DNA of 64,000 nt from Chloroflexota bacterium (GTDB lineage: Bacteria > Chloroflexota > Dehalococcoidia > Lucifugimonadales > Lucifugimonadaceae): the NCBI GenBank assembly GCA_002721615.1, contig PBKW01000011.1, positions 137,211 through 201,210 on the forward strand. Direction: 5' to 3'. Below the pieces are notes generated by a model. That model saw only the letters and a list, made by a program, of their open reading frames with translations. It did not search any database and had not been told where the DNA came from. Positions 1-64,000 of the stretch are shown one piece after another. The position numbers and the translations under genes were made by a program. Positions within the stretch are counted from its first letter, which is position 1. The number at the start of each line of letters is the position of its first letter.

Positions 1-938
1 TTCTTTCAGATATTTGGCCTTCTCAAGATGAGATTAAAAGTACTATTCAAAATTCTATTAAACCAGAAATTTACAACAACACTTATTCAAGTGCTATAAA
101 AGATAATTTGGATTGGAATAATTTGGATTCTGAAAATTCTAAATTATTTCAATGGGATAAAGAGTCTTCTTATATTCAAAAAGTCCCATTTTTTGATGAC
201 TTTTCTCTAGAATTACCTGATTGGATTCCTATCAATGGAGCAAGAATCTTAGTGAAGCTTGGTAATACTGTTACTACTGATCATATTTCTCCTGCTGGAA
301 GTATTCCTCAGAGTGCTCCATCTGGACAACATTTGATATCTAAAGATATCCCACGATCACAGTTTAATTCCTATGGTTCTAGGAGAGGTAATCACAACGT
401 CATGATTAGAGGTACTTTTGGAAATATAAGGTTAAAGAATTTGATGACTCCTGATAAAGAAGGGGATTGGACTATTCATTATCCAGATAAAAAAGTTATG
501 AGGATATTTGAAGCATCAGAATTATATAAGTCAAAGAACGTTCCATTAATTGTAATAGCTGGTAATGAATATGGGACAGGATCATCTAGAGATTGGGCTG
601 CAAAAGGGCCTAGTTTATTAGGGGTAAGAGCTGTGATAGCAAAAGGATTTGAAAGAATTCATAGAAGTAACTTGATAGGTATGGGAGTTATTCCCTTAGA
701 ATTTAAACAAAATGAAACTTTAGAAACTTTAGGAATAGAAAATTCTTGTATATTTAATATCAATCTCGATATTTTCGAGATACAACCTAGACAAAAAATT
801 ATTATAGAATCTATTTCAGAAAATGGTCATAGAAAAGAATTTGAAGTTTTACTTAGAATAGATACTCCTATCGAAATGGAATATTTGAAAAATGGTGGTG
901 TTTTACAGTTTGTTCTTAGACAAATGTTGAAAAAATAA
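1..938 (+). CDS. acnA: Aconitate hydratase, C-terminal part (5' end outside the window)
   Basis: Aconitase isomerises citrate to isocitrate in the TCA cycle using a 4Fe-4S cluster. The reading frame is open from base 3, so the gene enters from the left. The first codons read LSDIWPS, the usual aconitase linker, so the internal TTG at 108 is not a start. The swivel domain is well conserved: DHISPAGSIP, NSYGSRRGN, MIRGTFGNIRLKN, then the substrate-binding GTGSSRDWAAKGP and GFERIHRSNLIGMGV. These fit the AcnA/IRP-type family better than AcnB. The cluster cysteines would lie upstream and cannot be checked. The gene converges on the next one with a 4-nt gap. Confidence 0.95.
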   Translation, partial: LSDIWPSQDEIKSTIQNSIKPEIYNNTYSSAIKDNLDWNNLDSENSKLFQWDKESSYIQKVPFFDDFSLELPDWIPINGARILVKLGNTVTTDHISPAGSIPQSAPSGQHLISKDIPRSQFNSYGSRRGNHNVMIRGTFGNIRLKNLMTPDKEGDWTIHYPDKKVMRIFEASELYKSKNVPLIVIAGNEYGTGSSRDWAAKGPSLLGVRAVIAKGFERIHRSNLIGMGVIPLEFKQNETLETLGIENSCIFNINLDIFEIQPRQKIIIESISENGHRKEFEVLLRIDTPIEMEYLKNGGVLQFVLRQMLKK

Positions 939-942
939 TACT

Positions 943-1830
943 TTAATAATATTCCATAAAAGTTTTTTCTAATGTATCTAATTTAAATTTAAAATTTGAA
1001 GATAATAATTTTTCGGGCAATATTTTTGTGCTATTAAGTAGAGTTTTTCTTGTAGGATCAGTAGTAAAATTTGATATCAAAAATTTTGGAATAGGAAAAA
1101 CACAGAATTTTTTCGAATATTTTGCGAATATTTTCATAAATTCTTTGTTTCTTGTTTGTTGAGGAGAAACGAAATTAATAGGTCCATTCAAAACTGGATT
1201 CTCTATAGCATGGTAAATACCTAAAATAGTGTCTTCTATACTAATCCAAGGCCAAAATTGGGAACCACTTCCGAACATTTTACCCAATCCTAAATTTCCC
1301 AAACCATTTAATTTAGGTAAGATCCCTCCTTTTCTTGATAAAATTAATCCAAATCGCATTAAAATTACTCTAGTATTAATATTAGGGGTGATATAAGAAG
1401 AAGCTGAGTTTTCCCATTCAATTGCTAATTGAGAAAGGAATCCTGTACCAGGAAGAGATTCCTCAGTTAAATTTTGATCTCCTCTATCTCCATAGAACCC
1501 AAACCCTGATGCTGATAAAAATACTTTAGGTGGATATTTTAATTGACTTATTGATATTGATAATGTCTTTGCACTTAAAATTCTTGATTTTTTTATTTCA
1601 TGATTATTTGAAATAGGTAACAATCTATCAATTTTTTCCCCATTTAAATTTATTATGCAGTCAAAGCCTTCTAATAAATCTAAATTTATATCTTCATTAA
1701 TTGGATTCCACAAAATTCCTTTTTGATTTGGGTCTCTTACTATAGCAGTAACACTTTCTCCTTTATTTTCTAAGAATTGTTTAAGTTCAGTTCCAATCAA
1801 ACCATTGGAACCTGATATAGCTATATTCAT
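943..1830 (-). CDS. TIGR01777-type NAD(P)-dependent epimerase (SDR39U1/YfcH-like)
   Basis: A 295-residue extended short-chain dehydrogenase of the SDR39U1 family. The N-terminus carries the nucleotide-binding glycine motif GSNGLIG (about residues 7-13). LSASGFGFYGDRG near residue 105 is the family's characteristic segment with the catalytic Tyr. The C-terminus (KILPEKLLSSNFKF) resembles the DUF1731 tail. Family members are annotated as sugar-nucleotide epimerases, but the substrate is unproven. It is the last gene of a four-gene minus-strand run, 14 nt after the RidA-like gene. Its place there may reflect co-transcription only, since this family is widespread as a single gene. Confidence 0.85.
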   Translation of the reverse strand: MNIAISGSNGLIGTELKQFLENKGESVTAIVRDPNQKGILWNPINEDINLDLLEGFDCIINLNGEKIDRLLPISNNHEIKKSRILSAKTLSISISQLKYPPKVFLSASGFGFYGDRGDQNLTEESLPGTGFLSQLAIEWENSASSYITPNINTRVILMRFGLILSRKGGILPKLNGLGNLGLGKMFGSGSQFWPWISIEDTILGIYHAIENPVLNGPINFVSPQQTRNKEFMKIFAKYSKKFCVFPIPKFLISNFTTDPTRKTLLNSTKILPEKLLSSNFKFKLDTLEKTFMEYY

Positions 1831-1844
1831 ATAAGAATCTTGTA

Positions 1845-2501
1845 TTACTTATTTTTTTTAATTTTTTCAAATACTTCAGGAATTAAAGGAAATATCCATC
1901 CTCTATTTGAAATAATTTCAATACTTAATTCTTTTGGTATTGCAACTATGATTTCTGGTTCTATAGAAAATTTTCCAGTAAATCCTCCTATAGCACTTCT
2001 TGCATGTACGCCAGAATATCCTCCAGAATCAAGTCCATTTTGTGAATAATCTCCCTTTCCCCCACCAAAAACTGAATGCCATCTAAATGAAAAACCGTTT
2101 GTTACAGCAGGCCCAGAATCAAAATCTACATCTGTAGAAACAACCATTCCTAGAGCTTTTACAGTATACAGTACATCATCTAAGTCTCCTCCTTCTCCTC
2201 CACATGTAATAGCCCAGTGAAGTCTTTTGATCATATTATCTGCGACATTTTGGGCACCATCTTGTCCATGTTTTACTCTTTCTTCAGTATCATTCATTTG
2301 TAGTGTTCCACCTGATTGACCAGATAGATAAACTAAGCCACTTTCATTAAAAATTACTCCTGCTAAACCAGTTCCTTGAATACTTGTAACATTTTCTTCG
2401 AATGTTCCAAGATCAATTCCGAGATCATTAATCCTTTCATAAACGCTAAAATTCCTTCTAAACGATTTTGGAATTATAGAATCTTCATAAAATTTCCCCA
2501 T
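1845..2501 (-). CDS. RidA/YjgF-family protein, enlarged form
   Basis: 218 residues, clearly longer than the roughly 130 of ordinary RidA imine/enamine deaminases. The middle has the family pattern LVYLSGQSGG and a helix (NVADNMIKRLHWAIT), then LDDVLYTVKALGMVVS. The segment HARSAIGGF supplies the Arg that binds substrate carboxylate in active RidA, followed by EPEIIVAIP. The extra length lies at the N-terminus (about 45 residues) and in a Gly-rich insertion around residues 135-165. It sits between a sugar isomerase-like gene (17 nt upstream) and an epimerase. RidA-like proteins often remove reactive enamine/imine or enol by-products, which would fit beside a dehydratase, but this is inference. 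Confidence 0.75.
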   Translation of the reverse strand: MGKFYEDSIIPKSFRRNFSVYERINDLGIDLGTFEENVTSIQGTGLAGVIFNESGLVYLSGQSGGTLQMNDTEERVKHGQDGAQNVADNMIKRLHWAITCGGEGGDLDDVLYTVKALGMVVSTDVDFDSGPAVTNGFSFRWHSVFGGGKGDYSQNGLDSGGYSGVHARSAIGGFTGKFSIEPEIIVAIPKELSIEIISNRGWIFPLIPEVFEKIKKNK

Positions 2502-2518
2502 TTTTTCTCCTTTTGAAT

Positions 2519-3358
2519 TTATAATTTATATTTATTAATTAGTTCTCTTAAAAATTTTACTGATTTAGGAATCGCAGTTTTTTCATTTTCTTCATCTTGT
2601 CCTTCATATACAACACTCAACCAGCCATTATATTGAATTTTAGAAAATATTTTCATGATTCTATCATAATCTAACCATACTTCTTTTCCAGTACCTATTC
2701 TATAAATTTTTGCTCTTATATGTGTAGCAAAAGGAGCGCTTTTTTCAATACTTTCATAAAAATTATAACTTGAATCAATTTTACCTCTTTCCCCCATTGA
2801 TGCTCCAGGAGACCCTCTAAACTGACCAGTATCTAAAATATGTGAAAAATATGGGCTATTAATATCTTTTAATAGCCTTACTACCTGTTCTCCTGTTGCA
2901 GGTATACATCCATGGTTATGGTTATGTAGACCTAAGATAATTTTTTTTGTAGAAGCATAATTAACAGCTTCTCTAGTCACTTCTACTAATTTTGGCCAAG
3001 CTTGTTCATCTGTTTGATTTTCACCTAACCATCCTCCAAAAACTCTAACCATAGGTATTTTCATTTCATATGCTATGTCTACCCATTTTTTTATCATATT
3101 GATTTGAGATGGTATTTGTGAATTAGGTAGGAGAAAGTTATTACTTAATCCTATATAGCAGATTTTTAGCCCTAATTTTAAACAATCTAATCTAATTTTT
3201 TCTAAATATTTTGGATCTGTTGATTTAAAATGGCTGAAGTGTATATCTATTCCATCCATTCGCATTTTTGATGCCCTTTGAATTATTTCATCTAAGTTTA
3301 TTAATGAATCATTAAAGGTATTTTTATAAGAAAGTGTTTGTAAGCTTAATTTAATCAT
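2519..3358 (-). CDS. Sugar phosphate isomerase/epimerase family protein (xylose isomerase-like TIM barrel)
   Basis: 279 residues of the AP-endonuclease-2/xylose-isomerase-like TIM barrel superfamily, which includes hydroxypyruvate isomerases, inosose dehydratases and ketose 3-epimerases. Visible metal-site signatures are LGLHNHNHG and SHILDTGQFRGSPG in the middle of the barrel, HIRAKIY, and WLSVVYEGQD near the C-terminus with the usual Glu. The ATG overlaps the stop codon of the preceding enolase-superfamily gene by one base (TAATG), so the two are translationally coupled. Together they probably handle successive steps on a sugar acid or keto sugar. The substrate cannot be read from the sequence. 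Confidence 0.85.
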   Translation of the reverse strand: MIKLSLQTLSYKNTFNDSLINLDEIIQRASKMRMDGIDIHFSHFKSTDPKYLEKIRLDCLKLGLKICYIGLSNNFLLPNSQIPSQINMIKKWVDIAYEMKIPMVRVFGGWLGENQTDEQAWPKLVEVTREAVNYASTKKIILGLHNHNHGCIPATGEQVVRLLKDINSPYFSHILDTGQFRGSPGASMGERGKIDSSYNFYESIEKSAPFATHIRAKIYRIGTGKEVWLDYDRIMKIFSKIQYNGWLSVVYEGQDEENEKTAIPKSVKFLRELINKYKL

Positions 3359-4518
3359 TAGACTAATGTAATTATTTTATGATTTTTTATCCAGTCCTCA
3401 TTTAAAGTTAACCCTATTCCAGGTTTAATGGGTGCTCTAACTTCAGAATATTCATCAAAATCTATGGTATCAATACAAGCAAAATCGTGAGCCCAAGTAG
3501 GCATCCAGTATTCATAAAAATCGCAATTTTTTATACTCATCATTACATGTAAGTTGGCCATATTCATGAAGATATTACCTCCTGTTCCAATCTCACAATT
3601 TTTATTTGATCTTTCTGCCAGCTCGCATAAATTTTTCAATCCAGTTATTCCAAATTTTCTTGATGTTCCTCTGATTATTTTGGGATATCCTTTATTCAGA
3701 TAGTCAGAAAATTCTTCAAACAAAAATCTTGGTTTATCGCTCATAGCTAGAGGTGTTTTTAATTTAGTAGATAATTTTTTGATGGAGTCAAAATTATTCC
3801 ATGGGACAGGATCCTCAAACCAATGATAATTATTAAAGTCTAAAGCTTTTCCAATTTCTAAAGCTTTTTGGTAATTATAACCATTGTTAGGATCTAACAT
3901 TAAAGTAAATTCAGGACCAAGGAATTTTCTAGTTTCTTCAATAGTTTTTATAGTATCTTTTGTAGACATTAATCCAGGATGAATTTTATAAGCTTTGAAT
4001 TTTTTACTTTTTATTTCAAGTGCTTCTTCTAAATAACCTTTGTGATTTTCATATCTTGGTTGGTAGGTTCCATAAACTGGAATAGAATTTCTGATTTGTC
4101 CAAGAATTTCATGAATAGGAGACTTATTTGTTTTTCCTATTATGTCCCAAATAGCAATATCTATACTAGCTAAACATTCAGAATATAAATTTTTATTATT
4201 GTTCTGACTTTTTACTAATTCAAATAATTGTTTCCATATAGATTTCCAATCTCTTTCTTTAGAATTTATCAATATAGGCTTGAAAGTTTTTAAAATTTCT
4301 TTAATTTTGTCAGTAGAGTTACCTCTATGTTGACCTATCATAGAATTTCCTTCTATGCCTGTACTTGTAACTACTCTTATAATGCCTTGATGTACAATTC
4401 CTCCAGTTAAACCTCGATCACCTCTATTATCTTTTAAACCGACAAATTCTAATTCTCGTTCTACTACATCAATTGATATTTCATCTATTTTTATATTGTT
4501 TTCTGATAAATTTTTCAT
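3358..4518 (-). CDS. Enolase-superfamily (mandelate racemase/muconate lactonizing) enzyme
   Basis: 386 residues with the enolase-superfamily layout: an N-terminal capping domain (about 1-125), then a barrel. The second strand carries KIHPG (a K-x-H pair rather than K-x-K). The metal ligands follow in LDPNNGY, WFEDPVP and SDKPR, and CEIGTGGN lies where the late catalytic group would be. Enzymes of this class abstract a proton alpha to a carboxylate, most often dehydrating sugar acids. The K-x-H variant and the unusual last strand set it apart from the four other paralogs in this window. It is first in the four-gene minus-strand operon and diverges from the SDR at 4606. Confidence 0.88.
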   Translation of the reverse strand: MKNLSENNIKIDEISIDVVERELEFVGLKDNRGDRGLTGGIVHQGIIRVVTSTGIEGNSMIGQHRGNSTDKIKEILKTFKPILINSKERDWKSIWKQLFELVKSQNNNKNLYSECLASIDIAIWDIIGKTNKSPIHEILGQIRNSIPVYGTYQPRYENHKGYLEEALEIKSKKFKAYKIHPGLMSTKDTIKTIEETRKFLGPEFTLMLDPNNGYNYQKALEIGKALDFNNYHWFEDPVPWNNFDSIKKLSTKLKTPLAMSDKPRFLFEEFSDYLNKGYPKIIRGTSRKFGITGLKNLCELAERSNKNCEIGTGGNIFMNMANLHVMMSIKNCDFYEYWMPTWAHDFACIDTIDFDEYSEVRAPIKPGIGLTLNEDWIKNHKIITLV

Positions 4519-4605
4519 AGCTCTTTTATTTCGAGTATGATATTTCTAGACATAAGTATACAGAATCAAATCATTAAATAATAAAATGTCTTAGGAGTTC
4601 GTATA

Positions 4606-5394
4606 TTGATTGCAAAGGGAAATAATCAAAGAGTAAAAGATAAAGTTTCATTAGTAACAGGTGGAAGTGCTGGAATTGGTGCAGCTACTGTAAAGATGTT
4701 ATTGGAACATGGGTCTTCAGTTTATATTGGAGATATAAATGTTGAAAAAGGTAATCAACTTGCAGATGAATTGAAACACTTGGGTTTTGTTCAATTTTTA
4801 GAGTTAGATGTTGGAAAGGAAAGTCATTGGGAAAATGCGATAAGTCAAATAATGAAAACTAAAAAAAGATTGGATATTTTAGTAAATAATGCGGGTGTTT
4901 CAAATTGGGAAACCAGAAAACAGGTTTTGGAAACATCTTTAGACGCTTGGGAGTTATCTATGAAAGTGAATTCTACAGGAGTATTTTTGGGCACTAGGAC
5001 TGTTTTACCTGTGATGAAAAATCAAAAATCTGGTTCAATTGTGAATATTTCTTCTATTTTTGGTATAGCTGGAAGTAAGGGAGGTGCTTCTTATCATGCT
5101 TCTAAAGGGGCGGTTAGGAGTTTTACTAAAGCGTCAGCAATACAATATGCTGAATATGGCATAAGAGTTAATTCTATACATCCTGGTTTTACTGATACAT
5201 TAATGACTGAAGAACTTCATGGTTCTACTCATGAACGTACAGATGAAGGTTCTAGAAGAGAAGAAATTACACCTTTAAGAAGAATAGGAAAACCAGAAGA
5301 TATTGCATATGGAATTTTATACTTAGCAAGTGATGAGTCAAGTTGGGTTACCGGTTCTGAATTAGTTATTGATGGAGGAGTTTTAGCTCAATAA
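4606..5394 (+). CDS. Short-chain dehydrogenase/reductase (SDR)
   Basis: 262 residues of the classical SDR type. The cofactor motif is TGGSAGIG (about residues 18-25), followed by NNAG, the catalytic Ser in VNISS, and the YHASK Tyr/Lys pair. The C-terminal segment (PEDIAYGILYLASDESSWVTGSELVIDGG) is typical. D58 of the second strand (YIGDIN) suggests a preference for NAD(H). The TTG start is chosen because AGGAG lies at 4593-4597, eight bases upstream, and no in-frame ATG is near. The substrate is unknown; such enzymes oxidise secondary alcohols, often of sugars or steroids. gpmA follows after one base. Confidence 0.9.
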   Translation: MIAKGNNQRVKDKVSLVTGGSAGIGAATVKMLLEHGSSVYIGDINVEKGNQLADELKHLGFVQFLELDVGKESHWENAISQIMKTKKRLDILVNNAGVSNWETRKQVLETSLDAWELSMKVNSTGVFLGTRTVLPVMKNQKSGSIVNISSIFGIAGSKGGASYHASKGAVRSFTKASAIQYAEYGIRVNSIHPGFTDTLMTEELHGSTHERTDEGSRREEITPLRRIGKPEDIAYGILYLASDESSWVTGSELVIDGGVLAQ

Positions 5395-5395
5395 A

Positions 5396-6079
5396 ATGGC
5401 AAAAGTTGTTTTAGTTAGACATGGGCAGAGTATATGGAATCTTGAGAACAAGTTCACAGGTTGGGTAGATGTTGATTTGTCTAAAAATGGTGAAAAAGAA
5501 GCCTTAAATGCAGGAAAAATCCTTCAACAAACTGATATAAAATTTGATGTAGTATACTCGTCAATACTCTTAAGAGCAGTTCGAACATTAGAAATTATTC
5601 TTCATCAAATTAATCAAGAAAATTTAGTTGTTTTTAAGGACTGGAGACTTAATGAAAGACATTATGGAGGATTGCAGGGTTTAAATAAACAAGAAATTAT
5701 AAATATACATGGTGATGAACAAGTATTAATTTGGCGTCGAAGCTATGATACAAAGCCTCCAAAAATTGACAATGATTCTCACGAAAAATTATTAAATCAA
5801 AAATGCTTTGAAGGTTTAAATATTAATACATTTCCTAAGCATGAATCTTTGAAAGATACATATTCTAGGTTAATGCCATTTTTACAGAAAGAATTCATTC
5901 CTCTAATAAAATCTAAAAAAAATATTATAATTTCTGCCCACGGAAACAGTATTAGAGCTTTGCTGAAATATTTTGAAGGGATTTCAGATGAAAATATTGT
6001 TAAATTAGAAATTCCAACTGGAAAACCACTTTTATTAGAATTTAATAATAACAATTTAGTTTCAAAGAAATATTTGTAG
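5396..6079 (+). CDS. gpmA: 2,3-bisphosphoglycerate-dependent phosphoglycerate mutase
   Basis: Interconverts 3- and 2-phosphoglycerate in glycolysis and gluconeogenesis. The catalytic motif LVRHGQSIWNLENKFTGW carries the phosphorylated His (residue 9 or so). LNERHYGGLQGLNK in the middle and SAHGNSIRALLKY near residue 180 give the second catalytic His and the binding loop. At 227 residues it is slightly shorter than the 250-residue E. coli enzyme, missing C-terminal tail residues. It starts one base after the SDR stop codon, so the two form one transcript, and it converges with ispH. Confidence 0.93.
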   Translation: MAKVVLVRHGQSIWNLENKFTGWVDVDLSKNGEKEALNAGKILQQTDIKFDVVYSSILLRAVRTLEIILHQINQENLVVFKDWRLNERHYGGLQGLNKQEIINIHGDEQVLIWRRSYDTKPPKIDNDSHEKLLNQKCFEGLNINTFPKHESLKDTYSRLMPFLQKEFIPLIKSKKNIIISAHGNSIRALLKYFEGISDENIVKLEIPTGKPLLLEFNNNNLVSKKYL

Positions 6080-6086
6080 AAATTTA

Positions 6087-7001
6087 TTATGATTTTTTTT
6101 CTTTTTCTAATTCTTTTGGAAGTTTGAATGTTATGTTTTCTGGAGTTCCATCTATACTAGTTAAATTTGATGGATTTAAAAATTGAACAATTTTTTGTAC
6201 CATTCCTTCTGGAGTAGAAGCTCCAGAAGTGATTCCAATAGTTTTTTCTCCTTCTATCCATTCGGGCAAAATTTCTTCAGGATTCATAATTAAAAAACTA
6301 GGAGTTCCTAGGGATTCTGATACTTCTTGGAGCCTTTTGCAATTTGAACTATTCTGTGAACCTATTACAAGTACTAAGTCTGTTTTGAGAGCTAATTCTT
6401 TTACAGCATCTTGTCTATTAGTAGTCGCATAACATATATCATTTCTTACTAAAGCATTTGGAAATTTTCTTTTTATTTGATTTACTGCTTTTGAAGTATC
6501 TTTAACGGATAAAGTAGTTTGTGTAAGAACAGCAACTTCTTCATCAGGTTTTATATTATCTAAAGTCCATTTTTCTCTTTCATCAATTAGAGTCATAGAT
6601 GTTTGTCCCATAGTTCCTTTGACTTCCTGATGTCCTCTGTGTCCAACCAGAATTATTTTTTTCCCATCATTTGAGTATTTTTTTGCTTCATTATGAACTT
6701 TGGTTACTAAAGGACAAGTAGCATCAATAACTAAGAGGTTTTTCTCTTTAGCTTTTGAAAAATCTTTTGGATTTGAACCATGAGCAGAAAAGATTACTAC
6801 AGAGTTGTTCGGTATTTCTTCAACATTTTCTACAGTGATTGCACCTTTTTGTTCAACTTCTTTTACAACTTTTTGATTATGTACAATTTCATGTTTTACA
6901 TACACAGGTGAGCCATATTTTTTTAAAGTGAGTTCTACGATATCAATTGCTCTCACTACTCCAGCACAAAAACCTCTTGGATTACTTAGAATGATGTTCA
7001 T
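6087..7001 (-). CDS. ispH: 4-hydroxy-3-methylbut-2-enyl diphosphate reductase (IspH/LytB)
   Basis: Last step of the MEP isoprenoid pathway, reducing HMBPP to IPP and DMAPP with a 4Fe-4S cluster. The three cluster cysteines are visible in NPRGFCAGVVRA, DATCPLVTKVH and NDICYATTNRQ. The substrate-binding block VGHRGHQEVKGTMGQ includes the catalytic Glu. SGASTPEGMV near the C-terminus is diagnostic. Length 304 matches the family. It lies 42 nt downstream of an MFS transporter on the same strand and converges on gpmA with a 7-nt gap. Confidence 0.97.
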   Translation of the reverse strand: MNIILSNPRGFCAGVVRAIDIVELTLKKYGSPVYVKHEIVHNQKVVKEVEQKGAITVENVEEIPNNSVVIFSAHGSNPKDFSKAKEKNLLVIDATCPLVTKVHNEAKKYSNDGKKIILVGHRGHQEVKGTMGQTSMTLIDEREKWTLDNIKPDEEVAVLTQTTLSVKDTSKAVNQIKRKFPNALVRNDICYATTNRQDAVKELALKTDLVLVIGSQNSSNCKRLQEVSESLGTPSFLIMNPEEILPEWIEGEKTIGITSGASTPEGMVQKIVQFLNPSNLTSIDGTPENITFKLPKELEKEKKS

Positions 7002-7043
7002 TTTTATGATTTCTTTTTTTTATTTAATATAATATTGTCAAAA

Positions 7044-8369
7044 TTATTTATCTTCTTCAACTGATTTATTTAATACTATCAAAGGTGAGATAAAGAAAGA
7101 GAAAGATGATAGAAGTAGAAGAAAATAATAACCCCAATTATGATTTTGTAAATTTAGCCAATCTACTAAAAAACCTGAACTTCTTGCTAAACCACTACCA
7201 ATAAGAAAAGCAATCGCTGTGAATCCTAATGTTCTACCAGCAAAATCTTTTGGGACTAAATCATTAACTATTGCCCAAAATATACTTAATATTAATCCAA
7301 CTGAAGTGCCTATTAAAGCACATCCAATTAGTACAGGAATTACTGTGTGGAAAGGAATCATTAAAGAAGGTCCAATTACTCCAGAAATGCTTGCTAGAAT
7401 TAACAAAGGTTTTTTGCCTATTTTGTCAGATATATATCCCGCAGGAATAACAATCATTCCAATTGTTAAACATAAAACTAAAATTATTAAAGTAGTAGTT
7501 TGAGCAATATTACTTTGTATAACAACATCACTAACGAAATAAATTGCAAATGTTTGCAAGCTTGATAAAGAAGTTACACTGATACTGAAAGCAATTATAA
7601 ACCAAAGAAATTTTTTCTTTTGATTTTTTGTCCATTCTGTTGATTCTTTTTCAATGTTTTTGGAATTAATTTGTTGGGGTATTAGATTTAATTTTTCAGT
7701 TTTCAAACTTAGAGAACTCCAAATAGTTGAAACTAACATAATTATAGAAATGAAGATTATTGAACCCCAAAACCATTGAGCCTCTTGTGGACCTGAATAA
7801 TTTTTCATAAATTGTAAAGTTATTAGAAGGACTATTGCTGCTCCTAAAACTCTTGAGAAATTAAAGACTCCAGATGCAGAACCAAAATTTTTTGATTCTA
7901 TATGATCTTTTATTAATGCATTAGCAGGACCTTCACCTAGATTACCAAAGATATTAATTATCATAAAAATGATCATAAGTCCTAAAACAGATTGAACTGG
8001 AACTAGTAAAAGTGAGAAAAATGAAACTCCTATGCCTCCAACAAATATAAATGGAATTCTTTGTCCATATGAAGATTTTATATTCTTGTCACTAAAAAAA
8101 CCTGCTAATGGTTGAATTAGACTTGCAGTTAAACCTGTAATTAAAGAAATTAAACCTAAAAGCCCATTTTTTCCTAAATTCATTCCTAAAAAAGTTACAG
8201 TAGATGCATTTAAAATATCTAATACTTTATATGGTAAAATTATTGCTCCTAAAGTAACTAATGTTCCAGAAATCCCAAAAACATAAGAACTTAAGTTTAA
8301 TAAGCTATTCGATCCTTTGTAGAATTCATTTATTATTGGTTTGAATAATATATTGAAAATCTGTTTCAT
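7044..8369 (-). CDS. Major facilitator superfamily transporter
   Basis: A 441-residue integral membrane protein with about twelve hydrophobic segments. The loop after the second helix of the first half has AGFFSDKNIKSSYGQRIP, an MFS motif A-like element close to the GPH/sugar-cation and plant-sucrose branches. The second half repeats it as AGYISDKIGKKP. The hydrophilic central loop (about residues 215-250, KTEKLNLIPQQINSK) divides the two six-helix halves. The substrate is unknown. It is transcribed towards ispH and divergently from prs. ispH may be read from the same transcript, but nothing links the two functionally. Confidence 0.85.
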   Translation of the reverse strand: MKQIFNILFKPIINEFYKGSNSLLNLSSYVFGISGTLVTLGAIILPYKVLDILNASTVTFLGMNLGKNGLLGLISLITGLTASLIQPLAGFFSDKNIKSSYGQRIPFIFVGGIGVSFFSLLLVPVQSVLGLMIIFMIINIFGNLGEGPANALIKDHIESKNFGSASGVFNFSRVLGAAIVLLITLQFMKNYSGPQEAQWFWGSIIFISIIMLVSTIWSSLSLKTEKLNLIPQQINSKNIEKESTEWTKNQKKKFLWFIIAFSISVTSLSSLQTFAIYFVSDVVIQSNIAQTTTLIILVLCLTIGMIVIPAGYISDKIGKKPLLILASISGVIGPSLMIPFHTVIPVLIGCALIGTSVGLILSIFWAIVNDLVPKDFAGRTLGFTAIAFLIGSGLARSSGFLVDWLNLQNHNWGYYFLLLLSSFSFFISPLIVLNKSVEEDK

Positions 8370-8504
8370 TTATTTATGATAATTAGAATTTAGTTTCTTT
8401 AAATAATATATTAATCTGAATATATAACTATTTTAATGGCATATTTCATTTTTAGTATTATTATTAGAGTTTGAAAATATCTGAAAAAAAATATTCATTT
8501 GAAG

Positions 8505-8510
8505 TATAAT
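8505..8510 (+). promoter_or_regulatory. Candidate -10 box for prs-secA-valS
   Basis: TATAAT matches the sigma-70 -10 consensus exactly, 38 bases before the prs start, and would give a short leader of about 30 nt. I see no convincing -35 at the standard spacing (the nearest TTGAAA at 8471 is too far away). In DNA this AT-rich a perfect hexamer is weak evidence on its own. Confidence 0.35.
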
Positions 8511-8547
8511 TTTTTACATTGAGCTTACTTGATATTAGGGGGGTAAT

Positions 8548-9498
8548 ATGCAAGGACGTTTTGGGAATTTAAAAATTTTTTCTGGAAATGCGAATATAAT
8601 TTTGGCAGAAAAAATTTGTGAATATTTGCATGAAAAACCAGGAAAGATACAGGTTTTTAAATTTCGAAACGATAATAGTTTTGTAAGAATTTTAGAAAAT
8701 ATTAGAGAACATGATGTTTTTATAGTTCAACCCACTAGCGGTAATGTTAACGATAGTATTATGGAGTTATTAATTATGATAGATGCTGCTAAAAGAGCGT
8801 CTGCTGGTAGAGTAACTGCTGTTATGCCTTACTATGGTTATGGTCGAACTGATAAAAAAGATCAACCTAGAGTTCCTATTACTGCAAGGTTGATAGCAGA
8901 TTTAATTTCAACTGCTGGTGCTGATCGAGTCCTAACAGTTGATTTACATGCTGCACAAATTCAAGGGTTCTTTAATATTCCTGTTGATGAATTGACTGCG
9001 GTACAAATGTTTGCAGATTATTTTTTGACAAAATCTCTAGATAATTTAGTAGTAATAGCAACAGATGTTGGTATTAGTAAAGATGCCAGAGATTTTGCCG
9101 AGAGATTAAAGGCACCATTAGCAATAGTTGAAAAAAGAAGAGTAGATAATGATGATAATGTTCAAACATTGAATATTATTGGAGATGTGAAAGGTAAAAT
9201 AGCAATAACTTTTGATGACGAAATAGATACTGGAGGTTCTTTGGTCCAAGCTTTAGCAGCGTTAGAAGATCAAGGAGCAAAGGAAGTTTATAGTTGTGCA
9301 ACACATGCAGTTTTTTCAAATGGAGCATTAGAAAGATTATCCGCTCATAATATTTTAAAAGAGATAATAGTTACAGATACTATTACACAAGAGGTTTCTT
9401 CAGGTAAACTTAAAGTTTTATCTATAGCACCTTTGCTAGGAGAAGCAATTTCAAGAATACAGACTGGAAGATCTGTTGGAGCTCTTTTTAAAGAATAA
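8548..9498 (+). CDS. prs: Ribose-phosphate pyrophosphokinase (PRPP synthetase)
   Basis: Makes PRPP from ribose 5-phosphate and ATP for nucleotide, NAD, His and Trp synthesis. The 316 residues align end to end with class I enzymes: MQGRFGNLKIFSGNAN, MPYYGYGRTDKKDQPR (ATP-binding flexible region), TVDLHAAQIQGFF with the metal-binding His, the Lys-Arg segment VEKRR, and the PRPP loop TFDDEIDTGGS (usually DDMIDTGGT). A very strong SD (AGGGGGG, 8536-8542) precedes the ATG. The divergent 178-bp interval to the MFS gene holds the promoter. secA follows after 13 nt. Confidence 0.96.
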   Translation: MQGRFGNLKIFSGNANIILAEKICEYLHEKPGKIQVFKFRNDNSFVRILENIREHDVFIVQPTSGNVNDSIMELLIMIDAAKRASAGRVTAVMPYYGYGRTDKKDQPRVPITARLIADLISTAGADRVLTVDLHAAQIQGFFNIPVDELTAVQMFADYFLTKSLDNLVVIATDVGISKDARDFAERLKAPLAIVEKRRVDNDDNVQTLNIIGDVKGKIAITFDDEIDTGGSLVQALAALEDQGAKEVYSCATHAVFSNGALERLSAHNILKEIIVTDTITQEVSSGKLKVLSIAPLLGEAISRIQTGRSVGALFKE

Positions 9499-9511
9499 GA
9501 ATATTTTATAA

Positions 9512-12157
9512 ATGGTAGATATTTTTTCAAAAATATTTGGAGATCCAAATAAGAAAATTATTCGTAACCTTTCTTCAATGGTCTCTGAGATAAATGATTT
9601 AGAAAAAGTTTATGAAGGTTTTTCTAGTCAAAATGATTTTATTGTTAAAACTGAGGAATTAAAGAATAGAATCTTAAACGGAGAAACTTTAGACGATATA
9701 CTTGTTGAAGCTTATGCATTGGTTAGAGAAGTATCAAAAAGAATTTTAGGTCAGAGACATTATGATGTTCAATTAATAGGAGGTATTGTTTTACATCAGG
9801 GGAAAATTGCTGAAATGAAAACTGGAGAAGGAAAGACCTTAGTGGCTACTCTTCCTTCTTATCTAAATGCATTATCAGGTCATGGTGTTCATGTTGTAAC
9901 TGTTAATGATTACTTATCTAAAAGAGATGCATCTTGGATGGGTCCAATTCATAGATTTCTTGGTTTAAAAGTAGGATGTTTACAACAGGATAAATCTTTT
10001 ATGTTACCTGAAAAACCTGTTGAGAACTCTAAAGGTGATTTTGAAGAATTAATTGAGGTAGAAAGAAATATAGCTTATTCCTGTGACATTCTTTATGGGA
10101 CAAATAACGAGTTTGGATTTGATTATTTAAGAGATAATATGGTTGATTTAAAATCAAGAATCGTACAGAAAGAACATGTTTTTGCTATCGTTGATGAAGT
10201 AGATAATATTTTAATAGATGAAGCAAGAACACCTTTAATAATTAGTGGTCCTGTAAAAGATAGAGGACAGGATTATAAAAAATTTGCTCATTTAGCTAGA
10301 ACATTGCATTTAGATGAAGATTTTACTAGTGATGAAAAAAACAGGACTATTAATTTAACTGAAGAGGGAATAAATAAAATTGAAAAAACTCTAAATATTT
10401 CTAATCTTTATGATCAAGAAAATTTTGGAGTAACTCATTTTATAGAAAATGCAATTAAAGCTAATATTCATTACATTAAAGATAGAGAATATGTGATAAA
10501 TGATGGACAAGTAGTTCTAGTAGATGAGTTTACTGGTAGATTGATGGAAGGAAGAAGATATTCTGATGGGCTACATCAAGCGATTGAAGCTAAAGAAAAT
10601 TTAAAAATTCAACGAGAATCGGCTACATATGCAACTATTACTTTGCAGAATTATTTCCGGATATATTCTAAATTGTCAGGAATGACTGGTACAGCTTCTA
10701 CTGAAGCAGAAGAATTTGATAAAATTTATGCTTTAGATGTTGTTCAAATTCCAACACATCGTCCAAATATTAGAGAAGATGTTCCTGATTTGATATTTAA
10801 TAGTGAAAAATCAAAATTTAATGCACTAGTAAAAAAAATCAAAGATCTACAAAAATCAGGTCAACCTGTATTAGTTGGAACTACAAGCATAGAAAAATCA
10901 GAATTGCTAAGTAATTTATTAAGAAGAAATGGTGTTAATCATCAAGTTCTTAATGCAAAACAACATGAAAAAGAAGCTGTAATAATTGCAGATGCTGGAA
11001 AAGAAGGTACTGTAACTGTAGCAACTAATATGGCTGGTAGAGGTACAGATATTATATTGGGAGGTAGTAAGGGTGTAGAGGAAAAGGAATGGGAAGTTAA
11101 TCATCAAAAAATTTTGGATTTAGGCGGATTAGTGATTTTAGGATCTGAGAGACATGAATCTAGAAGAATAGACAACCAATTGAGAGGTCGTGCGGGTAGA
11201 CAAGGTGATCCAGGAGGTACACAGTTTTATATATCAGCTGAGGATGATTTGATGAAAAGATTTGGTGGTGACAGAATTCAATCTATTATGAATATGGTTG
11301 GTTTAGATGAAGAAACTCCTATTGAGAATAAACTTTTGACTCGAGCAGTTGAGAGTGCTCAATCAAAAGTAGAAGGTTTTCATTTTGAAATAAGAAAAAC
11401 TCTAGTTGATTATGATGATGTTATCAATACACAGAGAGAAATAATTTATAAACTAAGAAAACAAGCCTTTAGTGATGATTTATTAAAAGAAAGAATTCTT
11501 GATATTATTCATAATGAAGCTGAAGATTTAGTTGCTGATTTTTACAGATCAGATAGTAATAAAGAAAATAATAATTTATTTTTCCAAGAGTTTTCAAAAA
11601 TTATTCCATCCTCAAAATCTGATTTTAAAATGATAGAAAATTTGACTGGAGATTCATCTGCCTTATCTGAAAAGCTTCATCAAATAATGGATAATCAATT
11701 TGATTTGTTAAAAGAAAATTTGCAACCTGATAAATTTGATGGTTGGTTAAGATTTGTGCTACTAAGATCTATAGATTCTCATTGGGTAGAACATCTAACA
11801 ATTATGGATAACATGAGACAAGGTATTGGCTTGCAAGCTGCTGGTCAGAGAGACCCTCTTGTTCAATATAAAACTATTGGATTCCAAATGTTTGAGGATT
11901 TAATGTTTAGAATTAATAGGGATATTTCAAGAACAATTTTTAATGTAGGTATAAATTTTGATTCCCCAAATTCTTCTAGAAATTCTAATGAATCCCTAAA
12001 TTCTTCTAAACGTTCTCTAATGGATGATGTCAACTTAGGTCACGGAGAAAAAAGAATTATTGGGAAAAAAATTGGTAGGAATGATCCATGTCCTTGTGGA
12101 AGTGGTAAGAAATATAAAAGATGCACAGCAACTGAAACATGTGGTGCCAAAGTTTAA
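9512..12157 (+). CDS. secA: Preprotein translocase ATPase SecA
   Basis: Motor of the Sec export pathway, acting at the membrane with SecYEG. At 881 residues it is full length. Walker A is MKTGEGKTLVATLP (about residue 105), the DEAD-equivalent is VDEVDNILIDEARTPLIISG, and the second motor domain has GRAGRQGDPGG. The helical scaffold is followed by IDSHWVEHL. The C-terminus ends in the zinc/SecB-binding SEC-C motif DPCPCGSGKKYKRC, preceded by a Ser/Asn-rich linker. It follows prs by 13 nt and precedes an unknown gene by 7 nt, so all three and valS probably form one operon. Confidence 0.98.
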   Translation: MVDIFSKIFGDPNKKIIRNLSSMVSEINDLEKVYEGFSSQNDFIVKTEELKNRILNGETLDDILVEAYALVREVSKRILGQRHYDVQLIGGIVLHQGKIAEMKTGEGKTLVATLPSYLNALSGHGVHVVTVNDYLSKRDASWMGPIHRFLGLKVGCLQQDKSFMLPEKPVENSKGDFEELIEVERNIAYSCDILYGTNNEFGFDYLRDNMVDLKSRIVQKEHVFAIVDEVDNILIDEARTPLIISGPVKDRGQDYKKFAHLARTLHLDEDFTSDEKNRTINLTEEGINKIEKTLNISNLYDQENFGVTHFIENAIKANIHYIKDREYVINDGQVVLVDEFTGRLMEGRRYSDGLHQAIEAKENLKIQRESATYATITLQNYFRIYSKLSGMTGTASTEAEEFDKIYALDVVQIPTHRPNIREDVPDLIFNSEKSKFNALVKKIKDLQKSGQPVLVGTTSIEKSELLSNLLRRNGVNHQVLNAKQHEKEAVIIADAGKEGTVTVATNMAGRGTDIILGGSKGVEEKEWEVNHQKILDLGGLVILGSERHESRRIDNQLRGRAGRQGDPGGTQFYISAEDDLMKRFGGDRIQSIMNMVGLDEETPIENKLLTRAVESAQSKVEGFHFEIRKTLVDYDDVINTQREIIYKLRKQAFSDDLLKERILDIIHNEAEDLVADFYRSDSNKENNNLFFQEFSKIIPSSKSDFKMIENLTGDSSALSEKLHQIMDNQFDLLKENLQPDKFDGWLRFVLLRSIDSHWVEHLTIMDNMRQGIGLQAAGQRDPLVQYKTIGFQMFEDLMFRINRDISRTIFNVGINFDSPNSSRNSNESLNSSKRSLMDDVNLGHGEKRIIGKKIGRNDPCPCGSGKKYKRCTATETCGAKV

Positions 12158-12164
12158 TTAGTAA

Positions 12165-12932
12165 ATGAATGATATTCTCAAGGGTTTTTTAGGAATTGAT
12201 AGAAATTTTTTTGATGATGAATTCTTAAAAGAAAATCATTCACCTGAAATTTATTTTGAATTAGTTGAAAAGTCATTGAAAGATGGATTTGATTGGAGAG
12301 AAGTTGTTTTGGATACTATAAAGATTTGGGGTATACCTGAAGAAAAACATGGCAATAAAAAATCAATTTATCTAATTTCTGGAGAAGCATTTAATTGGAT
12401 TAGATTAGCAACAAGGATAATTAATTCGTTTAAAATTCTGCCGCCTAAAGAAGATATAAATAACTTTCTATTTACGGGATTCTTACCTGATGGTTTTTCT
12501 GAAAATAAATTTAAATCTAAAATTGGAGATGTAAAATTTAGAGGATGGCAAAATTATTTTTACGGTGTAATTGTAGAAGAGTGTGTAATTGAATTATCAA
12601 AATTAAAATATTTAAAAAAAATGTTTTCTTCTGGAATTGATATTTCTGAAGAAATTTTCGATGAAGTTTATGAAGAAATTTATGGTAATACTTTTAAAGT
12701 TTTATGGGAAAATTTTAATTTTTATGATCAAAAAGGTAAGAGGAATAAAAAATATTATTTGCCTAAGACTACTGATCAATCACAAATTGATGAGTTTACA
12801 TATTGGTTATTTAAAAATAGGTTAATGAAGTCTACTCCCGAAGTTTTTGCTAGTAGAGTCAATGAGGCATTGAAATATTTGGATAATGTGAAAATGAATA
12901 ATATTATAAGAAGATCTATTAATCAGATTTAG
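12165..12932 (+). CDS. Unknown protein between secA and valS
   Basis: I do not recognise this 255-residue protein. It is hydrophilic, rich in Lys, Glu, Phe and Tyr, has no signal peptide or membrane segment, and looks mainly helical. The densest part reads WQNYFYGVIVEECVIELSKL (about 127-146). The N-terminal part has FDWREVVLDTIKIWGIPE, and the C-terminus has FASRVNEALKYLDNVK. No nucleotide-binding or metal motif is obvious. It begins 7 nt after secA and ends 12 nt before valS, so it is surely co-transcribed with both. Base composition and codon use match its neighbours, arguing for a resident gene rather than an insertion. Confidence 0.85.
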   Translation: MNDILKGFLGIDRNFFDDEFLKENHSPEIYFELVEKSLKDGFDWREVVLDTIKIWGIPEEKHGNKKSIYLISGEAFNWIRLATRIINSFKILPPKEDINNFLFTGFLPDGFSENKFKSKIGDVKFRGWQNYFYGVIVEECVIELSKLKYLKKMFSSGIDISEEIFDEVYEEIYGNTFKVLWENFNFYDQKGKRNKKYYLPKTTDQSQIDEFTYWLFKNRLMKSTPEVFASRVNEALKYLDNVKMNNIIRRSINQI

Positions 12933-12944
12933 GATGGAATTATT

Positions 12945-15554
12945 GTGACAGAGAAATTTTTAAATATAAAAATGGATGATTTCCCTAAAAATTATGATTT
13001 TTCTTTATCAGAAGAAACTATAATTAATAAATGGGAAAATTCAGGGATTTTTAAATGGAATTCTAAAATTTCTGATAAAGAAATTTTTTCTGTTGATACT
13101 CCTCCTCCGACTGCTAGTGGATATCTTCATATGGGGCACATTTTCTCTTATACTCATCAAGATTTTATAGTTAGATTTCAAAGGATGATAGGGAAAAATA
13201 TTTTTTATCCAATGGGATGGGATGATAATGGATTGCCTACAGAGAGAAGAGTTCAAGATTACTTCAATGTAAGATGTGATCCATCTCAAACATCCATAAA
13301 AAATATTATAGATGTTGTTAAATCTAGAGATAAAAAAAGTAATCCTTTGAAAGTCTCCAGAAATAATTTTATTGAATTATGTCATTTGGTTACTCAAGAA
13401 GATGAGAAAGTTTTTAAAGATGTTTTTACAAAAATAGCACTTTCTGTAGATTGGACTCAAGAGTATTCTACTATTGGAAAACTACCTAGAAAATTAGCTC
13501 AAAAAAGCTTTTTAGATCTTTTTAATAAAGGTCATATTTACAATACTGATTTTCCAGTAATGTGGGATCCTGGCTTTCAAACCGCTGTTGCACAAGCTGA
13601 GGTAGAAGATAGAGAAGTTGAAGGTGCTTTTCATGATATTGAATTTTCAATTCCTGATATTGATATAAATTTCACGATTTCTACAACAAGACCAGAATTG
13701 TTACCTGCTTGCGTTGGAATCACTGCCCACCCAGATGATAAAAGATATAAAGATTTTTTTGGTAAAAAAGCTGTTACCCCATTATTTGGAGTTTCAGTGC
13801 CAATTTTCGCTAGCGATTTAGTTGATCCTGAGAAAGGAACTGGGATATTGATGGTTTGTACTTTTGGAGATCAGGTGGATGTTCAATGGTGGAAAGAGAA
13901 CAATTTACAATTAAGACAACTGTTAGATTATTATGGGAGATTTAAAGAAGTTGAGTTTGGAAAAAAAGGATGGGAATCTTCAAGTCCCGAAAAAGCAAAT
14001 TCTATTTATAAACTTTTAATAGGAAGAACAGTTAAACAAGGTAGAGGGATTATTGTGGATAATTTAAAAGATCCAAAAAACTTTGAAGACTCTAAAATAG
14101 CATTGATTGGTGATATTAAAAAAATTACTCATTCTGTAAGATTTTATGAAAGAAGTAAGGTTCCTCTAGAATATTTGAGTACAAGACAGTGGTTTGTAAG
14201 TTTGATGGATAAAAAATCAGATCTAATTCAAAAAGGGAAACAAATTTCTTGGCACCCTGAATTTATGAGAAAAAGATATGAGGATTGGACAGAAAATTTG
14301 CAGTCTGATTGGTGTATAAGTAGACAAAGGTTTTTTGGAGTTCCTTTTCCTGTATGGTATTCATTAGATAGCTTTTCAAAACCAGATTTTGAAAATCCTA
14401 TTATTGCATCTATTGAGAATTTGCCTGTTGATCCCACTGAAGATACGCCTGATGGATATGATTCAACGCAGAGAGGTAAACCTAATGGATTTATTGGAGA
14501 GTCGGATGTTTTTGATACATGGTTTACTAGTAGTTTGTCTCCTCAAATTGCTGCTAAATGGGATGAATCAGAAGATAATATGAATAAAGTTTTCCCAAAT
14601 AACATTAGACCTCAGAGTCATGAAATCATAAGAACTTGGGCTTTCTATACTATCGTAAAATCTCTTTTGCATCATGATTCTATTCCTTGGAAAAATGTAG
14701 TTATTAGCGGTTGGATATTAGATCCGGATAGAAAAAAAATGAGTAAAAGTAAAGGGAATGTTATAACTCCTTCAGATTTAATTAATGAATATGGAACTGA
14801 TCCAGTGAGATATTGGGCTGCTAGTGCAAGGCTAGGAACAGATACTGCTTTTGATGAACAAATATTTAAGATTGGTAAACGTTTATCTACAAAAATATAC
14901 AATGCTAGTAAATTTGTATTGTCTCAGGATGCTTTGGTGGGAGATATAAAAAACCCTTTAGACTTATCTTTTTTAGCAAATTTGATAGAACAAGTAGATA
15001 TATGTTCTAAAAGTTTCAATAAGTTTAATTTTGCTGAATCCATGATGGTAACAGAAAAATTTTTCTGGAATATGTTTACTGATAATTATCTAGAATTAGT
15101 TAAAAATAGAGCAAGACAAAATGAATATTTAGAGCAACAAACTTCTTCAGTTGCTACATTGAGATTAACTTTGAACGTTTTGTTAAGGTTGTTTGCTCCA
15201 GTTCTTCCGATAATTACGGATGAAATATGGAGTTGGGTTTTTGATAAAGAAACTGGAATAGACTCTATTCATTCTGCTCCATGGCCTAGCAAAGAAGAAA
15301 TATTAAAGTATTCTTCTGAAGAAGGTAATAAAGAATTATTTCTTACTACATGTGATGCAATTCGTTCTATTAGAAAATCAAAATCACAAAATGGATATAG
15401 ATTAGGTGCTGAAGTTAAATCTATATTATTGGTTGGCAGTGAAAAGGATATAAAATTTTTAGAATTAGCTAAGAATGATATATCTACTGCAGCAAGATGC
15501 GAAGTACTAAATCTAAAATTAGGCAAAAATCTTGAGGCAAGTATTATAGATTAA
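12945..15554 (+). CDS. valS: Valyl-tRNA synthetase
   Basis: Class I aminoacyl-tRNA synthetase charging tRNA-Val. The ATP-binding signature is present as HMGH (in DTPPPTASGYLHMGH), and the second as KMSKSKGN. The segment FYPMGWDDNGLPTERRVQ with a following GVRCDP-like element (NVRCDPS) is the form seen in actinobacterial-type ValS. The editing domain includes TTRPELLPACV and DQVDVQWW. At 869 residues it lacks much of the C-terminal coiled-coil seen in E. coli ValS (951). The GTG start is preceded by AGGATGG. It converges with the small gene at 15557. Confidence 0.96.
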   Translation: MTEKFLNIKMDDFPKNYDFSLSEETIINKWENSGIFKWNSKISDKEIFSVDTPPPTASGYLHMGHIFSYTHQDFIVRFQRMIGKNIFYPMGWDDNGLPTERRVQDYFNVRCDPSQTSIKNIIDVVKSRDKKSNPLKVSRNNFIELCHLVTQEDEKVFKDVFTKIALSVDWTQEYSTIGKLPRKLAQKSFLDLFNKGHIYNTDFPVMWDPGFQTAVAQAEVEDREVEGAFHDIEFSIPDIDINFTISTTRPELLPACVGITAHPDDKRYKDFFGKKAVTPLFGVSVPIFASDLVDPEKGTGILMVCTFGDQVDVQWWKENNLQLRQLLDYYGRFKEVEFGKKGWESSSPEKANSIYKLLIGRTVKQGRGIIVDNLKDPKNFEDSKIALIGDIKKITHSVRFYERSKVPLEYLSTRQWFVSLMDKKSDLIQKGKQISWHPEFMRKRYEDWTENLQSDWCISRQRFFGVPFPVWYSLDSFSKPDFENPIIASIENLPVDPTEDTPDGYDSTQRGKPNGFIGESDVFDTWFTSSLSPQIAAKWDESEDNMNKVFPNNIRPQSHEIIRTWAFYTIVKSLLHHDSIPWKNVVISGWILDPDRKKMSKSKGNVITPSDLINEYGTDPVRYWAASARLGTDTAFDEQIFKIGKRLSTKIYNASKFVLSQDALVGDIKNPLDLSFLANLIEQVDICSKSFNKFNFAESMMVTEKFFWNMFTDNYLELVKNRARQNEYLEQQTSSVATLRLTLNVLLRLFAPVLPIITDEIWSWVFDKETGIDSIHSAPWPSKEEILKYSSEEGNKELFLTTCDAIRSIRKSKSQNGYRLGAEVKSILLVGSEKDIKFLELAKNDISTAARCEVLNLKLGKNLEASIID

Positions 15555-15556
15555 AA

Positions 15557-15814
15557 TTATTCTAATATTTCTGACTCTACCTCTAGATCCATTCCGCAGA
15601 ATTCAATCCAAGGTTTAAAGTCTTCTACAAATTTTTTCCCCTCTTCCAAGGATGTTAAACCTTTTATAGATCTACCTGGATCATATCCTCTCGCTTTTGC
15701 CATTGCTTCAATGCCTCTTTTAGTAGTTCTAACTCCTCCTAAAATCATAGTGTTATCTTCCTCAATAACTACTAGATCAAGGCCATTTTTCTTTTTTTTC
15801 CAAATTAATTTCAT
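15557..15814 (-). CDS. Small unknown protein at the end of the CoA operon
   Basis: 85 residues with no family I can name. It begins with a basic stretch (KLIWKKKKNG), followed by LDLVVIEEDNTMILGGVRTTKRGIEAMAKARGY-like alternation of beta and helix, and ends acidic. AGGAAAG precedes the ATG at a normal distance, and the gene starts 24 nt after coaBC on the same strand. Both support a real gene. The short GGVRTTKRGIEAMAKARG part could be a nucleic-acid or nucleotide contact, but that is a guess. Confidence 0.65.
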   Translation of the reverse strand: MKLIWKKKKNGLDLVVIEEDNTMILGGVRTTKRGIEAMAKARGYDPGRSIKGLTSLEEGKKFVEDFKPWIEFCGMDLEVESEILE

Positions 15815-15838
15815 TTCTTTCCTTTTTTTCTATAGATT

Positions 15839-17053
15839 CTAACTAATTAATGAAATTGTTTCATCTAATAAAATATGAGCTAATTCAGTTTTAGGCATAA
15901 TAGGTAATTCATTAATTGATCCATCCTTTTGTATTAATGTTACTTGATTATTGTCACTATTAAATCCAATATCATTTCTTGATACATCATTAGCGACAAT
16001 CATATCAAGATTTTTATTTTTCAATTTAATTTTTGCATTTTCTATAATATTTTCTGTTTCAGCTGCAAAAGCTATTTTAGTTAAATTATTGTTTTTTAAT
16101 TTTTTAATAATGTCTGAAGTTTTTTCTAATTCAAGATTAAAGTTAGATTCTTTTAGGTTTTTCTTAATTTTTTGGGTTTCTATATTTTTGGGTTTGAAAT
16201 CACATACTGCTGCTGCCATTATAATTATATCTGATGATTCAGCCTTATTTAGAATGATCTTTTCTAAATCTGAAGATGTTTCAACATAATGATTTTTTAC
16301 TCCTAATGGAACAGGGAGAGAAATATTTTCAGCAGAAAATAGTGAAACATCTGCTCCTCTATCTCTAGCAGCAGTTGCTATTGCATAACCCATTTTACCA
16401 CTGGATCTATTTCCTATATATCTGACAGGATCAATAAATTCTCTCGTACCTCCAGCTGAAATAATTATTTTCTTTGAACTCAAATCTCCATTTTTAGACA
16501 TTAATAACGTAGCAGTTTCTATGATAAAATTCGGTTTAACCATTCTACCTTTTCCTATAATTCCAGATGCTAGTCTTCCTATTTGAGGTTCAAGTATATG
16601 GAATCTATTTTTTTCTAAAGACTTTAGATTTCTACTAACATTATTTTCATACATTCCTGCATCCATTGCAGGTGCAAGAATCACAGGTGAATTACTTGCA
16701 GAAATTGTTCCGGTTATAAGATCATCTGTGATTCCATGTGATATCTTTGCTATAGAGTTTGCTGTTATAGGAGCAACAATTATTAAATCTGTATTTTTAG
16801 CAATATATACATGATCAATATTTATCTCACTAAAATTTTCAAAATAGTTAGTCATCACAGGTTTATGACTTAATGCTTCGAAAGTATTTTTCCCAACAAA
16901 ATTTTCAGCATTTTTACTCATTAGAACAGAGACATTTGCTCCTAACTGAACAAGTTTACTGACTAAATCTGCACTTTTATATGCAGCAATACTTCCGGTA
17001 ACACCAACAGTAATATTTTTTCCTTCAAGAGGATTTCTCTTAATTTTTTCCAT
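15839..17053 (-). CDS. coaBC: Bifunctional phosphopantothenoylcysteine decarboxylase / phosphopantothenate-cysteine ligase
   Basis: Catalyses two consecutive CoA steps: CTP-dependent coupling of cysteine to 4'-phosphopantothenate (CoaB), then FMN-dependent decarboxylation (CoaC). The N-terminal CoaC half shows GSIAAYKSADLVSKL, the catalytic His in EALSHKP and the loop APAMDAGMYEN (usually PAMN; here Asp replaces Asn). The C-terminal CoaB half shows SAGGTREFIDPVRYIGNRSSGKMG and AAAVCDFKP. At 404 residues it is of normal length. It follows coaX by 9 nt, so two CoA steps are adjacent. Confidence 0.96.
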   Translation of the reverse strand: MEKIKRNPLEGKNITVGVTGSIAAYKSADLVSKLVQLGANVSVLMSKNAENFVGKNTFEALSHKPVMTNYFENFSEINIDHVYIAKNTDLIIVAPITANSIAKISHGITDDLITGTISASNSPVILAPAMDAGMYENNVSRNLKSLEKNRFHILEPQIGRLASGIIGKGRMVKPNFIIETATLLMSKNGDLSSKKIIISAGGTREFIDPVRYIGNRSSGKMGYAIATAARDRGADVSLFSAENISLPVPLGVKNHYVETSSDLEKIILNKAESSDIIIMAAAVCDFKPKNIETQKIKKNLKESNFNLELEKTSDIIKKLKNNNLTKIAFAAETENIIENAKIKLKNKNLDMIVANDVSRNDIGFNSDNNQVTLIQKDGSINELPIMPKTELAHILLDETISLIS

Positions 17054-17062
17054 AATGATATT

Positions 17063-17845
17063 TTATCTGAAATTTAAATTATAAATGAAATATAGACCTT
17101 TCAAAGTTAAATCTTGGTCTACTCTATCAAAATTCTTAGTGTAGGAAGACATTAATGGGGCTAAGCCTCCTGTTGCTATTACAAATATTTTTTTACTATT
17201 TGTATACTCTTCGATTTCTTTTTTGAAACTTGTTATCATTCCTTCTACAAGGAAAAGATATCCCCAGAATAATCCTGATTGTAAAGAATCATTAGTGTTG
17301 TTACCGATAATTTTTTTTGTTGGGGTTACTTTAATTCTATTTAATAAAGAAGTGTTTATATATAAAGCTTCTGATGCTACTTCTATACCAGGTGAAATAG
17401 CGCCACCTAAATATTTTCCAGATTCTGTAATGGCATCAAAAACTGTTGCAGTTCCAAAATCTACAATAATTTTATTATTTGGGTATAAAGATGTTGCTGC
17501 TACAGCATCACATATTCTATCTGAACCAACATCTGATGGTTTATTATAAAGTATCTCAAGATTGGTTTTTGTTTCAGAATTCATAATATGTATATTTACA
17601 TTTGTGATTTTTTGAATGGAGTCTTTTATATGATTAGTTATTGAAGGAACAACTGATCCAATGATTACTCCATTGAGATCTTTGTAATTTTGAAAATCTT
17701 TATTAAAAAAGTTGAAAATTTTATCTTGATATTCTATTTGTGATAATTTTAAATTAGTTTTTAATGATTTCTTCATAATAAGAGATTCATTTTGGAATAT
17801 TCCCATAGAAATATTTGTATTTCCAATATCTACTGCCAATAACAT
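17063..17845 (-). CDS. coaX: Type III pantothenate kinase
   Basis: Phosphorylates pantothenate, the first committed step to CoA, using the ASKHA fold and a monovalent cation. Diagnostic motifs are DIGNTNISMGIF at the N-terminus, GSDRICDAVAA, IIVDFGTATVFDAI and GGAISPGIEVASEAL, with ATGGLAPLM near the C-terminus. At 260 residues it is typical. It starts 3 nt after the nnrDE stop and precedes coaBC, forming an acpS-nnrDE-coaX-coaBC cofactor operon on the minus strand. Confidence 0.96.
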   Translation of the reverse strand: MLLAVDIGNTNISMGIFQNESLIMKKSLKTNLKLSQIEYQDKIFNFFNKDFQNYKDLNGVIIGSVVPSITNHIKDSIQKITNVNIHIMNSETKTNLEILYNKPSDVGSDRICDAVAATSLYPNNKIIVDFGTATVFDAITESGKYLGGAISPGIEVASEALYINTSLLNRIKVTPTKKIIGNNTNDSLQSGLFWGYLFLVEGMITSFKKEIEEYTNSKKIFVIATGGLAPLMSSYTKNFDRVDQDLTLKGLYFIYNLNFR

Positions 17846-17848
17846 AAT

Positions 17849-19393
17849 TTAATTGAGTTGTATTTTTCTGAATGCTTCTGGGATTTTTTCTAAAATATTT
17901 GTTGAAGTCATACCATATACTCCTTTGCAATTTGTTGCTAGATTTCCTGATAAACCATGTAAATATACACCTAGCGAAGCTGACTCAAAAGAATTTAGAT
18001 GTGAATGTGCTGAAAGACCGCTAATAATTCCTGTTAATAAATCTCCTGATCCTGCTTTTGCCAGGCCACTATTTGCCCAAGGACTAATTAATAGTCTTCC
18101 GTTAGGATGAGATATAATTGTATTTGAACCTTTCAATACAATTATTTGATTCCATTTTGAGCTGAATTCTTGTGTGATTTCAACTTTATTTTTTTGAATT
18201 TCTTGTATTGAGATTTTTGTTAATCGAGACATTTCTCCAAAATGAGGAGTTAAAATACATTTGTTGGGTATTTTGTTCCACCATTCTTTTTCAAAAGATA
18301 TTTGATTAAGGGCATCAGCATCTAAGATGATTTTTTGTGTTGTTAAATTGCTGTTAGATATATTTTTCAATGTATTTAGAGTAAATTGTTTTGTTTCTTC
18401 ATCTATTCCCATTCCTGGTCCTATTGCTATTGATGTAAATCTTGAAAAAAATGTAAGAGAGGTTTTTTCTCTGAATTTTTCTACAGGAAAAAATATCGCA
18501 TCTGGTAACTTTTTAGCAATAGTATTATAGATATTGTTTGGAATCATTAGGCCTACTAGCCCTACACCAGTTTTCGTTGCTGAAGATCCAGTAAAAAAAA
18601 CTGCTCCAGGGTAATTTATTGATCCTCCAATAATTAAGGTGCTGCCTGAAGTTCCTTTATAAGAATTTAAAGGTCTGTTAGGTAATATTTTCGTAGCCCA
18701 TTTTTTATCAAGCAGATGTCTTTTTGGAAATTTCCAATTAATATTTTTTTCATCTATACCGATATCTAAAGTAATCAAATTTCCTACTATTTCAGGTTTA
18801 AGGGCTATATGGCAGCCTAATTTTGGATATCCAACCATCAAAGTAAAATCTGCTTTGAAATTTTTTGTTAAAATATTACCTTTATCACTATCTAAATTGC
18901 TTGGATTATCTATGGAAATTACTACTTGTTTTTTATGATTAATTGATTTTCCTAAGTTTTCAAGTAACTTTACAGTATCTTGTCTTAATGGAAATTTTGC
19001 CCCTATTCCAATTATTGAATCCAATATCAAATCAAATTGTTTTAATTTTAATAGATCTTTTTCATCTAAGTTGTCAATAATTTTATGGGTTAAATTATAT
19101 TTTTTTATTACCTTTAAATTTTTTAATATTTTTTTATTCTTTGATAAAATCCAAATTTCTGTTTTTTTAAATTTATTAGTTAAATTTTTTGCTGTAATAA
19201 TTCCATCAAGTCCATTATTGCCAGATCCAGCTAAAATTAAAATAGATTTATTATTTAAATTGGAAAATTGTTTTTCTATGAAGCTTGATATAGATTTAGC
19301 AGCTTTTTCTATAAGTTCATCTGATGTGACACCTAAAAGAAAAATTTGATCTTCTATTAGTTTCATTTCTTTTGATGTAACTATTTTATTCAT
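17849..19393 (-). CDS. nnrDE: Bifunctional NAD(P)H-hydrate epimerase / ADP-dependent NAD(P)H-hydrate dehydratase
   Basis: Repairs hydrated NAD(P)H. The N-terminal YjeF_N epimerase half (about 1-215) has ILAGSGNNGLDGII and DSIIGIG. The C-terminal ribokinase-like dehydratase half (about 230-514) has the phosphate loop and LTPHFGEMSRL, then KAGSGDLLTGIISGL, equivalent to the usual GTGD motif with Ser in place of Thr. Total length 514 fits the fused bacterial form. It begins 17 nt downstream of acpS. Confidence 0.94.
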   Translation of the reverse strand: MNKIVTSKEMKLIEDQIFLLGVTSDELIEKAAKSISSFIEKQFSNLNNKSILILAGSGNNGLDGIITAKNLTNKFKKTEIWILSKNKKILKNLKVIKKYNLTHKIIDNLDEKDLLKLKQFDLILDSIIGIGAKFPLRQDTVKLLENLGKSINHKKQVVISIDNPSNLDSDKGNILTKNFKADFTLMVGYPKLGCHIALKPEIVGNLITLDIGIDEKNINWKFPKRHLLDKKWATKILPNRPLNSYKGTSGSTLIIGGSINYPGAVFFTGSSATKTGVGLVGLMIPNNIYNTIAKKLPDAIFFPVEKFREKTSLTFFSRFTSIAIGPGMGIDEETKQFTLNTLKNISNSNLTTQKIILDADALNQISFEKEWWNKIPNKCILTPHFGEMSRLTKISIQEIQKNKVEITQEFSSKWNQIIVLKGSNTIISHPNGRLLISPWANSGLAKAGSGDLLTGIISGLSAHSHLNSFESASLGVYLHGLSGNLATNCKGVYGMTSTNILEKIPEAFRKIQLN

Positions 19394-19410
19394 TTTTTCA
19401 AGACCATAAT

Positions 19411-19779
19411 CTATTTAAAAGTTTCAATAGTAACACAAGCAACTGCATAGAATTTAGAATGTGAAATACTCAAAGATGTGTTTTTTAGTCCTATTTTATC
19501 CCCAATTTTTTTCCCTCTTCCGGATAGTTTTATCTGGGGAGCTTGTCCTCTATTTCTTATGACTTCCACGTCTTTCCATCCAACTCCTCGAATTCCTGTT
19601 CCCAATGCTTTCATCATTGCTTCTTTTGCAGCAAACCTAGCAGCTAATTGAGGAGTTCTGTCACGGCAATAATTTATTTCGTTTTCAGTAAAAATTTTTT
19701 CTAGAAATCTTTTTGGATATTTTATCTTTACGTTCTCGATTCTTTCTATTTCAATGATATCTATTCCTACATTAATCAA
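19411..19779 (-). CDS. acpS: Holo-[acyl-carrier-protein] synthase
   Basis: Transfers 4'-phosphopantetheine from CoA to acyl carrier protein, linking the downstream CoA genes to fatty acid synthesis. Motifs are GIDIIEIERI at the N-terminus (metal ligand Asp) and RFAAKEAMMKALGTG (metal ligand Glu), with LSISHSKFYAVA near the end. At 122 residues it is standard. The start is TTG, supported by AGGGGG six bases upstream (plus-strand 19785-19790) and by the absence of a better in-frame codon. It is the first gene of the cofactor operon and diverges from folD across 90 bp. Confidence 0.95.
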   Translation of the reverse strand: MINVGIDIIEIERIENVKIKYPKRFLEKIFTENEINYCRDRTPQLAARFAAKEAMMKALGTGIRGVGWKDVEVIRNRGQAPQIKLSGRGKKIGDKIGLKNTSLSISHSKFYAVACVTIETFK

Positions 19780-19869
19780 ATTAGCCCCCTTATAATTAAC
19801 ATGATACTATTTTGAAGTCATATCAATTAAATTACATACTAGATATTTTAACCCCAATACTAAGAAAAA

Positions 19870-20742
19870 ATGAAAATTATTGATGGAAAGAATATTTCTA
19901 AAGAAATCATAAAAAATATTCAAGAAAAAGTTCAATTAAAAATTCAAGCTGATTCTTATTCCCCTAAATTAGCAATAATTTTAGTTGGAGACGATTATGC
20001 TTCTCTAACATATGTTTCTGCGAAAATTAGAACTTGTGAAAAAGTAGGAATATCTACACAATTATTCAAATTTGATGATAATGTAAAAAATGGACAAGTC
20101 ATTGATAAGATAAATGAATTAAATATTAACCCTGATTATCATGGAATCTTAGTTCAATTACCTTTACCTTCACATCTTAATCAAAGAGAAATTTTAGATA
20201 TAATTAATCCTCTTAAAGATGTAGATGGATTAACTTCATCGAATACAGGATTATTGGCTTTAAATAGACCTAGATTTATTCCTGCTACTCCTTTAGGTAT
20301 ACAGAAACTTTTAATTGAATCGAAAGTTGAAATTGAAGGTAAAAATATTGTTATATGTGGAAGGAGCAATATAGTAGGAAAACCTTTATTTAATTTATTT
20401 TCAAATGATCAAGTTAATGCTAATGCAACTGTAACGTTATGCCATTCGAAAACTAAAAATTTGATAAACCACACAAAAAATGCAGATATTTTAATTGTTG
20501 CGGTAGGAAAACCAGAATTTATTAATGAAAGTATGGTTAAAGAAGGATCAATAGTTATAGATGTAGGAATTAATAGAGTAAAAGATGATTTTAATAATAA
20601 AGGATATAGAATAGTTGGAGATGTGAATTTTGATTCTTTAATGAATAAAGTTTCTATGATTACTCCAGTTCCTGGAGGTGTGGGTCCAATGACAATAGCA
20701 ATGTTATTAGAAAATGTTTTAAAATCTGCTAGTTACATATAA
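19870..20742 (+). CDS. folD: Methylenetetrahydrofolate dehydrogenase / methenyltetrahydrofolate cyclohydrolase
   Basis: Bifunctional one-carbon enzyme interconverting 5,10-methylene- and 10-formyl-THF with NADP(H). Seen are the catalytic Tyr/Lys helix (YVSAKIRTCEKVG), VQLPLPSHLNQ, KDVDGLTSSNTG, the cofactor motif GRSNIVGKP and the C-terminal TPVPGGVGPMTIAMLL. The 290-residue length is normal. It is divergent from acpS and 21 nt upstream of the PDH E1alpha gene, so it may share that transcript. Confidence 0.97.
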   Translation: MKIIDGKNISKEIIKNIQEKVQLKIQADSYSPKLAIILVGDDYASLTYVSAKIRTCEKVGISTQLFKFDDNVKNGQVIDKINELNINPDYHGILVQLPLPSHLNQREILDIINPLKDVDGLTSSNTGLLALNRPRFIPATPLGIQKLLIESKVEIEGKNIVICGRSNIVGKPLFNLFSNDQVNANATVTLCHSKTKNLINHTKNADILIVAVGKPEFINESMVKEGSIVIDVGINRVKDDFNNKGYRIVGDVNFDSLMNKVSMITPVPGGVGPMTIAMLLENVLKSASYI

Positions 20743-20778
20743 TTGTAAATCACAATATTTTCAGTGTATTCTTCTAAT

Positions 20779-21750
20779 ATGGATAAAAGTAATTTAAGTA
20801 AAAAAGAATTATTTAATCTTCTACAGAAAATGATTTTGATTCGTGAATTTGAAGAATCTTGTGGGGAGAATTATGCAAAAGGTTTTATTCGAGGATTTCT
20901 TCATCTTTATATAGGCGAAGAGGCTATTGCAGTAGGATCTATTTCAGCCTTGAGAGAAGAAGATTATGTTGTAACCCATTATCGAGATCATGGGCATGCT
21001 TTAGCACGTGATTTAGATACTAATTCTGTTATGGCTGAGTTATTCGGTAAATCTACAGGAGTAAGTAAAGGTAAAGGTGGATCAATGCATCTCTTTGATG
21101 TTAAAAAACATTTTATGGGTGGTCATGCAATAGTAGGTGCTCAATTGCCTTTAGCTCTAGGGATTGCATTAGCATGTAAATATAAGAAAGAAAATAGTGT
21201 AGTTTTAGTATTTTTTGGTGACGGTGCTGTAAGTCAGGGAACTTTTCATGAAACATTGAACCTTGCTTCTCTCTGGGAACTTCCTGTACTTTTCTTTTTG
21301 GAGAATAATCTATATGGTATGGGCTCTCATGTTGAAAATACTAGAGCTGAAGGAAGAGATATTCATTCTTCAGCAGAGTCTTATGGTATTCACGCAGAAA
21401 TTGTTGATGGAATGAATGTGTTGGAAGTTTTAGATATAACAAAAAAATCATTAGATAGCATACGAAATAATAGTAGGCCAATCTTAATTGAAGCAAAAAC
21501 TTTCCGTTTTTCAGGTCACTCTATGGCTGATCCTGCAAAATATAGATCTCAAGATGAGTTGAATTATTGGTTGAAAAGAGATCCTATAGAATCATTTGAA
21601 AAATACTTAGTTGATGAAAATATTTGTACTCAAGATGAGTTAAAAAAAATAAAAGATCAAGTTCAGGATGAAATATCAAAAGCAGTAGAATATGCTATTA
21701 AAAGTCCTGAGCCTTCTTTGGAAGATCTTAAAAAAGATATTTACGCTTGA
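20779..21750 (+). CDS. pdhA: Pyruvate (or 2-oxo acid) dehydrogenase E1 component, alpha subunit
   Basis: Thiamin-diphosphate-dependent decarboxylase subunit of a 2-oxo acid dehydrogenase complex. The ThDP-binding motif is FFGDGAVSQGTFHETLNLA with ENNLYGMGS following. The phosphorylation-loop equivalent is FRFSGHSMADPAKYRS. GVSKGKGGSMHLF is characteristic of the pyruvate/acetoin type. I chose ATG 20779 (323 residues) because the sequence then aligns with family N-termini; a GTG at 20764 would add five residues and neither has a clear SD. The E1beta gene begins 4 nt after its stop. Confidence 0.93.
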   Translation: MDKSNLSKKELFNLLQKMILIREFEESCGENYAKGFIRGFLHLYIGEEAIAVGSISALREEDYVVTHYRDHGHALARDLDTNSVMAELFGKSTGVSKGKGGSMHLFDVKKHFMGGHAIVGAQLPLALGIALACKYKKENSVVLVFFGDGAVSQGTFHETLNLASLWELPVLFFLENNLYGMGSHVENTRAEGRDIHSSAESYGIHAEIVDGMNVLEVLDITKKSLDSIRNNSRPILIEAKTFRFSGHSMADPAKYRSQDELNYWLKRDPIESFEKYLVDENICTQDELKKIKDQVQDEISKAVEYAIKSPEPSLEDLKKDIYA

Positions 21751-21754
21751 AATT

Positions 21755-22732
21755 ATGACTTTAATGACAATTAGACAATCGATTCAGAAAGGATTACGAG
21801 AAGCATTGAATAATGATCCTTCTGTATTTTTGATGGGAGAAGATATAGGAGAATATGGTGGAGCATATGCTATAACGTCAGGGTTTTTAGAAGAATTTGG
21901 TTCGGATAGGATTAAAGATACACCTATTTCTGAAGCAACATTTATTGGTGCAGGTATAGGTGCTGCTACTGTAGGCTTAAAACCTATTGTTGAATTAATG
22001 TCTATGAGTTTTTCTTTAGTTGCTTTTGATCAGATAGTGAATATGGCTGCAAATTTAAGATATATGTCTGGTGGTCAAATTTCTGTTCCTTTAATTATTA
22101 GAGCTCCGACAGGTGCTGGTATGCAATTAGGGGCTACTCATTCTCAAAGCTTCGAAACTTGGCTATCTGAAGTTCCAGGACTTAAAGTGATTACTTTTTC
22201 AAGTCCAAGCGACGCTTTAGGGTTATTAAGAAGTGCTGTGAAAGATTCTAATCCTATAATTATTGCAGAACCAGCAGGTTTATATGGAGTTCGTGGAGAT
22301 GTTTCTGATGAATATTATGAGATTCCTATTGGTTCTGCTTCTGTAGTCAAAGAAGGTAATGATGTTACTCTAGTTTCTTACGGACATGGAATTCCAATTT
22401 TATTAGACACTCGAGAAGAGTTAATTAAAATAAATATTGATGCTGAAATAATCGACTTAAGGACGTTAAATCCCTTAGACATGGTTTCAATTGATAAATC
22501 AATTAAAAAAACTGGAAGAGTTGTTCTTTTAGATACTTCTAGAAAATTGGGAGGAATAATGCCTGAAATTGTTTCTAGAATTCAAGAAAATTCTGTTGAT
22601 TTCTTGGATGGACCTATAGTCAGTGTAGGATCTGAAAATACTCCATGGCCTTATAATAAAAATTTGGAAAATTATTCTCTTCCTAATGTTGATAATGTGA
22701 TAGAGTCCTTTAGAGAAGCGTATAAAATTTAA
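21755..22732 (+). CDS. pdhB: Pyruvate (or 2-oxo acid) dehydrogenase E1 component, beta subunit
   Basis: Second half of the E1 heterotetramer. The protein begins MTLMTIRQSIQKGLREAL, with MGEDIGEYGGAYAITSG, the conserved DTPISEATFIGAGIGAA, and LRTLNPLDM in the C-terminal transketolase-like domain. The start at 21755 gives 325 residues, the usual length. Reading could begin upstream at 21692, but that adds 21 residues that only overlap pdhA. It is followed after 32 nt by the E2 gene. Confidence 0.94.
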   Translation: MTLMTIRQSIQKGLREALNNDPSVFLMGEDIGEYGGAYAITSGFLEEFGSDRIKDTPISEATFIGAGIGAATVGLKPIVELMSMSFSLVAFDQIVNMAANLRYMSGGQISVPLIIRAPTGAGMQLGATHSQSFETWLSEVPGLKVITFSSPSDALGLLRSAVKDSNPIIIAEPAGLYGVRGDVSDEYYEIPIGSASVVKEGNDVTLVSYGHGIPILLDTREELIKINIDAEIIDLRTLNPLDMVSIDKSIKKTGRVVLLDTSRKLGGIMPEIVSRIQENSVDFLDGPIVSVGSENTPWPYNKNLENYSLPNVDNVIESFREAYKI

Positions 22733-22764
22733 TATTTCATAGTTTAAAATTTTGGAGGAATATT

Positions 22765-23970
22765 TTGATTACTGAAGTAACTATGCCAAGTATGGGTGCA
22801 GATATGACCGAAGGCACCATAGTAAAATGGTTAAAAAAAGAGGATGAAAAAATAGAAAAAGGGGATAAGATTGCTGAGATTGAAACTGATAAAACTGTTG
22901 TTGAAATGGAAGCTTATGGGGCTGGATTTTTAAGGAAAATAATTATTCCAGAAGGTGAAAAAGTTCCAGTGGGTACTGTTATAGCTTTTATGGGGGAAAT
23001 GGATGATGAAATACCTGAATTAAAAGATGAATCTTCTAGCAAAAATGAACCTGTTTCAGAAATAACTTCTAAGCCTTCATCTCTTCAAGGTAATTCTATA
23101 AATTCTAATCCAAAAATATCTAATAGTGGAGGAAGAGTAAAAGCTTCTCCTATAGCTAAAAAATTAGCAGAAGAATTAGGTGTTGACTTGTCTTCAATTT
23201 CTGGAACTGGTCCTGGAGGTAGAATTACCAAAGAAGATGTTGAAGGAGCTTCAGGTTCTGGAAGTGGTGAAATCGAATCAACTGTTCAAGGAACTTTGAC
23301 TCCATTAAGTAGTATGAGAAAAACTATTGCCTCTGTAACAGTAAGAAGTAAAACAGAAGCTCCACATTTCTATATCACTTCTTCTATAAATATGACTAAT
23401 ACATTAGAAAAAAGAAAAGAATTCAATGACCAATCAGACGTTCATGTTAGTGTGAATGATTTGATAATTTTTTCTTCTATAAATGCGTTAAAGAAATTTC
23501 CTAAATTTAATTCATCTTTTCAAAATGATAGTTTAAATATTTATTCTCAAATTAATATAGGTATTGCTATGGCTCTTGAAGCAGGATTGATTGTTCCTGC
23601 ATTAATTGATTGTCAGGATAAATCTTTGAGTGAAATTTCTTCTTCTGCTAAAGATTTAGTTAATAGAGCAAAGGGAAATGGTGGATCATTATCTCAAGAA
23701 GAAAATACTGCAGGAACTTTTAGTATAAGTAATTTAGGTATGTTTGACGTTGAAAATTTCACTGCAATAATAGTACCTCCTCAAGCAGCAATTTTGGCTA
23801 CTGGTAAAGTTGTTCCTACACCTGTAGTTAATGAATCCGATATAGTTGTTTCTCAGCAGATGAAAGCTACTTTATCTGTTGACCATAGAGTTGCAGATGG
23901 TGCAGAAGCTGCTCTATTTTTAGGAGAAATAAAAAGTTGCCTAGAGAATCCTGATAATTTGTTTTCTTAA
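22765..23970 (+). CDS. pdhC: Dihydrolipoamide acyltransferase (E2) of a 2-oxo acid dehydrogenase complex
   Basis: Three domains are visible in order: one lipoyl domain (residues 1-80) with the lipoylated Lys in EIETDKTVVEME; a Ser/Pro-rich linker leading to a peripheral-subunit-binding domain (about 125-160, KASPIAKKLAEELGVDL and GPGGRITKEDV); and the catalytic core (about 170-401). The core ends in LSVDHRVADGAEAALFL, close to the DHRxxDG active site. The TTG start has GGAGGA five bases upstream. lipB at 49202 could supply its lipoyl groups. No E3 gene is present in the window. Confidence 0.94.
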   Translation: MITEVTMPSMGADMTEGTIVKWLKKEDEKIEKGDKIAEIETDKTVVEMEAYGAGFLRKIIIPEGEKVPVGTVIAFMGEMDDEIPELKDESSSKNEPVSEITSKPSSLQGNSINSNPKISNSGGRVKASPIAKKLAEELGVDLSSISGTGPGGRITKEDVEGASGSGSGEIESTVQGTLTPLSSMRKTIASVTVRSKTEAPHFYITSSINMTNTLEKRKEFNDQSDVHVSVNDLIIFSSINALKKFPKFNSSFQNDSLNIYSQINIGIAMALEAGLIVPALIDCQDKSLSEISSSAKDLVNRAKGNGGSLSQEENTAGTFSISNLGMFDVENFTAIIVPPQAAILATGKVVPTPVVNESDIVVSQQMKATLSVDHRVADGAEAALFLGEIKSCLENPDNLFS

Positions 23971-24022
23971 GTAAATAAGATTTATCATTATAAAAAATCT
24001 GATTTATATAAAGTAGGATTAA

Positions 24023-25615
24023 TTGTTTTATCAGGAAGAATTTTCTCAAAAAGAACGGGTTATATTAAAAAAATATTTTACAAATATTGATAAGCCAGTT
24101 TTTGCTTTGATAAATCTTCCTGAAGTAGTTAAAGGAGCACTTTTTGCTAGGTATAGCAGATCTCCCAAATCTCTTCGTAGGTTGTTTTTGGATGAATTTC
24201 TTTTACATATCGAAAAAAAACAATCAGATGATGTAGAAGAATCATTTCTTGATATCTCTAGAGCAGAAAAGCTATATGATCGAGTTTTCAGTGAATATGG
24301 TGATGATTCTGTAGCTCAATTGGGAGGGGCTCATATTGCTTGTGAACAGGCTTCAAATATTTTAACAAAGATATTAGAGTGGAGCCGTTTAGGGTCTTAC
24401 TTAGAACAAAGTACCAGATATATTTTTTATGATCAAAAATTGGGTGATAAATATAGATATACTATTCCCTCAGAAATTTTGAATTCTCCAGATGAGGTTA
24501 CTTATTTAAATGGAATGGAAGATCTTTTTGAAATATATAAAAAATCATTAGGTGAATTAATTCCTTATTTTCAGAAATTATTTCCTAAAAAATCTTCAGA
24601 TTCAAATTTTGTTTACAATTCAACTATTAGAGCTCAAGCTTGTGATATTGCAAGGGGTGTATTGCCTGCTTCTACTGTGTCTAATCTAGGAATATTTGCA
24701 ACAGGTCAATCATATGAACTTATGATAATGAGAATGCGAGTACACCCTCTTAAAGAAGTTAGAGATTGTGCAGAGATGATGTTAACTGAATTAAGAAAAG
24801 TAATTCCTTCCTTTTTAAAAAGAGTTGATGTTTTAGAAAGAGGTTTGAAGTGGAGTTCATACTTTGAAAAAAATCATCAAAATATGAAAGATATCAGCGA
24901 TAATATTCAAGCTTCAGGTGAAGATATTTTAGATGTAGATTTGATAGATTGGGATGAAGATGCTGAATTAAAAGTCGCTGCTGCAAGTTTATATCCATAT
25001 ACTCATTATTCTGAAAATAATATTTTAAAATTTCTTAAAAATATGAATCAAGAAGAAATAGAGAATATTATTCGTAATTATGTAGGTGAACGAGAAAATA
25101 GGAGACATAAACCGGGAAGAGGAATGGAAAGAGTTTTTTATAAATTTGACATTAAATCTGATTTTGCTTCATTCAGAGATCTACAAAGACATAGGCTTAT
25201 GACTATTGATTGGCAATTATTGAATCCTAATTTAGGTTTTGAAATTCCTAAAGAAATAATCGAAACAAATCTGGAATTTGATTGGAATAGAGCTCAAAAA
25301 ATTTCTGATAAACTTTTTTCTTTACTATCTTCATATGGACCAGAAGTAGCTCAATATCCTGTTTTATTTGGGCATAAAATTAGATATTCCATGCAATTAA
25401 ATGCTAGAGCTGCTTTTCATCTTCTTGAATTAAGAACTACTAGACAAGGTCATACTAATTATAGAATTGTGTGTCAGAAAATGCATAAACTTATTAAAGA
25501 AAAAGCTGGGCATAGAGTTATAGCTGATTTAATGAACTTTGTTGATCATAATGATTATGATTTAGCGAGATTAGAATCTTCTAGAAGTACTGAGAAAAAA
25601 AGAAATCAGAAATAA
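24023..25615 (+). CDS. Double-length ThyX-like (FAD-dependent thymidylate synthase family) protein
   Basis: 530 residues, about twice the length of ThyX, with two ThyX-like repeats (roughly 25-265 and 300-520). Normal ThyX has the motif RHRxxSxxExSxRY. Repeat 1 has WSRLGSYLEQSTRY (120-133), which keeps Ser, Glu, Ser and Arg-Tyr but lacks the first Arg and His. Repeat 2 has RHRLMTIDWQLLNP (389-402), which keeps RHR but loses the rest. The ThyX C-terminal pattern (ELRTTRQGHTNYR, 469-481) is in repeat 2. The TTG start has a weak SD-like TAGGA at 24014-24018. Whether it makes dTMP is uncertain; it could act on another substrate. The gap from pdhC is 52 nt. Confidence 0.8.
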   Translation: MFYQEEFSQKERVILKKYFTNIDKPVFALINLPEVVKGALFARYSRSPKSLRRLFLDEFLLHIEKKQSDDVEESFLDISRAEKLYDRVFSEYGDDSVAQLGGAHIACEQASNILTKILEWSRLGSYLEQSTRYIFYDQKLGDKYRYTIPSEILNSPDEVTYLNGMEDLFEIYKKSLGELIPYFQKLFPKKSSDSNFVYNSTIRAQACDIARGVLPASTVSNLGIFATGQSYELMIMRMRVHPLKEVRDCAEMMLTELRKVIPSFLKRVDVLERGLKWSSYFEKNHQNMKDISDNIQASGEDILDVDLIDWDEDAELKVAAASLYPYTHYSENNILKFLKNMNQEEIENIIRNYVGERENRRHKPGRGMERVFYKFDIKSDFASFRDLQRHRLMTIDWQLLNPNLGFEIPKEIIETNLEFDWNRAQKISDKLFSLLSSYGPEVAQYPVLFGHKIRYSMQLNARAAFHLLELRTTRQGHTNYRIVCQKMHKLIKEKAGHRVIADLMNFVDHNDYDLARLESSRSTEKKRNQK

Positions 25616-25617
25616 TA

Positions 25618-27093
25618 TTATTTATTGTTTCTTTTAGATTTGCTCATCATAATTGCAGGTATTATTCCAATTATTGATACTATAGCACCTGCTAAAAAGA
25701 ATCCTTGAAATACTTTTTCTCCAGCAGCAAGAGCGGCTTCAGTAAATTTTTGCTGCCCGAAAGGATCTAATGAAAACTCAGGCATGTCTTTAGTCAATTT
25801 TGCAAATCTAGATGTTCCCCATGCAGTTAAAATAGCTAAACCAAATGTTTGTCCCATCATTCTTGATACAGTTAAAATAGAAGATGCTGATCCACGTTCT
25901 GAAGATTTTATTTTATCCAAAGCAGCTTCCATTATAGGTGCAATACACAACCCAAAACCAAATCCTGTAATGCTCAAATGAATTGATATCCAAGGATCTT
26001 TTATCACTGGATCTATACCCCAATTGGACATTAAGAAGAATCCTATAGTTGTCATTGTCAATCCAATTATAATAGGAATTCTTGTTCCAAATCTTTGAGT
26101 TAATATTCCGCCAAGAAATGCTCCTATAGACAATGCTATAGTTAGTCTTAATAATTTTAATCCTCCTTCAAGAGGAGATTCAGAGAATAGAGTTTGTGAC
26201 ATTACAGGAACAGTTACCATTGCAATGATTAAAGCAGCCCCTATGAATAAATGAGTAATATTAGAAGCAGAAAAACCTGGTTTACTTAAAAGATTTCTTG
26301 GAATTATTGAATATTCAGTTGTTTTATGTCTCACTATTGTGAAGAAAAGGGAGATTATTGAAATAACTATGAGCATAATTCCTAAATTATTTTTTTCACC
26401 TATTTGAGATAATCCTGCAGTAAGAAAAGCCAAAAAACTTGCGAAAATAATTGCTCCTAAGAAATCAAGTTTAACAGGATATTTATTCCCCTTAGGGCAT
26501 TTAAATAAGAAAATAATTGTAATTAATGTTAATGGAATATTTAACCAAAATGCCCATCTCCAATTAAGAAATTCAGTGACCGCGCCTCCGAATAAAGGTC
26601 CTATTACACCTCCTGCTTCAGCACTTGCTCCTATCAATCCATAAGCTATTGCATGTTTATTTCGTGGAATTAAATATCCTGCTGCAGCTATAGATATTGG
26701 TATTAAAGCACCACCTCCCAAAGATTGTAGTACCCTAGTTCCAATTATCCAACCCATATTTGGAGAATTTCCACCTATCTTAGATAATTCGGGGCTTATG
26801 GCTGTTGCAGCAGACCCAATCATGAATATTATTAAAGCTACTAAGAAAGTAGTCCTATAGCCATATTTATCAGATACTCTTCCAATAAATGGCATTATAG
26901 CTGTATATCCAATTAGGTAAGCAGTTACAAGCCAAGATGCTTTACCTAACTCATGGATCGGAATCTCAAAATCTATCATTATTTCAGGTAAGATAGTGAC
27001 TACTTTTGTTTGATCGTCAGCCCCAAGAAAAACACCTGCACAGAATGGTAAGAATAGTAGGAAAGGCTTTATGCTCCCAAAAAATTTTCCCAT
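25618..27093 (-). CDS. MFS exporter of the DHA2 type, P55 (Rv1410)-like
   Basis: 491 residues with about 14 hydrophobic helices. The first helix contains GADDQTKVVTILP (equivalent to DHA2 motif D1), then motif A GRVSDKYGYRT and motif C-like ASAEAGGVIGPLFGG. A loop of about 37 residues (428-464, rich in charged residues) separates the last two helices on the outer face, resembling the extended outer region reported for mycobacterial P55. The gene starts 4 nt after an LprG-like lipoprotein gene, the same order as lprG-p55 in mycobacteria, where the pair moves triacylglycerol-type lipids outward. Function here is inferred from that context; a drug efflux role is the alternative. Confidence 0.85.
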   Translation of the reverse strand: MGKFFGSIKPFLLFLPFCAGVFLGADDQTKVVTILPEIMIDFEIPIHELGKASWLVTAYLIGYTAIMPFIGRVSDKYGYRTTFLVALIIFMIGSAATAISPELSKIGGNSPNMGWIIGTRVLQSLGGGALIPISIAAAGYLIPRNKHAIAYGLIGASAEAGGVIGPLFGGAVTEFLNWRWAFWLNIPLTLITIIFLFKCPKGNKYPVKLDFLGAIIFASFLAFLTAGLSQIGEKNNLGIMLIVISIISLFFTIVRHKTTEYSIIPRNLLSKPGFSASNITHLFIGAALIIAMVTVPVMSQTLFSESPLEGGLKLLRLTIALSIGAFLGGILTQRFGTRIPIIIGLTMTTIGFFLMSNWGIDPVIKDPWISIHLSITGFGFGLCIAPIMEAALDKIKSSERGSASSILTVSRMMGQTFGLAILTAWGTSRFAKLTKDMPEFSLDPFGQQKFTEAALAAGEKVFQGFFLAGAIVSIIGIIPAIMMSKSKRNNK

Positions 27094-27097
27094 ACTA

Positions 27098-27796
27098 TTA
27101 TTTTAGAGGATCTATAGGAGGATTAACTTCTATATTTCCATCTACTTCCCAAATTTTTATTATTCTAATAACCTCTTGTGGATCTAGTGGATTTATTCTA
27201 CCTATAATTTTTGCTGTTTTAACATCCTTGTTTACATAATCTAACTCTAAATGAACTTCTGCATTCATATTGGAATCGGCTAATCCTACTAAAGGTTCAA
27301 AAACAGTAGCTATTACTTCTCCTTTCACAATAAAATTAGCATCTTTTTTTGAAGAAATAATTTCAGGGTTTTTCATCATTTTTAAGATGTTTGCAATCAC
27401 TTCTCGAACATCAAAATTTCCAAATGGGCTATCTTCAGGATCTATTTGATTCCATTTTCCAGTTAAAGGGTTTGTCATAAAACTCAATTCGTCTATAAGC
27501 ACAATATCTAGTGCAATAAATTGACCACCTACTGTAGCTTTTCCTGTTAATTTCACTCTTCTAGGGAGTACTACTTCACCTTCAATTATCCGAAGTTCCA
27601 TGCCATTAGATATGGTAGTAGTTCCTTTTTCATGTTCTAATCTGAACTTGAAAGATTTCCAATCATTTATTCTGCTAGTTGCATCGTTTAAAAGTGTTTG
27701 AGGGTTTGCATCGATTTGTTGATTGTTTTGGCATCCTAAGAATAACAATATAAATAATGGAATTAATAAAAAAGTTATTGCTATTTTAATTTTCAA
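27098..27796 (-). CDS. LppX/LprAFG-family lipoprotein (LprG-like)
   Basis: 232 residues. The signal peptide (1-21, hydrophobic, KIKIAITFLLIP) ends in a lipobox LFLGC with the lipidated Cys at 22. The mature part matches the LppX/LprAFG lipid-carrier fold: a helix (ATSRINDWKSFKFRLEHEKG), beta strands with RVKLTGKATVGGQFIALDIVLI, and a C-terminal LELDYVNKDVKTAKIIGRINPLDPQEVIRII. Family members hold a lipid in a hydrophobic pocket outside the cytoplasmic membrane. It is directly upstream of a P55-like exporter (4-nt gap), which supports a joint lipid-export role. Confidence 0.82.
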   Translation of the reverse strand: MKIKIAITFLLIPLFILLFLGCQNNQQIDANPQTLLNDATSRINDWKSFKFRLEHEKGTTTISNGMELRIIEGEVVLPRRVKLTGKATVGGQFIALDIVLIDELSFMTNPLTGKWNQIDPEDSPFGNFDVREVIANILKMMKNPEIISSKKDANFIVKGEVIATVFEPLVGLADSNMNAEVHLELDYVNKDVKTAKIIGRINPLDPQEVIRIIKIWEVDGNIEVNPPIDPLK

Positions 27797-27825
27797 AGTG
27801 TTTCCTATTATTAAATTTGTTTAAA

Positions 27826-27954
27826 TTATGGATCAGAACAATCTCTAACAAATCCGCATTGCTGACATATTATTTTACAATGAATATTCAATACTTTCCC
27901 ATAACATAATTCACATTTATTTGAATTGGATTCCAAGTTATGATTGAGATTCAT
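27826..27954 (-). CDS. 42-residue zinc-ribbon microprotein
   Basis: Found by reading the gap between the SirB1-like and LprG-like genes. It encodes six cysteines: C14-x2-C17, C26, C30-x2-C33 and C39, with the tail CGFVRDCSDP. The two CxxC pairs form a zinc-ribbon-type knuckle; the remaining residues are hydrophilic. Its ATG lies five bases after the stop codon of the SirB1-like gene, consistent with translational coupling, and it ends 29 nt before the lipoprotein gene. Small single zinc ribbons with a DCSDP-like tail occur as stand-alone proteins in several phyla, but I know of no assigned role. Confidence 0.72.
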   Translation of the reverse strand: MNLNHNLESNSNKCELCYGKVLNIHCKIICQQCGFVRDCSDP

Positions 27955-27959
27955 TATGG

Positions 27960-28799
27960 CTAGTTGAATAGTTTTTTTCGAATATTAATCAGGTTAATAG
28001 TTATAGGGCTGTCTTCAGGTGATTTTTCTATATAATTATCTAATATTTCTAAAGCACGAGAATCATTATTTAGTTCTTTATGCAGACTAATCAAATGCAT
28101 TAAGTTTTGTATGTTATTAGGTTGAATTTTTAAAATTATATTTGATATCCACAAAGCTTTATCAAATTCATTTATAGATGAAAAACTAAATTTTAAATTG
28201 TTTAAAACTCTCAATACAGTCTTTCTGGGTCCATATTCTTTGATACTATCTTCAGATACTTTGATATTAGTGCTGTGTTTATTTTTTTTATTAGTAATTT
28301 GAAGGACTTCTTTCTTAGTTAAGAGTACTCCTTTATTGTAAGGATCTAAGAATATTAGAGATTCTCCATTTCCATGTTTCAATAAATAATGTTCTGGTAT
28401 TCCTATTCCCATTAGATCAAATCCAAGTTGTCTGCAAATTTCCTGATAAATAATAGAAATTGATACGGGGTTTCCAGTTTTTGTTTGAAGAACCTTATTC
28501 AAAAAACTATTATTGGGATGATGATAGTCTAAGCTATTTCCTTGAATTTTTATAACATCAAAAAGATAATTGTTGGTGCTCTGAATGATGTCATAAAATG
28601 TATCAAAAGCAGTTGTGGTTTCTTTGATTTCCTTAGTAATGTTACTTATTTTTCCTAGAGTTTCTATCACGTCTACTTCATGATACATAGATTCTAATTT
28701 TAAAATCATCAGAGGGACATTGATGAATTTTTGATTCTCTTGGTTAATGTCAGAAACAAAAGATTGTTCAAATTTTTTTTGAGATTCAGTATAGTTCAT
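27960..28799 (-). CDS. SirB1-family transglutaminase-like protein with TPR-like tail
   Basis: 279 residues. The N-terminal part (about 20-190) matches the SirB1 transglutaminase-like domain: DYHHPNNSFLNKVLQTKTGNPVSISIIYQEICRQLG, then GIPEHYLLKH with the conserved His, and LIFLDPYNKG with the Asp. The catalytic-type Cys of true transglutaminases is replaced in the SISIIY region, as usual for the family, so enzyme activity is doubtful. The C-terminal 80 residues look like tetratricopeptide helices (LWISNIILKIQPNNIQNLMHLISLHKEL). It is first in the minus-strand run that includes the zinc-ribbon, LprG-like and P55-like genes, and diverges from the thiamin-precursor operon. Confidence 0.83.
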   Translation of the reverse strand: MNYTESQKKFEQSFVSDINQENQKFINVPLMILKLESMYHEVDVIETLGKISNITKEIKETTTAFDTFYDIIQSTNNYLFDVIKIQGNSLDYHHPNNSFLNKVLQTKTGNPVSISIIYQEICRQLGFDLMGIGIPEHYLLKHGNGESLIFLDPYNKGVLLTKKEVLQITNKKNKHSTNIKVSEDSIKEYGPRKTVLRVLNNLKFSFSSINEFDKALWISNIILKIQPNNIQNLMHLISLHKELNNDSRALEILDNYIEKSPEDSPITINLINIRKKLFN

Positions 28800-28871
28800 A
28801 TATTTTGAAAATTATTAATAAGATTAAGTTTATAAAATTTATCTAATAGATTAAAGGTAATATATTGAAGT

Positions 28872-28900
28872 TTGAAAAAGTTGTGTTTAAAAGATAATAT
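28872..28900 (+). promoter_or_regulatory. Promoter of the thiamin-precursor transporter operon
   Basis: TTGAAA (28872-28877), a 17-base spacer and TAATAT (28895-28900) give a good sigma-70-like promoter. Transcription would begin near 28907, just where the TPP aptamer begins, which supports the call. Confidence 0.6.
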
Positions 28901-28907
28901 TTTATAT

Positions 28908-28990
28908 GAAGATGGGGGAGCTAATTATTGGCTGAGAGGGTATGACCGACCCCTGAACCTGATACGGATAATTCCGGCGTAGGAAGTTTC
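28908..28990 (+). ncRNA. TPP riboswitch (THI element)
   Basis: The conserved aptamer core is present in order: GGGGGAGC at 28914-28921, GGCTGAGAGGG at 28930-28940, GACCCCTGAACCTGAT at 28949-28963 and GATACGGATAATTCCGGCGTAGG at 28961-28983. P1 looks short and imperfect (GAAGAT against AGTTTC). The 3' conserved AGGAAG (28981-28986) lies eight bases before the ATG at 28995 and is the only SD for the ATPase gene. No terminator separates aptamer and gene. Thiamin diphosphate binding would therefore most simply hide the ribosome binding site, repressing uptake when thiamin is plentiful. The translational mechanism is inferred. Confidence 0.95.
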
Positions 28991-28994
28991 TTTT

Positions 28995-29798
28995 ATGCCA
29001 CAATTTTATCCGAAATTTAAAATGGATAAATTGTTAGAAGTAAAATCATTAGGCAAATCATTTAAAAGAAAAAATATTGAGAAAACTGTTTTTTCAAATA
29101 TAGATTTTCATCTCTTTGATCAAGAAATTATTTCTATTATAGGTCCTAGTGGTTGTGGTAAAAGTACTCTTCTTAATATCATCTCAGAAATAGAATCCGA
29201 TTTTCAAGGTGAAATAATTATCAATGATAGAAAATCATCTCAAGGAACTCAGTCAAAAGTTTCTTATATGCAACAAAAAGATCTATTGCTTCCATGGAGA
29301 AATGTATTAGAAAACGCTATATTGGGTCTTGAAATAAATAAGCTCAACAAACAAAAATCTAGAGAAAAAGCTTTAAAGTTATTACCTGAATTTGGTCTTG
29401 AAGGTACTGAAAAAATGTTTCCAAAACATTTATCTGGAGGTATGAGACAAAGAGTTTCATTTTTGAGATCAATATTGCTTGAAAAACCAATAATGTTACT
29501 TGACGAACCATTTAGTGCATTAGATTCTATTTCTAGATCTAAAATGCATGAATGGGTCTCATCTATTTTGATGAAAAATAAAAAATCTGTAGTCCTAGTA
29601 ACTCATGATATTCATGAGGCTGTTCTACTTTCAGATAGAGTATTAATTATGGGGGGATCTCCAATAAATATTTGTCGAGAATTCAAAATTAATATAGATC
29701 GTCCTAGAAATAAATCTTCAAATAATCAAAAAATTTTTTCGAAATATGAAAAAGATATTTCTGATGAGTTATTGAAACATGTTCCAAAGAATATTTAA
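28995..29798 (+). CDS. thiZ: ABC transporter ATPase for a thiamin precursor (ThiZ-like)
   Basis: 267 residues with Walker A GPSGCGKST (about residue 51), Q-loop SYMQQKDLLLPW, signature LSGGMRQR, Walker B IMLLDEPFSALD and the switch His in VLVTHDIHEA. It belongs to the nitrate/taurine/pyrimidine-precursor (NrtD/SsuB/ThiZ) branch. A TPP riboswitch directly upstream and an NMT1-like binding protein in the operon point to uptake of a pyrimidine (HMP or formylaminopyrimidine) precursor of thiamin. The start at 28995 is preferred because the riboswitch end supplies the SD; Met10 at 29022 has none. It overlaps the permease gene by 20 nt. Confidence 0.9.
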   Translation: MPQFYPKFKMDKLLEVKSLGKSFKRKNIEKTVFSNIDFHLFDQEIISIIGPSGCGKSTLLNIISEIESDFQGEIIINDRKSSQGTQSKVSYMQQKDLLLPWRNVLENAILGLEINKLNKQKSREKALKLLPEFGLEGTEKMFPKHLSGGMRQRVSFLRSILLEKPIMLLDEPFSALDSISRSKMHEWVSSILMKNKKSVVLVTHDIHEAVLLSDRVLIMGGSPINICREFKINIDRPRNKSSNNQKIFSKYEKDISDELLKHVPKNI

Positions 29799-30567
29799 AA
29801 CAATCACAAAATATTTTGAATCTGGAAAATTTCTTGCAGTTATTTCTCCTTTGATATTAATTTTTCTTTTATTGATTATTTGGGAAATTGGAATTTTAGT
29901 TTTTAATACTCCTAATTGGATGCTTCCTTCTCCATTAGCTATTATTCAAGAGATTATTGGTTCTAAAAATATTCTTTTAGAGCATGCTTTAGTTACTTTA
30001 AATGAATCTTTTTGGGGATTATTATTGGCTATAATTTTAGGAGTAATTTTTGGAATAGTTATTTTCTCATTTAAAATTGCTGAAAGATCTGTATATCCTT
30101 TGATAATTGCTTCTCAGACAATTCCGATTATTGCTATAGCTCCTCTACTTTTAATTTGGGTGGGCCCTGGTATTCAATCTAAAATAATTGTTGTAGTTTT
30201 GATTTCTTTTTTTCCGGTAGTAGTCAATTTAATAGATGGATTTAAAAATTCTGATAAAGATTATGAAAACATGTTAAAAACTTTCAATGCTTCTAAGATT
30301 CAGATTTTATTAAAGATTCATTTCCCCTTTGCTTTACCATATTTGCTTTCAGGAATAAAAATTGCTTCTGTGTCTTCAATTATAGGAGCAGTGATTGGAG
30401 AATGGGTTGGTTCAACTGAAGGTTTAGGTTGGCTCATAAAAATTTCTAGTCCTCAATTTTTAACAGAAAGAATGTTTGCATCTATAGTAATTTTATCATT
30501 TATGGCTATAATCTTGTTTTTAATTAGTTGGCTTTTAGAAAAATTCTTATTAAGAAATTATCAATAA
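29779..30567 (+). CDS. thiX: ABC transporter permease for a thiamin precursor (ThiX-like)
   Basis: 262 residues with about six membrane helices. The binding-protein-dependent permease loop is visible as NASKIQILLKIHFPFALPYLLSGIK (EAA-like), contacting the ATPase. The sequence NWMLPSPLAIIQEI near residue 50 is typical of SsuC/TauC/ThiX permeases. It starts within the ATPase gene (20-nt overlap) and ends 16 nt before the binding-protein gene. As part of a riboswitch-controlled operon it most likely imports a pyrimidine thiamin precursor. Confidence 0.9.
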   Translation: MFQRIFKTITKYFESGKFLAVISPLILIFLLLIIWEIGILVFNTPNWMLPSPLAIIQEIIGSKNILLEHALVTLNESFWGLLLAIILGVIFGIVIFSFKIAERSVYPLIIASQTIPIIAIAPLLLIWVGPGIQSKIIVVVLISFFPVVVNLIDGFKNSDKDYENMLKTFNASKIQILLKIHFPFALPYLLSGIKIASVSSIIGAVIGEWVGSTEGLGWLIKISSPQFLTERMFASIVILSFMAIILFLISWLLEKFLLRNYQ

Positions 30568-30583
30568 TTAGATTGAGTGATTT

Positions 30584-31546
30584 ATGAAAAAAATAATAAT
30601 GTTACTTCTGATTTTCTCATCAATAATTTCATGTAGTGAAAGTATGGAAACAAAACTAGCTTTGGATTGGTATCCTAATTCAAATCATGGAGGAGTGTAT
30701 ACTGCATTAGAAAAAAAATATTTTGAGGATGAAGGTTTGTTGGTGGATGTTTATATTCCTTCTGACCCTTCTACTATTTTACAGACCGTTGGTGCTGGAC
30801 AAGATGATTTTGGTATAAGTTATCAACCTGATTTATTACTAGCAAGATCACAAGGAATTCCAGTAGTTTCAATCGCTTCAATTGTTCAAATACCATTGAA
30901 CTCAATAATGTCATTATCTTCATCAAATATTTCTAATCCTTCAGATTTAAAAGGGAAAACAATTGGATATCCGGGAATTCCTTTAAATATAGGAATTTTA
31001 GAATCTATATTGGATAGTGAAGGATTAACAATTTCTGATGTTGAATTACTTGATGTAGGATTTGATTTAGTCCCTGCTTTATTGAGTGGAACAGTAGATG
31101 CTGTTATAGGTGCTTATTGGACTCATGAATCTATTTTGATTGAGATGGAAGGGCAAGGAGTAAGCATAATGAAATTAGAAGATTGGGGAGTACCTCTCTA
31201 CTATGAATTAATTTTAATTACTAATGAAAAAATGATTGAGGATAATAAATCACTTGTTGAAAACTTTGTTAAGGCCTTTATAAATGGATATCAAGATTCT
31301 ATTAATCATCCTGATGATTCATTGGATTATTTGATTAAAGCAAATCCAGAAATGAATTCAGAATTAGAAGATAAAGGATTAGATCTACTGATTCCCATTT
31401 GGAGTGCTTCAAAACCAAAATTTGGAAGCCAAGAAAAAAGTGTTTGGGATGGTTTTGCTCAGTGGATGATTGATAAAAATTTAATAGATAAAAATCTTGA
31501 TATTAGTAAGGCATATGATCCAACATTTGTAGAAAATTTAGATTAG
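30584..31546 (+). CDS. thiY: NMT1/THI5-like substrate-binding lipoprotein (ThiY-like)
   Basis: 320 residues. The signal peptide (1-16) ends in a lipobox-like IISC with Cys17 as the probable lipidated residue, so the protein is anchored outside the cytoplasmic membrane. The mature part begins LALDWYPNSNHGGVYTAL, the NMT1/THI5 hallmark, with DFGISYQPDLLLARSQG and LKGKTIGYPG downstream. These bind HMP or N-formyl-4-amino-5-aminomethyl-2-methylpyrimidine in known ThiY proteins. Its 3' end overlaps the convergent SMP-30-like gene by four bases, so no terminator separates the two units. Confidence 0.9.
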   Translation: MKKIIMLLLIFSSIISCSESMETKLALDWYPNSNHGGVYTALEKKYFEDEGLLVDVYIPSDPSTILQTVGAGQDDFGISYQPDLLLARSQGIPVVSIASIVQIPLNSIMSLSSSNISNPSDLKGKTIGYPGIPLNIGILESILDSEGLTISDVELLDVGFDLVPALLSGTVDAVIGAYWTHESILIEMEGQGVSIMKLEDWGVPLYYELILITNEKMIEDNKSLVENFVKAFINGYQDSINHPDDSLDYLIKANPEMNSELEDKGLDLLIPIWSASKPKFGSQEKSVWDGFAQWMIDKNLIDKNLDISKAYDPTFVENLD

Positions 31547-32418
31547 GGGAATAATAAATGTCCTTTTAATCCTGTGTTCTTAACCTGATAAACTTCTCCT
31601 CCTACAAAAGTAATAAAAAGAATATCAAGATTTTCTCCTCCAAATGAGCAATTTGTAGGTTTGTCTGCAGGTGCTTCAAAAGTTCTCAATACTCTTCCGG
31701 AAGTATTAAAATGATAAATCATTGGCCCGGGTCCTCCTTCATGATGACCAGCAGTAGCTAATATATTACCTTCTGTGTCTAAGCACATTCCATCTATACC
31801 TCTTCCGTCTCCAAAATCGTGTAGTACAGTATGATCTCCTAAAGAGTAATCTTCATTTATTGGATAAGCTCTAAATTGTCTTCTTACATCATTTCCATAT
31901 GGGCTTTCTGCTACGTAAAGAGTTTTTGTGTCTTTTGACAATAAGACTCCGTTAGGTCTAGTAGTATCAAATGTTGCTCTTGAAATATTCCAAGAGTCAT
32001 TTGATGTTTTTTGTGCTAGATAAACAGATTCATGTTCAAGAAAAGGTTTTCTCCCACCATAGTTTGGATCAGAAAACCAGATATTCCTACCATCAGGATA
32101 AATAGCTAGATCATTGGGTTCATTATATTTTTTACCTTCAAAATTATCAGTTATTATTACTGTTTCTTTTCCTTTAGAATACTGAACTAATCTCCTTCCT
32201 TCTCCCTCACATGCATACAAATTTCCTTCTTGATCAAATAACATTCCATTACTGCCCTTAGTTTCTTCTCTCCAAACTGTATTTTTATTGTTATTAGGGT
32301 TCCATGACCAAGTTAGACTAGCAGGGCATTGTGAATATAATAATTCACTTCCGTTCCATGCTGGTCCTTCGGTAAGACTTTCCTGTTTTACGATTAATTC
32401 CCAGTTCCATTCGTTCAT
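31543..32418 (-). CDS. SMP-30/gluconolactonase-family protein, copy A
   Basis: 291 residues, six-bladed beta-propeller family of calcium-dependent lactonases. Family signatures are LTEGPAWNGSELLYS at the N-terminus (metal-binding Glu), EPNDLAIYPDGRNIWFSDPNYG in the middle (Asn ligand), TRPNGVLLSKDTKTLYVAES, and GIDGMCLDTEGNILAT with the catalytic-type Asp. The likely role is hydrolysis of a sugar lactone to the sugar acid, which would feed the enolase-superfamily dehydratases nearby. It lies 15 nt downstream of a close paralog. Confidence 0.88.
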   Translation of the reverse strand: MNEWNWELIVKQESLTEGPAWNGSELLYSQCPASLTWSWNPNNNKNTVWREETKGSNGMLFDQEGNLYACEGEGRRLVQYSKGKETVIITDNFEGKKYNEPNDLAIYPDGRNIWFSDPNYGGRKPFLEHESVYLAQKTSNDSWNISRATFDTTRPNGVLLSKDTKTLYVAESPYGNDVRRQFRAYPINEDYSLGDHTVLHDFGDGRGIDGMCLDTEGNILATAGHHEGGPGPMIYHFNTSGRVLRTFEAPADKPTNCSFGGENLDILFITFVGGEVYQVKNTGLKGHLLFP

Positions 32419-32433
32419 TTAGTTCCTCTCTTT

Positions 32434-33312
32434 TTATTTTTCAGGGTAGAGCAAATATCCTTGTCTACCTGTGTTTTCTACCATAAATAAGTGTCCTTCT
32501 AAAGTTGTTACATAAAGTATATCTAAATTTTCTCCTCCAAAAGTACAGTTAGAAGGTCTTTTGCAAGGAACAGAATGAGATTCAATAATTCTTCCTTTAG
32601 GGCTGAATACACAGATCATTCCACCCGGTCCAGAAATTTCCCATCCACATGTAGCAATGATGTTTCCTTCTGAATCAAGAGTCATGCCGTCTATTCCTCT
32701 GTGGGGGCCAAAATCGTGAAGTAATTTGTATTCACCCAATTTCCCATTTTCTAATACAGGATAAGCTCTTAGTTGCCTTCTTTCAAAGCCGTTAAAAGTA
32801 CTTTGAGCTACATATAGAGTTTTATAGTCTTCTGAAAAAAGTAATCCGTTAGGAGACGTAGTATCAAAAGTCATTCTTTCACAATTATATGAACCATCTT
32901 GTTGTGGAGTAGCTTTTAGAATTGAAGCGTGATCTAATTGAGGAAGTTCATCAATTGTAGATATTTGATCAGAGAACCAAATATTTCCTGATGGATCGAT
33001 AGCTAGATCATTTGGGTGGTTGATTTTTCTTCCATCAAGCCTTTCTGCTATAGTCTTTTTTTCATTATTTTCTAGGTATTGAACAATTCTTCTTCCACGT
33101 TGCTCACATCCAAATAATTCTCCTTTAGAGTTAAAGTTTAAACCGTTAACTCCTTGAGTACCATGAAACCATACTGATGATTTTTTTGATTTAGGATCTA
33201 TTTCCAAGATTCTGTCACTTTTTCCATCAGTTATTAATAAACTTTTTCCAGTCCATGCTGGTCCTTCTGTAAGATCACCATTTTCTGGTAGTATTTCTTC
33301 AAAATTCCACAA
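32434..33312 (-). CDS. SMP-30/gluconolactonase-family protein, copy B
   Basis: 292 residues, paralogous along its whole length to the next gene. It has the same landmarks: LTEGPAWTGKSLLIT, HPNDLAIDPSGNIWFSD, TSPNGLLFSEDYKTLYVAQS and GIDGMTLDSEGNIIAT. Both copies end in a similar NTGRQGYLLYP-type tail. The metal and catalytic residues are kept, so both are probably active lactonases with different substrates. It is the first gene of the pair; the 93-bp divergent interval to the ornithine cyclodeaminase-like gene holds an inverted repeat. Confidence 0.88.
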   Translation of the reverse strand: MWNFEEILPENGDLTEGPAWTGKSLLITDGKSDRILEIDPKSKKSSVWFHGTQGVNGLNFNSKGELFGCEQRGRRIVQYLENNEKKTIAERLDGRKINHPNDLAIDPSGNIWFSDQISTIDELPQLDHASILKATPQQDGSYNCERMTFDTTSPNGLLFSEDYKTLYVAQSTFNGFERRQLRAYPVLENGKLGEYKLLHDFGPHRGIDGMTLDSEGNIIATCGWEISGPGGMICVFSPKGRIIESHSVPCKRPSNCTFGGENLDILYVTTLEGHLFMVENTGRQGYLLYPEK

Positions 33313-33361
33313 AATTTAATTTACCCTTTTTACTTAATTTTTGTTAATTATCATATTATAG

Positions 33362-33386
33362 TTATGGATATTAATTTATTCCATAA
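33362..33386. promoter_or_regulatory. Inverted repeat between divergent genes (possible operator)
   Basis: TTATGGA (33362-33368) and TCCATAA (33380-33386) are perfect 7-bp inverted arms with an 11-base spacer. They lie in the intergenic region between the SMP-30 pair and the ornithine cyclodeaminase-like gene, 20 bases before the latter's ATG. The size suits a dimeric repressor, but AT-rich DNA yields such arms by chance fairly often. Confidence 0.3.
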
Positions 33387-33405
33387 TGATTATAAAAGGT
33401 GAGAG

Positions 33406-34344
33406 ATGGCTAAGTTTTTAACAGAAGAGAATGTAAATCAATTACTTGAAATGGATGATGCTTTAGATTCTTTGGAAGAAATATTCTTAGCAAGTTCCGA
33501 AGGTGGAATAATTAATTTACCTAGAGAACGAATTAACATTGAAGGTTCTAGTTTTAACTTTATGGCTGCTAGTTGGGAAGAGAAAGGTATAGTTGGGTAT
33601 AAATCCTATGTTGCTGGTTCAAAAGGACTTAGTTTTCATGTGTTAATTTATAGTTTGGAAGACAATCAGCTTTTAACTATGATTGAAGCTAACAGACTAG
33701 GTCAATTGAGAACTGGTGCAGCCTCTGGTATTGCTACAAAGTATTTGTCTACTAATGATTCAATTGATTTAGGTGTTTACGGATCTGGTTTTCAGGCTGA
33801 AACTCAAATTGAAGCAATTTCAAGAGTAAAAAACATCAAATCTTGTATTGTATATTCTAGAAATTCAGATAACAGAGAAAAATTTTGTGAAAAAATGACT
33901 GAGAAACTTGGGTTTTCTCTTGAACCTACTGATGATCCAAAAAAATCTGCCATTGATAAGGATGTTATAGTTACTGTTACAAATTCATCTGAACCTGTTT
34001 TAATGGGCGATTGGATATCTTCGAGTACCCATATTAATGCTGCCGGCAGTAATATTGCTTCGAAAAAAGAAATAGATCTTGAAGTGGTTGAAAAAAGTGA
34101 TTTGATAGTAGTAGATGACTTAAATCAGGCTAAAACTGAGTGTGGAGATTTAATTCAGGCTGGAGTTGGCTTTGATTGGAGTAACGTGCTTTTGTTAGAA
34201 GATATAGTTTCTGGAAAGATTAAAAGGTCTAATGAGAATATAAGTTTATTTGAATCTCAGGGAATAGCATTGGAGGATATTGCTATAGGTTTCAGATTGC
34301 TTCAAAAAGCAAATAATGAAAATATTGGAACTGAATTAAGTTAA
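33406..34344 (+). CDS. Ornithine cyclodeaminase/mu-crystallin family protein
   Basis: 312 residues. The N-terminal part has FMAASWEEKGIVGYKSYV with the substrate-binding Lys. The Rossmann half starts with GASGIATKYLSTNDSIDLGVYGSGFQAETQ (glycine motif GVYGSGFQA, about 125-133). Further landmarks are IVTVTNSSEPVL, HINAAGSN and DDLNQAKTECGD. Family members are NAD(P)-dependent: ornithine cyclodeaminase, alanine dehydrogenase, ketimine reductase or lysine cyclodeaminase. The substrate cannot be decided. It converges with the EamA transporter gene with a 4-nt overlap. Confidence 0.87.
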   Translation: MAKFLTEENVNQLLEMDDALDSLEEIFLASSEGGIINLPRERINIEGSSFNFMAASWEEKGIVGYKSYVAGSKGLSFHVLIYSLEDNQLLTMIEANRLGQLRTGAASGIATKYLSTNDSIDLGVYGSGFQAETQIEAISRVKNIKSCIVYSRNSDNREKFCEKMTEKLGFSLEPTDDPKKSAIDKDVIVTVTNSSEPVLMGDWISSSTHINAAGSNIASKKEIDLEVVEKSDLIVVDDLNQAKTECGDLIQAGVGFDWSNVLLLEDIVSGKIKRSNENISLFESQGIALEDIAIGFRLLQKANNENIGTELS

Positions 34345-35216
34345 ATCATTATCACTATCACCATAGTTCCTGAAATACTTATTAACACTCCAATTATTTG
34401 ATGTAAAGAAAGTTTTTCTTTTAGAAAAATAAAACTTAACAACACCGCGAAAATTGGACTCACACTGTTTAGTATTACTGTAATACTTGGTCTTGTTAAA
34501 GACAGAGCAAAGATAAAACTTAAAGAAGAACCAAGACCAAGAAGACTACTAGCCCCCATAAAGCTTTTATCTTTTAATGTTAAATTTGAGATGCTTATTT
34601 CTTTTTTAGTAATCAAGATCCATATAGTGAATCCTATGGCTGGAATTAATGCTCTAATAGTAGCGGTAATCATTGGTTCAATTTCTTTTAGAGAAAAATC
34701 GGTTAATATTAGCCCTACTGACCATAATAATGCGGCCATTATTGGGAGAAATATAATCTTCTTATCTATTTTAGGTTGATTGGAATTGTTAGTTCTGTTT
34801 ACCAGATATACTCCTGTTAAAATAAAGATTGATCCAATAATTGCCCATAGAGAAATCGTGTCTATTTTTAGTAGTATTCCCCATAACAAAGAGAAAAAAA
34901 TCATCATGCTGGTGGATGTAGTATAGGTTATTCCTACTCTTCCTTTCATTATGGCGGTTGTAAACAATAATATTCCAGCCGTATTAATTATCGTTGCTAA
35001 AACTATTAACAATAGAGGTATTAGAGGAATGTTGGGTAATTCAGATATTTCTACCGAGAAAAATGTTAATAAAAGTAAACATGGAGTTGCGATCCAAAAT
35101 CGAAATGCGGTTATTTGAAAAGCACTTATTTTTGATTTTATAGATTTGATAAAAATTCCACCTGATGCATGAAATAAGGCAGACAATAATGCCAAAGATT
35201 CTCCAAGTCCAATCAT
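34341..35216 (-). CDS. EamA/DMT-family transporter
   Basis: 291 residues in ten hydrophobic helices arranged as two EamA repeats. The start is IGLGESLALLSALFHASGGIF, the second repeat opens with IIFLPIMAALLWSVGLILTD, and the end is FAVLLSFIFLKEKLSLHQIIGVLISISG, the family's best-known segment. These carry amino acids, metabolites or nucleotide sugars. The start codon overlaps the stop codon of the upstream M24 peptidase-like gene, so the two are coupled. Confidence 0.88.
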   Translation of the reverse strand: MIGLGESLALLSALFHASGGIFIKSIKSKISAFQITAFRFWIATPCLLLLTFFSVEISELPNIPLIPLLLIVLATIINTAGILLFTTAIMKGRVGITYTTSTSMMIFFSLLWGILLKIDTISLWAIIGSIFILTGVYLVNRTNNSNQPKIDKKIIFLPIMAALLWSVGLILTDFSLKEIEPMITATIRALIPAIGFTIWILITKKEISISNLTLKDKSFMGASSLLGLGSSLSFIFALSLTRPSITVILNSVSPIFAVLLSFIFLKEKLSLHQIIGVLISISGTMVIVIMI

Positions 35217-36415
35217 CAGTTGTTTTTTCTGGGGCTTTTAGTATTTATAGTTATAATTTCATTTTGTATAGGAGTGGTTATTTCAGGATTTTGATCATTA
35301 ATGAAAACGTTTATTTCACTTCTAACTCCAAAATCATCAAGATATATTCCCGGTTCAATACTGAATCCGATTCCTTCAGTTATATTTCTTTCATCAACTG
35401 TTTCAAAACTGTCTAGATTTACAGACACAGAATGAACATCTGTACCAATACTATGGCCTAATCTATGTATGAAAAATTCTCCATATCCTGAATCCGAAAT
35501 ATGCTGTCTAGCTAATTGATCTACCTCAAAACCTTTTACGAGTTTGTTGTTTTTGAAATTATCTTTAATGAAATTAAATGATAAATCTCTAGTATTTTTT
35601 ACTATTTCAAAAACTTTTTGGTTTTCGTCGGGTATTGTGTCACCCAATTGTGCTACCCAAGTAATATCAGAGTAAACAGAATTTTCTGTTTTAGTTTTTG
35701 CCCAAAGATCAATTAACAACCAACTGTTTCTAGTGATGATGCTTGAGGTTTCTTCTTTGGGTTCATAATGAGGCAGGGATGAATTTTGATTTACTGCTAC
35801 GACAGGACCATGATCTGTTTTTAATTTGTATCTATCAAATTTTCCTCTTATGAACTCAGCGATATCAAATTCAGTTAATTTCCAATGTATATTTGATCCA
35901 ATGAAGTCAAAAGTTTCTTCTAGAATTTCTTTTAGTTTTTCTCCAGCTATAAGATGAGATTCTAATTGCTTCTCTGTCCATTTTCCTGCTATATCCTGAA
36001 TTATGTTAGCCGAAGAAATAATATTAAGACCTAGCTCATTTTTACACATATCTATAGTACCAGCGTCTACAAAGCTGGTTCTTGGAATAAGTCCATTAGG
36101 GGAATATTCCATTGCTACTTTGGAGCCAGTTGGAAGTTTTTCTTTTAATAAGTTCATCATTGATTTTCTATCAGTATATTCTTCTATAATTAGTCCTTCT
36201 TCACGAACAAAATTAGAATCAAGCTTATGGGTGATTATCAGAGGCTCTTGATCAACTTTAATGACAAACCATATTGGTCTGGTCAAACCTTCTATTTTTT
36301 TACCTATAATTTTCTCAAAGAATGGGTTTGATCCTTTATAATTATAAATTAGCCATGAAGATAATTTGTTTTGGCTTAAATGGTTCTTAGCTTTTTTGAT
36401 TAATTCTGTTTTCAT
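35216..36415 (-). CDS. M24-family Xaa-Pro aminopeptidase-like protein
   Basis: 399 residues: an N-terminal creatinase-like domain (about 1-150) and a pita-bread metallopeptidase domain. All five metal ligands can be placed: Asp in LLIDLWAKT, Asp in YSDITWV, His in HRLGHSIGTDVHS, Glu in FSIEPGIYL and Glu in RSEINVF. Such proteins cleave Xaa-Pro bonds or, in creatinase-like members, other amides. It is downstream of the MocA-like gene with no gap (36415/36416). Confidence 0.87.
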   Translation of the reverse strand: MKTELIKKAKNHLSQNKLSSWLIYNYKGSNPFFEKIIGKKIEGLTRPIWFVIKVDQEPLIITHKLDSNFVREEGLIIEEYTDRKSMMNLLKEKLPTGSKVAMEYSPNGLIPRTSFVDAGTIDMCKNELGLNIISSANIIQDIAGKWTEKQLESHLIAGEKLKEILEETFDFIGSNIHWKLTEFDIAEFIRGKFDRYKLKTDHGPVVAVNQNSSLPHYEPKEETSSIITRNSWLLIDLWAKTKTENSVYSDITWVAQLGDTIPDENQKVFEIVKNTRDLSFNFIKDNFKNNKLVKGFEVDQLARQHISDSGYGEFFIHRLGHSIGTDVHSVSVNLDSFETVDERNITEGIGFSIEPGIYLDDFGVRSEINVFINDQNPEITTPIQNEIITINTKSPRKNN

Positions 36416-37036
36416 CTACTCAAAGTTTATTTCTCTTGAAAAAATCTTTATTGCTTCTTGGTATTCTTCAGGAGTATTTATATCTATGTTTACAGTATCA
36501 CTATCTATTTCAATTGTATTAACTGAAGTAGAGTATTTTGTGGTGATTTTTCTAATACCTTGAGTTTTTTCTTCTATTTCTAATAATTCTTTTCTTAACT
36601 GGTTTTGAAAAATAATAGGGTGTCCTTTTGATCCTTTGTTAATCGGACAGCTAATTAATGTTTGATTTTTAATGTGATCATCTATGACTTTCTTTAATAT
36701 CCATCCATGTCTTGGTTGATCTACAGCCAGGAGCATAATGTCAGATTCAGTATTTTTTACGCCACTAAGACCTTTTTTTATTGTAGTGGTTTTCCCTTTT
36801 TCATAATCAGGGTTCAAAACTATTGATATATCTAGATTCTTGATTTTATTCTTAATTTTCTCTGCATTACTTCCTAGCACAACAATGATTTCTTGAATTC
36901 CAGATTCTTGAATCTTTTCAATTTGCCATTCTATTAATGTTTTGTTTTCCCATGGAAGAAGAGCTTTTATAGAACCCATACGAGAAGAAATACCGGCAGC
37001 CAATAATATAGAAGTAATAGGGGAGTCTTTCGTCAA
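36416..37036 (-). CDS. MobA-like NTP transferase (molybdenum cofactor cytidylyltransferase-like)
   Basis: 206 residues of the nucleotidyltransferase family. The nucleotide-binding loop is LLAAGISSRMGSIKALLPW (residues 11-29), with the metal-binding Asp in LLAVDQPRHG and a product-binding region GSKGHPIIF. This is the MocA/MobA pattern; adjacency to XdhC (4-nt overlap) argues for MocA, which makes the cytosine-dinucleotide form of the cofactor used by xanthine dehydrogenase-type enzymes. No such hydroxylase is encoded in the window. Confidence 0.85.
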   Translation of the reverse strand: MTKDSPITSILLAAGISSRMGSIKALLPWENKTLIEWQIEKIQESGIQEIIVVLGSNAEKIKNKIKNLDISIVLNPDYEKGKTTTIKKGLSGVKNTESDIMLLAVDQPRHGWILKKVIDDHIKNQTLISCPINKGSKGHPIIFQNQLRKELLEIEEKTQGIRKITTKYSTSVNTIEIDSDTVNIDINTPEEYQEAIKIFSREINFE

Positions 37037-38178
37037 TTTTTCTCTTTAACAGTTAAAGTTTTTTCTTTGATTTTATCTATTAGCTTTTGATCTAATTGCA
37101 TTGGTTTTCCTGTTCCTCCAAACCTGAATGCTACCATTTCAGCTACTATACTGATTGCTATTTCTTCCGGAGTTCTAGCTCCGATATCTAATCCTGCAGG
37201 AGCCTTGATATTTGATAAACGATCTATTGGGATGTTTCTTTTAATTAATTCTTCAAAAATCAGGATGGTTTTTCTTTTGCTTCCGAGTAATGCTACATAA
37301 CTGGCTTTTGTTCTTGCTGCAGCTTCTAGTGCAACATCATCAAATCTATGACCTCTGGTTGCAATTACTATAAATGTGTTTGTGTTTACTGGAAGTTCTT
37401 CTATACATGTTTCAAAATTTTTATTGCAGATTATTTCAGCCATTGGGAATCTTTCCTTGTTGGCAAATTCTTCTCTGTCATCACTTACAAAAATTCTAAA
37501 TCCTGCAGAAGATGCAATGGGTGCTAAAGCCTTTCCTACATGACCTCCTCCAGCAATAATTAGAGTAGGAGAAGAGATAAAAGCTTCTATGAATACTTCA
37601 TTACCTTCATCTGTTTTTAGGTATTTATTTCTACCTAAAGGAATAATGTCTTTTGATTCTGAAATTATTTTTTCATTTAATTCTTGAATTCCTAAATCTC
37701 CTAGTATTGAGCCATCATTTCTTACTAATATTTTTTTTCCAGTAGGGAATTGTTCAGGATTTGAAGATTTTATTAAAGTACCAAGAGCTACTGGATCTCC
37801 TCCGGCATATGCAGAATTGACTTCATCTATAATTTTTTCTGAAAGTAATGAATCTTCTTCTTTTTTTCTTACAGGGTCTATCAGAAAATACATAGTTCCA
37901 CCACAAACTAGACCATCTTGCGCTGCTATGTCTTCATTTAGATAATATTCTTTTTCTGATGAAACTCCTCCTCTTTTCAAGATTTCTTTAGAAGCAAACC
38001 ATATATCTCCTTCTACGCATCCTCCTCCAAGTGTTCCAACAGATGTATCATCAAGTTTTACTAAGAGCTTTGCTCCAGGTTTTTGTGGAGTAGATCCTGA
38101 TGTTCGGACAACAGAAGCAATAACAAAGTCTTTGTTGCTTTTTAATTCCTTATTTGCTGCAGCGTAAACTTCTTCCAT
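37033..38178 (-). CDS. XdhC/CoxI-family protein
   Basis: 381 residues. The N-terminal XdhC_CoxI part has VRTSGSTPQKPGAKLLV and GTLGGGCVEGDIW with its conserved Cys. The C-terminal Rossmann domain has LIIAGGGHVGKALAPIA, FIVIATRGHRFD, LLGSKRK and PAGLDIGARTPEEIAISI. XdhC chaperones the sulfurated molybdenum cofactor into xanthine dehydrogenase-family enzymes. It overlaps the MocA-like gene and is 5 nt downstream of an enolase-superfamily gene, so all three may be one transcript. Confidence 0.9.
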   Translation of the reverse strand: MEEVYAAANKELKSNKDFVIASVVRTSGSTPQKPGAKLLVKLDDTSVGTLGGGCVEGDIWFASKEILKRGGVSSEKEYYLNEDIAAQDGLVCGGTMYFLIDPVRKKEEDSLLSEKIIDEVNSAYAGGDPVALGTLIKSSNPEQFPTGKKILVRNDGSILGDLGIQELNEKIISESKDIIPLGRNKYLKTDEGNEVFIEAFISSPTLIIAGGGHVGKALAPIASSAGFRIFVSDDREEFANKERFPMAEIICNKNFETCIEELPVNTNTFIVIATRGHRFDDVALEAAARTKASYVALLGSKRKTILIFEELIKRNIPIDRLSNIKAPAGLDIGARTPEEIAISIVAEMVAFRFGGTGKPMQLDQKLIDKIKEKTLTVKEKN

Positions 38179-38183
38179 AATTA

Positions 38184-39278
38184 TTAGAGTACTCTGTATT
38201 TTTCCAATTCTTTTTTATTTAATTCCAATCCCAATCCAGGAAGATCTGGTGGTGAAACATAACCATCTTTAATATCGATTGTTTCTGTATAGCTTTTGCC
38301 CCACATTGGATCAACTGTATCGTTATAAAATTCAAGAATTAATCCATTGGGAATTGCACTTACTAGATGAATATGAACTTCCTGTGCACCATGTGGAGAG
38401 ATGTCTAAATCATTTGCCTGTGCAAGTGCAGATATTTTCATAAATTCTGTTATTCCTCCAAGCACTAGTGCATCAGGCTGAAGAATGTCAGCGCTTCTTG
38501 CGTTTATCATGTCCCTGAATCCATATCTAGTATATTCATTTTCTCCAGCTGCAATAGGTGTTGATGTGGATCTTGCAATTATTGCCGAGCCTTCGTAGTC
38601 ATCTGGCTCTACTGGTTCTTCAAGCCAGAAAACATCATACTCTTCTATTTTTCTAGCTACTTCCATAGCCTGATAATGCCTGTATGCATTATTTGCATCC
38701 ACCATGAGCTTAATGTCTTTTCCAATAGCTTCACGAACTACCTTTACTCTTTCTACATCTTCATTAATGGGAACACCGCCAATCTTCATTTTTACAGCTC
38801 TTGCTCCAATATCAAGATGGGATTTCATTTCATCAGCTAACTCTTTTAATCCTTTTCCTTTTTCGTAATAACCGCCGGCAACATACGCTTCTACTTTATT
38901 CGTAAACCCTCCAAGGAGCTTATAAAGTGGAATTCCCAATGCTTTTCCTTTGATGTCCCACAATGCAATATCTATTCCTCCGATTGCACGGGTGGTAAGG
39001 CCTCTTCTTCCAACTAACTTAGGCCTCCACATCTCATGCCAGTGTCTTTCATTATCAAAAGGATCCTTTCCTATTAAAGCAGGTTTTAATCCTTCTACTA
39101 TTGCGGATATTATATTTGCAGATACCATATCAGTTGTTAATCCTAATCCTTGAAGATTTTCATCGGTTTCAACAATAATTGCGTTTAACCCGGCATGGGT
39201 ATAGGTATAAAGACCATTTGTAATAGGTTTAGTTCTGGGCCATCTGTAAGCTTCAAATTTAATGTCAGTTATTTGCAA
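38184..39278 (-). CDS. Enolase-superfamily enzyme of the mandelate racemase subgroup
   Basis: 364 residues with a complete mandelate-racemase-type site: K-x-K in AVKMKIGG, the metal ligands in VDANNAY, LEEPVEPDDY and AGENEYTRYG, and the catalytic His in ISPHGAQEVHIHL. The capping domain (1-125) has LLGGFTNKVEAYVAGGYYEKG. This set fits a sugar-acid dehydratase or racemase with both Lys and His bases. The TTG start at 39278 has CGGGAG at a usable distance. It diverges from the tRNA gene; the interval contains nested inverted repeats. Confidence 0.9.
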   Translation of the reverse strand: MQITDIKFEAYRWPRTKPITNGLYTYTHAGLNAIIVETDENLQGLGLTTDMVSANIISAIVEGLKPALIGKDPFDNERHWHEMWRPKLVGRRGLTTRAIGGIDIALWDIKGKALGIPLYKLLGGFTNKVEAYVAGGYYEKGKGLKELADEMKSHLDIGARAVKMKIGGVPINEDVERVKVVREAIGKDIKLMVDANNAYRHYQAMEVARKIEEYDVFWLEEPVEPDDYEGSAIIARSTSTPIAAGENEYTRYGFRDMINARSADILQPDALVLGGITEFMKISALAQANDLDISPHGAQEVHIHLVSAIPNGLILEFYNDTVDPMWGKSYTETIDIKDGYVSPPDLPGLGLELNKKELEKYRVL

Positions 39279-39310
39279 AACTTTTCTCCCGCATTATTAT
39301 TGTTGTTTAA

Positions 39311-39367
39311 TGTAACTATTTTATTCAAATACTAGTATTTCCGTAAGTTTATCTTAAAATAGTAACA
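39311..39367. repeat. Nested inverted repeats between an enolase-family gene and the tRNA gene
   Basis: A perfect 14-base palindrome AAATACTAGTATTT (39327-39340) lies inside a longer pair of arms: ACTATTTTA (39315-39323) and TAAAATAGT (39355-39363). The arms extend to TGT/ACA at 39311-39313 and 39365-39367 with one mismatch. They fill the divergent interval upstream of both genes and may be operator sites or a cruciform-prone segment. Confidence 0.5.
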
Positions 39368-39377
39368 TTGTGATGTG

Positions 39378-39454
39378 GGGCCTGTAGCTCAGTTGGTCAG
39401 AGCAATCGGCTCATAACCGATAGGTCGCAAGTTCGAGTCTTGCCGGGCCCACCA
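39378..39454 (+). tRNA. tRNA with CAU anticodon, probably elongator tRNA-Met
   Basis: A complete cloverleaf of 77 nt with encoded CCA. The acceptor pair is GGGCCTG with CGGGCCC (one T-G wobble), the D arm GCTC/GAGC, the anticodon arm ATCGG-CTCATAA-CCGAT with anticodon CAT, and the T arm GCAAG-TTCGAGT-CTTGC. The first acceptor pair is G-C, so it is not an initiator tRNA. tRNA-Ile2, which also has a CAU anticodon before lysidine modification, cannot be excluded from sequence alone. Confidence 0.93.
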
Positions 39455-39714
39455 ATTATCCAAGTTCCCATTTTTATTGAACATTTTTATGAAAGAGTTG
39501 TTTTTGAAAACATGTTAACAGTAAAGTGAAAAACGTTATCAATTATTATGGAATCAAATCAAAAAGATGATGGTGTAGAGATAAGTCTCGAAAATCGTAT
39601 CAAGATTGTATCGAAAAGCATGGCTCCTATTTTAATTTCTATGGTGAATAGTTTTAATGATTCATAGAGAATTTATACTGAAAAAACCTATTTTGTATTA
39701 CTAAATGATTTTGG

Positions 39715-39745
39715 TCTTTCTCTGCTCTTAATGAGCAGAGAAAGA
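39715..39745 (-). terminator. Strong hairpin downstream of the peroxiredoxin gene
   Basis: TCTTTCTCTGCTC (39715-39727) and GAGCAGAGAAAGA (39733-39745) form a perfect 13-bp stem with a TTAAT loop. On the minus strand it begins six bases after the peroxiredoxin stop codon. It is not followed by a T tract on either strand, so it may stabilise the 3' end or terminate weakly. Confidence 0.5.
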
Positions 39746-39751
39746 TGTATA

Positions 39752-40405
39752 TTACAAGTTCGGTTGAGGAGTTGTTCTTAAATACTCTTTAACGATTGTG
39801 TGTCCCTTAGGAAACTTGCTAGGAATATCCTTAGTTTCTACTGCAGGTACAACTATACAGTCTTCACCATATACCCAGTCTGCAGGAGTTCCAACCTGAT
39901 ACTCTGCTGTTAATTGTAGAGAATCAAGAACTCTTAGAATTTCCTGGAAATTTCTTCCTGTTGATGCCGGATATGAAATTATAAGTTTTATTTTCTTATC
40001 AAGACCAATAATAAAAACAGATCTTACAGTAAGAGTATCACTAGCATTTGGGTGGATCATTCCATAAGAATTAGCTATCTCCTTGTTAGGATCTTCAACC
40101 ATAGGAAAATTAACATTTGCATTTTGAGTTTCATTAACGTCTTTGATCCACTTATTGTGAGATTCTAATGGTTCCAATCCTTCCTTGATTCCAACACTTA
40201 AAACTAGTACCTTGGTATTCCTTTTGGTGAATTCTCCTTTTAAGTTAGCTACTCTTCCAATTTCAGTAGTACATACTGGTGTGAAATCTGCAGGATGAGA
40301 CATGAGTAGTCCCCAGCTATCTCCTAACCAGTCATGTAGATTAATTTCACCTAATGTTGTGTTTGCCGTAAAATTTGGTGCTTCGTCGCCTATTTGTAGA
40401 CTCAT
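39752..40405 (-). CDS. Peroxiredoxin, Prx6/1-Cys type
   Basis: 217 residues, thiol peroxidase reducing H2O2 and organic hydroperoxides. The active site is HPADFTPVCTTEIGR with the peroxidatic Cys near residue 45. The C-terminal part (SPASTGRNFQEILRVLDSLQL; PADWVYGEDCIVVP) is the Prx6 pattern; it also contains a second Cys in GEDCIV near residue 185. A good SD (AAGGAG) is six bases before the ATG. A 28-residue Cys-rich leader ORF and a terminator lie upstream on the same strand, suggesting control by cysteine supply. Confidence 0.94.
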   Translation of the reverse strand: MSLQIGDEAPNFTANTTLGEINLHDWLGDSWGLLMSHPADFTPVCTTEIGRVANLKGEFTKRNTKVLVLSVGIKEGLEPLESHNKWIKDVNETQNANVNFPMVEDPNKEIANSYGMIHPNASDTLTVRSVFIIGLDKKIKLIISYPASTGRNFQEILRVLDSLQLTAEYQVGTPADWVYGEDCIVVPAVETKDIPSKFPKGHTIVKEYLRTTPQPNL

Positions 40406-40421
40406 TTTTTCTCCTTAAATT

Positions 40422-40448
40422 AAAAAAACCTCGATTAATTCGAGGTTT
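40422..40448 (-). terminator. Attenuator terminator between leader peptide and peroxiredoxin gene
   Basis: On the minus strand AAACCTCGA (40448-40440), loop ATTAA and TCGAGGTTT (40434-40426) form a 9-bp stem running into seven T residues (40428-40422). It stands 24 bases after the leader-peptide stop and 16 bases before the peroxiredoxin ATG. Transcripts must pass it to reach the gene. The upstream CGGGGT (40494-40489) can pair with ACCTCG (40446-40441) of its 5' arm and would prevent it forming. Confidence 0.7.
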
Positions 40449-40472
40449 AATTACTTTTATATCTTTTAAGAT

Positions 40473-40559
40473 CTATATACGAATTAATACCCCGTTATCA
40501 TTTTGACAACAGTTACAACAACAAGTGTTACTATTTATTAATTCACAAATCCTTTTCAT
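40473..40559 (-). CDS. Cysteine-rich leader peptide of the peroxiredoxin gene
   Basis: A 28-residue ORF beginning MKRICELINS with five cysteine codons in six positions (CCCNCC, residues 13-18) and one more Cys at 5, ending VLIRI. There is no SD before the ATG. A promoter with correct spacing (40567-40595) would start transcription at the A of this ATG, so translation would be leaderless. The ORF is followed by a terminator and then the peroxiredoxin gene. The arrangement is that of an amino-acid attenuator sensing charged tRNA-Cys; a small metal-binding peptide is the alternative. Confidence 0.6.
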   Translation of the reverse strand: MKRICELINSNTCCCNCCQNDNGVLIRI

Positions 40560-40566
40560 GGAGAAC

Positions 40567-40595
40567 AGTCTAAATTTATCTTATTTTTTTTTCAA
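40567..40595 (-). promoter_or_regulatory. Promoter of the leader peptide-peroxiredoxin unit
   Basis: On the minus strand TTGAAA (40595-40590), a 17-base spacer and TAGACT (40572-40567). The predicted start, seven bases on, is 40559, exactly the first base of the leader ATG. The -35 matches consensus in five of six positions, the -10 in four of six. Confidence 0.5.
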
Positions 40596-40603
40596 GATTT
40601 TTT

Positions 40604-41323
40604 TTAACTACTTGGTCCAAACCTTTCAGTTTTGATTTTTTCAAATGGAAATTCTAATTTTATAAGTAGGGCACACATAGCTTCAACGAATTGTGTTGAT
40701 CCACAAACATAAGCAATTTTAGGGCCAATTGTTTTTAATGTGTTTTTAAGAAAATCTTCATTGATTCTGCTATTTGAGTCTTCTTGATTGTTTTCTCGTG
40801 TAAAGAAGAAATGAGGTTTTATATATTCAAAATTTGAAAGCTGATCAATTTCATAAGAATAAATCATGTCTCTTTTGGTTCTGCATGAATAGGCAATTGT
40901 TATAGGAATTTTTTGGTTATGATTGCCATGGACATTTTGTTTCATCATTGATCTTAATGGCGCAATACCAGATCCTCCAGCTAAAAGTAGTAGTGGTCCT
41001 CCCATTTGAGGTGTCCATTTAAAAGGTCCTCCAACTGGTCCTCTAAACTCAATCTTGTCTTCCTCAATCATTTCATTGAAAAAGTAGGGTGATACTTCTC
41101 CGTCTTCAATAAGTTCAACAGTGATTTCAAAAAAAGATTTTTTCTCTGGATGTGAAGAAATTGAGTAACTTCTCTGAGTTTGATACCCAGTTTCAGATGT
41201 CAGTCTTACATCAATGTGATTTCCAGGCTGAAAAATTAATGGTTCATGGGGGATTAACTGAAAAGTTTTTGTTCTGTAATTTTCAGTAATAATTTTTGAA
41301 ATTTTAGCAAACTGCCAATTCAT
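40604..41323 (-). CDS. FAD/NAD(P)-binding oxidoreductase (ferredoxin-NADP reductase family)
   Basis: 239 residues. FAD-binding is indicated by QRSYSISSHP (RxYS motif, about 51-60) and the NAD(P)H-binding domain by LLLAGGSGIAPLRSMM, with YVCGSTQFVEAM at the end. No iron-sulfur or heme-binding domain is attached. ATG 41323 is chosen because it lies 5 nt after the upstream stop codon; an upstream start at 41359 would overlap the previous gene by 31 bases. It likely passes electrons between NAD(P)H and the adjacent molybdopterin protein. Confidence 0.9.
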   Translation of the reverse strand: MNWQFAKISKIITENYRTKTFQLIPHEPLIFQPGNHIDVRLTSETGYQTQRSYSISSHPEKKSFFEITVELIEDGEVSPYFFNEMIEEDKIEFRGPVGGPFKWTPQMGGPLLLLAGGSGIAPLRSMMKQNVHGNHNQKIPITIAYSCRTKRDMIYSYEIDQLSNFEYIKPHFFFTRENNQEDSNSRINEDFLKNTLKTIGPKIAYVCGSTQFVEAMCALLIKLEFPFEKIKTERFGPSS

Positions 41324-41328
41324 TTTGA

Positions 41329-41934
41329 TTAGTCGTTCCAGTATCTTTGTTCCTTCCAAGGGTCTCCATAGTTATGATACCCGTATTGTTCCCAGTATCC
41401 TGCTTTATTTTTTTCCATCAGTTGAATTCCCTGAATCCATTTAGCAGATTTCCAGAAGTAAAGCTTTGGTACAACTAGCCTTGCAGGCCCTCCGTGTTCT
41501 GGAGATAGATTTTCTCCTTCAAAAGTAGTAGCTATCATTGCTTGACCATTTTGAGTGTCTTCTAGAGGCAAGTTTGTTGTATAACCTCCATAACAATATG
41601 CCATTAGATAATGATATTTATTTAGATCTTTAACTTTTTCAAAAATAGTATCAAGAGAGACTCCTTCCCAATTTGTATCAAATTTAGACCATTTAGTTAC
41701 ACAGTGAATATCTGTATGAATTTTTATTTTTGGTAGAGACATGAATTCTTCCCATGACCATGAGTGATCGATATTTTCTCCAATTCTTATTTCAAATTTC
41801 CAAGTGTTTAAATCTACAGGAGGCGTAGGTCCAGCTGTTAGAACAGGGAATGATTTTTCAATGTATTGTCCTGGAGGAAGTCTTTTATTTAACTCAGGAT
41901 TATCTTTCTTGCCAAAAAAATTTCTAGATATCAT
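41329..41934 (-). CDS. Sulfite oxidase-like molybdopterin-dependent oxidoreductase
   Basis: 201 residues of the sulfite oxidase/MsrP (YedY) fold. The molybdenum-ligating Cys is in DIHCVTKWSKFDTNW, followed by WEGVSLDTIF, AYCYGGYTTNLPLED and HGGPARLVVPKLYFWKSAKWIQGI, all family landmarks. There is no N-terminal signal or heme domain, so it probably works in the cytoplasm. Together with the reductase 5 nt downstream it resembles the molybdenum and flavin modules of eukaryotic nitrate reductase split into two genes. The substrate (sulfite, nitrate, oxidised thiol or other) is open. Confidence 0.9.
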   Translation of the reverse strand: MISRNFFGKKDNPELNKRLPPGQYIEKSFPVLTAGPTPPVDLNTWKFEIRIGENIDHSWSWEEFMSLPKIKIHTDIHCVTKWSKFDTNWEGVSLDTIFEKVKDLNKYHYLMAYCYGGYTTNLPLEDTQNGQAMIATTFEGENLSPEHGGPARLVVPKLYFWKSAKWIQGIQLMEKNKAGYWEQYGYHNYGDPWKEQRYWND

Positions 41935-42016
41935 TTTTCTTTTTGTCGTTAAATTTTATTATATTCAATGATAACCTATATCTAGGAATATATATAAAAA
42001 TTAGAGAGGTGAATGT

Positions 42017-42784
42017 ATGTCTAGGCTACAAGATAAAATTTCAATTGTTACAGGTGGAGGAGAAGGAATAGGTGCTGGGATTGCAACAACTTTTGCTGAA
42101 AATGGTGCAACTGTAGTAGTTGCTGATATTAACCCTGAAACTGGTCAAAAAACTGTGGATTCTATTAATTCTAATGGTGGGGTAGCAAAATTTGTACAAT
42201 CTGATACTAGTGATCACCAAAGTGTTAAAGATATGGTTTCTAGCGTTTTAGATGATTATTCACGAGTAGATATTCTAGTTAACAATGCAGCAAGATTTGT
42301 TTTTGGATCTGTAGAAGAAATTACTATAGAAGATTGGAACAATGTTTTTGCAGTGAATGTAATTGGTTATTCTAATTGTATACAAGAAGTTTTGCCGTCC
42401 ATGAAGGAAAATGGCGGTGGATCAATTGTGAATATAGCATCAGTAAGTTCTTTTATCGCCCAGCCAAATTTTGTTCCTTATAACTCATCAAAAGGTGCGG
42501 TGTTGCAACTCACCAGATGCTGCGCTATGGATTTAGCTCCTTATGGAGTTAGAGTAAATGCAGTATGTCCAGGTGCAATAAAAACTCAGGCTACTGATCG
42601 TCATATAGAACATTTGGGACTCGACAAAGAAGAATCTTATATAGAGTTTGGTAATAGTGCATTGTTGAAGAGAATGGGAAAACCAAAAGAAATAGCAAAC
42701 GGTGTTTTATTCCTTGCTTCTGATGAAGCATCTTATGTTACAGGAGAATATCTTGTAATTGATGGTGGATCATCTATAGGATAA
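42017..42784 (+). CDS. Short-chain dehydrogenase/reductase
   Basis: 255 residues, classical SDR. The cofactor site is TGGGEGIGAGIA (about 12-23) with Asp in VVVADINPE suggesting NAD(H). NNAA, the Ser in VNIASVSS, and Tyr/Lys in VPYNSSKGA follow. The end (PKEIANGVLFLASDEASYVTGEYLVIDGG) is typical of the 3-oxoacyl-reductase/glucose dehydrogenase group. AGAGGTG precedes the ATG. It diverges from the molybdenum pair and converges on an enolase-superfamily gene, so a role in sugar or sugar-acid oxidation is plausible. Confidence 0.9.
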   Translation: MSRLQDKISIVTGGGEGIGAGIATTFAENGATVVVADINPETGQKTVDSINSNGGVAKFVQSDTSDHQSVKDMVSSVLDDYSRVDILVNNAARFVFGSVEEITIEDWNNVFAVNVIGYSNCIQEVLPSMKENGGGSIVNIASVSSFIAQPNFVPYNSSKGAVLQLTRCCAMDLAPYGVRVNAVCPGAIKTQATDRHIEHLGLDKEESYIEFGNSALLKRMGKPKEIANGVLFLASDEASYVTGEYLVIDGGSSIG

Positions 42785-42793
42785 TACTTTTTT

Positions 42794-43978
42794 TTACCAG
42801 TTAGTAAAAGCTCCGTCATTTCTTTCAAGATATGGCGGAAAACCACCTAATTTTGTGTGGTATTTTTCAGCTACTTCTTCGTCAAATTCTATTCCAAGAC
42901 CAGGTCTTTCAGAACACCACGCGTATCCATCTTCCCATTCAATCTGTACTGGGAATAAGTCTTGAGCGAATGACCCAGGTCTTTTGGGCATCTCCTGTAC
43001 TCCAACGTTTGTGGAAGCCATACATAATGAAACACATGCAGCTGCACTGATTGGTCCTAAAGGATTGTGTGGCGCAATATCTATGTAGTGAGTTTCAGCC
43101 CAATGGGTAATTTTTAATGCTTCTGTGATTCCACCAACAATACATAAATCTATTCTTGCATAGTTAATCAAATCTTCTTCTATTACCTGACGGAATGGCC
43201 ATTTGCTTGCCCATTGTTCTCCAGCTGCAATAGGAAGCGAAACATGCCTAGCAAGATTTTTGTAACTTCCAGGATTTTCAGATCTTAAGGGATCTTCAAT
43301 AAAGAAAGGTTTAAATTCTTCTAATTGTTTACACATATTTATTACGTGAGCAGTATCTAGCCTTGTGTGAACATCAAGACATATCTGTATATCTTTTCCT
43401 ACTGTATTTCTAACTTGCTCTACTTGTTCTACTGCTTTTAAAACTGACTCAACTGGCTCTAAGACTCCATGTTCTTCTGGTTCTAATTCATTACTTGTCT
43501 CTGGTTGACCCCATCTAACAAATTTCCATCCTTCGTCTACAGTTTTTTTACAGTTTTCTATTAACTCTTTTGTTGAGGATCCTTGATTATGAGGGTAGCA
43601 AACAACTTTGTCTCTTACCGGCCCTCCTAAAAGTTTATATAAGGGCATGTTGACTGATTTAGCTTTAATGTCCCATAGTGCTATATCTATTCCGCTTATG
43701 GCAGAACAGTAAACTATTCCTGCGGGGAAGAAGTTACCTCTATACATTAATTGCCAGTGTTTTTCTGTAGACCATGGATCTTCTCCAATGAGTCTTTCGC
43801 TTAAGTGTTCAATGGCATTAATTACAGATCCTCCCATTTTGGCAATTCCTATTTCTCCTAATCCAAAAATTCCTGAGTCTGTTTCAACTTTTACGAAAAG
43901 GTAAAGAATGCTTCTCTCTCCAACTACTTTGAAATTTGTGTAATTTAAAGGGAATGTCTTTATTGCTGTAATTTTCAT
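42794..43978 (-). CDS. Enolase-superfamily enzyme, galactonate/mannonate dehydratase-like
   Basis: 394 residues. The metal ligands lie in CLDVHTRLD, FFIEDPLRSE and AAGEQWASKW, and the catalytic His in IAPHNPLGPISAAA. The DVHTR and HNPLGP signatures are those of the D-mannonate/D-galactonate dehydratase group (ManD, DgoD). Such enzymes remove water from a sugar acid to a 2-keto-3-deoxy acid. It is the last gene of a three-gene run of paralogs on the minus strand, 13 nt after the next. I am confident of the subgroup and less so of the substrate. Confidence 0.9.
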   Translation of the reverse strand: MKITAIKTFPLNYTNFKVVGERSILYLFVKVETDSGIFGLGEIGIAKMGGSVINAIEHLSERLIGEDPWSTEKHWQLMYRGNFFPAGIVYCSAISGIDIALWDIKAKSVNMPLYKLLGGPVRDKVVCYPHNQGSSTKELIENCKKTVDEGWKFVRWGQPETSNELEPEEHGVLEPVESVLKAVEQVEQVRNTVGKDIQICLDVHTRLDTAHVINMCKQLEEFKPFFIEDPLRSENPGSYKNLARHVSLPIAAGEQWASKWPFRQVIEEDLINYARIDLCIVGGITEALKITHWAETHYIDIAPHNPLGPISAAACVSLCMASTNVGVQEMPKRPGSFAQDLFPVQIEWEDGYAWCSERPGLGIEFDEEVAEKYHTKLGGFPPYLERNDGAFTNW

Positions 43979-43991
43979 AAGGTACCTCTAT

Positions 43992-45134
43992 TTAGGGTTT
44001 TGGTGGATAAAAACCTGCTCCATCTGCGCGAGAGAAGGGAGGAGAATCAATTGGAGGGTTAAATTTATCGACTTTAATAGAATTTAGTTTCTTAAAATCA
44101 ATATTTAATCCAAGTCCGGGACTATCTCCCATAACTATAAATCCTTCCTCTATATTTTGATCTGTATTGAAACATAATTCTCTTCCGTTATCAATGACCT
44201 CCATCATAAAATGGTTAGGTAGAACTGCTGCTAAATGAGCCATGATATTCCCTGGACAATTCATCATTGCTACAGGAAGTTCATATGCATATGCTAGATT
44301 TGCTACTTGAAGTGCTCCGGTTATTCCTGTGGTATTCATTCCAACCTGAACTATGTCAACTCCTCCATTTCTAATTAGAGGTGTAAAGTCACTAATTGAG
44401 TTCAGGTTTTCACCAGTCGCCACAGCACCTTTTATTCCATCAGATACCTTTTTCAAACCTGCATAATCCCATCTTCTGGCTGGTTCTTCTGCCCATGTAA
44501 TGTCGAATTTAGTTTCTATTTCATTTATATATCTTATAGCTTGTTTTGGAGACCAGAATTCATTTGAATCTATACATATATGAGGTCTATTATTATTTAC
44601 AGATAGTTTTTCTTTCATTATTGAAATCCTGTTCAAATCTGATTCGAAATCCAATCCCACTTTTAATTTTCCTGCATCTATTCCCTTTTGTGCCATTCTT
44701 CCATAAAAAGTTGATATTTCATTATCATCTAGACACATATCTATTCCAGATGCATATGCTTTTACCAAATTAGTGTTAGCTCCAAGAGTTTTCCACAATG
44801 GTTCATTATTGATTTTTGCTTTAAGGTCCCATAAAGCTATGTCTAGGGCAGAGATAGCTTGATTTTTTTCCCCTTCATTCCCATCTTTGAAGACTAAATC
44901 TGTCATTTTTTTCCATAAGCCTTTGATGCTTCTAGGATCTTGGTTTTCAATTACTGGGAATATATTTTTTATATAATCATTTCCTAAAGGGGCAAAACCT
45001 TGTAATCCTTCATCAGTATCAATAATTAAGATTGACATTCCTACATAATCACTACCCTGAGGTCCATTAGCATCACCTATTGGTCTTTCTGCTTTTCCTT
45101 CAAATTTAACTAGTTCATATCCTGTTATTTTCAT
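43992..45134 (-). CDS. Enolase-superfamily paralog, tandem copy 2
   Basis: 380 residues. The metal ligands lie in CIDSNEFW, WAEEPARRWDY and ATGENLNS, and K-x-K is seen as KLKVG. At the usual catalytic His position the sequence is AMMNCPGNIMAHLA, with no HG/HN motif. It is closely similar to the neighbouring copy (for example NNEPLWKTLG, YASGI, AEEPARRWD in both). The start overlaps the stop of that gene by four bases (ATGA). A tandem duplication followed by divergence is likely. Function is not assignable beyond the superfamily. Confidence 0.87.
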   Translation of the reverse strand: MKITGYELVKFEGKAERPIGDANGPQGSDYVGMSILIIDTDEGLQGFAPLGNDYIKNIFPVIENQDPRSIKGLWKKMTDLVFKDGNEGEKNQAISALDIALWDLKAKINNEPLWKTLGANTNLVKAYASGIDMCLDDNEISTFYGRMAQKGIDAGKLKVGLDFESDLNRISIMKEKLSVNNNRPHICIDSNEFWSPKQAIRYINEIETKFDITWAEEPARRWDYAGLKKVSDGIKGAVATGENLNSISDFTPLIRNGGVDIVQVGMNTTGITGALQVANLAYAYELPVAMMNCPGNIMAHLAAVLPNHFMMEVIDNGRELCFNTDQNIEEGFIVMGDSPGLGLNIDFKKLNSIKVDKFNPPIDSPPFSRADGAGFYPPKP

Positions 45135-46318
45135 TTTTCCTGAGCCTCTTTAATTTCTTCTGGAGAAGCTTTTACTTGATAAAGTCCTGCTCCAGATCTT
45201 CTTCCATATGGACTAGGACCAGAGACTCTAGAAGGATTTTCTGTTTTCAAATCTTCTAATTTGTCCCAGTTAATTTTGAATCCAATTCCAGGTTCATTTC
45301 CTAAAATTGCATTACCTTCTTCAAATTTTATTTCTGTTGAAAGTACAGGGTCAGGAAATTCTGATGAAACTTCCATGATCATAAAATTTGGTATGCTTGT
45401 AGCTAAATGAGCATGAAGATGTCCTGATGAACCGCCCAGTGTGACAGGTAGATCAAATCCATATGCTGCATCTGCAATTTGTAGCGCACATGTTATTCCT
45501 CCCATTCCACTGCTTACTTGGATAATATCAGCCGATTGATGGTGAAAATATGGTAAAAATTCACCTAAAGTATCAATGTTTTCTCCAGCACATACAGCAG
45601 TTTTAACTGAGTCGGAAATTTTCTTTAATCCTATAAAATCCCATCTTCTGGCTGGTTCTTCTGCCCAAGTTATATCAAAATGTTCCTCAATCTCTCTTAT
45701 AAACCTTATAGCTTGCTTTGGAGACCAGTATTCATTTGAATCAATTAGAAGCATCGGATTGGGATTATTTACGGACAATGCTTCTTTCATTATTCCTATT
45801 CTTCTAATATCATCATCTTGATTTAAGCCCACTTTTATTTTTCCTCCATCAAAACCCATGGCAGCCATGCTTTCATACCATTTTTTTAAATCAAGGTCGC
45901 TTAGTGGCATTTCTATTCCACTAGCATAACTTTTTACTTTTGGATTTAATCCACCTAATGTTTTCCACAATGGTTCATTATTGATTTTTGCTTTAAGATC
46001 CCATAATGCTATGTCTAAAGCAGATATAGCATCATTAACTACACCATAATGACCACCTTTAAATGCAATTTCTACCATCCTTTTCCATAGGCCTCTTACA
46101 TGTACAGGATTTTCATTGACTAAAACTGTGTTGAACATACTTTTTATGAATGGAATAGTTGAAAAACCAGTAGTAGAAATTCCAGTTAATCCTTCATCAG
46201 TGATAAGTTCTAGTATTACATTAGATGATCTTTTTCTTCCACGTGGAGAGTTTGCATCACCCATTTTTCTGGGCATGTCTACTTCATATATATGTGTTTG
46301 AATATTTGTAAGTTTCAT
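45131..46318 (-). CDS. Enolase-superfamily paralog, tandem copy 1
   Basis: 395 residues. K-x-K is GKIKVG, the metal ligands are in LIDSNEYW, WAEEPARRWDF and CAGENIDT, and the late position reads TLGGSSGHLHAHLA. There is no canonical SPHG, but His residues sit three and five positions further on. The C-terminal tail (SPYGRRSGAGLYQVK) is shared in part with copy 2 (RADGAGFYPPKP). It is first of three genes and faces the VWA-like gene across a 131-bp divergent region holding a palindrome. Confidence 0.87.
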   Translation of the reverse strand: MKLTNIQTHIYEVDMPRKMGDANSPRGRKRSSNVILELITDEGLTGISTTGFSTIPFIKSMFNTVLVNENPVHVRGLWKRMVEIAFKGGHYGVVNDAISALDIALWDLKAKINNEPLWKTLGGLNPKVKSYASGIEMPLSDLDLKKWYESMAAMGFDGGKIKVGLNQDDDIRRIGIMKEALSVNNPNPMLLIDSNEYWSPKQAIRFIREIEEHFDITWAEEPARRWDFIGLKKISDSVKTAVCAGENIDTLGEFLPYFHHQSADIIQVSSGMGGITCALQIADAAYGFDLPVTLGGSSGHLHAHLATSIPNFMIMEVSSEFPDPVLSTEIKFEEGNAILGNEPGIGFKINWDKLEDLKTENPSRVSGPSPYGRRSGAGLYQVKASPEEIKEAQEK

Positions 46319-46388
46319 CTAATTTTTAACGGTTATTTTGGATTATATTTGAAAAACGCATTTTTTCGAAACAAATTCTACTAGAAGC

Positions 46389-46428
46389 ATTAAATCACCA
46401 TTTGATAATATCAAATGCTATTAAATCA
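46389..46428. promoter_or_regulatory. Palindrome flanked by direct repeats (candidate operator)
   Basis: CATTTGATA-A-TATCAAATG (46399-46417) is a perfect 19-base palindrome. It is flanked by identical ATTAAATCA copies at 46389-46397 and 46420-46428, 31 bases apart (about three helical turns). It lies in the divergent region between the enolase-paralog operon and the VWA-like gene. A regulator binding site for either or both genes is plausible. Confidence 0.45.
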
Positions 46429-46449
46429 GGTAAAAACAAAATTTGAAAG

Positions 46450-48498
46450 ATGAAATTTTTTAAGAAAAGTTTATTTTTTATACTAATTTTTTCAATTATT
46501 TTTTCAGTAGTTCCTGTTAATGATTTACATGCAGATGAGCCTACTCAAAGAATAGTAGTTATAGATGATAATTCTCTTGTACATAGTGAAGATGTAGATA
46601 TGACGTTATCATTATTAACCGCTCTAATTTCATCATCTATTGATGAAATGAATACTGATGTTTTCATTGGTAGTTCTGATTTAGGTAAAAGGTTACCAAG
46701 AAGTTTATCGAAATCTGATTTATCTCAATTGAGAAATTATTTAACTTTATCTTCTAATCAAGGAAACAATTTTATATATGATGGATACAATCTTACTAGT
46801 GATTTAATTTCTTTTTTATCTAACAATGAAGTTCCTTCTGGAACAGAGATTTTTTGGTTTACTAGAGGTTTTAATTCTTCTGAAAATAAAGTTGATGTTT
46901 CTCTTGTAAGCCAATTATTTGAACCTTTTTCAAATAATGAATGGAGATTAAAAATCGTTAGTCTTCCTACTTCAACACAATATTCAAGAGAAGTGATGCA
47001 AGAGATTTCTAAATCCGCTAACGGGCATTTTTTTGATGTAATTTCTCTAGAACATTTTTCCCTACTATTAGAGAAAATCACAAACATTTCTATGGAAAAA
47101 CAATTGGATAATTTTGGGAAACCTAATACTAAATCTTTTACTTCTGTTTCTATTCCTCCATCTTCATCATCATTTTCAGTAAATATTATTAGAGATAAAG
47201 CTGATATGGTTGGAGAAATTTTTGATCCATTAGGTCAAAAAATCAATAAAAATCAACAAAATGTGGATATTATCGAAACTCCAAATTTGGTGATGATTAA
47301 TATAGATAACCCTGAACCAGGAAATTGGATGGTTCAGTCTATATCTGAAGATAATTCTAGGATTTCGATTTTTTCAAAAGTTCAACATCATTTAAATTTA
47401 AATTTATTAAATGAACCTCCTATTCCAGTTGGAGAAGAATATAGAATTTTTGCAGAATTAAAAATAAGAAATGAAATTTCAGGTCTTAATGGTTCCTGGA
47501 TTGATGCAGTTGTTACATGGTCAGATAATGCTACTGAAGTATTTCAATTAAAAGATGATGGTTTGTTAACAGACGAAAAAGCAAATGATGGTGTTTTCTC
47601 TGGTGTAATAGATACTAGAAAAGTTCAAGGGATTAATAATGTAGACCTCAATCTTAATTGGGCAGATATTGGAACAATTTTGGTTGTTTCAGATTCATTT
47701 AAAACTGAATATTATCCTGTAGTAGAGATACAAACTAACGAAAAACTTGATTTCTATCCAGATAATGAAGTTGAAATAGCCAGGATTAATATTACAAAAG
47801 ATGGTTATCCGTATTTAACCAAATCTGAAAACATTAATGCTATTCTTAAAGATGATTTGGGTGAAAATGTGGATGTAGTAATTTCTCCACTAAGAAATAT
47901 AGATCAAGATAAAGCTTGGGAATTTTTAATTAAAGCTTTTCCTAAAAAATCAGGTCAATTTGATCTTCAAGTAAGTTTAAATGAAGAGTATCTAGGAAGA
48001 AATTATAAATTTGATACTTCGAAATTTCCTTTAAGTTTTGAATTAAAAATTCTAGAAACACCTGTTCCTTATATGCAATATATTTCATGGACATTAATTT
48101 CTTTAATGATTATTTCTTCTTCTGTATATGGATTTTGGAGATTCAGACTGCCTAATCCTAGAGGTGTATTAATAGATAGTAATGGAGAATTGATAGTAGA
48201 TTTTTCAAATGTGAAAAGAAAACTATGGAGAAAAATTATTTATCCAAATATTGTTTATTCTACTGAATTAGACAACTTGTTGATTGAAAACATTAGATTC
48301 TTATTTTCTACTGATAATGCTATTTATTTGATTTTTGATTCTGATACATCTTCACTAGGTTTAAGAATCAACAGCAAGCCAGCTAGAGTTAAGAATTTGC
48401 TAACGGAAGATACATCAATAGGAATGGGTGGAAAACTATATTATTTTTCTCCTACAGTCACAGAATCTTCAGAGTTATGGGCTAGAAAAACTGTTTAA
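46450..48498 (+). CDS. Exported, membrane-anchored protein with VWA-like N-terminal domain
   Basis: 682 residues. It has a signal peptide (1-28, KKSLFFILIFSIIFSVV, cleavage after a short polar part) and one membrane helix near the C-terminus (542-561), giving a large extracellular part and a cytoplasmic tail of about 120 residues. The first 200 residues read like a von Willebrand A fold (IVVIDDNSLV at the start, GTEIFWFTRGFNSSENK, NEWRLKIVSLPT), though the metal-binding DxSxS is absent (DDNSL). The middle looks like repeated beta-sandwich domains. I recognise no family for the tail. It diverges from the enolase-paralog operon and converges on the cyclophilin gene. Confidence 0.8.
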   Translation: MKFFKKSLFFILIFSIIFSVVPVNDLHADEPTQRIVVIDDNSLVHSEDVDMTLSLLTALISSSIDEMNTDVFIGSSDLGKRLPRSLSKSDLSQLRNYLTLSSNQGNNFIYDGYNLTSDLISFLSNNEVPSGTEIFWFTRGFNSSENKVDVSLVSQLFEPFSNNEWRLKIVSLPTSTQYSREVMQEISKSANGHFFDVISLEHFSLLLEKITNISMEKQLDNFGKPNTKSFTSVSIPPSSSSFSVNIIRDKADMVGEIFDPLGQKINKNQQNVDIIETPNLVMINIDNPEPGNWMVQSISEDNSRISIFSKVQHHLNLNLLNEPPIPVGEEYRIFAELKIRNEISGLNGSWIDAVVTWSDNATEVFQLKDDGLLTDEKANDGVFSGVIDTRKVQGINNVDLNLNWADIGTILVVSDSFKTEYYPVVEIQTNEKLDFYPDNEVEIARINITKDGYPYLTKSENINAILKDDLGENVDVVISPLRNIDQDKAWEFLIKAFPKKSGQFDLQVSLNEEYLGRNYKFDTSKFPLSFELKILETPVPYMQYISWTLISLMIISSSVYGFWRFRLPNPRGVLIDSNGELIVDFSNVKRKLWRKIIYPNIVYSTELDNLLIENIRFLFSTDNAIYLIFDSDTSSLGLRINSKPARVKNLLTEDTSIGMGGKLYYFSPTVTESSELWARKTV

Positions 48499-48501
48499 TA
48501 C

Positions 48502-49095
48502 CTATTTTTTTACTATTTCAATTTTATTAATTTTGAAAAGAGGTGCACTAGGATTTCTAGGATCACGAGGTGCAATAAGTGTTACTATTTCCATTCCAGA
48601 TATTACTTTTCCAAATATTGAATGTTTTCCATCTAGATGTTCAGTAGATCCATAAGTTATAAAGAATTGACTTCCATTAGTATTTGGTCCTCTATTAGCC
48701 ATAGAGACTATTCCTTCTCCCTTATGTAAAAGTTCTGGATGAAACTCATCTTCAAATGTATAGCCTGGACCGCCAGTACCTGTACCAGTAGGATCTCCAG
48801 TTTGAGCCATAAAACCTGGAATTACTCTATGAAAACCAACTTCATTATAAAAACCAGATTCAGAAAGATTGATAAAATTTTCTACTGTTAGTGGAACCTG
48901 TTTTTCAAAAAGATCTATAGTAATGTTTCCATTTTCTGTATGTAGGACAGCACTGTAGTCTTTAGAAGTGTCTAGGTCTCCAGTAGGAGGACCAGTTTGT
49001 TTTGCGCAAGCCATAGAAAAACTCCCAATGGTTAAAATTAATAATAAAATAGAAATTGTTTGTTTAAAATTTAAATTCATATTAAAAATTGTCAT
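48502..49095 (-). CDS. Cyclophilin-type peptidyl-prolyl isomerase, lipoprotein
   Basis: 197 residues. The signal peptide ends in a lipobox SMAC with Cys30, so it is anchored outside the membrane. The isomerase domain (about 42-197) has VPLTVENFINLSESGFY, the catalytic FHRVIPGFMAQTGDP, GTGTGGPGYTFEDEF and GSQFFITYG. It helps fold exported proteins. It converges on the VWA-like gene with a 3-nt gap and diverges from lipB. Confidence 0.93.
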   Translation of the reverse strand: MTIFNMNLNFKQTISILLLILTIGSFSMACAKQTGPPTGDLDTSKDYSAVLHTENGNITIDLFEKQVPLTVENFINLSESGFYNEVGFHRVIPGFMAQTGDPTGTGTGGPGYTFEDEFHPELLHKGEGIVSMANRGPNTNGSQFFITYGSTEHLDGKHSIFGKVISGMEIVTLIAPRDPRNPSAPLFKINKIEIVKK

Positions 49096-49201
49096 TTAAA
49101 AAAAACCTTTTTTACTCTAAGTCAATAAATTATGCAACAATTGTATAGTTAAGTAAAACAAAATTCTTTTTAATAGATAATTTGATAAATTTTGATGAAT
49201 T

Positions 49202-49894
49202 ATGAGATTAGAAAAAATTGAAATAGAACATGAATGGTTGGGGATTCAAAAATACTCAGAATCATTAAATACTCAGAAAAAATATCATCAGAAAAGAGTT
49301 GATGATCATATTAATGATTCTGTTATTTTTTTAGAGCATTATCCAGTCATTACTATAGGAAGGACTGGTTCAGATAAAGATGTTCTTTCAGAATTAGAGT
49401 TATTAAAAAAATCAAAAATCGAAATTGTAAACACTAATAGAGGTGGAGAAACCACTTTTCATGGACCTGGACAACTAATAGGATATCTTTTCATCAAAAT
49501 AAAGGATTTAAACTTAACTCCAATTAGTTATGTAAGATTATTAGAAAAGGTTTTAGTTTTATCTTATTTAGAATATGGTTTACAGACTATGACTCTGAAG
49601 GGGAAAACAGGAGTATGGGTACCTGGAGATAAAAAAAATAAAAAGATAGCTGCTATAGGTGTGAGAATATCTAATGGAGTAACTATGCATGGTTTTTCAG
49701 CAAACATTTCTAATGATCTTTCTGATTTTAAACATATTATTCCTTGTGGTATGCCAAAACTTGAATCAACCTCCCTTAAAAAAGAGTTATCTCTAGATGT
49801 GGAATTAAAAGATTTTTCAATTAAATTTATGAAAAATCTTTGTGAAGAAATAGGTCAAAAAAATAATAGTATTATTTTAGGAGTAAATTCTTGA
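49202..49894 (+). CDS. lipB: Octanoyl-[ACP]:protein octanoyltransferase
   Basis: Transfers octanoate from ACP to lipoyl domains, the first step of lipoate synthesis. Motifs are RGGETTFHGPGQLIGY (usually TYHGPGQ, here Phe for Tyr), the active-site Lys in KKIAAIGVRIS and catalytic Cys in HIIPCGMPK. At 230 residues it is standard. The pyruvate dehydrogenase E2 encoded at 22765 is a likely substrate. lipA is not in the window. The next gene overlaps by four bases. Confidence 0.95.
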   Translation: MRLEKIEIEHEWLGIQKYSESLNTQKKYHQKRVDDHINDSVIFLEHYPVITIGRTGSDKDVLSELELLKKSKIEIVNTNRGGETTFHGPGQLIGYLFIKIKDLNLTPISYVRLLEKVLVLSYLEYGLQTMTLKGKTGVWVPGDKKNKKIAAIGVRISNGVTMHGFSANISNDLSDFKHIIPCGMPKLESTSLKKELSLDVELKDFSIKFMKNLCEEIGQKNNSIILGVNS

Positions 49895-51075
49895 AAAGCT
49901 ATTTAACTATTTTAGAGTGCACTTATTGTTTTGCTGAGTATCCTTCTGATGAACTTATCAATCTATGTATAAAATGTGGAAAAGTTCTTTTTCCTAAATA
50001 TGATTTAAATTTAATCAAGAAAGAACTTAATCCTAATGTTTTTTCTAATCGATCTTCGAATATGTGGAGATACAGAGAATTGATGCCAATAATAAAAGAA
50101 TCTAATATTGTTTCCCTAAATGAAGGATTTACGCCATTAATAAAATCTTCAAATTTAGGAGACAAATTAGGATTAAAAAATCTTCTAATCAAAGATGAAA
50201 CTATGAATCCCACAGGTTCTTTCAAGGCGAGAGGTTTATCTGCGGCTATTTCGAAGGCAAAAGAGTTAGGTGCAAAATCAATTACAATTCCATCTGCAGG
50301 AAATGCTGGTGGTGCCATGGCTGCTTATGGTGCTTTAGCTAAATTAGATACATATGTTTTTATGCCTAAAGATACTCCTTTGGCTAATGTAATAGAAACT
50401 AAAGCTTATGGGGCTGAAGTACAACTTATAGATGGTTATATTACTGATGCAGGAAAGTTTTCTCAAAACTTAGTGAGTTCTAAGGGAGTATTTGATGTTT
50501 CTACTCTTAAAGAACCATATAGGGTTGAGGGTAAGAAAACTATGGGTTTTGAAATCGCAGAACAGTTAAATTGGACTTTGCCTGAATTTATTATCTATCC
50601 AACGGGTGGAGGCACTGGAATTGTGGGAATATGGAAAGCATTGCATGAATTAAAGGAATTAGGATGGATAAAGGATCCTATGCCTAAAATGATTTGTGTT
50701 CAAGCTGAAGGTTGTAGTCCTATAGTTGATGCATTTTTGAAGGGAGATGATTTTGCTGATCCTTTTAAAAACCCCTCATCTATAGCTTCTGGAATGAGAG
50801 TACCTGCAGCAATTGGGGATTACTTAGTAATACGTTCATTAAGAGAAAGTGGCGGTACTGGATTAAAAGTTTCTGATGAGGAAATGATAAAAGGAGTAAA
50901 ATATTTATCTGAAAACGAAGGTATATTTGCTGCTCCTGAAGGTGGAGCTACAATAGCAGGTTTGCAAAAACTTCTAGATAGAGGTGAGATTAATGAGAAC
51001 AACAAAGTTTTATTGTTGGTTACTGGCTCTGGATTTAAATATTTAGATAAACTAAGTCCATTTTTTGAAGACTAA
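49891..51075 (+). CDS. thrC: Threonine synthase
   Basis: 394 residues, PLP enzyme converting O-phosphohomoserine to threonine. It carries an N-terminal zinc-knuckle (CTYCFAEYPSDELINLCIKCG has four Cys in two pairs), then the PLP-binding Lys in PTGSFKARG, SAGNAGGAMAAYG and GGGTGIVGIW. The TTG start has TAGGAG a few bases upstream. The fold is of the class with an ATG-less leader and overlaps lipB by 4 nt. An alternative reading as another PLP beta-family lyase is possible but less likely. Confidence 0.9.
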   Translation: MKSYLTILECTYCFAEYPSDELINLCIKCGKVLFPKYDLNLIKKELNPNVFSNRSSNMWRYRELMPIIKESNIVSLNEGFTPLIKSSNLGDKLGLKNLLIKDETMNPTGSFKARGLSAAISKAKELGAKSITIPSAGNAGGAMAAYGALAKLDTYVFMPKDTPLANVIETKAYGAEVQLIDGYITDAGKFSQNLVSSKGVFDVSTLKEPYRVEGKKTMGFEIAEQLNWTLPEFIIYPTGGGTGIVGIWKALHELKELGWIKDPMPKMICVQAEGCSPIVDAFLKGDDFADPFKNPSSIASGMRVPAAIGDYLVIRSLRESGGTGLKVSDEEMIKGVKYLSENEGIFAAPEGGATIAGLQKLLDRGEINENNKVLLLVTGSGFKYLDKLSPFFED

Positions 51076-51678
51076 TTAAAAATATTGAGAAATTCCTGAT
51101 TCATAAAGTGAATTATATTCTTGAGATAGGATTCCCATAATTACAGAATTGAATCTAGCACCTTCATGTGGCCTACTTTTTCTCAAAGTTCCTTCATGTT
51201 TAAATCCTGCATGATCAAATAAAGTCCTTGCGTTTTGATTATACTCAGGTATATCTACCCAGATTCGATATAATTGTAATTTTTCAAATACATATTGCAT
51301 AGCAATCAGTAATACTGAGCTACCATATCCTTGATGCCAAAGATCTTTTCTCCCTATGAGAATTGATAATTGTGCGTCTCCTAATGCTTCATCAATTGAA
51401 AGTTGAATTTCACCTATATGCTCATCTTTTTCATTAATTACAGATAAAATGGTTCTGTGAGGTTCATGATTAGGATCATTGAAGGTTCTATCCCATTCAG
51501 ATTCAGATGCATCGATCATTTTTTTAGGGTCATATCCTAAATGGGCTGGATCACCATAATTATATCTTCCAAACCATGATTCAGATACTTCCTCATCTTC
51601 AATCCAACTATGGACTCTTTTTACATCATCCCTTGATACATCTCTTAAAAATGTTTTAGGTAAATTTTTTCTTAACAT
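51076..51678 (-). CDS. GNAT-family N-acetyltransferase (RimJ/RimL-like)
   Basis: 200 residues. The acetyl-CoA site is visible as SILIGRKDLWHQGYGSSVLLIAM (Q/R-x-x-G-x-G/A signature in HQGYGS), with LYRIWVDIPEYNQNARTLFDHAGFKHEGTLRKS, the classic RimJ-like continuation. The substrate may be a ribosomal protein amino terminus or a small amine. The start at 51678 is the first ATG; a TTG at 51693 would add five residues and neither has a clear SD. It converges with thrC with no gap. Confidence 0.85.
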   Translation of the reverse strand: MLRKNLPKTFLRDVSRDDVKRVHSWIEDEEVSESWFGRYNYGDPAHLGYDPKKMIDASESEWDRTFNDPNHEPHRTILSVINEKDEHIGEIQLSIDEALGDAQLSILIGRKDLWHQGYGSSVLLIAMQYVFEKLQLYRIWVDIPEYNQNARTLFDHAGFKHEGTLRKSRPHEGARFNSVIMGILSQEYNSLYESGISQYF

Positions 51679-51762
51679 TATTGAAAATAGCAATTAATTT
51701 GTTTACGAATTATTATCATATATAAATATTTATTTGTCATATTTGATATTAGGAGGTTTTCC

Positions 51763-52854
51763 ATGAAAGCTGCTGTAATGTATAAACCATCATTTCCATT
51801 AGAAATTGTTGATCTGAGTATAGAAAATCCAAAGGCTGGAGAAGTTTTAGTGAAAATCGATGCTACAGGTTTATGTGCTAGTGACCATCATGTTATTGAA
51901 GGAGTTCTTCCTTATCCAACTCCTATAGTATTGGGTCATGAAGCTTCAGGAACAATAGAAAAATTGGGTCCGGGGGTTTCAAATTTAGAAGTGGGAGATA
52001 GATGTATTTTTAGTTTTATTCCTAGTTGTGGTTTTTGTTTTAACTGTAGATCTGGAATAGGTCATTTATGTACAAATCATAGAACAGATACAAATAGACA
52101 TTATGATGGCACTCTTCGTTTGAAAGATAATTCTGGTAATGAAATATATCAAATGCACAAATTAGGATCTTTTGCAGAGCAACAAGTTGTTTCAGAGCAG
52201 TCTTGTTTTAAAATCCCGGATGAAGTTCCATCAGAAGTAGGTGCATTAATGGGTTGTTGTGTAGCTACAGGAATAGGAGGAGTTATAAATATTCCTGGTG
52301 TGAAAATAGGTTCTACTATGGCTGTTTTTGGATGTGGAGGAGTGGGTTTAAACGTTATTCAGGGTGCTAAGTTATTAAATGCTACTCAAATTATTGCTGT
52401 AGATGTTCATGACCATAAGTTAGAGTTTGCTTATAAATTTGGAGCCACTCATGTTATAAACGCGAAAAATGAGGATGCAGTTGAAGCTATTCAAGAAATT
52501 TCTAAAGGTGGAGTGGATTATGCTTTTGATAGTTTTGGAAGCAGTAAAGTTATGGAACAGGTAATGGATTCGATAAAGATGGGAGGTACGGGAGTTATTG
52601 TTGGTGTAGCACCATTTGGAGAAAAAGTAGCTGTTGATATGGTAGACATGATTCGTGCTGAAAAAAAGCTTTATGCAGCTTTTTATGGATCAAAAACTCC
52701 TCATGAAACATTTAAAACAATTGTTGACTTGTATATTTCCCAAAAAATTGATGTAGATAGTATGATTCGTGAAACATATAGTTTAGATCAAATTAACGAA
52801 GGATTTAAAGCTATTGAAACTGGAGAAGATGGTAGAGGAGTAATAGTATTTTAA
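51763..52854 (+). CDS. Zinc-dependent alcohol dehydrogenase (medium-chain)
   Basis: 363 residues. The catalytic zinc ligands are Cys in ATGLCASDHH and His-Glu in LGHEASGTIEKLGPGV; the structural zinc lobe is CGFCFNCRSGIGHLC. The cofactor motif is FGCGGVGLNVIQG with VDVHDHK indicating NAD(H). This is the long-chain class III-like or benzyl alcohol type rather than sorbitol type. The gene has a perfect AGGAGGT SD and stands alone between the divergent GNAT gene and the nuo operon. Confidence 0.93.
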   Translation: MKAAVMYKPSFPLEIVDLSIENPKAGEVLVKIDATGLCASDHHVIEGVLPYPTPIVLGHEASGTIEKLGPGVSNLEVGDRCIFSFIPSCGFCFNCRSGIGHLCTNHRTDTNRHYDGTLRLKDNSGNEIYQMHKLGSFAEQQVVSEQSCFKIPDEVPSEVGALMGCCVATGIGGVINIPGVKIGSTMAVFGCGGVGLNVIQGAKLLNATQIIAVDVHDHKLEFAYKFGATHVINAKNEDAVEAIQEISKGGVDYAFDSFGSSKVMEQVMDSIKMGGTGVIVGVAPFGEKVAVDMVDMIRAEKKLYAAFYGSKTPHETFKTIVDLYISQKIDVDSMIRETYSLDQINEGFKAIETGEDGRGVIVF

Positions 52855-52880
52855 AAAGAAACATAAAATCTAAAAAATAA

Positions 52881-52909
52881 TTGTTTCTACTAGATGTTTT
52901 CCTTAAAAT
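52881..52909 (+). promoter_or_regulatory. Candidate promoter of the nuo operon
   Basis: TTGTTT (52881-52886), 17 bases and TAAAAT (52904-52909) would start transcription near 52916, 22 bases before nuoA. The -10 matches in five of six positions and the -35 only in three. Confidence 0.35.
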
Positions 52910-52937
52910 TATAGAATTAAATCAAAATTAAAATGTA

Positions 52938-53333
52938 ATGTTGAATAATTATTTTGATCAATACGGAATTATAGGTTTATTTTTAATTACGGCTACTTTA
53001 GTTCCTTTAGGAATGTTGCTTGTATCTAAATTAGCTCAATATATTAAAGTTAGGCCTCACAATCCTTCAGAAATAAAAGAAGGGATGTACGAATGTGGAA
53101 TGAGAGTTGATTCTGACAGATGGCAGGGTTATAACCTTAGATATTATTATTATGCGTTATTATTTGTGATATTTGATATTGAAACTGTTTTTCTCTTTCC
53201 ATGGGCTGTCAAGTACGGTGTTTTGAGTAAGGAATTTGGAGTAAGTGTTTTGTTAGCTATGATATTATTCTTGTTCGTAGTAACTATTGGTTACGTTTAT
53301 GCTTGGAAAAAAGGAGATCTTCAATGGAAGTAA
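52938..53333 (+). CDS. nuoA: NADH-quinone oxidoreductase subunit A
   Basis: 131 residues, three-helix membrane subunit of complex I. The signature [41 protein letters not shown] is unmistakable (Cys and Asp-Glu conserved). It is first in the operon. No SD is evident before the ATG, and a spurious ATG-TAA lies just upstream. nuoB overlaps its end by 10 nt. Confidence 0.95.
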
Positions 53334-53959
53334 ATAAGCCATCAGAAAATATTCTTAATAGTATACCTCTTTATCAAACAACTGATGAATTAGACAGAGA
53401 AGAGGGTATAGAAATTAACTCTATGAAAGCAACTCATCAAAGTCCTATTCCAGTTAAGGATTTATCAGAAAATGATGATATAGATAAAACAGCTTTTGTA
53501 ACATCAGTAGATTTTCTTTTAAATTGGGCAAGAAAATCATCTATATTTCCAGCTCAATTTGGATTAGCATGTTGTGCTTTTGAAATGATTGCTTCCGCCG
53601 CTTCAAGATTTGACCTAGCTCGTTTTGGAGCAGAGAGATTTTCTGCGACTCCAAGGCAAGCTGATCTGATGATAGTAGCTGGAACAGTAACTTGGAAAAT
53701 GGCTCCTGCTATTAGAACTATGTATGATCAAATGAGTGATCCCAAATGGGTTATTTCTATGGGTGTTTGCGCAACTAGTGGAGGTCCTTATTTTGAATCT
53801 TATTCTGTAGTCCCAGGAGTAAATCATATTGTCCCTGTTGATATTTATGTTCCTGGTTGTCCTCCTAGACCAGATGCTCTTTTATACGGTGTAATGCAAT
53901 TACATGAAAAAATAAAGAAATATAGTATATGGGGAGCAGCAGCTGGTCAAAATGACTAA
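53324..53959 (+). CDS. nuoB: NADH-quinone oxidoreductase subunit B
   Basis: 211 residues, carries the N2 4Fe-4S cluster of complex I. The four ligands appear as GLACCAFE (two adjacent Cys at 83-84), GVCATSGG and [15 protein letters not shown] 53324 is chosen because AAGGAG lies upstream (53311-53316); a TTG at 53303 would read through nuoA. The N-terminus has an extra polar segment of about 45 residues ([15 protein letters not shown], then acidic) before the conserved part. It overlaps nuoA and nuoC. Confidence 0.95.
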
Positions 53960-54398
53960 ATGTTTTTCAGGAGAAAAAATTTGTGAATTGATTGATGAGA
54001 TAAATCCTCAATCTGTAGTTTCCACTAATTCAGATAGTGTTCATATCCAACCTGAAAGTGCTTTAAGCGTTTTTTCTGAGTTGAAAAATAAAGAGAATTG
54101 TCAATTTAACCTTCTGAATTCTTTAACTGCTGTAGATTATATAGATCATTTTGAAATGGTTTATCATCTAACTTCTACAATCCACAATCATTCAATAGTA
54201 ATAAAAATAATTTGTGGTGAAGGAAGAAAAGAGCCAAAAGTTTCAAGTGTAGTGAATATTTGGAGAGGGGCTGATTTACAAGAAAGAGAAGTTTGGGATT
54301 TAATGGGTATAACATTTGAAAATCATCCAAATCTTAAAAGACTTTTACTTTGGGAGGAATTTCCCGGACACCCACTTAGAAAGGATTATTTGAGATGA
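53952..54398 (+). CDS. nuoC: NADH-quinone oxidoreductase subunit C
   Basis: 148 residues, peripheral-arm subunit next to NuoD. The conserved block is [47 protein letters not shown]. It is the short, unfused form. It overlaps nuoB by 8 nt and nuoD by 4 nt. Confidence 0.94.
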
Positions 54399-55501
54399 GT
54401 TTAAGAACTGAACCAGTAACTATGAATGTAGGCCCTATTCATCCTAGTACTCATGGTGTTTTTAGAATGAGAGTAACTTTCGATGGTGAGGAAATCGTAG
54501 ATGTGGAACCAGTAATAGGATATTTACATAGAGGCTCAGAGAAATTAGCTGAAGAAAGAACTTACACTCAAGTAGTTACATTAACAGATAGGATGGATTA
54601 TGTAGCTTCTATGACAAATAATCAATCGTATATTTTATCTGTTGAAAAGTTGGCAGGAATTACTCCATCTCCTAGAGGTGTTTGGTTAAGAATGATTGCT
54701 GCTGAACTTCAAAGAATTGCTAGTCACGCTGTTGCTAATGGATTTTTAATAAATGATTTAGGTGCTTGGCATACTCCCTTGCTCTATATGTTGAGGGAAA
54801 GAGAAAAAATTCTTGAAATGTTTGAAATGCTTTGTGGTGCAAGAATTACTAATTCATATTTGAGGCCTGGAGGAGTATTTATGGATGCTCCTGATCAATT
54901 TTGGCCTGCTTTAAATAGATTTTTAGATGAAATGCCAAATAGAATTGATGATATAGAAAGACTTCTTACTACAAATGAAATCGTGTTAATAAGAACTCAA
55001 AATGTAGGAGTTTTAAAAAAAGATGAATGTCTTAATGCTTCAATTACTGGTCCTGTATTGAGAGCATCTGGTGTTGATTGGGATTTAAGAGACAAAAACC
55101 CTTATGACTATTATGATCAAATTGAATTTTCTAGACCTTTGGGAGAAATAGGGGATAATCATGATCGTTTTCTAGTAAGAATTTTTGAAATGAGAGAAAG
55201 TTTGAAAATTCTACGACAGTGTATAGAAAATATTGAGCCTGGACCTGTTAGACCTAAAGAAGTTCCATTCTTAGTTAGACCTCCTAAAGGAGATTCATAT
55301 GTTCCTATTGAAAGCCCCAAAGGAGAGTTGGGCTTTTACCTTGTTAGTGATGGAGGGATATCTCCATTTAGATGTCATGTAAGAGCTCCTTCATTGATAA
55401 ACCTGACGCTTTTGAGAGAAATGGTTTTAGGAGACAAAATAGCTGATTTATTTGTTACTTTTGGTTCTATAGATGTCAATATGGGTGAGGTAGATAGGTA
55501 A
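54395..55501 (+). CDS. nuoD: NADH-quinone oxidoreductase subunit D
   Basis: 368 residues, forms the quinone-binding pocket with NuoB. It starts with MNVGPIHPSTHGVFRM, the family N-terminus with the quinone-site His, then RGSEKLAEERTYTQ and TSN-like blocks, and ends with FGSIDVNMGEVDR. It is of standard length. It overlaps nuoH by one base (TAATG). Confidence 0.95.
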   Translation: MSLRTEPVTMNVGPIHPSTHGVFRMRVTFDGEEIVDVEPVIGYLHRGSEKLAEERTYTQVVTLTDRMDYVASMTNNQSYILSVEKLAGITPSPRGVWLRMIAAELQRIASHAVANGFLINDLGAWHTPLLYMLREREKILEMFEMLCGARITNSYLRPGGVFMDAPDQFWPALNRFLDEMPNRIDDIERLLTTNEIVLIRTQNVGVLKKDECLNASITGPVLRASGVDWDLRDKNPYDYYDQIEFSRPLGEIGDNHDRFLVRIFEMRESLKILRQCIENIEPGPVRPKEVPFLVRPPKGDSYVPIESPKGELGFYLVSDGGISPFRCHVRAPSLINLTLLREMVLGDKIADLFVTFGSIDVNMGEVDR

Positions 55502-56718
55502 TGAATACAGTTTTGGATAGCGTAGTATTTAAATTTATATATTGTATGCTTGTTTCGAGTGATGAATGCGCTAATTCATTTAAAATCATTGGGTCCGGAT
55601 TCATTAGCGAGAAATATGCAATCATTGGTTTTTTAATTACGGCGTTTTTCTTAATTTTTATAATAGTTAATGGTGCTCTTGTAGGAGTTTTAGCACTTAT
55701 ATGGGGAGAAAGAAGACTTGTTGGAAGATTCCAAGCAAGGTTAGGTCCTAATAGATGGGGGCCATGGGGAATATTTACTCCAGTAGCTGATGCTATAAAA
55801 GTAATGTTTAAAGAAGATATTTCACCTACGCTTTCTGATAAATTTGTCTTTATTCTTGCTCCAATTTTAATGGTTGTTCCAGTGCTTATGATTTTTGCGG
55901 TAATACCTTTTGGAGAAGCAACTTTTTTAACTGATTTAAATGTTGGAGTTTTGTTTGTGTTAGCAATTACTTCTACTAATACTCTTTCAGTACTTATGGC
56001 TGGTTGGGGTTCTGGTAATAGATATGGGATTATAGGTGGATTAAGAGCAGTTGCGATGCTATTGAGTTATGAGATACCTATGGCATTGGCAGCAGTAGGA
56101 GTGATTTTAATGGCTGGCTCCTTATCTATTATCCAAGTAATCGAATCCCAAGTAATTCCTTATGCTATTTTTCAACCTTTGGGATTTTTAACATTTTTAA
56201 TAGCATCAACTGCAGAATTGAATAGAAGTCCATTTGATATTACTGAAGCTGAATCAGAATTGATTGCTGGATATATGACTGAGTATAGTAGTATGAAATT
56301 CGGATTATTCTACTTAGGTGAATTTATGGCTACTATTGCTTCTTCTGCAATAATTGTATGCTTGTTCTTGGGAGGATGGAAAGGTCCAGAAATTCTTCCT
56401 TCACATTTTTGGTTTATGATTAAGTGGATTTTAATGATTTGTGTTTTCATTTGGTTTAGGGCTACATTCCCACGTTTAAGAGTAGATCAAATTATGGAAT
56501 TAGCTTGGAAAGGACTTTTTGAACTTACATTGATAAATATACTTTCTATTGCAATTTTGATGCTCATTTGGCCTGATCCGTCAATCACAGAATTGTGGAT
56601 TATGACTGGTATAAAATGGATAGTTTTCTTTGTATCTTTATGGATATTTGGAAAATTATTAGGCCCTAAGCCTTTACAAAAAAATGGTGTTGCTAGAAAG
56701 ATAGTGTTACAAAAGTAG
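55501..56718 (+). CDS. nuoH: NADH-quinone oxidoreductase subunit H
   Basis: 405 residues, about eight membrane helices, links the hydrophilic arm to the proton channels. Diagnostic parts are GERRLVGRFQARLGPNRWGPWG and ELNRSPFDITEAESELIAGYMTEYS. An N-terminal stretch of about 35 residues containing CMLVSSDECANSF precedes the first helix of the family, longer than usual. The TAATG overlap with nuoD makes translation coupling likely. Confidence 0.95.
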   Translation: MNTVLDSVVFKFIYCMLVSSDECANSFKIIGSGFISEKYAIIGFLITAFFLIFIIVNGALVGVLALIWGERRLVGRFQARLGPNRWGPWGIFTPVADAIKVMFKEDISPTLSDKFVFILAPILMVVPVLMIFAVIPFGEATFLTDLNVGVLFVLAITSTNTLSVLMAGWGSGNRYGIIGGLRAVAMLLSYEIPMALAAVGVILMAGSLSIIQVIESQVIPYAIFQPLGFLTFLIASTAELNRSPFDITEAESELIAGYMTEYSSMKFGLFYLGEFMATIASSAIIVCLFLGGWKGPEILPSHFWFMIKWILMICVFIWFRATFPRLRVDQIMELAWKGLFELTLINILSIAILMLIWPDPSITELWIMTGIKWIVFFVSLWIFGKLLGPKPLQKNGVARKIVLQK

Positions 56719-56725
56719 GTGATAT

Positions 56726-57391
56726 ATGTTTGGTTTTGGTTTAATAAAAGGATTATTCGTAACTTTGAAAAATTTAGTAGGTCCTACCTTTACTGTTCAA
56801 TATCCTAATAAAAGAGTAGGTTTAATAAAAGCTTCTAAATACTATAATAAAAATCCTTTTAGCTTATTTAAGAGCCATCCTTTAGAGGGATTTAAAGCGA
56901 TTGTAGGACAGGCTGTAATTAAAGAATTTCCTGATCAGTCTCCTAGGTTTAGAGGGCAAGAATTTAATTGGTTTGAAGATCGTTGTACAGGTTGTGCTAG
57001 TTGTGCAAAATATTGCCCTCTAGGAATAATAGAAATTGTAACTCATCCTGGAGAAAAAAATATTCAAGAAGGTACATCTTACGATATTGATGTTTTTGAT
57101 ATAGATATAGGTAGATGTATGTTTTGTGGTATTTGTGTAGAAGCTTGTCCATTTGATGCTTTACATATGGGAAGTGGATTTGAAAGAGCAATTGAGAAAA
57201 GAGAAAATTTAGTTATTTCTGTTGATGAATTAAGGTCGGCTGAAAAACGACCTAGTACTTGGTTTAGGCCTCAAATGGAGAAGTCATCATATGAACCAAG
57301 AAATGAAAAAATCGAGGATTCCCACGATGTAGGTCGTCACGAGAAACCTTCAAAAGAAGAATTGACTAAAAGGTGGGTTAACGAAAGATAA
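56726..57391 (+). CDS. nuoI: NADH-quinone oxidoreductase subunit I
   Basis: 221 residues with two 4Fe-4S ferredoxin motifs: CTGCASCAKYCP and CMFCGICVEACP, clusters N6a and N6b. The start has GGTGA at a suitable distance. The C-terminal 60 residues are polar (MEKSSYEPRNEK, HDVGRHEKPSKEEL), longer than in most NuoI. It starts 7 nt after nuoH and shares one base with nuoJ. Confidence 0.95.
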   Translation: MFGFGLIKGLFVTLKNLVGPTFTVQYPNKRVGLIKASKYYNKNPFSLFKSHPLEGFKAIVGQAVIKEFPDQSPRFRGQEFNWFEDRCTGCASCAKYCPLGIIEIVTHPGEKNIQEGTSYDIDVFDIDIGRCMFCGICVEACPFDALHMGSGFERAIEKRENLVISVDELRSAEKRPSTWFRPQMEKSSYEPRNEKIEDSHDVGRHEKPSKEELTKRWVNER

Positions 57392-57921
57392 TGGTATTTG
57401 CTGATCTTCCAACACTTGTTGATATTGTTTTCTGGATTATAGCATTATTTACAGTTTGTGGATCAGTTGCAATTATTTCAGTAAATAATGTTTTTAAATC
57501 AGCTGTTTTATTAGCTCTTACGATGGTATCTGTAGCTATTCTTTACTTTTTACTAAGTGCTGACTTTATAGGTGTTATTCAGATTTTAGTTTATGTAGGT
57601 GCGGTTTCTGTTCTTATCGCATTTGCTGTGATGCTTGTAAAAGATGTTCCAAGAAGTAATAGTGCCAATAATTTAATTAATTTATCAATCATTCCTAGCA
57701 CTATATTTTTAGTAATAATTGCATTTGCTATAGGTGCAGAAAATTGGATAACTAAAACTACTATAAATTATGAAGAACCTTTAAATGAAATCGTAGTTTC
57801 TAATGTTTCTTGGATTGGTGAGTTGTTAATAAGAGAATATTTTATTTCGTTCCAAATAGCTGGATTGATACTACTAGCTGCTTTAATTGGAGCTTTAGCA
57901 TTATTGAGAAGGGAGGGATAA
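57391..57921 (+). CDS. nuoJ: NADH-quinone oxidoreductase subunit J
   Basis: 176 residues with five membrane helices. The conserved segment is FIGVIQILVYVGAVSVLIAFAVML, including the Gly-rich helix that kinks in complex I. The ending ALLRREG is typical. The start shares one base with the nuoI stop (TAATG). Confidence 0.93.
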   Translation: MVFADLPTLVDIVFWIIALFTVCGSVAIISVNNVFKSAVLLALTMVSVAILYFLLSADFIGVIQILVYVGAVSVLIAFAVMLVKDVPRSNSANNLINLSIIPSTIFLVIIAFAIGAENWITKTTINYEEPLNEIVVSNVSWIGELLIREYFISFQIAGLILLAALIGALALLRREG

Positions 57922-57922
57922 A

Positions 57923-58264
57923 TTGAATTTAGAAACTGTTCTTATACTATCTGGAATAATATTTACAATTGGTTTATATGGATCTTTGACTAAAAAAAAT
58001 TCAATTGTAGTAGTGATGTGTTTAGAATTAATGTTTAATGCTGTAGCCATTGCAGTAATAGGATTCTCAAGATTTAGACCTCCTCAGGTACTTGTAGATT
58101 CTGATGTCTTAAGTCCATTAAATGTTTTATCTGGACATATGATGGCAGTTTTTGTTATTGCAATAGGAGCAGCAGAAGTTGCTCTAGCTTTAGCTTTGAT
58201 TATTTCAATATACAAAATTAAAGGAAATATAGAATTAACCGGATTAAATAATTTGAAGAATTAA
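57923..58264 (+). CDS. nuoK: NADH-quinone oxidoreductase subunit K
   Basis: 113 residues, three membrane helices carrying the conserved Glu in VVMCLELMFNAVAI and in AAEVALALALIISI. The TTG start has GGGAGGG upstream, inside nuoJ. It is followed after one base by the small gene at 58266. Confidence 0.94.
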   Translation: MNLETVLILSGIIFTIGLYGSLTKKNSIVVVMCLELMFNAVAIAVIGFSRFRPPQVLVDSDVLSPLNVLSGHMMAVFVIAIGAAEVALALALIISIYKIKGNIELTGLNNLKN

Positions 58265-58265
58265 T

Positions 58266-58463
58266 ATGTGGATTGATTATAAAAAAACGAAAAACTTAAT
58301 AACAGCTGAAATGTGGAAAAATCTTCTTGAAGGTGAAGGATTACCTGCAAAGATTATTCCGGAAGGAAATGATATTTTGGATTGGTCTGAATACTCTGAA
58401 TTTAGAATTTTGGTGCCTAGAGGAAGGGAACATGTTGCAGATGAAATTTTGAGGAAATTATAG
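58266..58463 (+). CDS. Small DUF2007-like protein inside the nuo operon
   Basis: 65 residues, not a complex I subunit. The sequence (N-terminal helix MWKNLLEGEGLPAKII, then FRILVPRGREHVADEILRKL) resembles the DUF2007 family of putative signal-transducing proteins, whose usual pattern is a short helix, a beta hairpin and a final helix. It lies one base after nuoK and directly abuts nuoL, so it must be translated from the nuo mRNA. Whether it binds complex I is unknown. Confidence 0.7.
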   Translation: MWIDYKKTKNLITAEMWKNLLEGEGLPAKIIPEGNDILDWSEYSEFRILVPRGREHVADEILRKL

Positions 58464-60464
58464 ATGTCAATTGAGAATATATATTGGTTGATCCTTTTAA
58501 TTCCTTTTATAGGATTTTTAATTAATGGGATCCTATTCTCTATATTTTTCAAAAATTATTCTAAAATTTCAGGTTTTGTTACTGTAACTAGTGTTTTTAT
58601 TAGCTTCGTTTTATCGATATTTTCGTTAATTAATTTTAATGATAAAGGAGTTCAACTATTAGATTCATTTGACTGGTTAATGATTGGTGATGTAGGAATA
58701 AAGACGGGATTTTTAATAGATCCTCTGACTTCTATGATGCTTATTGTTGTAACTGGCGTAAGTTTAATGATTCAAATTTATTCAATAGGTTATATGGCAT
58801 CAGACAAAGGTTACTCTAGGTACTTCTCATTTATGGCATTATTTACATTTTCAATGCTTGGACTAGTCTTGTCCAAAAATTTAATTCATCTTTTCATTTT
58901 TTGGGAATTAGTCGGTGTTTCATCATATCTATTGATAGGCTTCTGGTTTAAGAAAAATAGTGCTGTTGTTGCTGCCAAAAAAGCCTTTTTAATGACAAGG
59001 GTAGGTGACTTTGGGTTAATGGTAGGTATTTTATTTATATTTTCTAAAGGACAACAATATTTAGATATTCCTACTCTCTATAAAGGAGTATCATCTGGAG
59101 AATTTCAAGGATCAGGATTATTGATAATGTGTATTCTTTTATTTCTTGGAGCTGTAGGAAAATCTGCTCAATTTCCTCTACACTCTTGGTTACCAGATGC
59201 AATGGAAGGACCCACTCCAGTATCAGCTTTGCTTCATTCAGCAACAATGGTTACAGCAGGAGTATTTTTAATAGGTAGGCTATTCCCTCTATTTGAATCT
59301 TCTTCTGAAATAATGGTAATTATTGCAATTATTGGCGGTTTTACTGCTGTATTTGCTGCAACTATGGGAGTTGTTTCAGATGATATAAAACGTGTCTTGG
59401 CTTATTCAACTATTAGTCAGTTAGGATATATGGTTCTTGCTTTAGGATCTGGTTTTTATGCAGCTGCTTTTTTCCATTTATTTACTCACGCATGGTTTAA
59501 AGCATTATTATTTTTGTCGGCTGGATCTGTAAGTCATGCAACAGGTACTTTTAATATGAAATTTATGGGAGGATTGAGGAAGCATATGCCAATAACCTAT
59601 GTTTTAACTTTGTTAGGTGCATTAAGTTTGATAGGAATTTTTCCTTTCTCAGGTTTTTGGAGTAAAGATGAAATATTAGGACATATTTATCTTCAAAATA
59701 GTCCTATTTCTATGGTTTTATTTATTTTAGCTAGCTTAGGTGTTTTCTTAACTGCTTTGTATATGACTCGAGTGATAATGTTAACTTTTCATGGATCTTA
59801 CAAAGGAGGAATATCTTCAGAAAATTCTTCCAATTCTAAATCTGAGGATAATGATCATCCTACTGAACCACATGAAAGTCCTGGAATAATGCTTTTTCCA
59901 ATGATAATTTTAGGTTTCTTATCTGTAGTCATTGGATTCTTAGTTAATCCTCTTATAGATCTAGGATTTGTGAGTAAACATGCATTTAGTCATTTCTTAG
60001 AACATAATTTGTTCTTTGATGATCCAAAAGAATTTCATTTTGTTTTTGAGGTAGCTATCATATCCACAATATTAGCAATTTTGGGAATTGTTAGCGCAAT
60101 TCTTGTTTTTAAAGGAAAATTAAATATTAAAAATAATTTTGTTTATAAAATATTAATTAACAAATATTATTTTGATGAATTTTACGAAAATTTAATTGTG
60201 AAAAAATTTTTCTACAATAAAATTGGTTCATTATTAAGCTGGATTGATGAAAATATTGTAGATAAATCAAATGCGAAAATTTCAGATTTCACAATATATT
60301 TATCTAAAAAAATGTCCAATGTTCAAAATGGACATTTACAGTCTTACGGATTTGTATTTTTTATGGCTTTAACTGTTTTAATGATAGTATTTTTTATTTC
60401 TAATCTTAATACAGGTGATTCTTGGCTGGATCTTATAAATAAACTTAATTCAGAAATTTATTAA
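58464..60464 (+). CDS. nuoL: NADH-quinone oxidoreductase subunit L
   Basis: 666 residues, antiporter-like proton-pumping subunit. It has the family motifs FIFWELVGVSSYLLIGFWF, AQFPLHSWLPDAMEGPTPVSALLHSATMVTAG and GLRKHMPITY. The extended C-terminal part contains the long lateral helix region (ISTILAILGIVSAILVFKG through KKFFYNKIGSLLSWIDENI). The His-rich linker around residue 470 (DNDHPTEPHESPG) is seen here. The gene directly abuts the small gene before it. Confidence 0.95.
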   Translation: MSIENIYWLILLIPFIGFLINGILFSIFFKNYSKISGFVTVTSVFISFVLSIFSLINFNDKGVQLLDSFDWLMIGDVGIKTGFLIDPLTSMMLIVVTGVSLMIQIYSIGYMASDKGYSRYFSFMALFTFSMLGLVLSKNLIHLFIFWELVGVSSYLLIGFWFKKNSAVVAAKKAFLMTRVGDFGLMVGILFIFSKGQQYLDIPTLYKGVSSGEFQGSGLLIMCILLFLGAVGKSAQFPLHSWLPDAMEGPTPVSALLHSATMVTAGVFLIGRLFPLFESSSEIMVIIAIIGGFTAVFAATMGVVSDDIKRVLAYSTISQLGYMVLALGSGFYAAAFFHLFTHAWFKALLFLSAGSVSHATGTFNMKFMGGLRKHMPITYVLTLLGALSLIGIFPFSGFWSKDEILGHIYLQNSPISMVLFILASLGVFLTALYMTRVIMLTFHGSYKGGISSENSSNSKSEDNDHPTEPHESPGIMLFPMIILGFLSVVIGFLVNPLIDLGFVSKHAFSHFLEHNLFFDDPKEFHFVFEVAIISTILAILGIVSAILVFKGKLNIKNNFVYKILINKYYFDEFYENLIVKKFFYNKIGSLLSWIDENIVDKSNAKISDFTIYLSKKMSNVQNGHLQSYGFVFFMALTVLMIVFFISNLNTGDSWLDLINKLNSEIY

Positions 60465-60495
60465 TGGTAATTATTAGAAATGGAAAAGAAATAAA

Positions 60496-62046
60496 ATGAA
60501 TGGATTGATAAGCATAATTGTTTTTATACCTATTTTAGCCTCAATTATTATTTTGGCTTTATTAAGAAATGATAAACTTATTCGAAGATTTTCATTCTCC
60601 ATAGTTTCAATAGAATTGATTCTAACAATCTTTGCATTTTCTTTATACGACAAAGCAAAAGGTGGGATTCAACTAGTAGATTTTATTGAAGGTTGGATAC
60701 CAATTAAAGGTTTTAATGCAAATTATCTAGTAGGAATAGATGGTTTGAGTGCTCCTCTTGTACTTTTAAGTGGAATTTTAGGTGCAGCTGCAGTTTGGGG
60801 ATCTTGGAGAATAAAGAATAGAGTAAAAGAATATTTTGCTTTATTATTATTTCTTCAAGGTGTAGTGATAGGTGTTTTTGTTTCTCTAGATTTACTTCTT
60901 TTCTTTATTTTCTGGGAAGCTGAATTAATACCAATGTATTTTTTGATATCAATTTGGGGTTCTGGAAGAGCTCATTATTCAGCGGCTAAATTCGTAATAT
61001 TTACTTTATTTGCTGGTGCATTATTGATAATTGGAATCTTGGCTATTTATCTATCTCAGGGCATAAATTCTTTTACCATGGTGAGCATTCCTGAATTAAA
61101 TTTACAAGGAATTCCAGAGTTAATGGCAGGAGCTAATTTATTAATTCCTGTTAGTATAATTTTTTGGTTATTCTTTATAAGTTTTGCTATTAAATTACCT
61201 CTTTGGCCTTTACATAGTTGGTTGCCAGATGCTCATACTGATGCACCAACTGCTGTAAGTGTTATGTTAGCTGGGATACTTTTAAAAATGGGCGGATATG
61301 GAATTTTTCGTATATCTTTAGGCTTTTTTAAAAACAGTAGTTTTAACTTTGATATAGCTGCACCTATTTTAGTTATTTTAGGGGCCATCAGTGTGATTTA
61401 TGGAGCTATACTCACTATTAGACAAACTGATTTAAAGAGATTAATTGCATTTAGCAGTGTAAGTCATATGGGTTATGTGATAATAGGTTTTTCTTCGTTG
61501 ATTAGTGTGGTTTCTATAAATGATACTCTTGCTTTAAATGGAGCGGCTTTACAATTATTTACTCATGGAACTATTACAGGTTTGGCATTTTTACTTGTTG
61601 GTTTAGTCTATGATCGTACTCATACTAGATATATTCCTGACCTAGGAGGACTGACTAGTAAAATGCCAATAATAGCTGTATTTTTCTTAATAGCTGGTTT
61701 TGGTTCTTTGGGATTACCTGGATTGAGTGGATTTGTAGCAGAATTGATGATTTTCCTTGGAACTTTTCAGGTAGGAAATATTTTCGCAATAGCCACAGTT
61801 ATTGGTGTCTTCGGAGTAGTTTTAGCTGCTGGATATACCTTATGGATGATTCAGAGGTCTTTTTTTGGGAATAAACCTTCAAAAGAAAGTCCTGTGTCAA
61901 AAGATTTTGAAACCCTTTCTGATATGCATATTCTTGATGTATTACCAGTTTTAGTATTAACAATTCCTATTTTTGTTGTTGGGATTTATCCTAGGTTATT
62001 GACTGACATTATTGAGATAGGGATAAGAGAGATGTTCCTATTATGA
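60496..62046 (+). CDS. nuoM: NADH-quinone oxidoreductase subunit M
   Basis: 516 residues, antiporter-like subunit. Key parts are FIFWEAELIPMYFLISIWG (Glu in the first transport helix), KLPLWPLHSWLPDAHTDAPTAVSVMLAGILLKMGGYG and the Lys/His network. It follows nuoL by 31 nt and overlaps nuoN by four bases (ATGA). Confidence 0.95.
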   Translation: MNGLISIIVFIPILASIIILALLRNDKLIRRFSFSIVSIELILTIFAFSLYDKAKGGIQLVDFIEGWIPIKGFNANYLVGIDGLSAPLVLLSGILGAAAVWGSWRIKNRVKEYFALLLFLQGVVIGVFVSLDLLLFFIFWEAELIPMYFLISIWGSGRAHYSAAKFVIFTLFAGALLIIGILAIYLSQGINSFTMVSIPELNLQGIPELMAGANLLIPVSIIFWLFFISFAIKLPLWPLHSWLPDAHTDAPTAVSVMLAGILLKMGGYGIFRISLGFFKNSSFNFDIAAPILVILGAISVIYGAILTIRQTDLKRLIAFSSVSHMGYVIIGFSSLISVVSINDTLALNGAALQLFTHGTITGLAFLLVGLVYDRTHTRYIPDLGGLTSKMPIIAVFFLIAGFGSLGLPGLSGFVAELMIFLGTFQVGNIFAIATVIGVFGVVLAAGYTLWMIQRSFFGNKPSKESPVSKDFETLSDMHILDVLPVLVLTIPIFVVGIYPRLLTDIIEIGIREMFLL

Positions 62047-63542
62047 GTTTTCAAGATTTTCTTATAATATCCCCTGAAATTGTAATTTCTTTTACAGCAA
62101 TTTCAGTTTTCTTACTTGATTTATTTATAAACAATAAAAAATTTTTAGTTAATGTTTCTATTGCTGGATTACTGTTTTCTTTTATATTGACTTTAGGACT
62201 ATCGAATGGATGGTTAATTGAATCTCCAGGAGTTTATGCATTTTTTTCATCAATTAAATTAGATGAATTTTCTTTGTTCTTTAAAGTTTTAATAATTCTT
62301 TCTGGAGTTGCAGTCATAGGATCTTCAGGTGAATATATTAGTTCCAATATTGAATCTAAGGGAGAATTTTTGGGTCTTCTACTACTTTCTATTACAGGTA
62401 TGCTTCTATTGGTTTCCTCTGTTGAATTAATTACTGTATGGGTTTCTTTAGAGTTAACTGCTATTCCATTAGTAGCTCTAGTAGCTTTAGGTAAGAATGA
62501 TACTTCTTTGGAAGCCTCGCTAAAATTTTTAATTCTTAGTGCTGTTAGTTCTGTAGTGATTCTATATGGTTTGGTATTTTTATATGGATATTCAGGTTCA
62601 ACTTATTTTAATGATATTTTTAGTTATATTTCATCGACAACTAGTTCTCCAGAAGACTTAATAGTTTTGAACTATGGTCTTTTGATTGGAATAATTTTGT
62701 TGGTTCTAGGAATATCCTTTAAGTTAGCTGCTTTTCCTTTTCAAATGTGGGTACCTGATGTATACCAAGGTGCTCCTACACCCATAACGGCTTATCTTTC
62801 AGTAGTAAGTAAAGCAGCTGGTTTTGCGGTTTTATTAAGAATTATTTATTCAGTTTTGGGAGGTAACGACTTTTCTGTGATCCTATCAAATCTATTTTCT
62901 ATTATTGCTGTTTTTTCTATGACTATAGGAAATGTAATGGCATTAAGACAGAATGATATAAAAAGGCTATTAGCTTACAGTACTATAGCTCATGCTGGTT
63001 ATTTATTAATAGGAGTAGCCTCTTTAAATATTTCTGGAATTGGAGAAAATTTATATTCAGGTCCTCAAGGGGTGTTATATTATTTGGCGGGTTATGCTTT
63101 TACTAATTTAACTGCATTTTTATTAATTATTGGTGTATCTAAATCTATTGGAACTTTTGAACTTTCGGGATTTGCTGGTCTCAGAAAAAAATCTCCTCTA
63201 ACTTCTTTTGTTCTTGCAGTCAGTGTTATTTCATTATTAGGTATTCCTCCTACTGTAGGATTCATGTCAAAAATATTTATTTTTTCTGCAGCAGTAAATA
63301 CCAATTTGACTTGGTTAGCAATTGTTGGTGTAATAAATTCTGTTATTTCGGCTTATTATTATTTGAGAATATTGAAAATAGTATTTGTAGATCCAGAAAA
63401 TAATCAATCTGAAATAAAAGTTAGTAAATCAATATCTTTAATTACACTTATAGGTATGATTGGAATACTTCTATTAGGACTTTTTCCTAGTTTAATTCTA
63501 GAAATTGCAGAAATTGCAGTAATGTCGATTGTCAATATTTAG
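62043..63542 (+). CDS. nuoN: NADH-quinone oxidoreductase subunit N
   Basis: 499 residues, antiporter-like subunit with about 14 helices. Motifs are VWVSLELTAIPLVALVAL, FKLAAFPFQMWVPDVYQGAPTPITAYLSVVSKAAGFAVLLR and RQNDIKRLLAYSTIAHAGYLLIG. It is the last nuo gene. Genes for subunits E, F and G (the NADH-oxidising module) are absent from this operon. Confidence 0.95.
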   Translation: MSFQDFLIISPEIVISFTAISVFLLDLFINNKKFLVNVSIAGLLFSFILTLGLSNGWLIESPGVYAFFSSIKLDEFSLFFKVLIILSGVAVIGSSGEYISSNIESKGEFLGLLLLSITGMLLLVSSVELITVWVSLELTAIPLVALVALGKNDTSLEASLKFLILSAVSSVVILYGLVFLYGYSGSTYFNDIFSYISSTTSSPEDLIVLNYGLLIGIILLVLGISFKLAAFPFQMWVPDVYQGAPTPITAYLSVVSKAAGFAVLLRIIYSVLGGNDFSVILSNLFSIIAVFSMTIGNVMALRQNDIKRLLAYSTIAHAGYLLIGVASLNISGIGENLYSGPQGVLYYLAGYAFTNLTAFLLIIGVSKSIGTFELSGFAGLRKKSPLTSFVLAVSVISLLGIPPTVGFMSKIFIFSAAVNTNLTWLAIVGVINSVISAYYYLRILKIVFVDPENNQSEIKVSKSISLITLIGMIGILLLGLFPSLILEIAEIAVMSIVNI

Positions 63543-63597
63543 TTTAAATATTAAGATAATCTCGCGATTCAAATTATTTGACCTTATGTGATTAGAT

Positions 63598-64000
63598 ATG
63601 AATTCTAATATAGAAAATTTTAATTCTCCTAAAAGAGTAGGAATACTTGCTAACCATATCATTCCTCAGGCTGTGGAATTGGGTGAACTTCTTAAGTTTA
63701 ATTTAGACAAGAAAAATTCTTGGTGGGTAAAAAACATAAATGATTTACAGGGAATTTCAAATAATTTGGATGGAACTGATCTTATTATAACCATTGGTGG
63801 AGATGGGACAATCTTAAGAGCTGCTCATATTTTATCTTTAAAAGAAATTCCAATTTTGGGTATAAATATGGGAACAGTGGGTTTTATGTGTGAGATAGAA
63901 GCTTCTGATTGTATAGAAGAACTTCCAAAATATTTGAATGGATCTTTAATTGTTGAAAAAAGAATGATGTTAAGAGCAGAGATAAATAGAAATGGAAAGA
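63598..64000 (+). CDS. nadK: NAD kinase, N-terminal part (3' end outside the window)
   Basis: Makes NADP from NAD and ATP (or polyphosphate). About 134 residues are inside the window. The diagnostic motif ITIGGDGTILRAAHIL starts near residue 63, followed by INMGTVGFMCEIE, which corresponds to the NAD kinase NxGxxGFL element. The ATG at 63598 is 55 nt after nuoN; no strong SD is seen. No stop codon occurs before the end of the window. Confidence 0.93.
   Translation, partial: MNSNIENFNSPKRVGILANHIIPQAVELGELLKFNLDKKNSWWVKNINDLQGISNNLDGTDLIITIGGDGTILRAAHILSLKEIPILGINMGTVGFMCEIEASDCIEELPKYLNGSLIVEKRMMLRAEINRNGK

Follow-up and report, generated by a model that had tools for sequence, protein, structure and literature searches.

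The closest described counterparts of the element treated here are the leaderless polycysteine short ORFs (sORFs) of mycobacteria (Canestrari et al. 2020, Mol Microbiol 114:93, via PMC9094748 and PMC13236596; earlier accounts in PMC1262725 and PMC4633059), whose cysteine response in M. smegmatis is experimental according to the citing papers (PMC9094748, PMC13236596). A further relative is the Rhodobacterales motif uORFC-8-2, which precedes cysS and is predicted to attenuate transcription through its Cys codons, a terminator and a U-run (PMC8632094). In a stretch of 64,000 nucleotides from a Chloroflexota bacterium (assembly GCA_002721615.1, contig PBKW01000011.1, positions 137,211 to 201,210; hereafter the window), an earlier note had proposed a cysteine-responsive attenuator in front of a peroxiredoxin gene and had named the mycobacterial ORFs as precedent. 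That precedent is indeed known but is described in PMC13236596 as translation attenuation. The proposal itself is supported at the level of sequence by conservation, by complementarity beyond that of shuffled sequences and by a second leader in the same genome. The element is very probably a ribosome-mediated transcription attenuator that uses cysteine codons and responds to the supply of cysteinyl-tRNA, with the peroxiredoxin belonging to a small sulfur-supply regulon.

Anatomy of the locus

All elements that had been named before (promoter, upstream ORF, CCCNCC run, CGGGGT segment, terminator, Shine-Dalgarno sequence and peroxiredoxin ATG) were recovered from the sequence at their coordinates on the minus strand, and a 1:2-like hairpin and a longer antiterminator can be added:

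40567-40595, minus strand: promoter TTGAAA (40595-40590)-N17-TAGACT (40572-40567), the -10 element ending 7 nt 5' of the uORF ATG (sequence)
40473-40559, minus strand: predicted leaderless or near-leaderless uORF MKRICELINSNTCCCNCCQNDNGVLIRI, 28 codons, ATG at 40559, stop codon at 40475-40473
40506-40523, minus strand: regulatory Cys codons TGT TGT TGT AAC TGT TGT (CCCNCC; sequence)
40492-40512, minus strand: '1:2'-like upstream hairpin CTGTTGTCA-AAA-TGATAACGG, 9 bp (folding and hairpin scan)
40482-40494, minus strand: antiterminator strand CGGGGT-A-TTAATT, formed by the last codons of the uORF, predicted to pair with 40452-40441 (cotranscriptional fold)
40441-40452, minus strand: antiterminator partner AATTAAACCTCG, overlapping the 5' arm of the terminator (pairing test, folds)
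40422-40448, minus strand: intrinsic terminator AAACCTCGA-ATTAA-TCGAGGTTT followed by T (folding, scan, relatives)
40411-40416, minus strand: Shine-Dalgarno sequence AAGGAG of the peroxiredoxin gene (sequence)
39752-40405, minus strand: peroxiredoxin of 217 aa, ATG at 40405, with AhpC-TSA and 1-cysPrx_C domains (Prx6/PRK13189-like; Pfam, NCBIfam)

The peroxiredoxin matches PF00578 (7e-28) and PF10417 (5e-5), and its nearest NCBIfam model is PRK13189 (1e-58, under the curated cut-off). The terminator stem (40448-40426) comprises 9 bp and a 5-nt loop with a folding energy of -11.2 kcal/mol (z -4.8), and three terminator-like sites were found at the locus as compared to 0.0 per shuffle. The promoter motif by itself does not exceed chance (2 found, against 1.5 from shuffles), but in relatives the distance from the -10 element to the ATG is conserved. 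The six-bp pairing of CGGGGT with ACCTCG suggested by the earlier note is present in the sequence but was drawn too short, as the antiterminator extends to 40482 and the duplex of CGGGGT-A-TTAATT with AATTAAACCTCG holds 12 pairs with one bulge. The upstream 9-bp hairpin ties Cys codons 4-5 to the 5' edge of the antiterminator, as in the classical 1:2 pairing.

In an Rfam search at the locus, T-box and all other leader families stayed under their gathering scores, Trp_leader (16.2 versus 41) and Phe_leader (20.8 versus 55) by far. NCBIfam and Pfam gave no match for the leader peptide of the window, and NCBIfam none for six other leader peptides, bar one spurious weak match to TnpB.

Directly upstream of the leader (40604-41934, minus strand) lie genes for an Oxidored_molyb protein (MsrP/sulfite-dehydrogenase-like) and an FAD/NAD reductase, neighbours that are absent upstream in the two same-genus orthologues described below. 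Elsewhere, the window carries a TPP riboswitch (RF00059, 59.1 bits, 28904-29002, plus strand).

Cysteine leaders before peroxiredoxin and transporter genes

If a leader is taken to be at least two clustered Cys codons together with a terminator, a Cys leader lies upstream of the peroxiredoxin gene in 17 of 21 close orthologues. Three others (L006, L011, L141) have none, and L010 carries a shortened MKTRYKDDLFHL-stop (RYKDDLFHL-stop) with neither Cys codons nor terminator that looks degenerate. The Cys run and the hairpin pair, on whose conservation the earlier note had staked its proposal, are kept in both same-genus orthologues found (L003, L004). Their leader reads MKFYLTQTCCCCCCQxDNGVTSRV, that is, MKFYLTQTCCCCCCQ(D/N)DNGVTSRV-stop, and both retain the CGGGGT antiterminator and a terminator ACCCCG..CGGGGT. 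Relative to the window, the terminator stem shows a two-sided change from T-A to C-G, the antiterminator a change from G-U to G-C, and the upstream hairpin is kept as GTTGTCAGGATGACAAC with G-C in place of G-U. A 1:2-like hairpin over the regulatory codons is seen in the window, in its genus and in L279/L300. In L003 and L004, an inverted repeat AACAAGGG...CCCTTGTT flanks the leader promoter and may be an operator; it is not evident in the window.

More distant families, within the order and the class, show the same architecture with different sequences, and leaders from different families do not align with each other. Five leaders of family f34 end in NCSCCT(D/R)xxGSGY-stop, with CGGGGT and ACCCCGC..GCGGGGT; other peroxiredoxin leaders contain DCSCC..RCS and DCCC..RCS (L007, L041), NSCCTCC (L012), SCCCPVE (L040) or KGCCRV (L142), and in L146 a leader LILCSCCSS is followed by a small gene and then by the peroxiredoxin. 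Within a distant peroxiredoxin clade (about 50% identity), the leaders end in FCCCQNNEVF-stop and LCCCNNKGF-stop (L283, L289), and L279, the same locus as L300, has a CTC leader. The small gene of L146 (1276-1449, genome G526) encodes a 57-aa protein with only a weak match to DUF5679.

Such diversity bears on the idea of a Cys-rich arrest peptide, in which the nascent CCCNCC segment, by binding metal or becoming oxidised, would stall the ribosome from within regardless of tRNA charging. Cys residues, rather than just any codons, are conserved, and Cys-rich peptides bind metal. However, the Cys count varies from 2 to 6 (CSC, CC, CSCC, CCTCC, CCCNCC, CCCCCC), the flanking residues are not conserved between families, and when the ribosome reaches the first Cys codons, the chain has not yet left the tunnel. 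Since only Cys codons, in variable number, are common to the leaders, we consider an arrest peptide very improbable and favour a response to cysteinyl-tRNA.

The leader peptides of L009, L307 and L010 share R(Y/F)xDDLFHL(C) (MLIRYKDDLFHLCSCPI-stop, MICNLVRFDDDLFHLCTRTLL-stop and MKTRYKDDLFHL-stop, respectively) and may represent a leader family of their own or a relic. The RYKDDLFHLCSC and RFDDDLFHLC peptides (L009, L307) may resemble actinobacterial Cys leaders. Pattern searches yielded further candidates that were discarded: across the genus, matches to TGYTGYTGYNNNTGYTGY beyond the peroxiredoxin leaders lie inside coding genes, read out of frame or from the opposite strand, and across f34 those to TGYTCYTGYTGY fall essentially all in coding DNA, so that no further CSCC leader was found in this family.

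Outside the phylum, a Cys uORF with terminator precedes the peroxiredoxin gene in two sister Chitinophagales genomes (L071/L359, L360) and in one Bacteroidia MAG (L135), for example as the poly-Cys uORF MSNSLKISMYNCCCCMKIYRKE with the terminator AAAGCCC..GGGCTTT. The large majority of the Bacteroidota peroxiredoxin orthologues examined have no Cys leader, and antiterminator pairing is weakly supported in these cases (p 0.13 for L071, 0.07 for L135). The wiring of peroxiredoxin to cysteine in the three Bacteroidota MAGs may have arisen independently.

The wider picture, which the earlier note had missed, is that a like leader also precedes a thiosulfate-transporter-like gene (Sulf_transp) of this genome and of its relatives. 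When short ORFs of 6-70 codons were scanned on both strands of the whole 1.461 Mb genome (30.3% GC), only two were found to have at least five Cys within seven codons, each with a terminator within about 50 nt of its stop codon, which argues that the Cys run in the window is not a chance cluster. The second one, MINNQQNCICCCCTSLNRGITARMFIH, is located directly 5' of a Sulf_transp gene (PF04143, 7e-64; YeeE/TsuA-like). Within the order, scanning of 30 distinct transporter loci found a Cys uORF and a terminator at 17, L332 and L338 being doubtful cases. In one genome (G100), a single Cys leader, MIGKQKIDCTCRTPAKRGDNGACSENI-stop, heads an operon of peroxiredoxin and Sulf_transp genes that lie about 14 nt apart, and in another (G090) each of the two genes has its own Cys leader.

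L154, 12035-14955 (G000 contig C8): second Cys-leader attenuator (putative) with Sulf_transp, TusA-like and rhodanese-like genes
L337, 3582-2742, minus strand (G100): shared leader and operon, with a three-way ACCCCCGC / GCGGGGTGAT / ATCGCCCC arrangement in the leader

The Sulf_transp-TusA-rhodanese operon plausibly serves the uptake and use of thiosulfate or similar reduced sulfur, as far as its substrate can be inferred. The transporter leaders, the G100 operon and the paired leaders of G090 thus tie the peroxiredoxin to sulfur supply without reliance on the peptide alone, and peroxiredoxin and transporter operon would together constitute a small cysteine/sulfur-supply regulon under like leaders.

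The same findings bear on what the attenuator senses. An identical mechanism would also operate if the signal were oxidant loss of cysteine (to cystine) or inactivation of CysRS, in which case the leader would be a peroxide/thiol-stress sensor inducing the peroxiredoxin, and it is a peroxidase that is controlled in the 17 close orthologues. However, the leader type is also present on a sulfur transporter with TusA and rhodanese, for which shortage of cysteine or reduced sulfur is the obvious trigger, and in G100 both genes share one leader. Because the partner is a transporter, sulfur shortage is favoured over oxidative loss of cysteine as the trigger, and we judge the oxidant signal to be rather unlikely.

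Antiterminator pairing and the proposed switch

Complementarity between the end of the uORF and the terminator was assessed in 33 leaders (16 peroxiredoxin, 17 transporter) by pairing the segment that starts at the last Cys codon and extends slightly beyond the stop codon with the 5' arm of the terminator, each leader being compared with its own shuffles. The window duplex reaches -10.7 kcal/mol as compared to -4.8 kcal/mol in shuffles (p=0.010). Across all leaders, with the median p taken for each of 17 family-by-gene groups, the combined Fisher p for this pairing is about 2e-14, and the peroxiredoxin groups without Bacteroidota give 7e-9; as the groups are related, these combined values are guides rather than exact probabilities. 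Individually, the five f34 leaders (p 0.07-0.16) as well as L005 and L008 (p 0.25 and 0.22) are not above shuffles. The signal in a cross-pair test (mean rank 0.23, with 0.5 expected by chance) did not reach the strength of that against shuffles because GGGGT/ACCCC is reused in many leaders.

Cotranscriptional fold predictions point in the same direction. When the ribosome is placed on the first Cys codon as if stalled there, 191 of the 251 nucleotides in the terminator arms of the leaders are predicted to be sequestered, as compared to 89.6 +/- 12.1 with shuffled spacers (maximum 130 in 300 shuffles). For the window, all 8 of 8 arm nucleotides are sequestered in the stalled state, and none with the ribosome at the stop codon or with no ribosome, in line with the earlier suggestion that stalling would free CGGGGT and a ribosome at the stop would cover it. 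Equilibrium folding of the window does not show the switch; since the terminator outcompetes the antiterminator at equilibrium, the switch must be kinetic, that is, cotranscriptional. The distance from stop codon to terminator stem is 23-46 nt in all 33 leaders (median about 31), as would be anticipated where a ribosome at the stop codon has to leave the terminator clear while covering the antiterminator.

As to the start of the uORF, 23 of 33 leaders have their best -10 hexamer ending 4-13 nt upstream of it, the window at 7 nt, and scanning these leaders revealed no separate Shine-Dalgarno sequence between the two, the AGGA matches in f34 being part of the -10 TAGGAT itself. For several other leaders, the scan chose a distant -10 although inspection by eye shows a nearer one, such as TATAAT-7 nt-ATG in L289. 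One exception is L146, with a TTG start and an SD-like GGAGA upstream. This pattern supports the prediction that the uORF is translated with no leader or almost none.

Like the trp/his class, the locus thus combines a Cys-rich leader ORF, an intermediate intrinsic terminator and an exclusive antiterminator, the last by computation only. From this anatomy, we infer the following course. Transcription would start at or a few bases from the uORF ATG, and a ribosome would load onto the 5' end without a Shine-Dalgarno sequence. With plentiful cysteinyl-tRNA, it would reach the stop codon and cover 40494-40482, so that the terminator could form and the peroxiredoxin mRNA would be cut off. With scarce cysteinyl-tRNA, it would stall on CCCNCC and leave the antiterminator strand free to capture the 5' arm of the terminator before the 3' arm is made, allowing read-through into the peroxiredoxin gene.

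Two further explanations can be weighed against these data. Control might instead be translation-coupled or Rho-dependent, with the hairpin incidental, given that leaderless poly-Cys uORFs with such a mode are known from mycobacteria (PMC13236596, citing Canestrari 2020; PMC1262725 suggests Rho). Nearly all leaders, however, have a T-run hairpin between uORF and gene whose 5' arm is complementary to the uORF end, and the peroxiredoxin gene has its own Shine-Dalgarno sequence after the terminator, which leaves this mode hardly likely at all. An accidental Cys cluster next to the ordinary terminator of an upstream transcript would fit the unremarkable promoter match and the shortness of the six-bp pairing first noted. 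This is contradicted by the conservation across families and two operons, by the genome-wide uniqueness and by the shuffle tests, so that the comparative data exclude chance for practical purposes and favour transcription attenuation by cysteine codons.

Possible physiological meaning and comparison with known systems

With 40 enolase-superfamily (MR_MLE_C) matches in 1.46 Mb, the genome likely belongs to SAR202 group I, of which 4-75 copies of this superfamily are a hallmark (PMC6946804) and from which isolates now exist (PMC10444878). No PAPS-reductase domain scored over the cut-off in the genome, which is about 90% complete; this would fit a dependence on reduced sulfur. We lean slightly towards the view that, across the whole marine lineage, the regulon under cysteine attenuation regularly includes the 1-Cys-type peroxiredoxin alongside the thiosulfate-type transporter. 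If so, a sulfur regulon that needs no transcription factor and is governed by the position of ribosomes would operate in a marine group of high abundance, which is most likely SAR202 group I. Cells starting to scavenge reduced sulfur would then also raise a thiol peroxidase, peroxide defence being wired to cysteine supply. Peroxide removal would in this way be coupled functionally to sulfur scavenging, a link that was not expected. The pairing of peroxiredoxin and transporter might be explained by the greater sensitivity of cells to peroxide once their cysteine has risen sharply after uptake. The genome scan, the shared operon of G100 and the constant geometry make the attenuator directly testable, and the collected leaders provide a ready set for annotating small ORFs that are otherwise invisible.

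The earlier note's impression that control of a peroxidase in Chloroflexota would be new still stands, in that the literature searched contained no cysteine attenuator on a peroxidase and none in this lineage, which is not proof of novelty. One other cis element before peroxiredoxins is the PBC-28-3 motif upstream of AhpC-like genes, but it consists of one long stem with a conserved loop by the start codon, has no Cys uORF and is proposed to act in translational control (PMC8632094). With the mycobacterial sORFs, the leaders share a short ORF, here predicted to be leaderless, and a Cys run 5' of a sulfur or cysteine operon. They differ in phylum, in peptides without NCBIfam match and in having a peroxiredoxin as one target; moreover, the mycobacterial mode is described as translation attenuation, and the cys upstream regions there lack a conserved terminator hairpin (PMC1262725), whereas here an intrinsic terminator is combined with an antiterminator. 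The uORFC-8-2 motif is likewise a predicted attenuator of transcription in which a ribosome reads Cys codons ahead of a terminator, but it has two tandem Cys codons in the first of two stems and is confined to cysS and to Rhodobacterales (PMC8632094), whereas the present leaders have 2-6 Cys codons and a predicted leaderless start and precede peroxiredoxin and sulfur transporter genes rather than cysS. As in the trp, his and phe attenuators, effector codons, a predicted mutually exclusive antiterminator and terminator and, in the window, its genus and L279/L300, a 1:2-like hairpin are found, unlike them with cysteine as the putative effector and a uORF predicted to be leaderless. The class of attenuator is therefore known, and it is the target gene, the lineage and the layout of a presumably leaderless uORF plus an intrinsic terminator that are, as far as we found, new.
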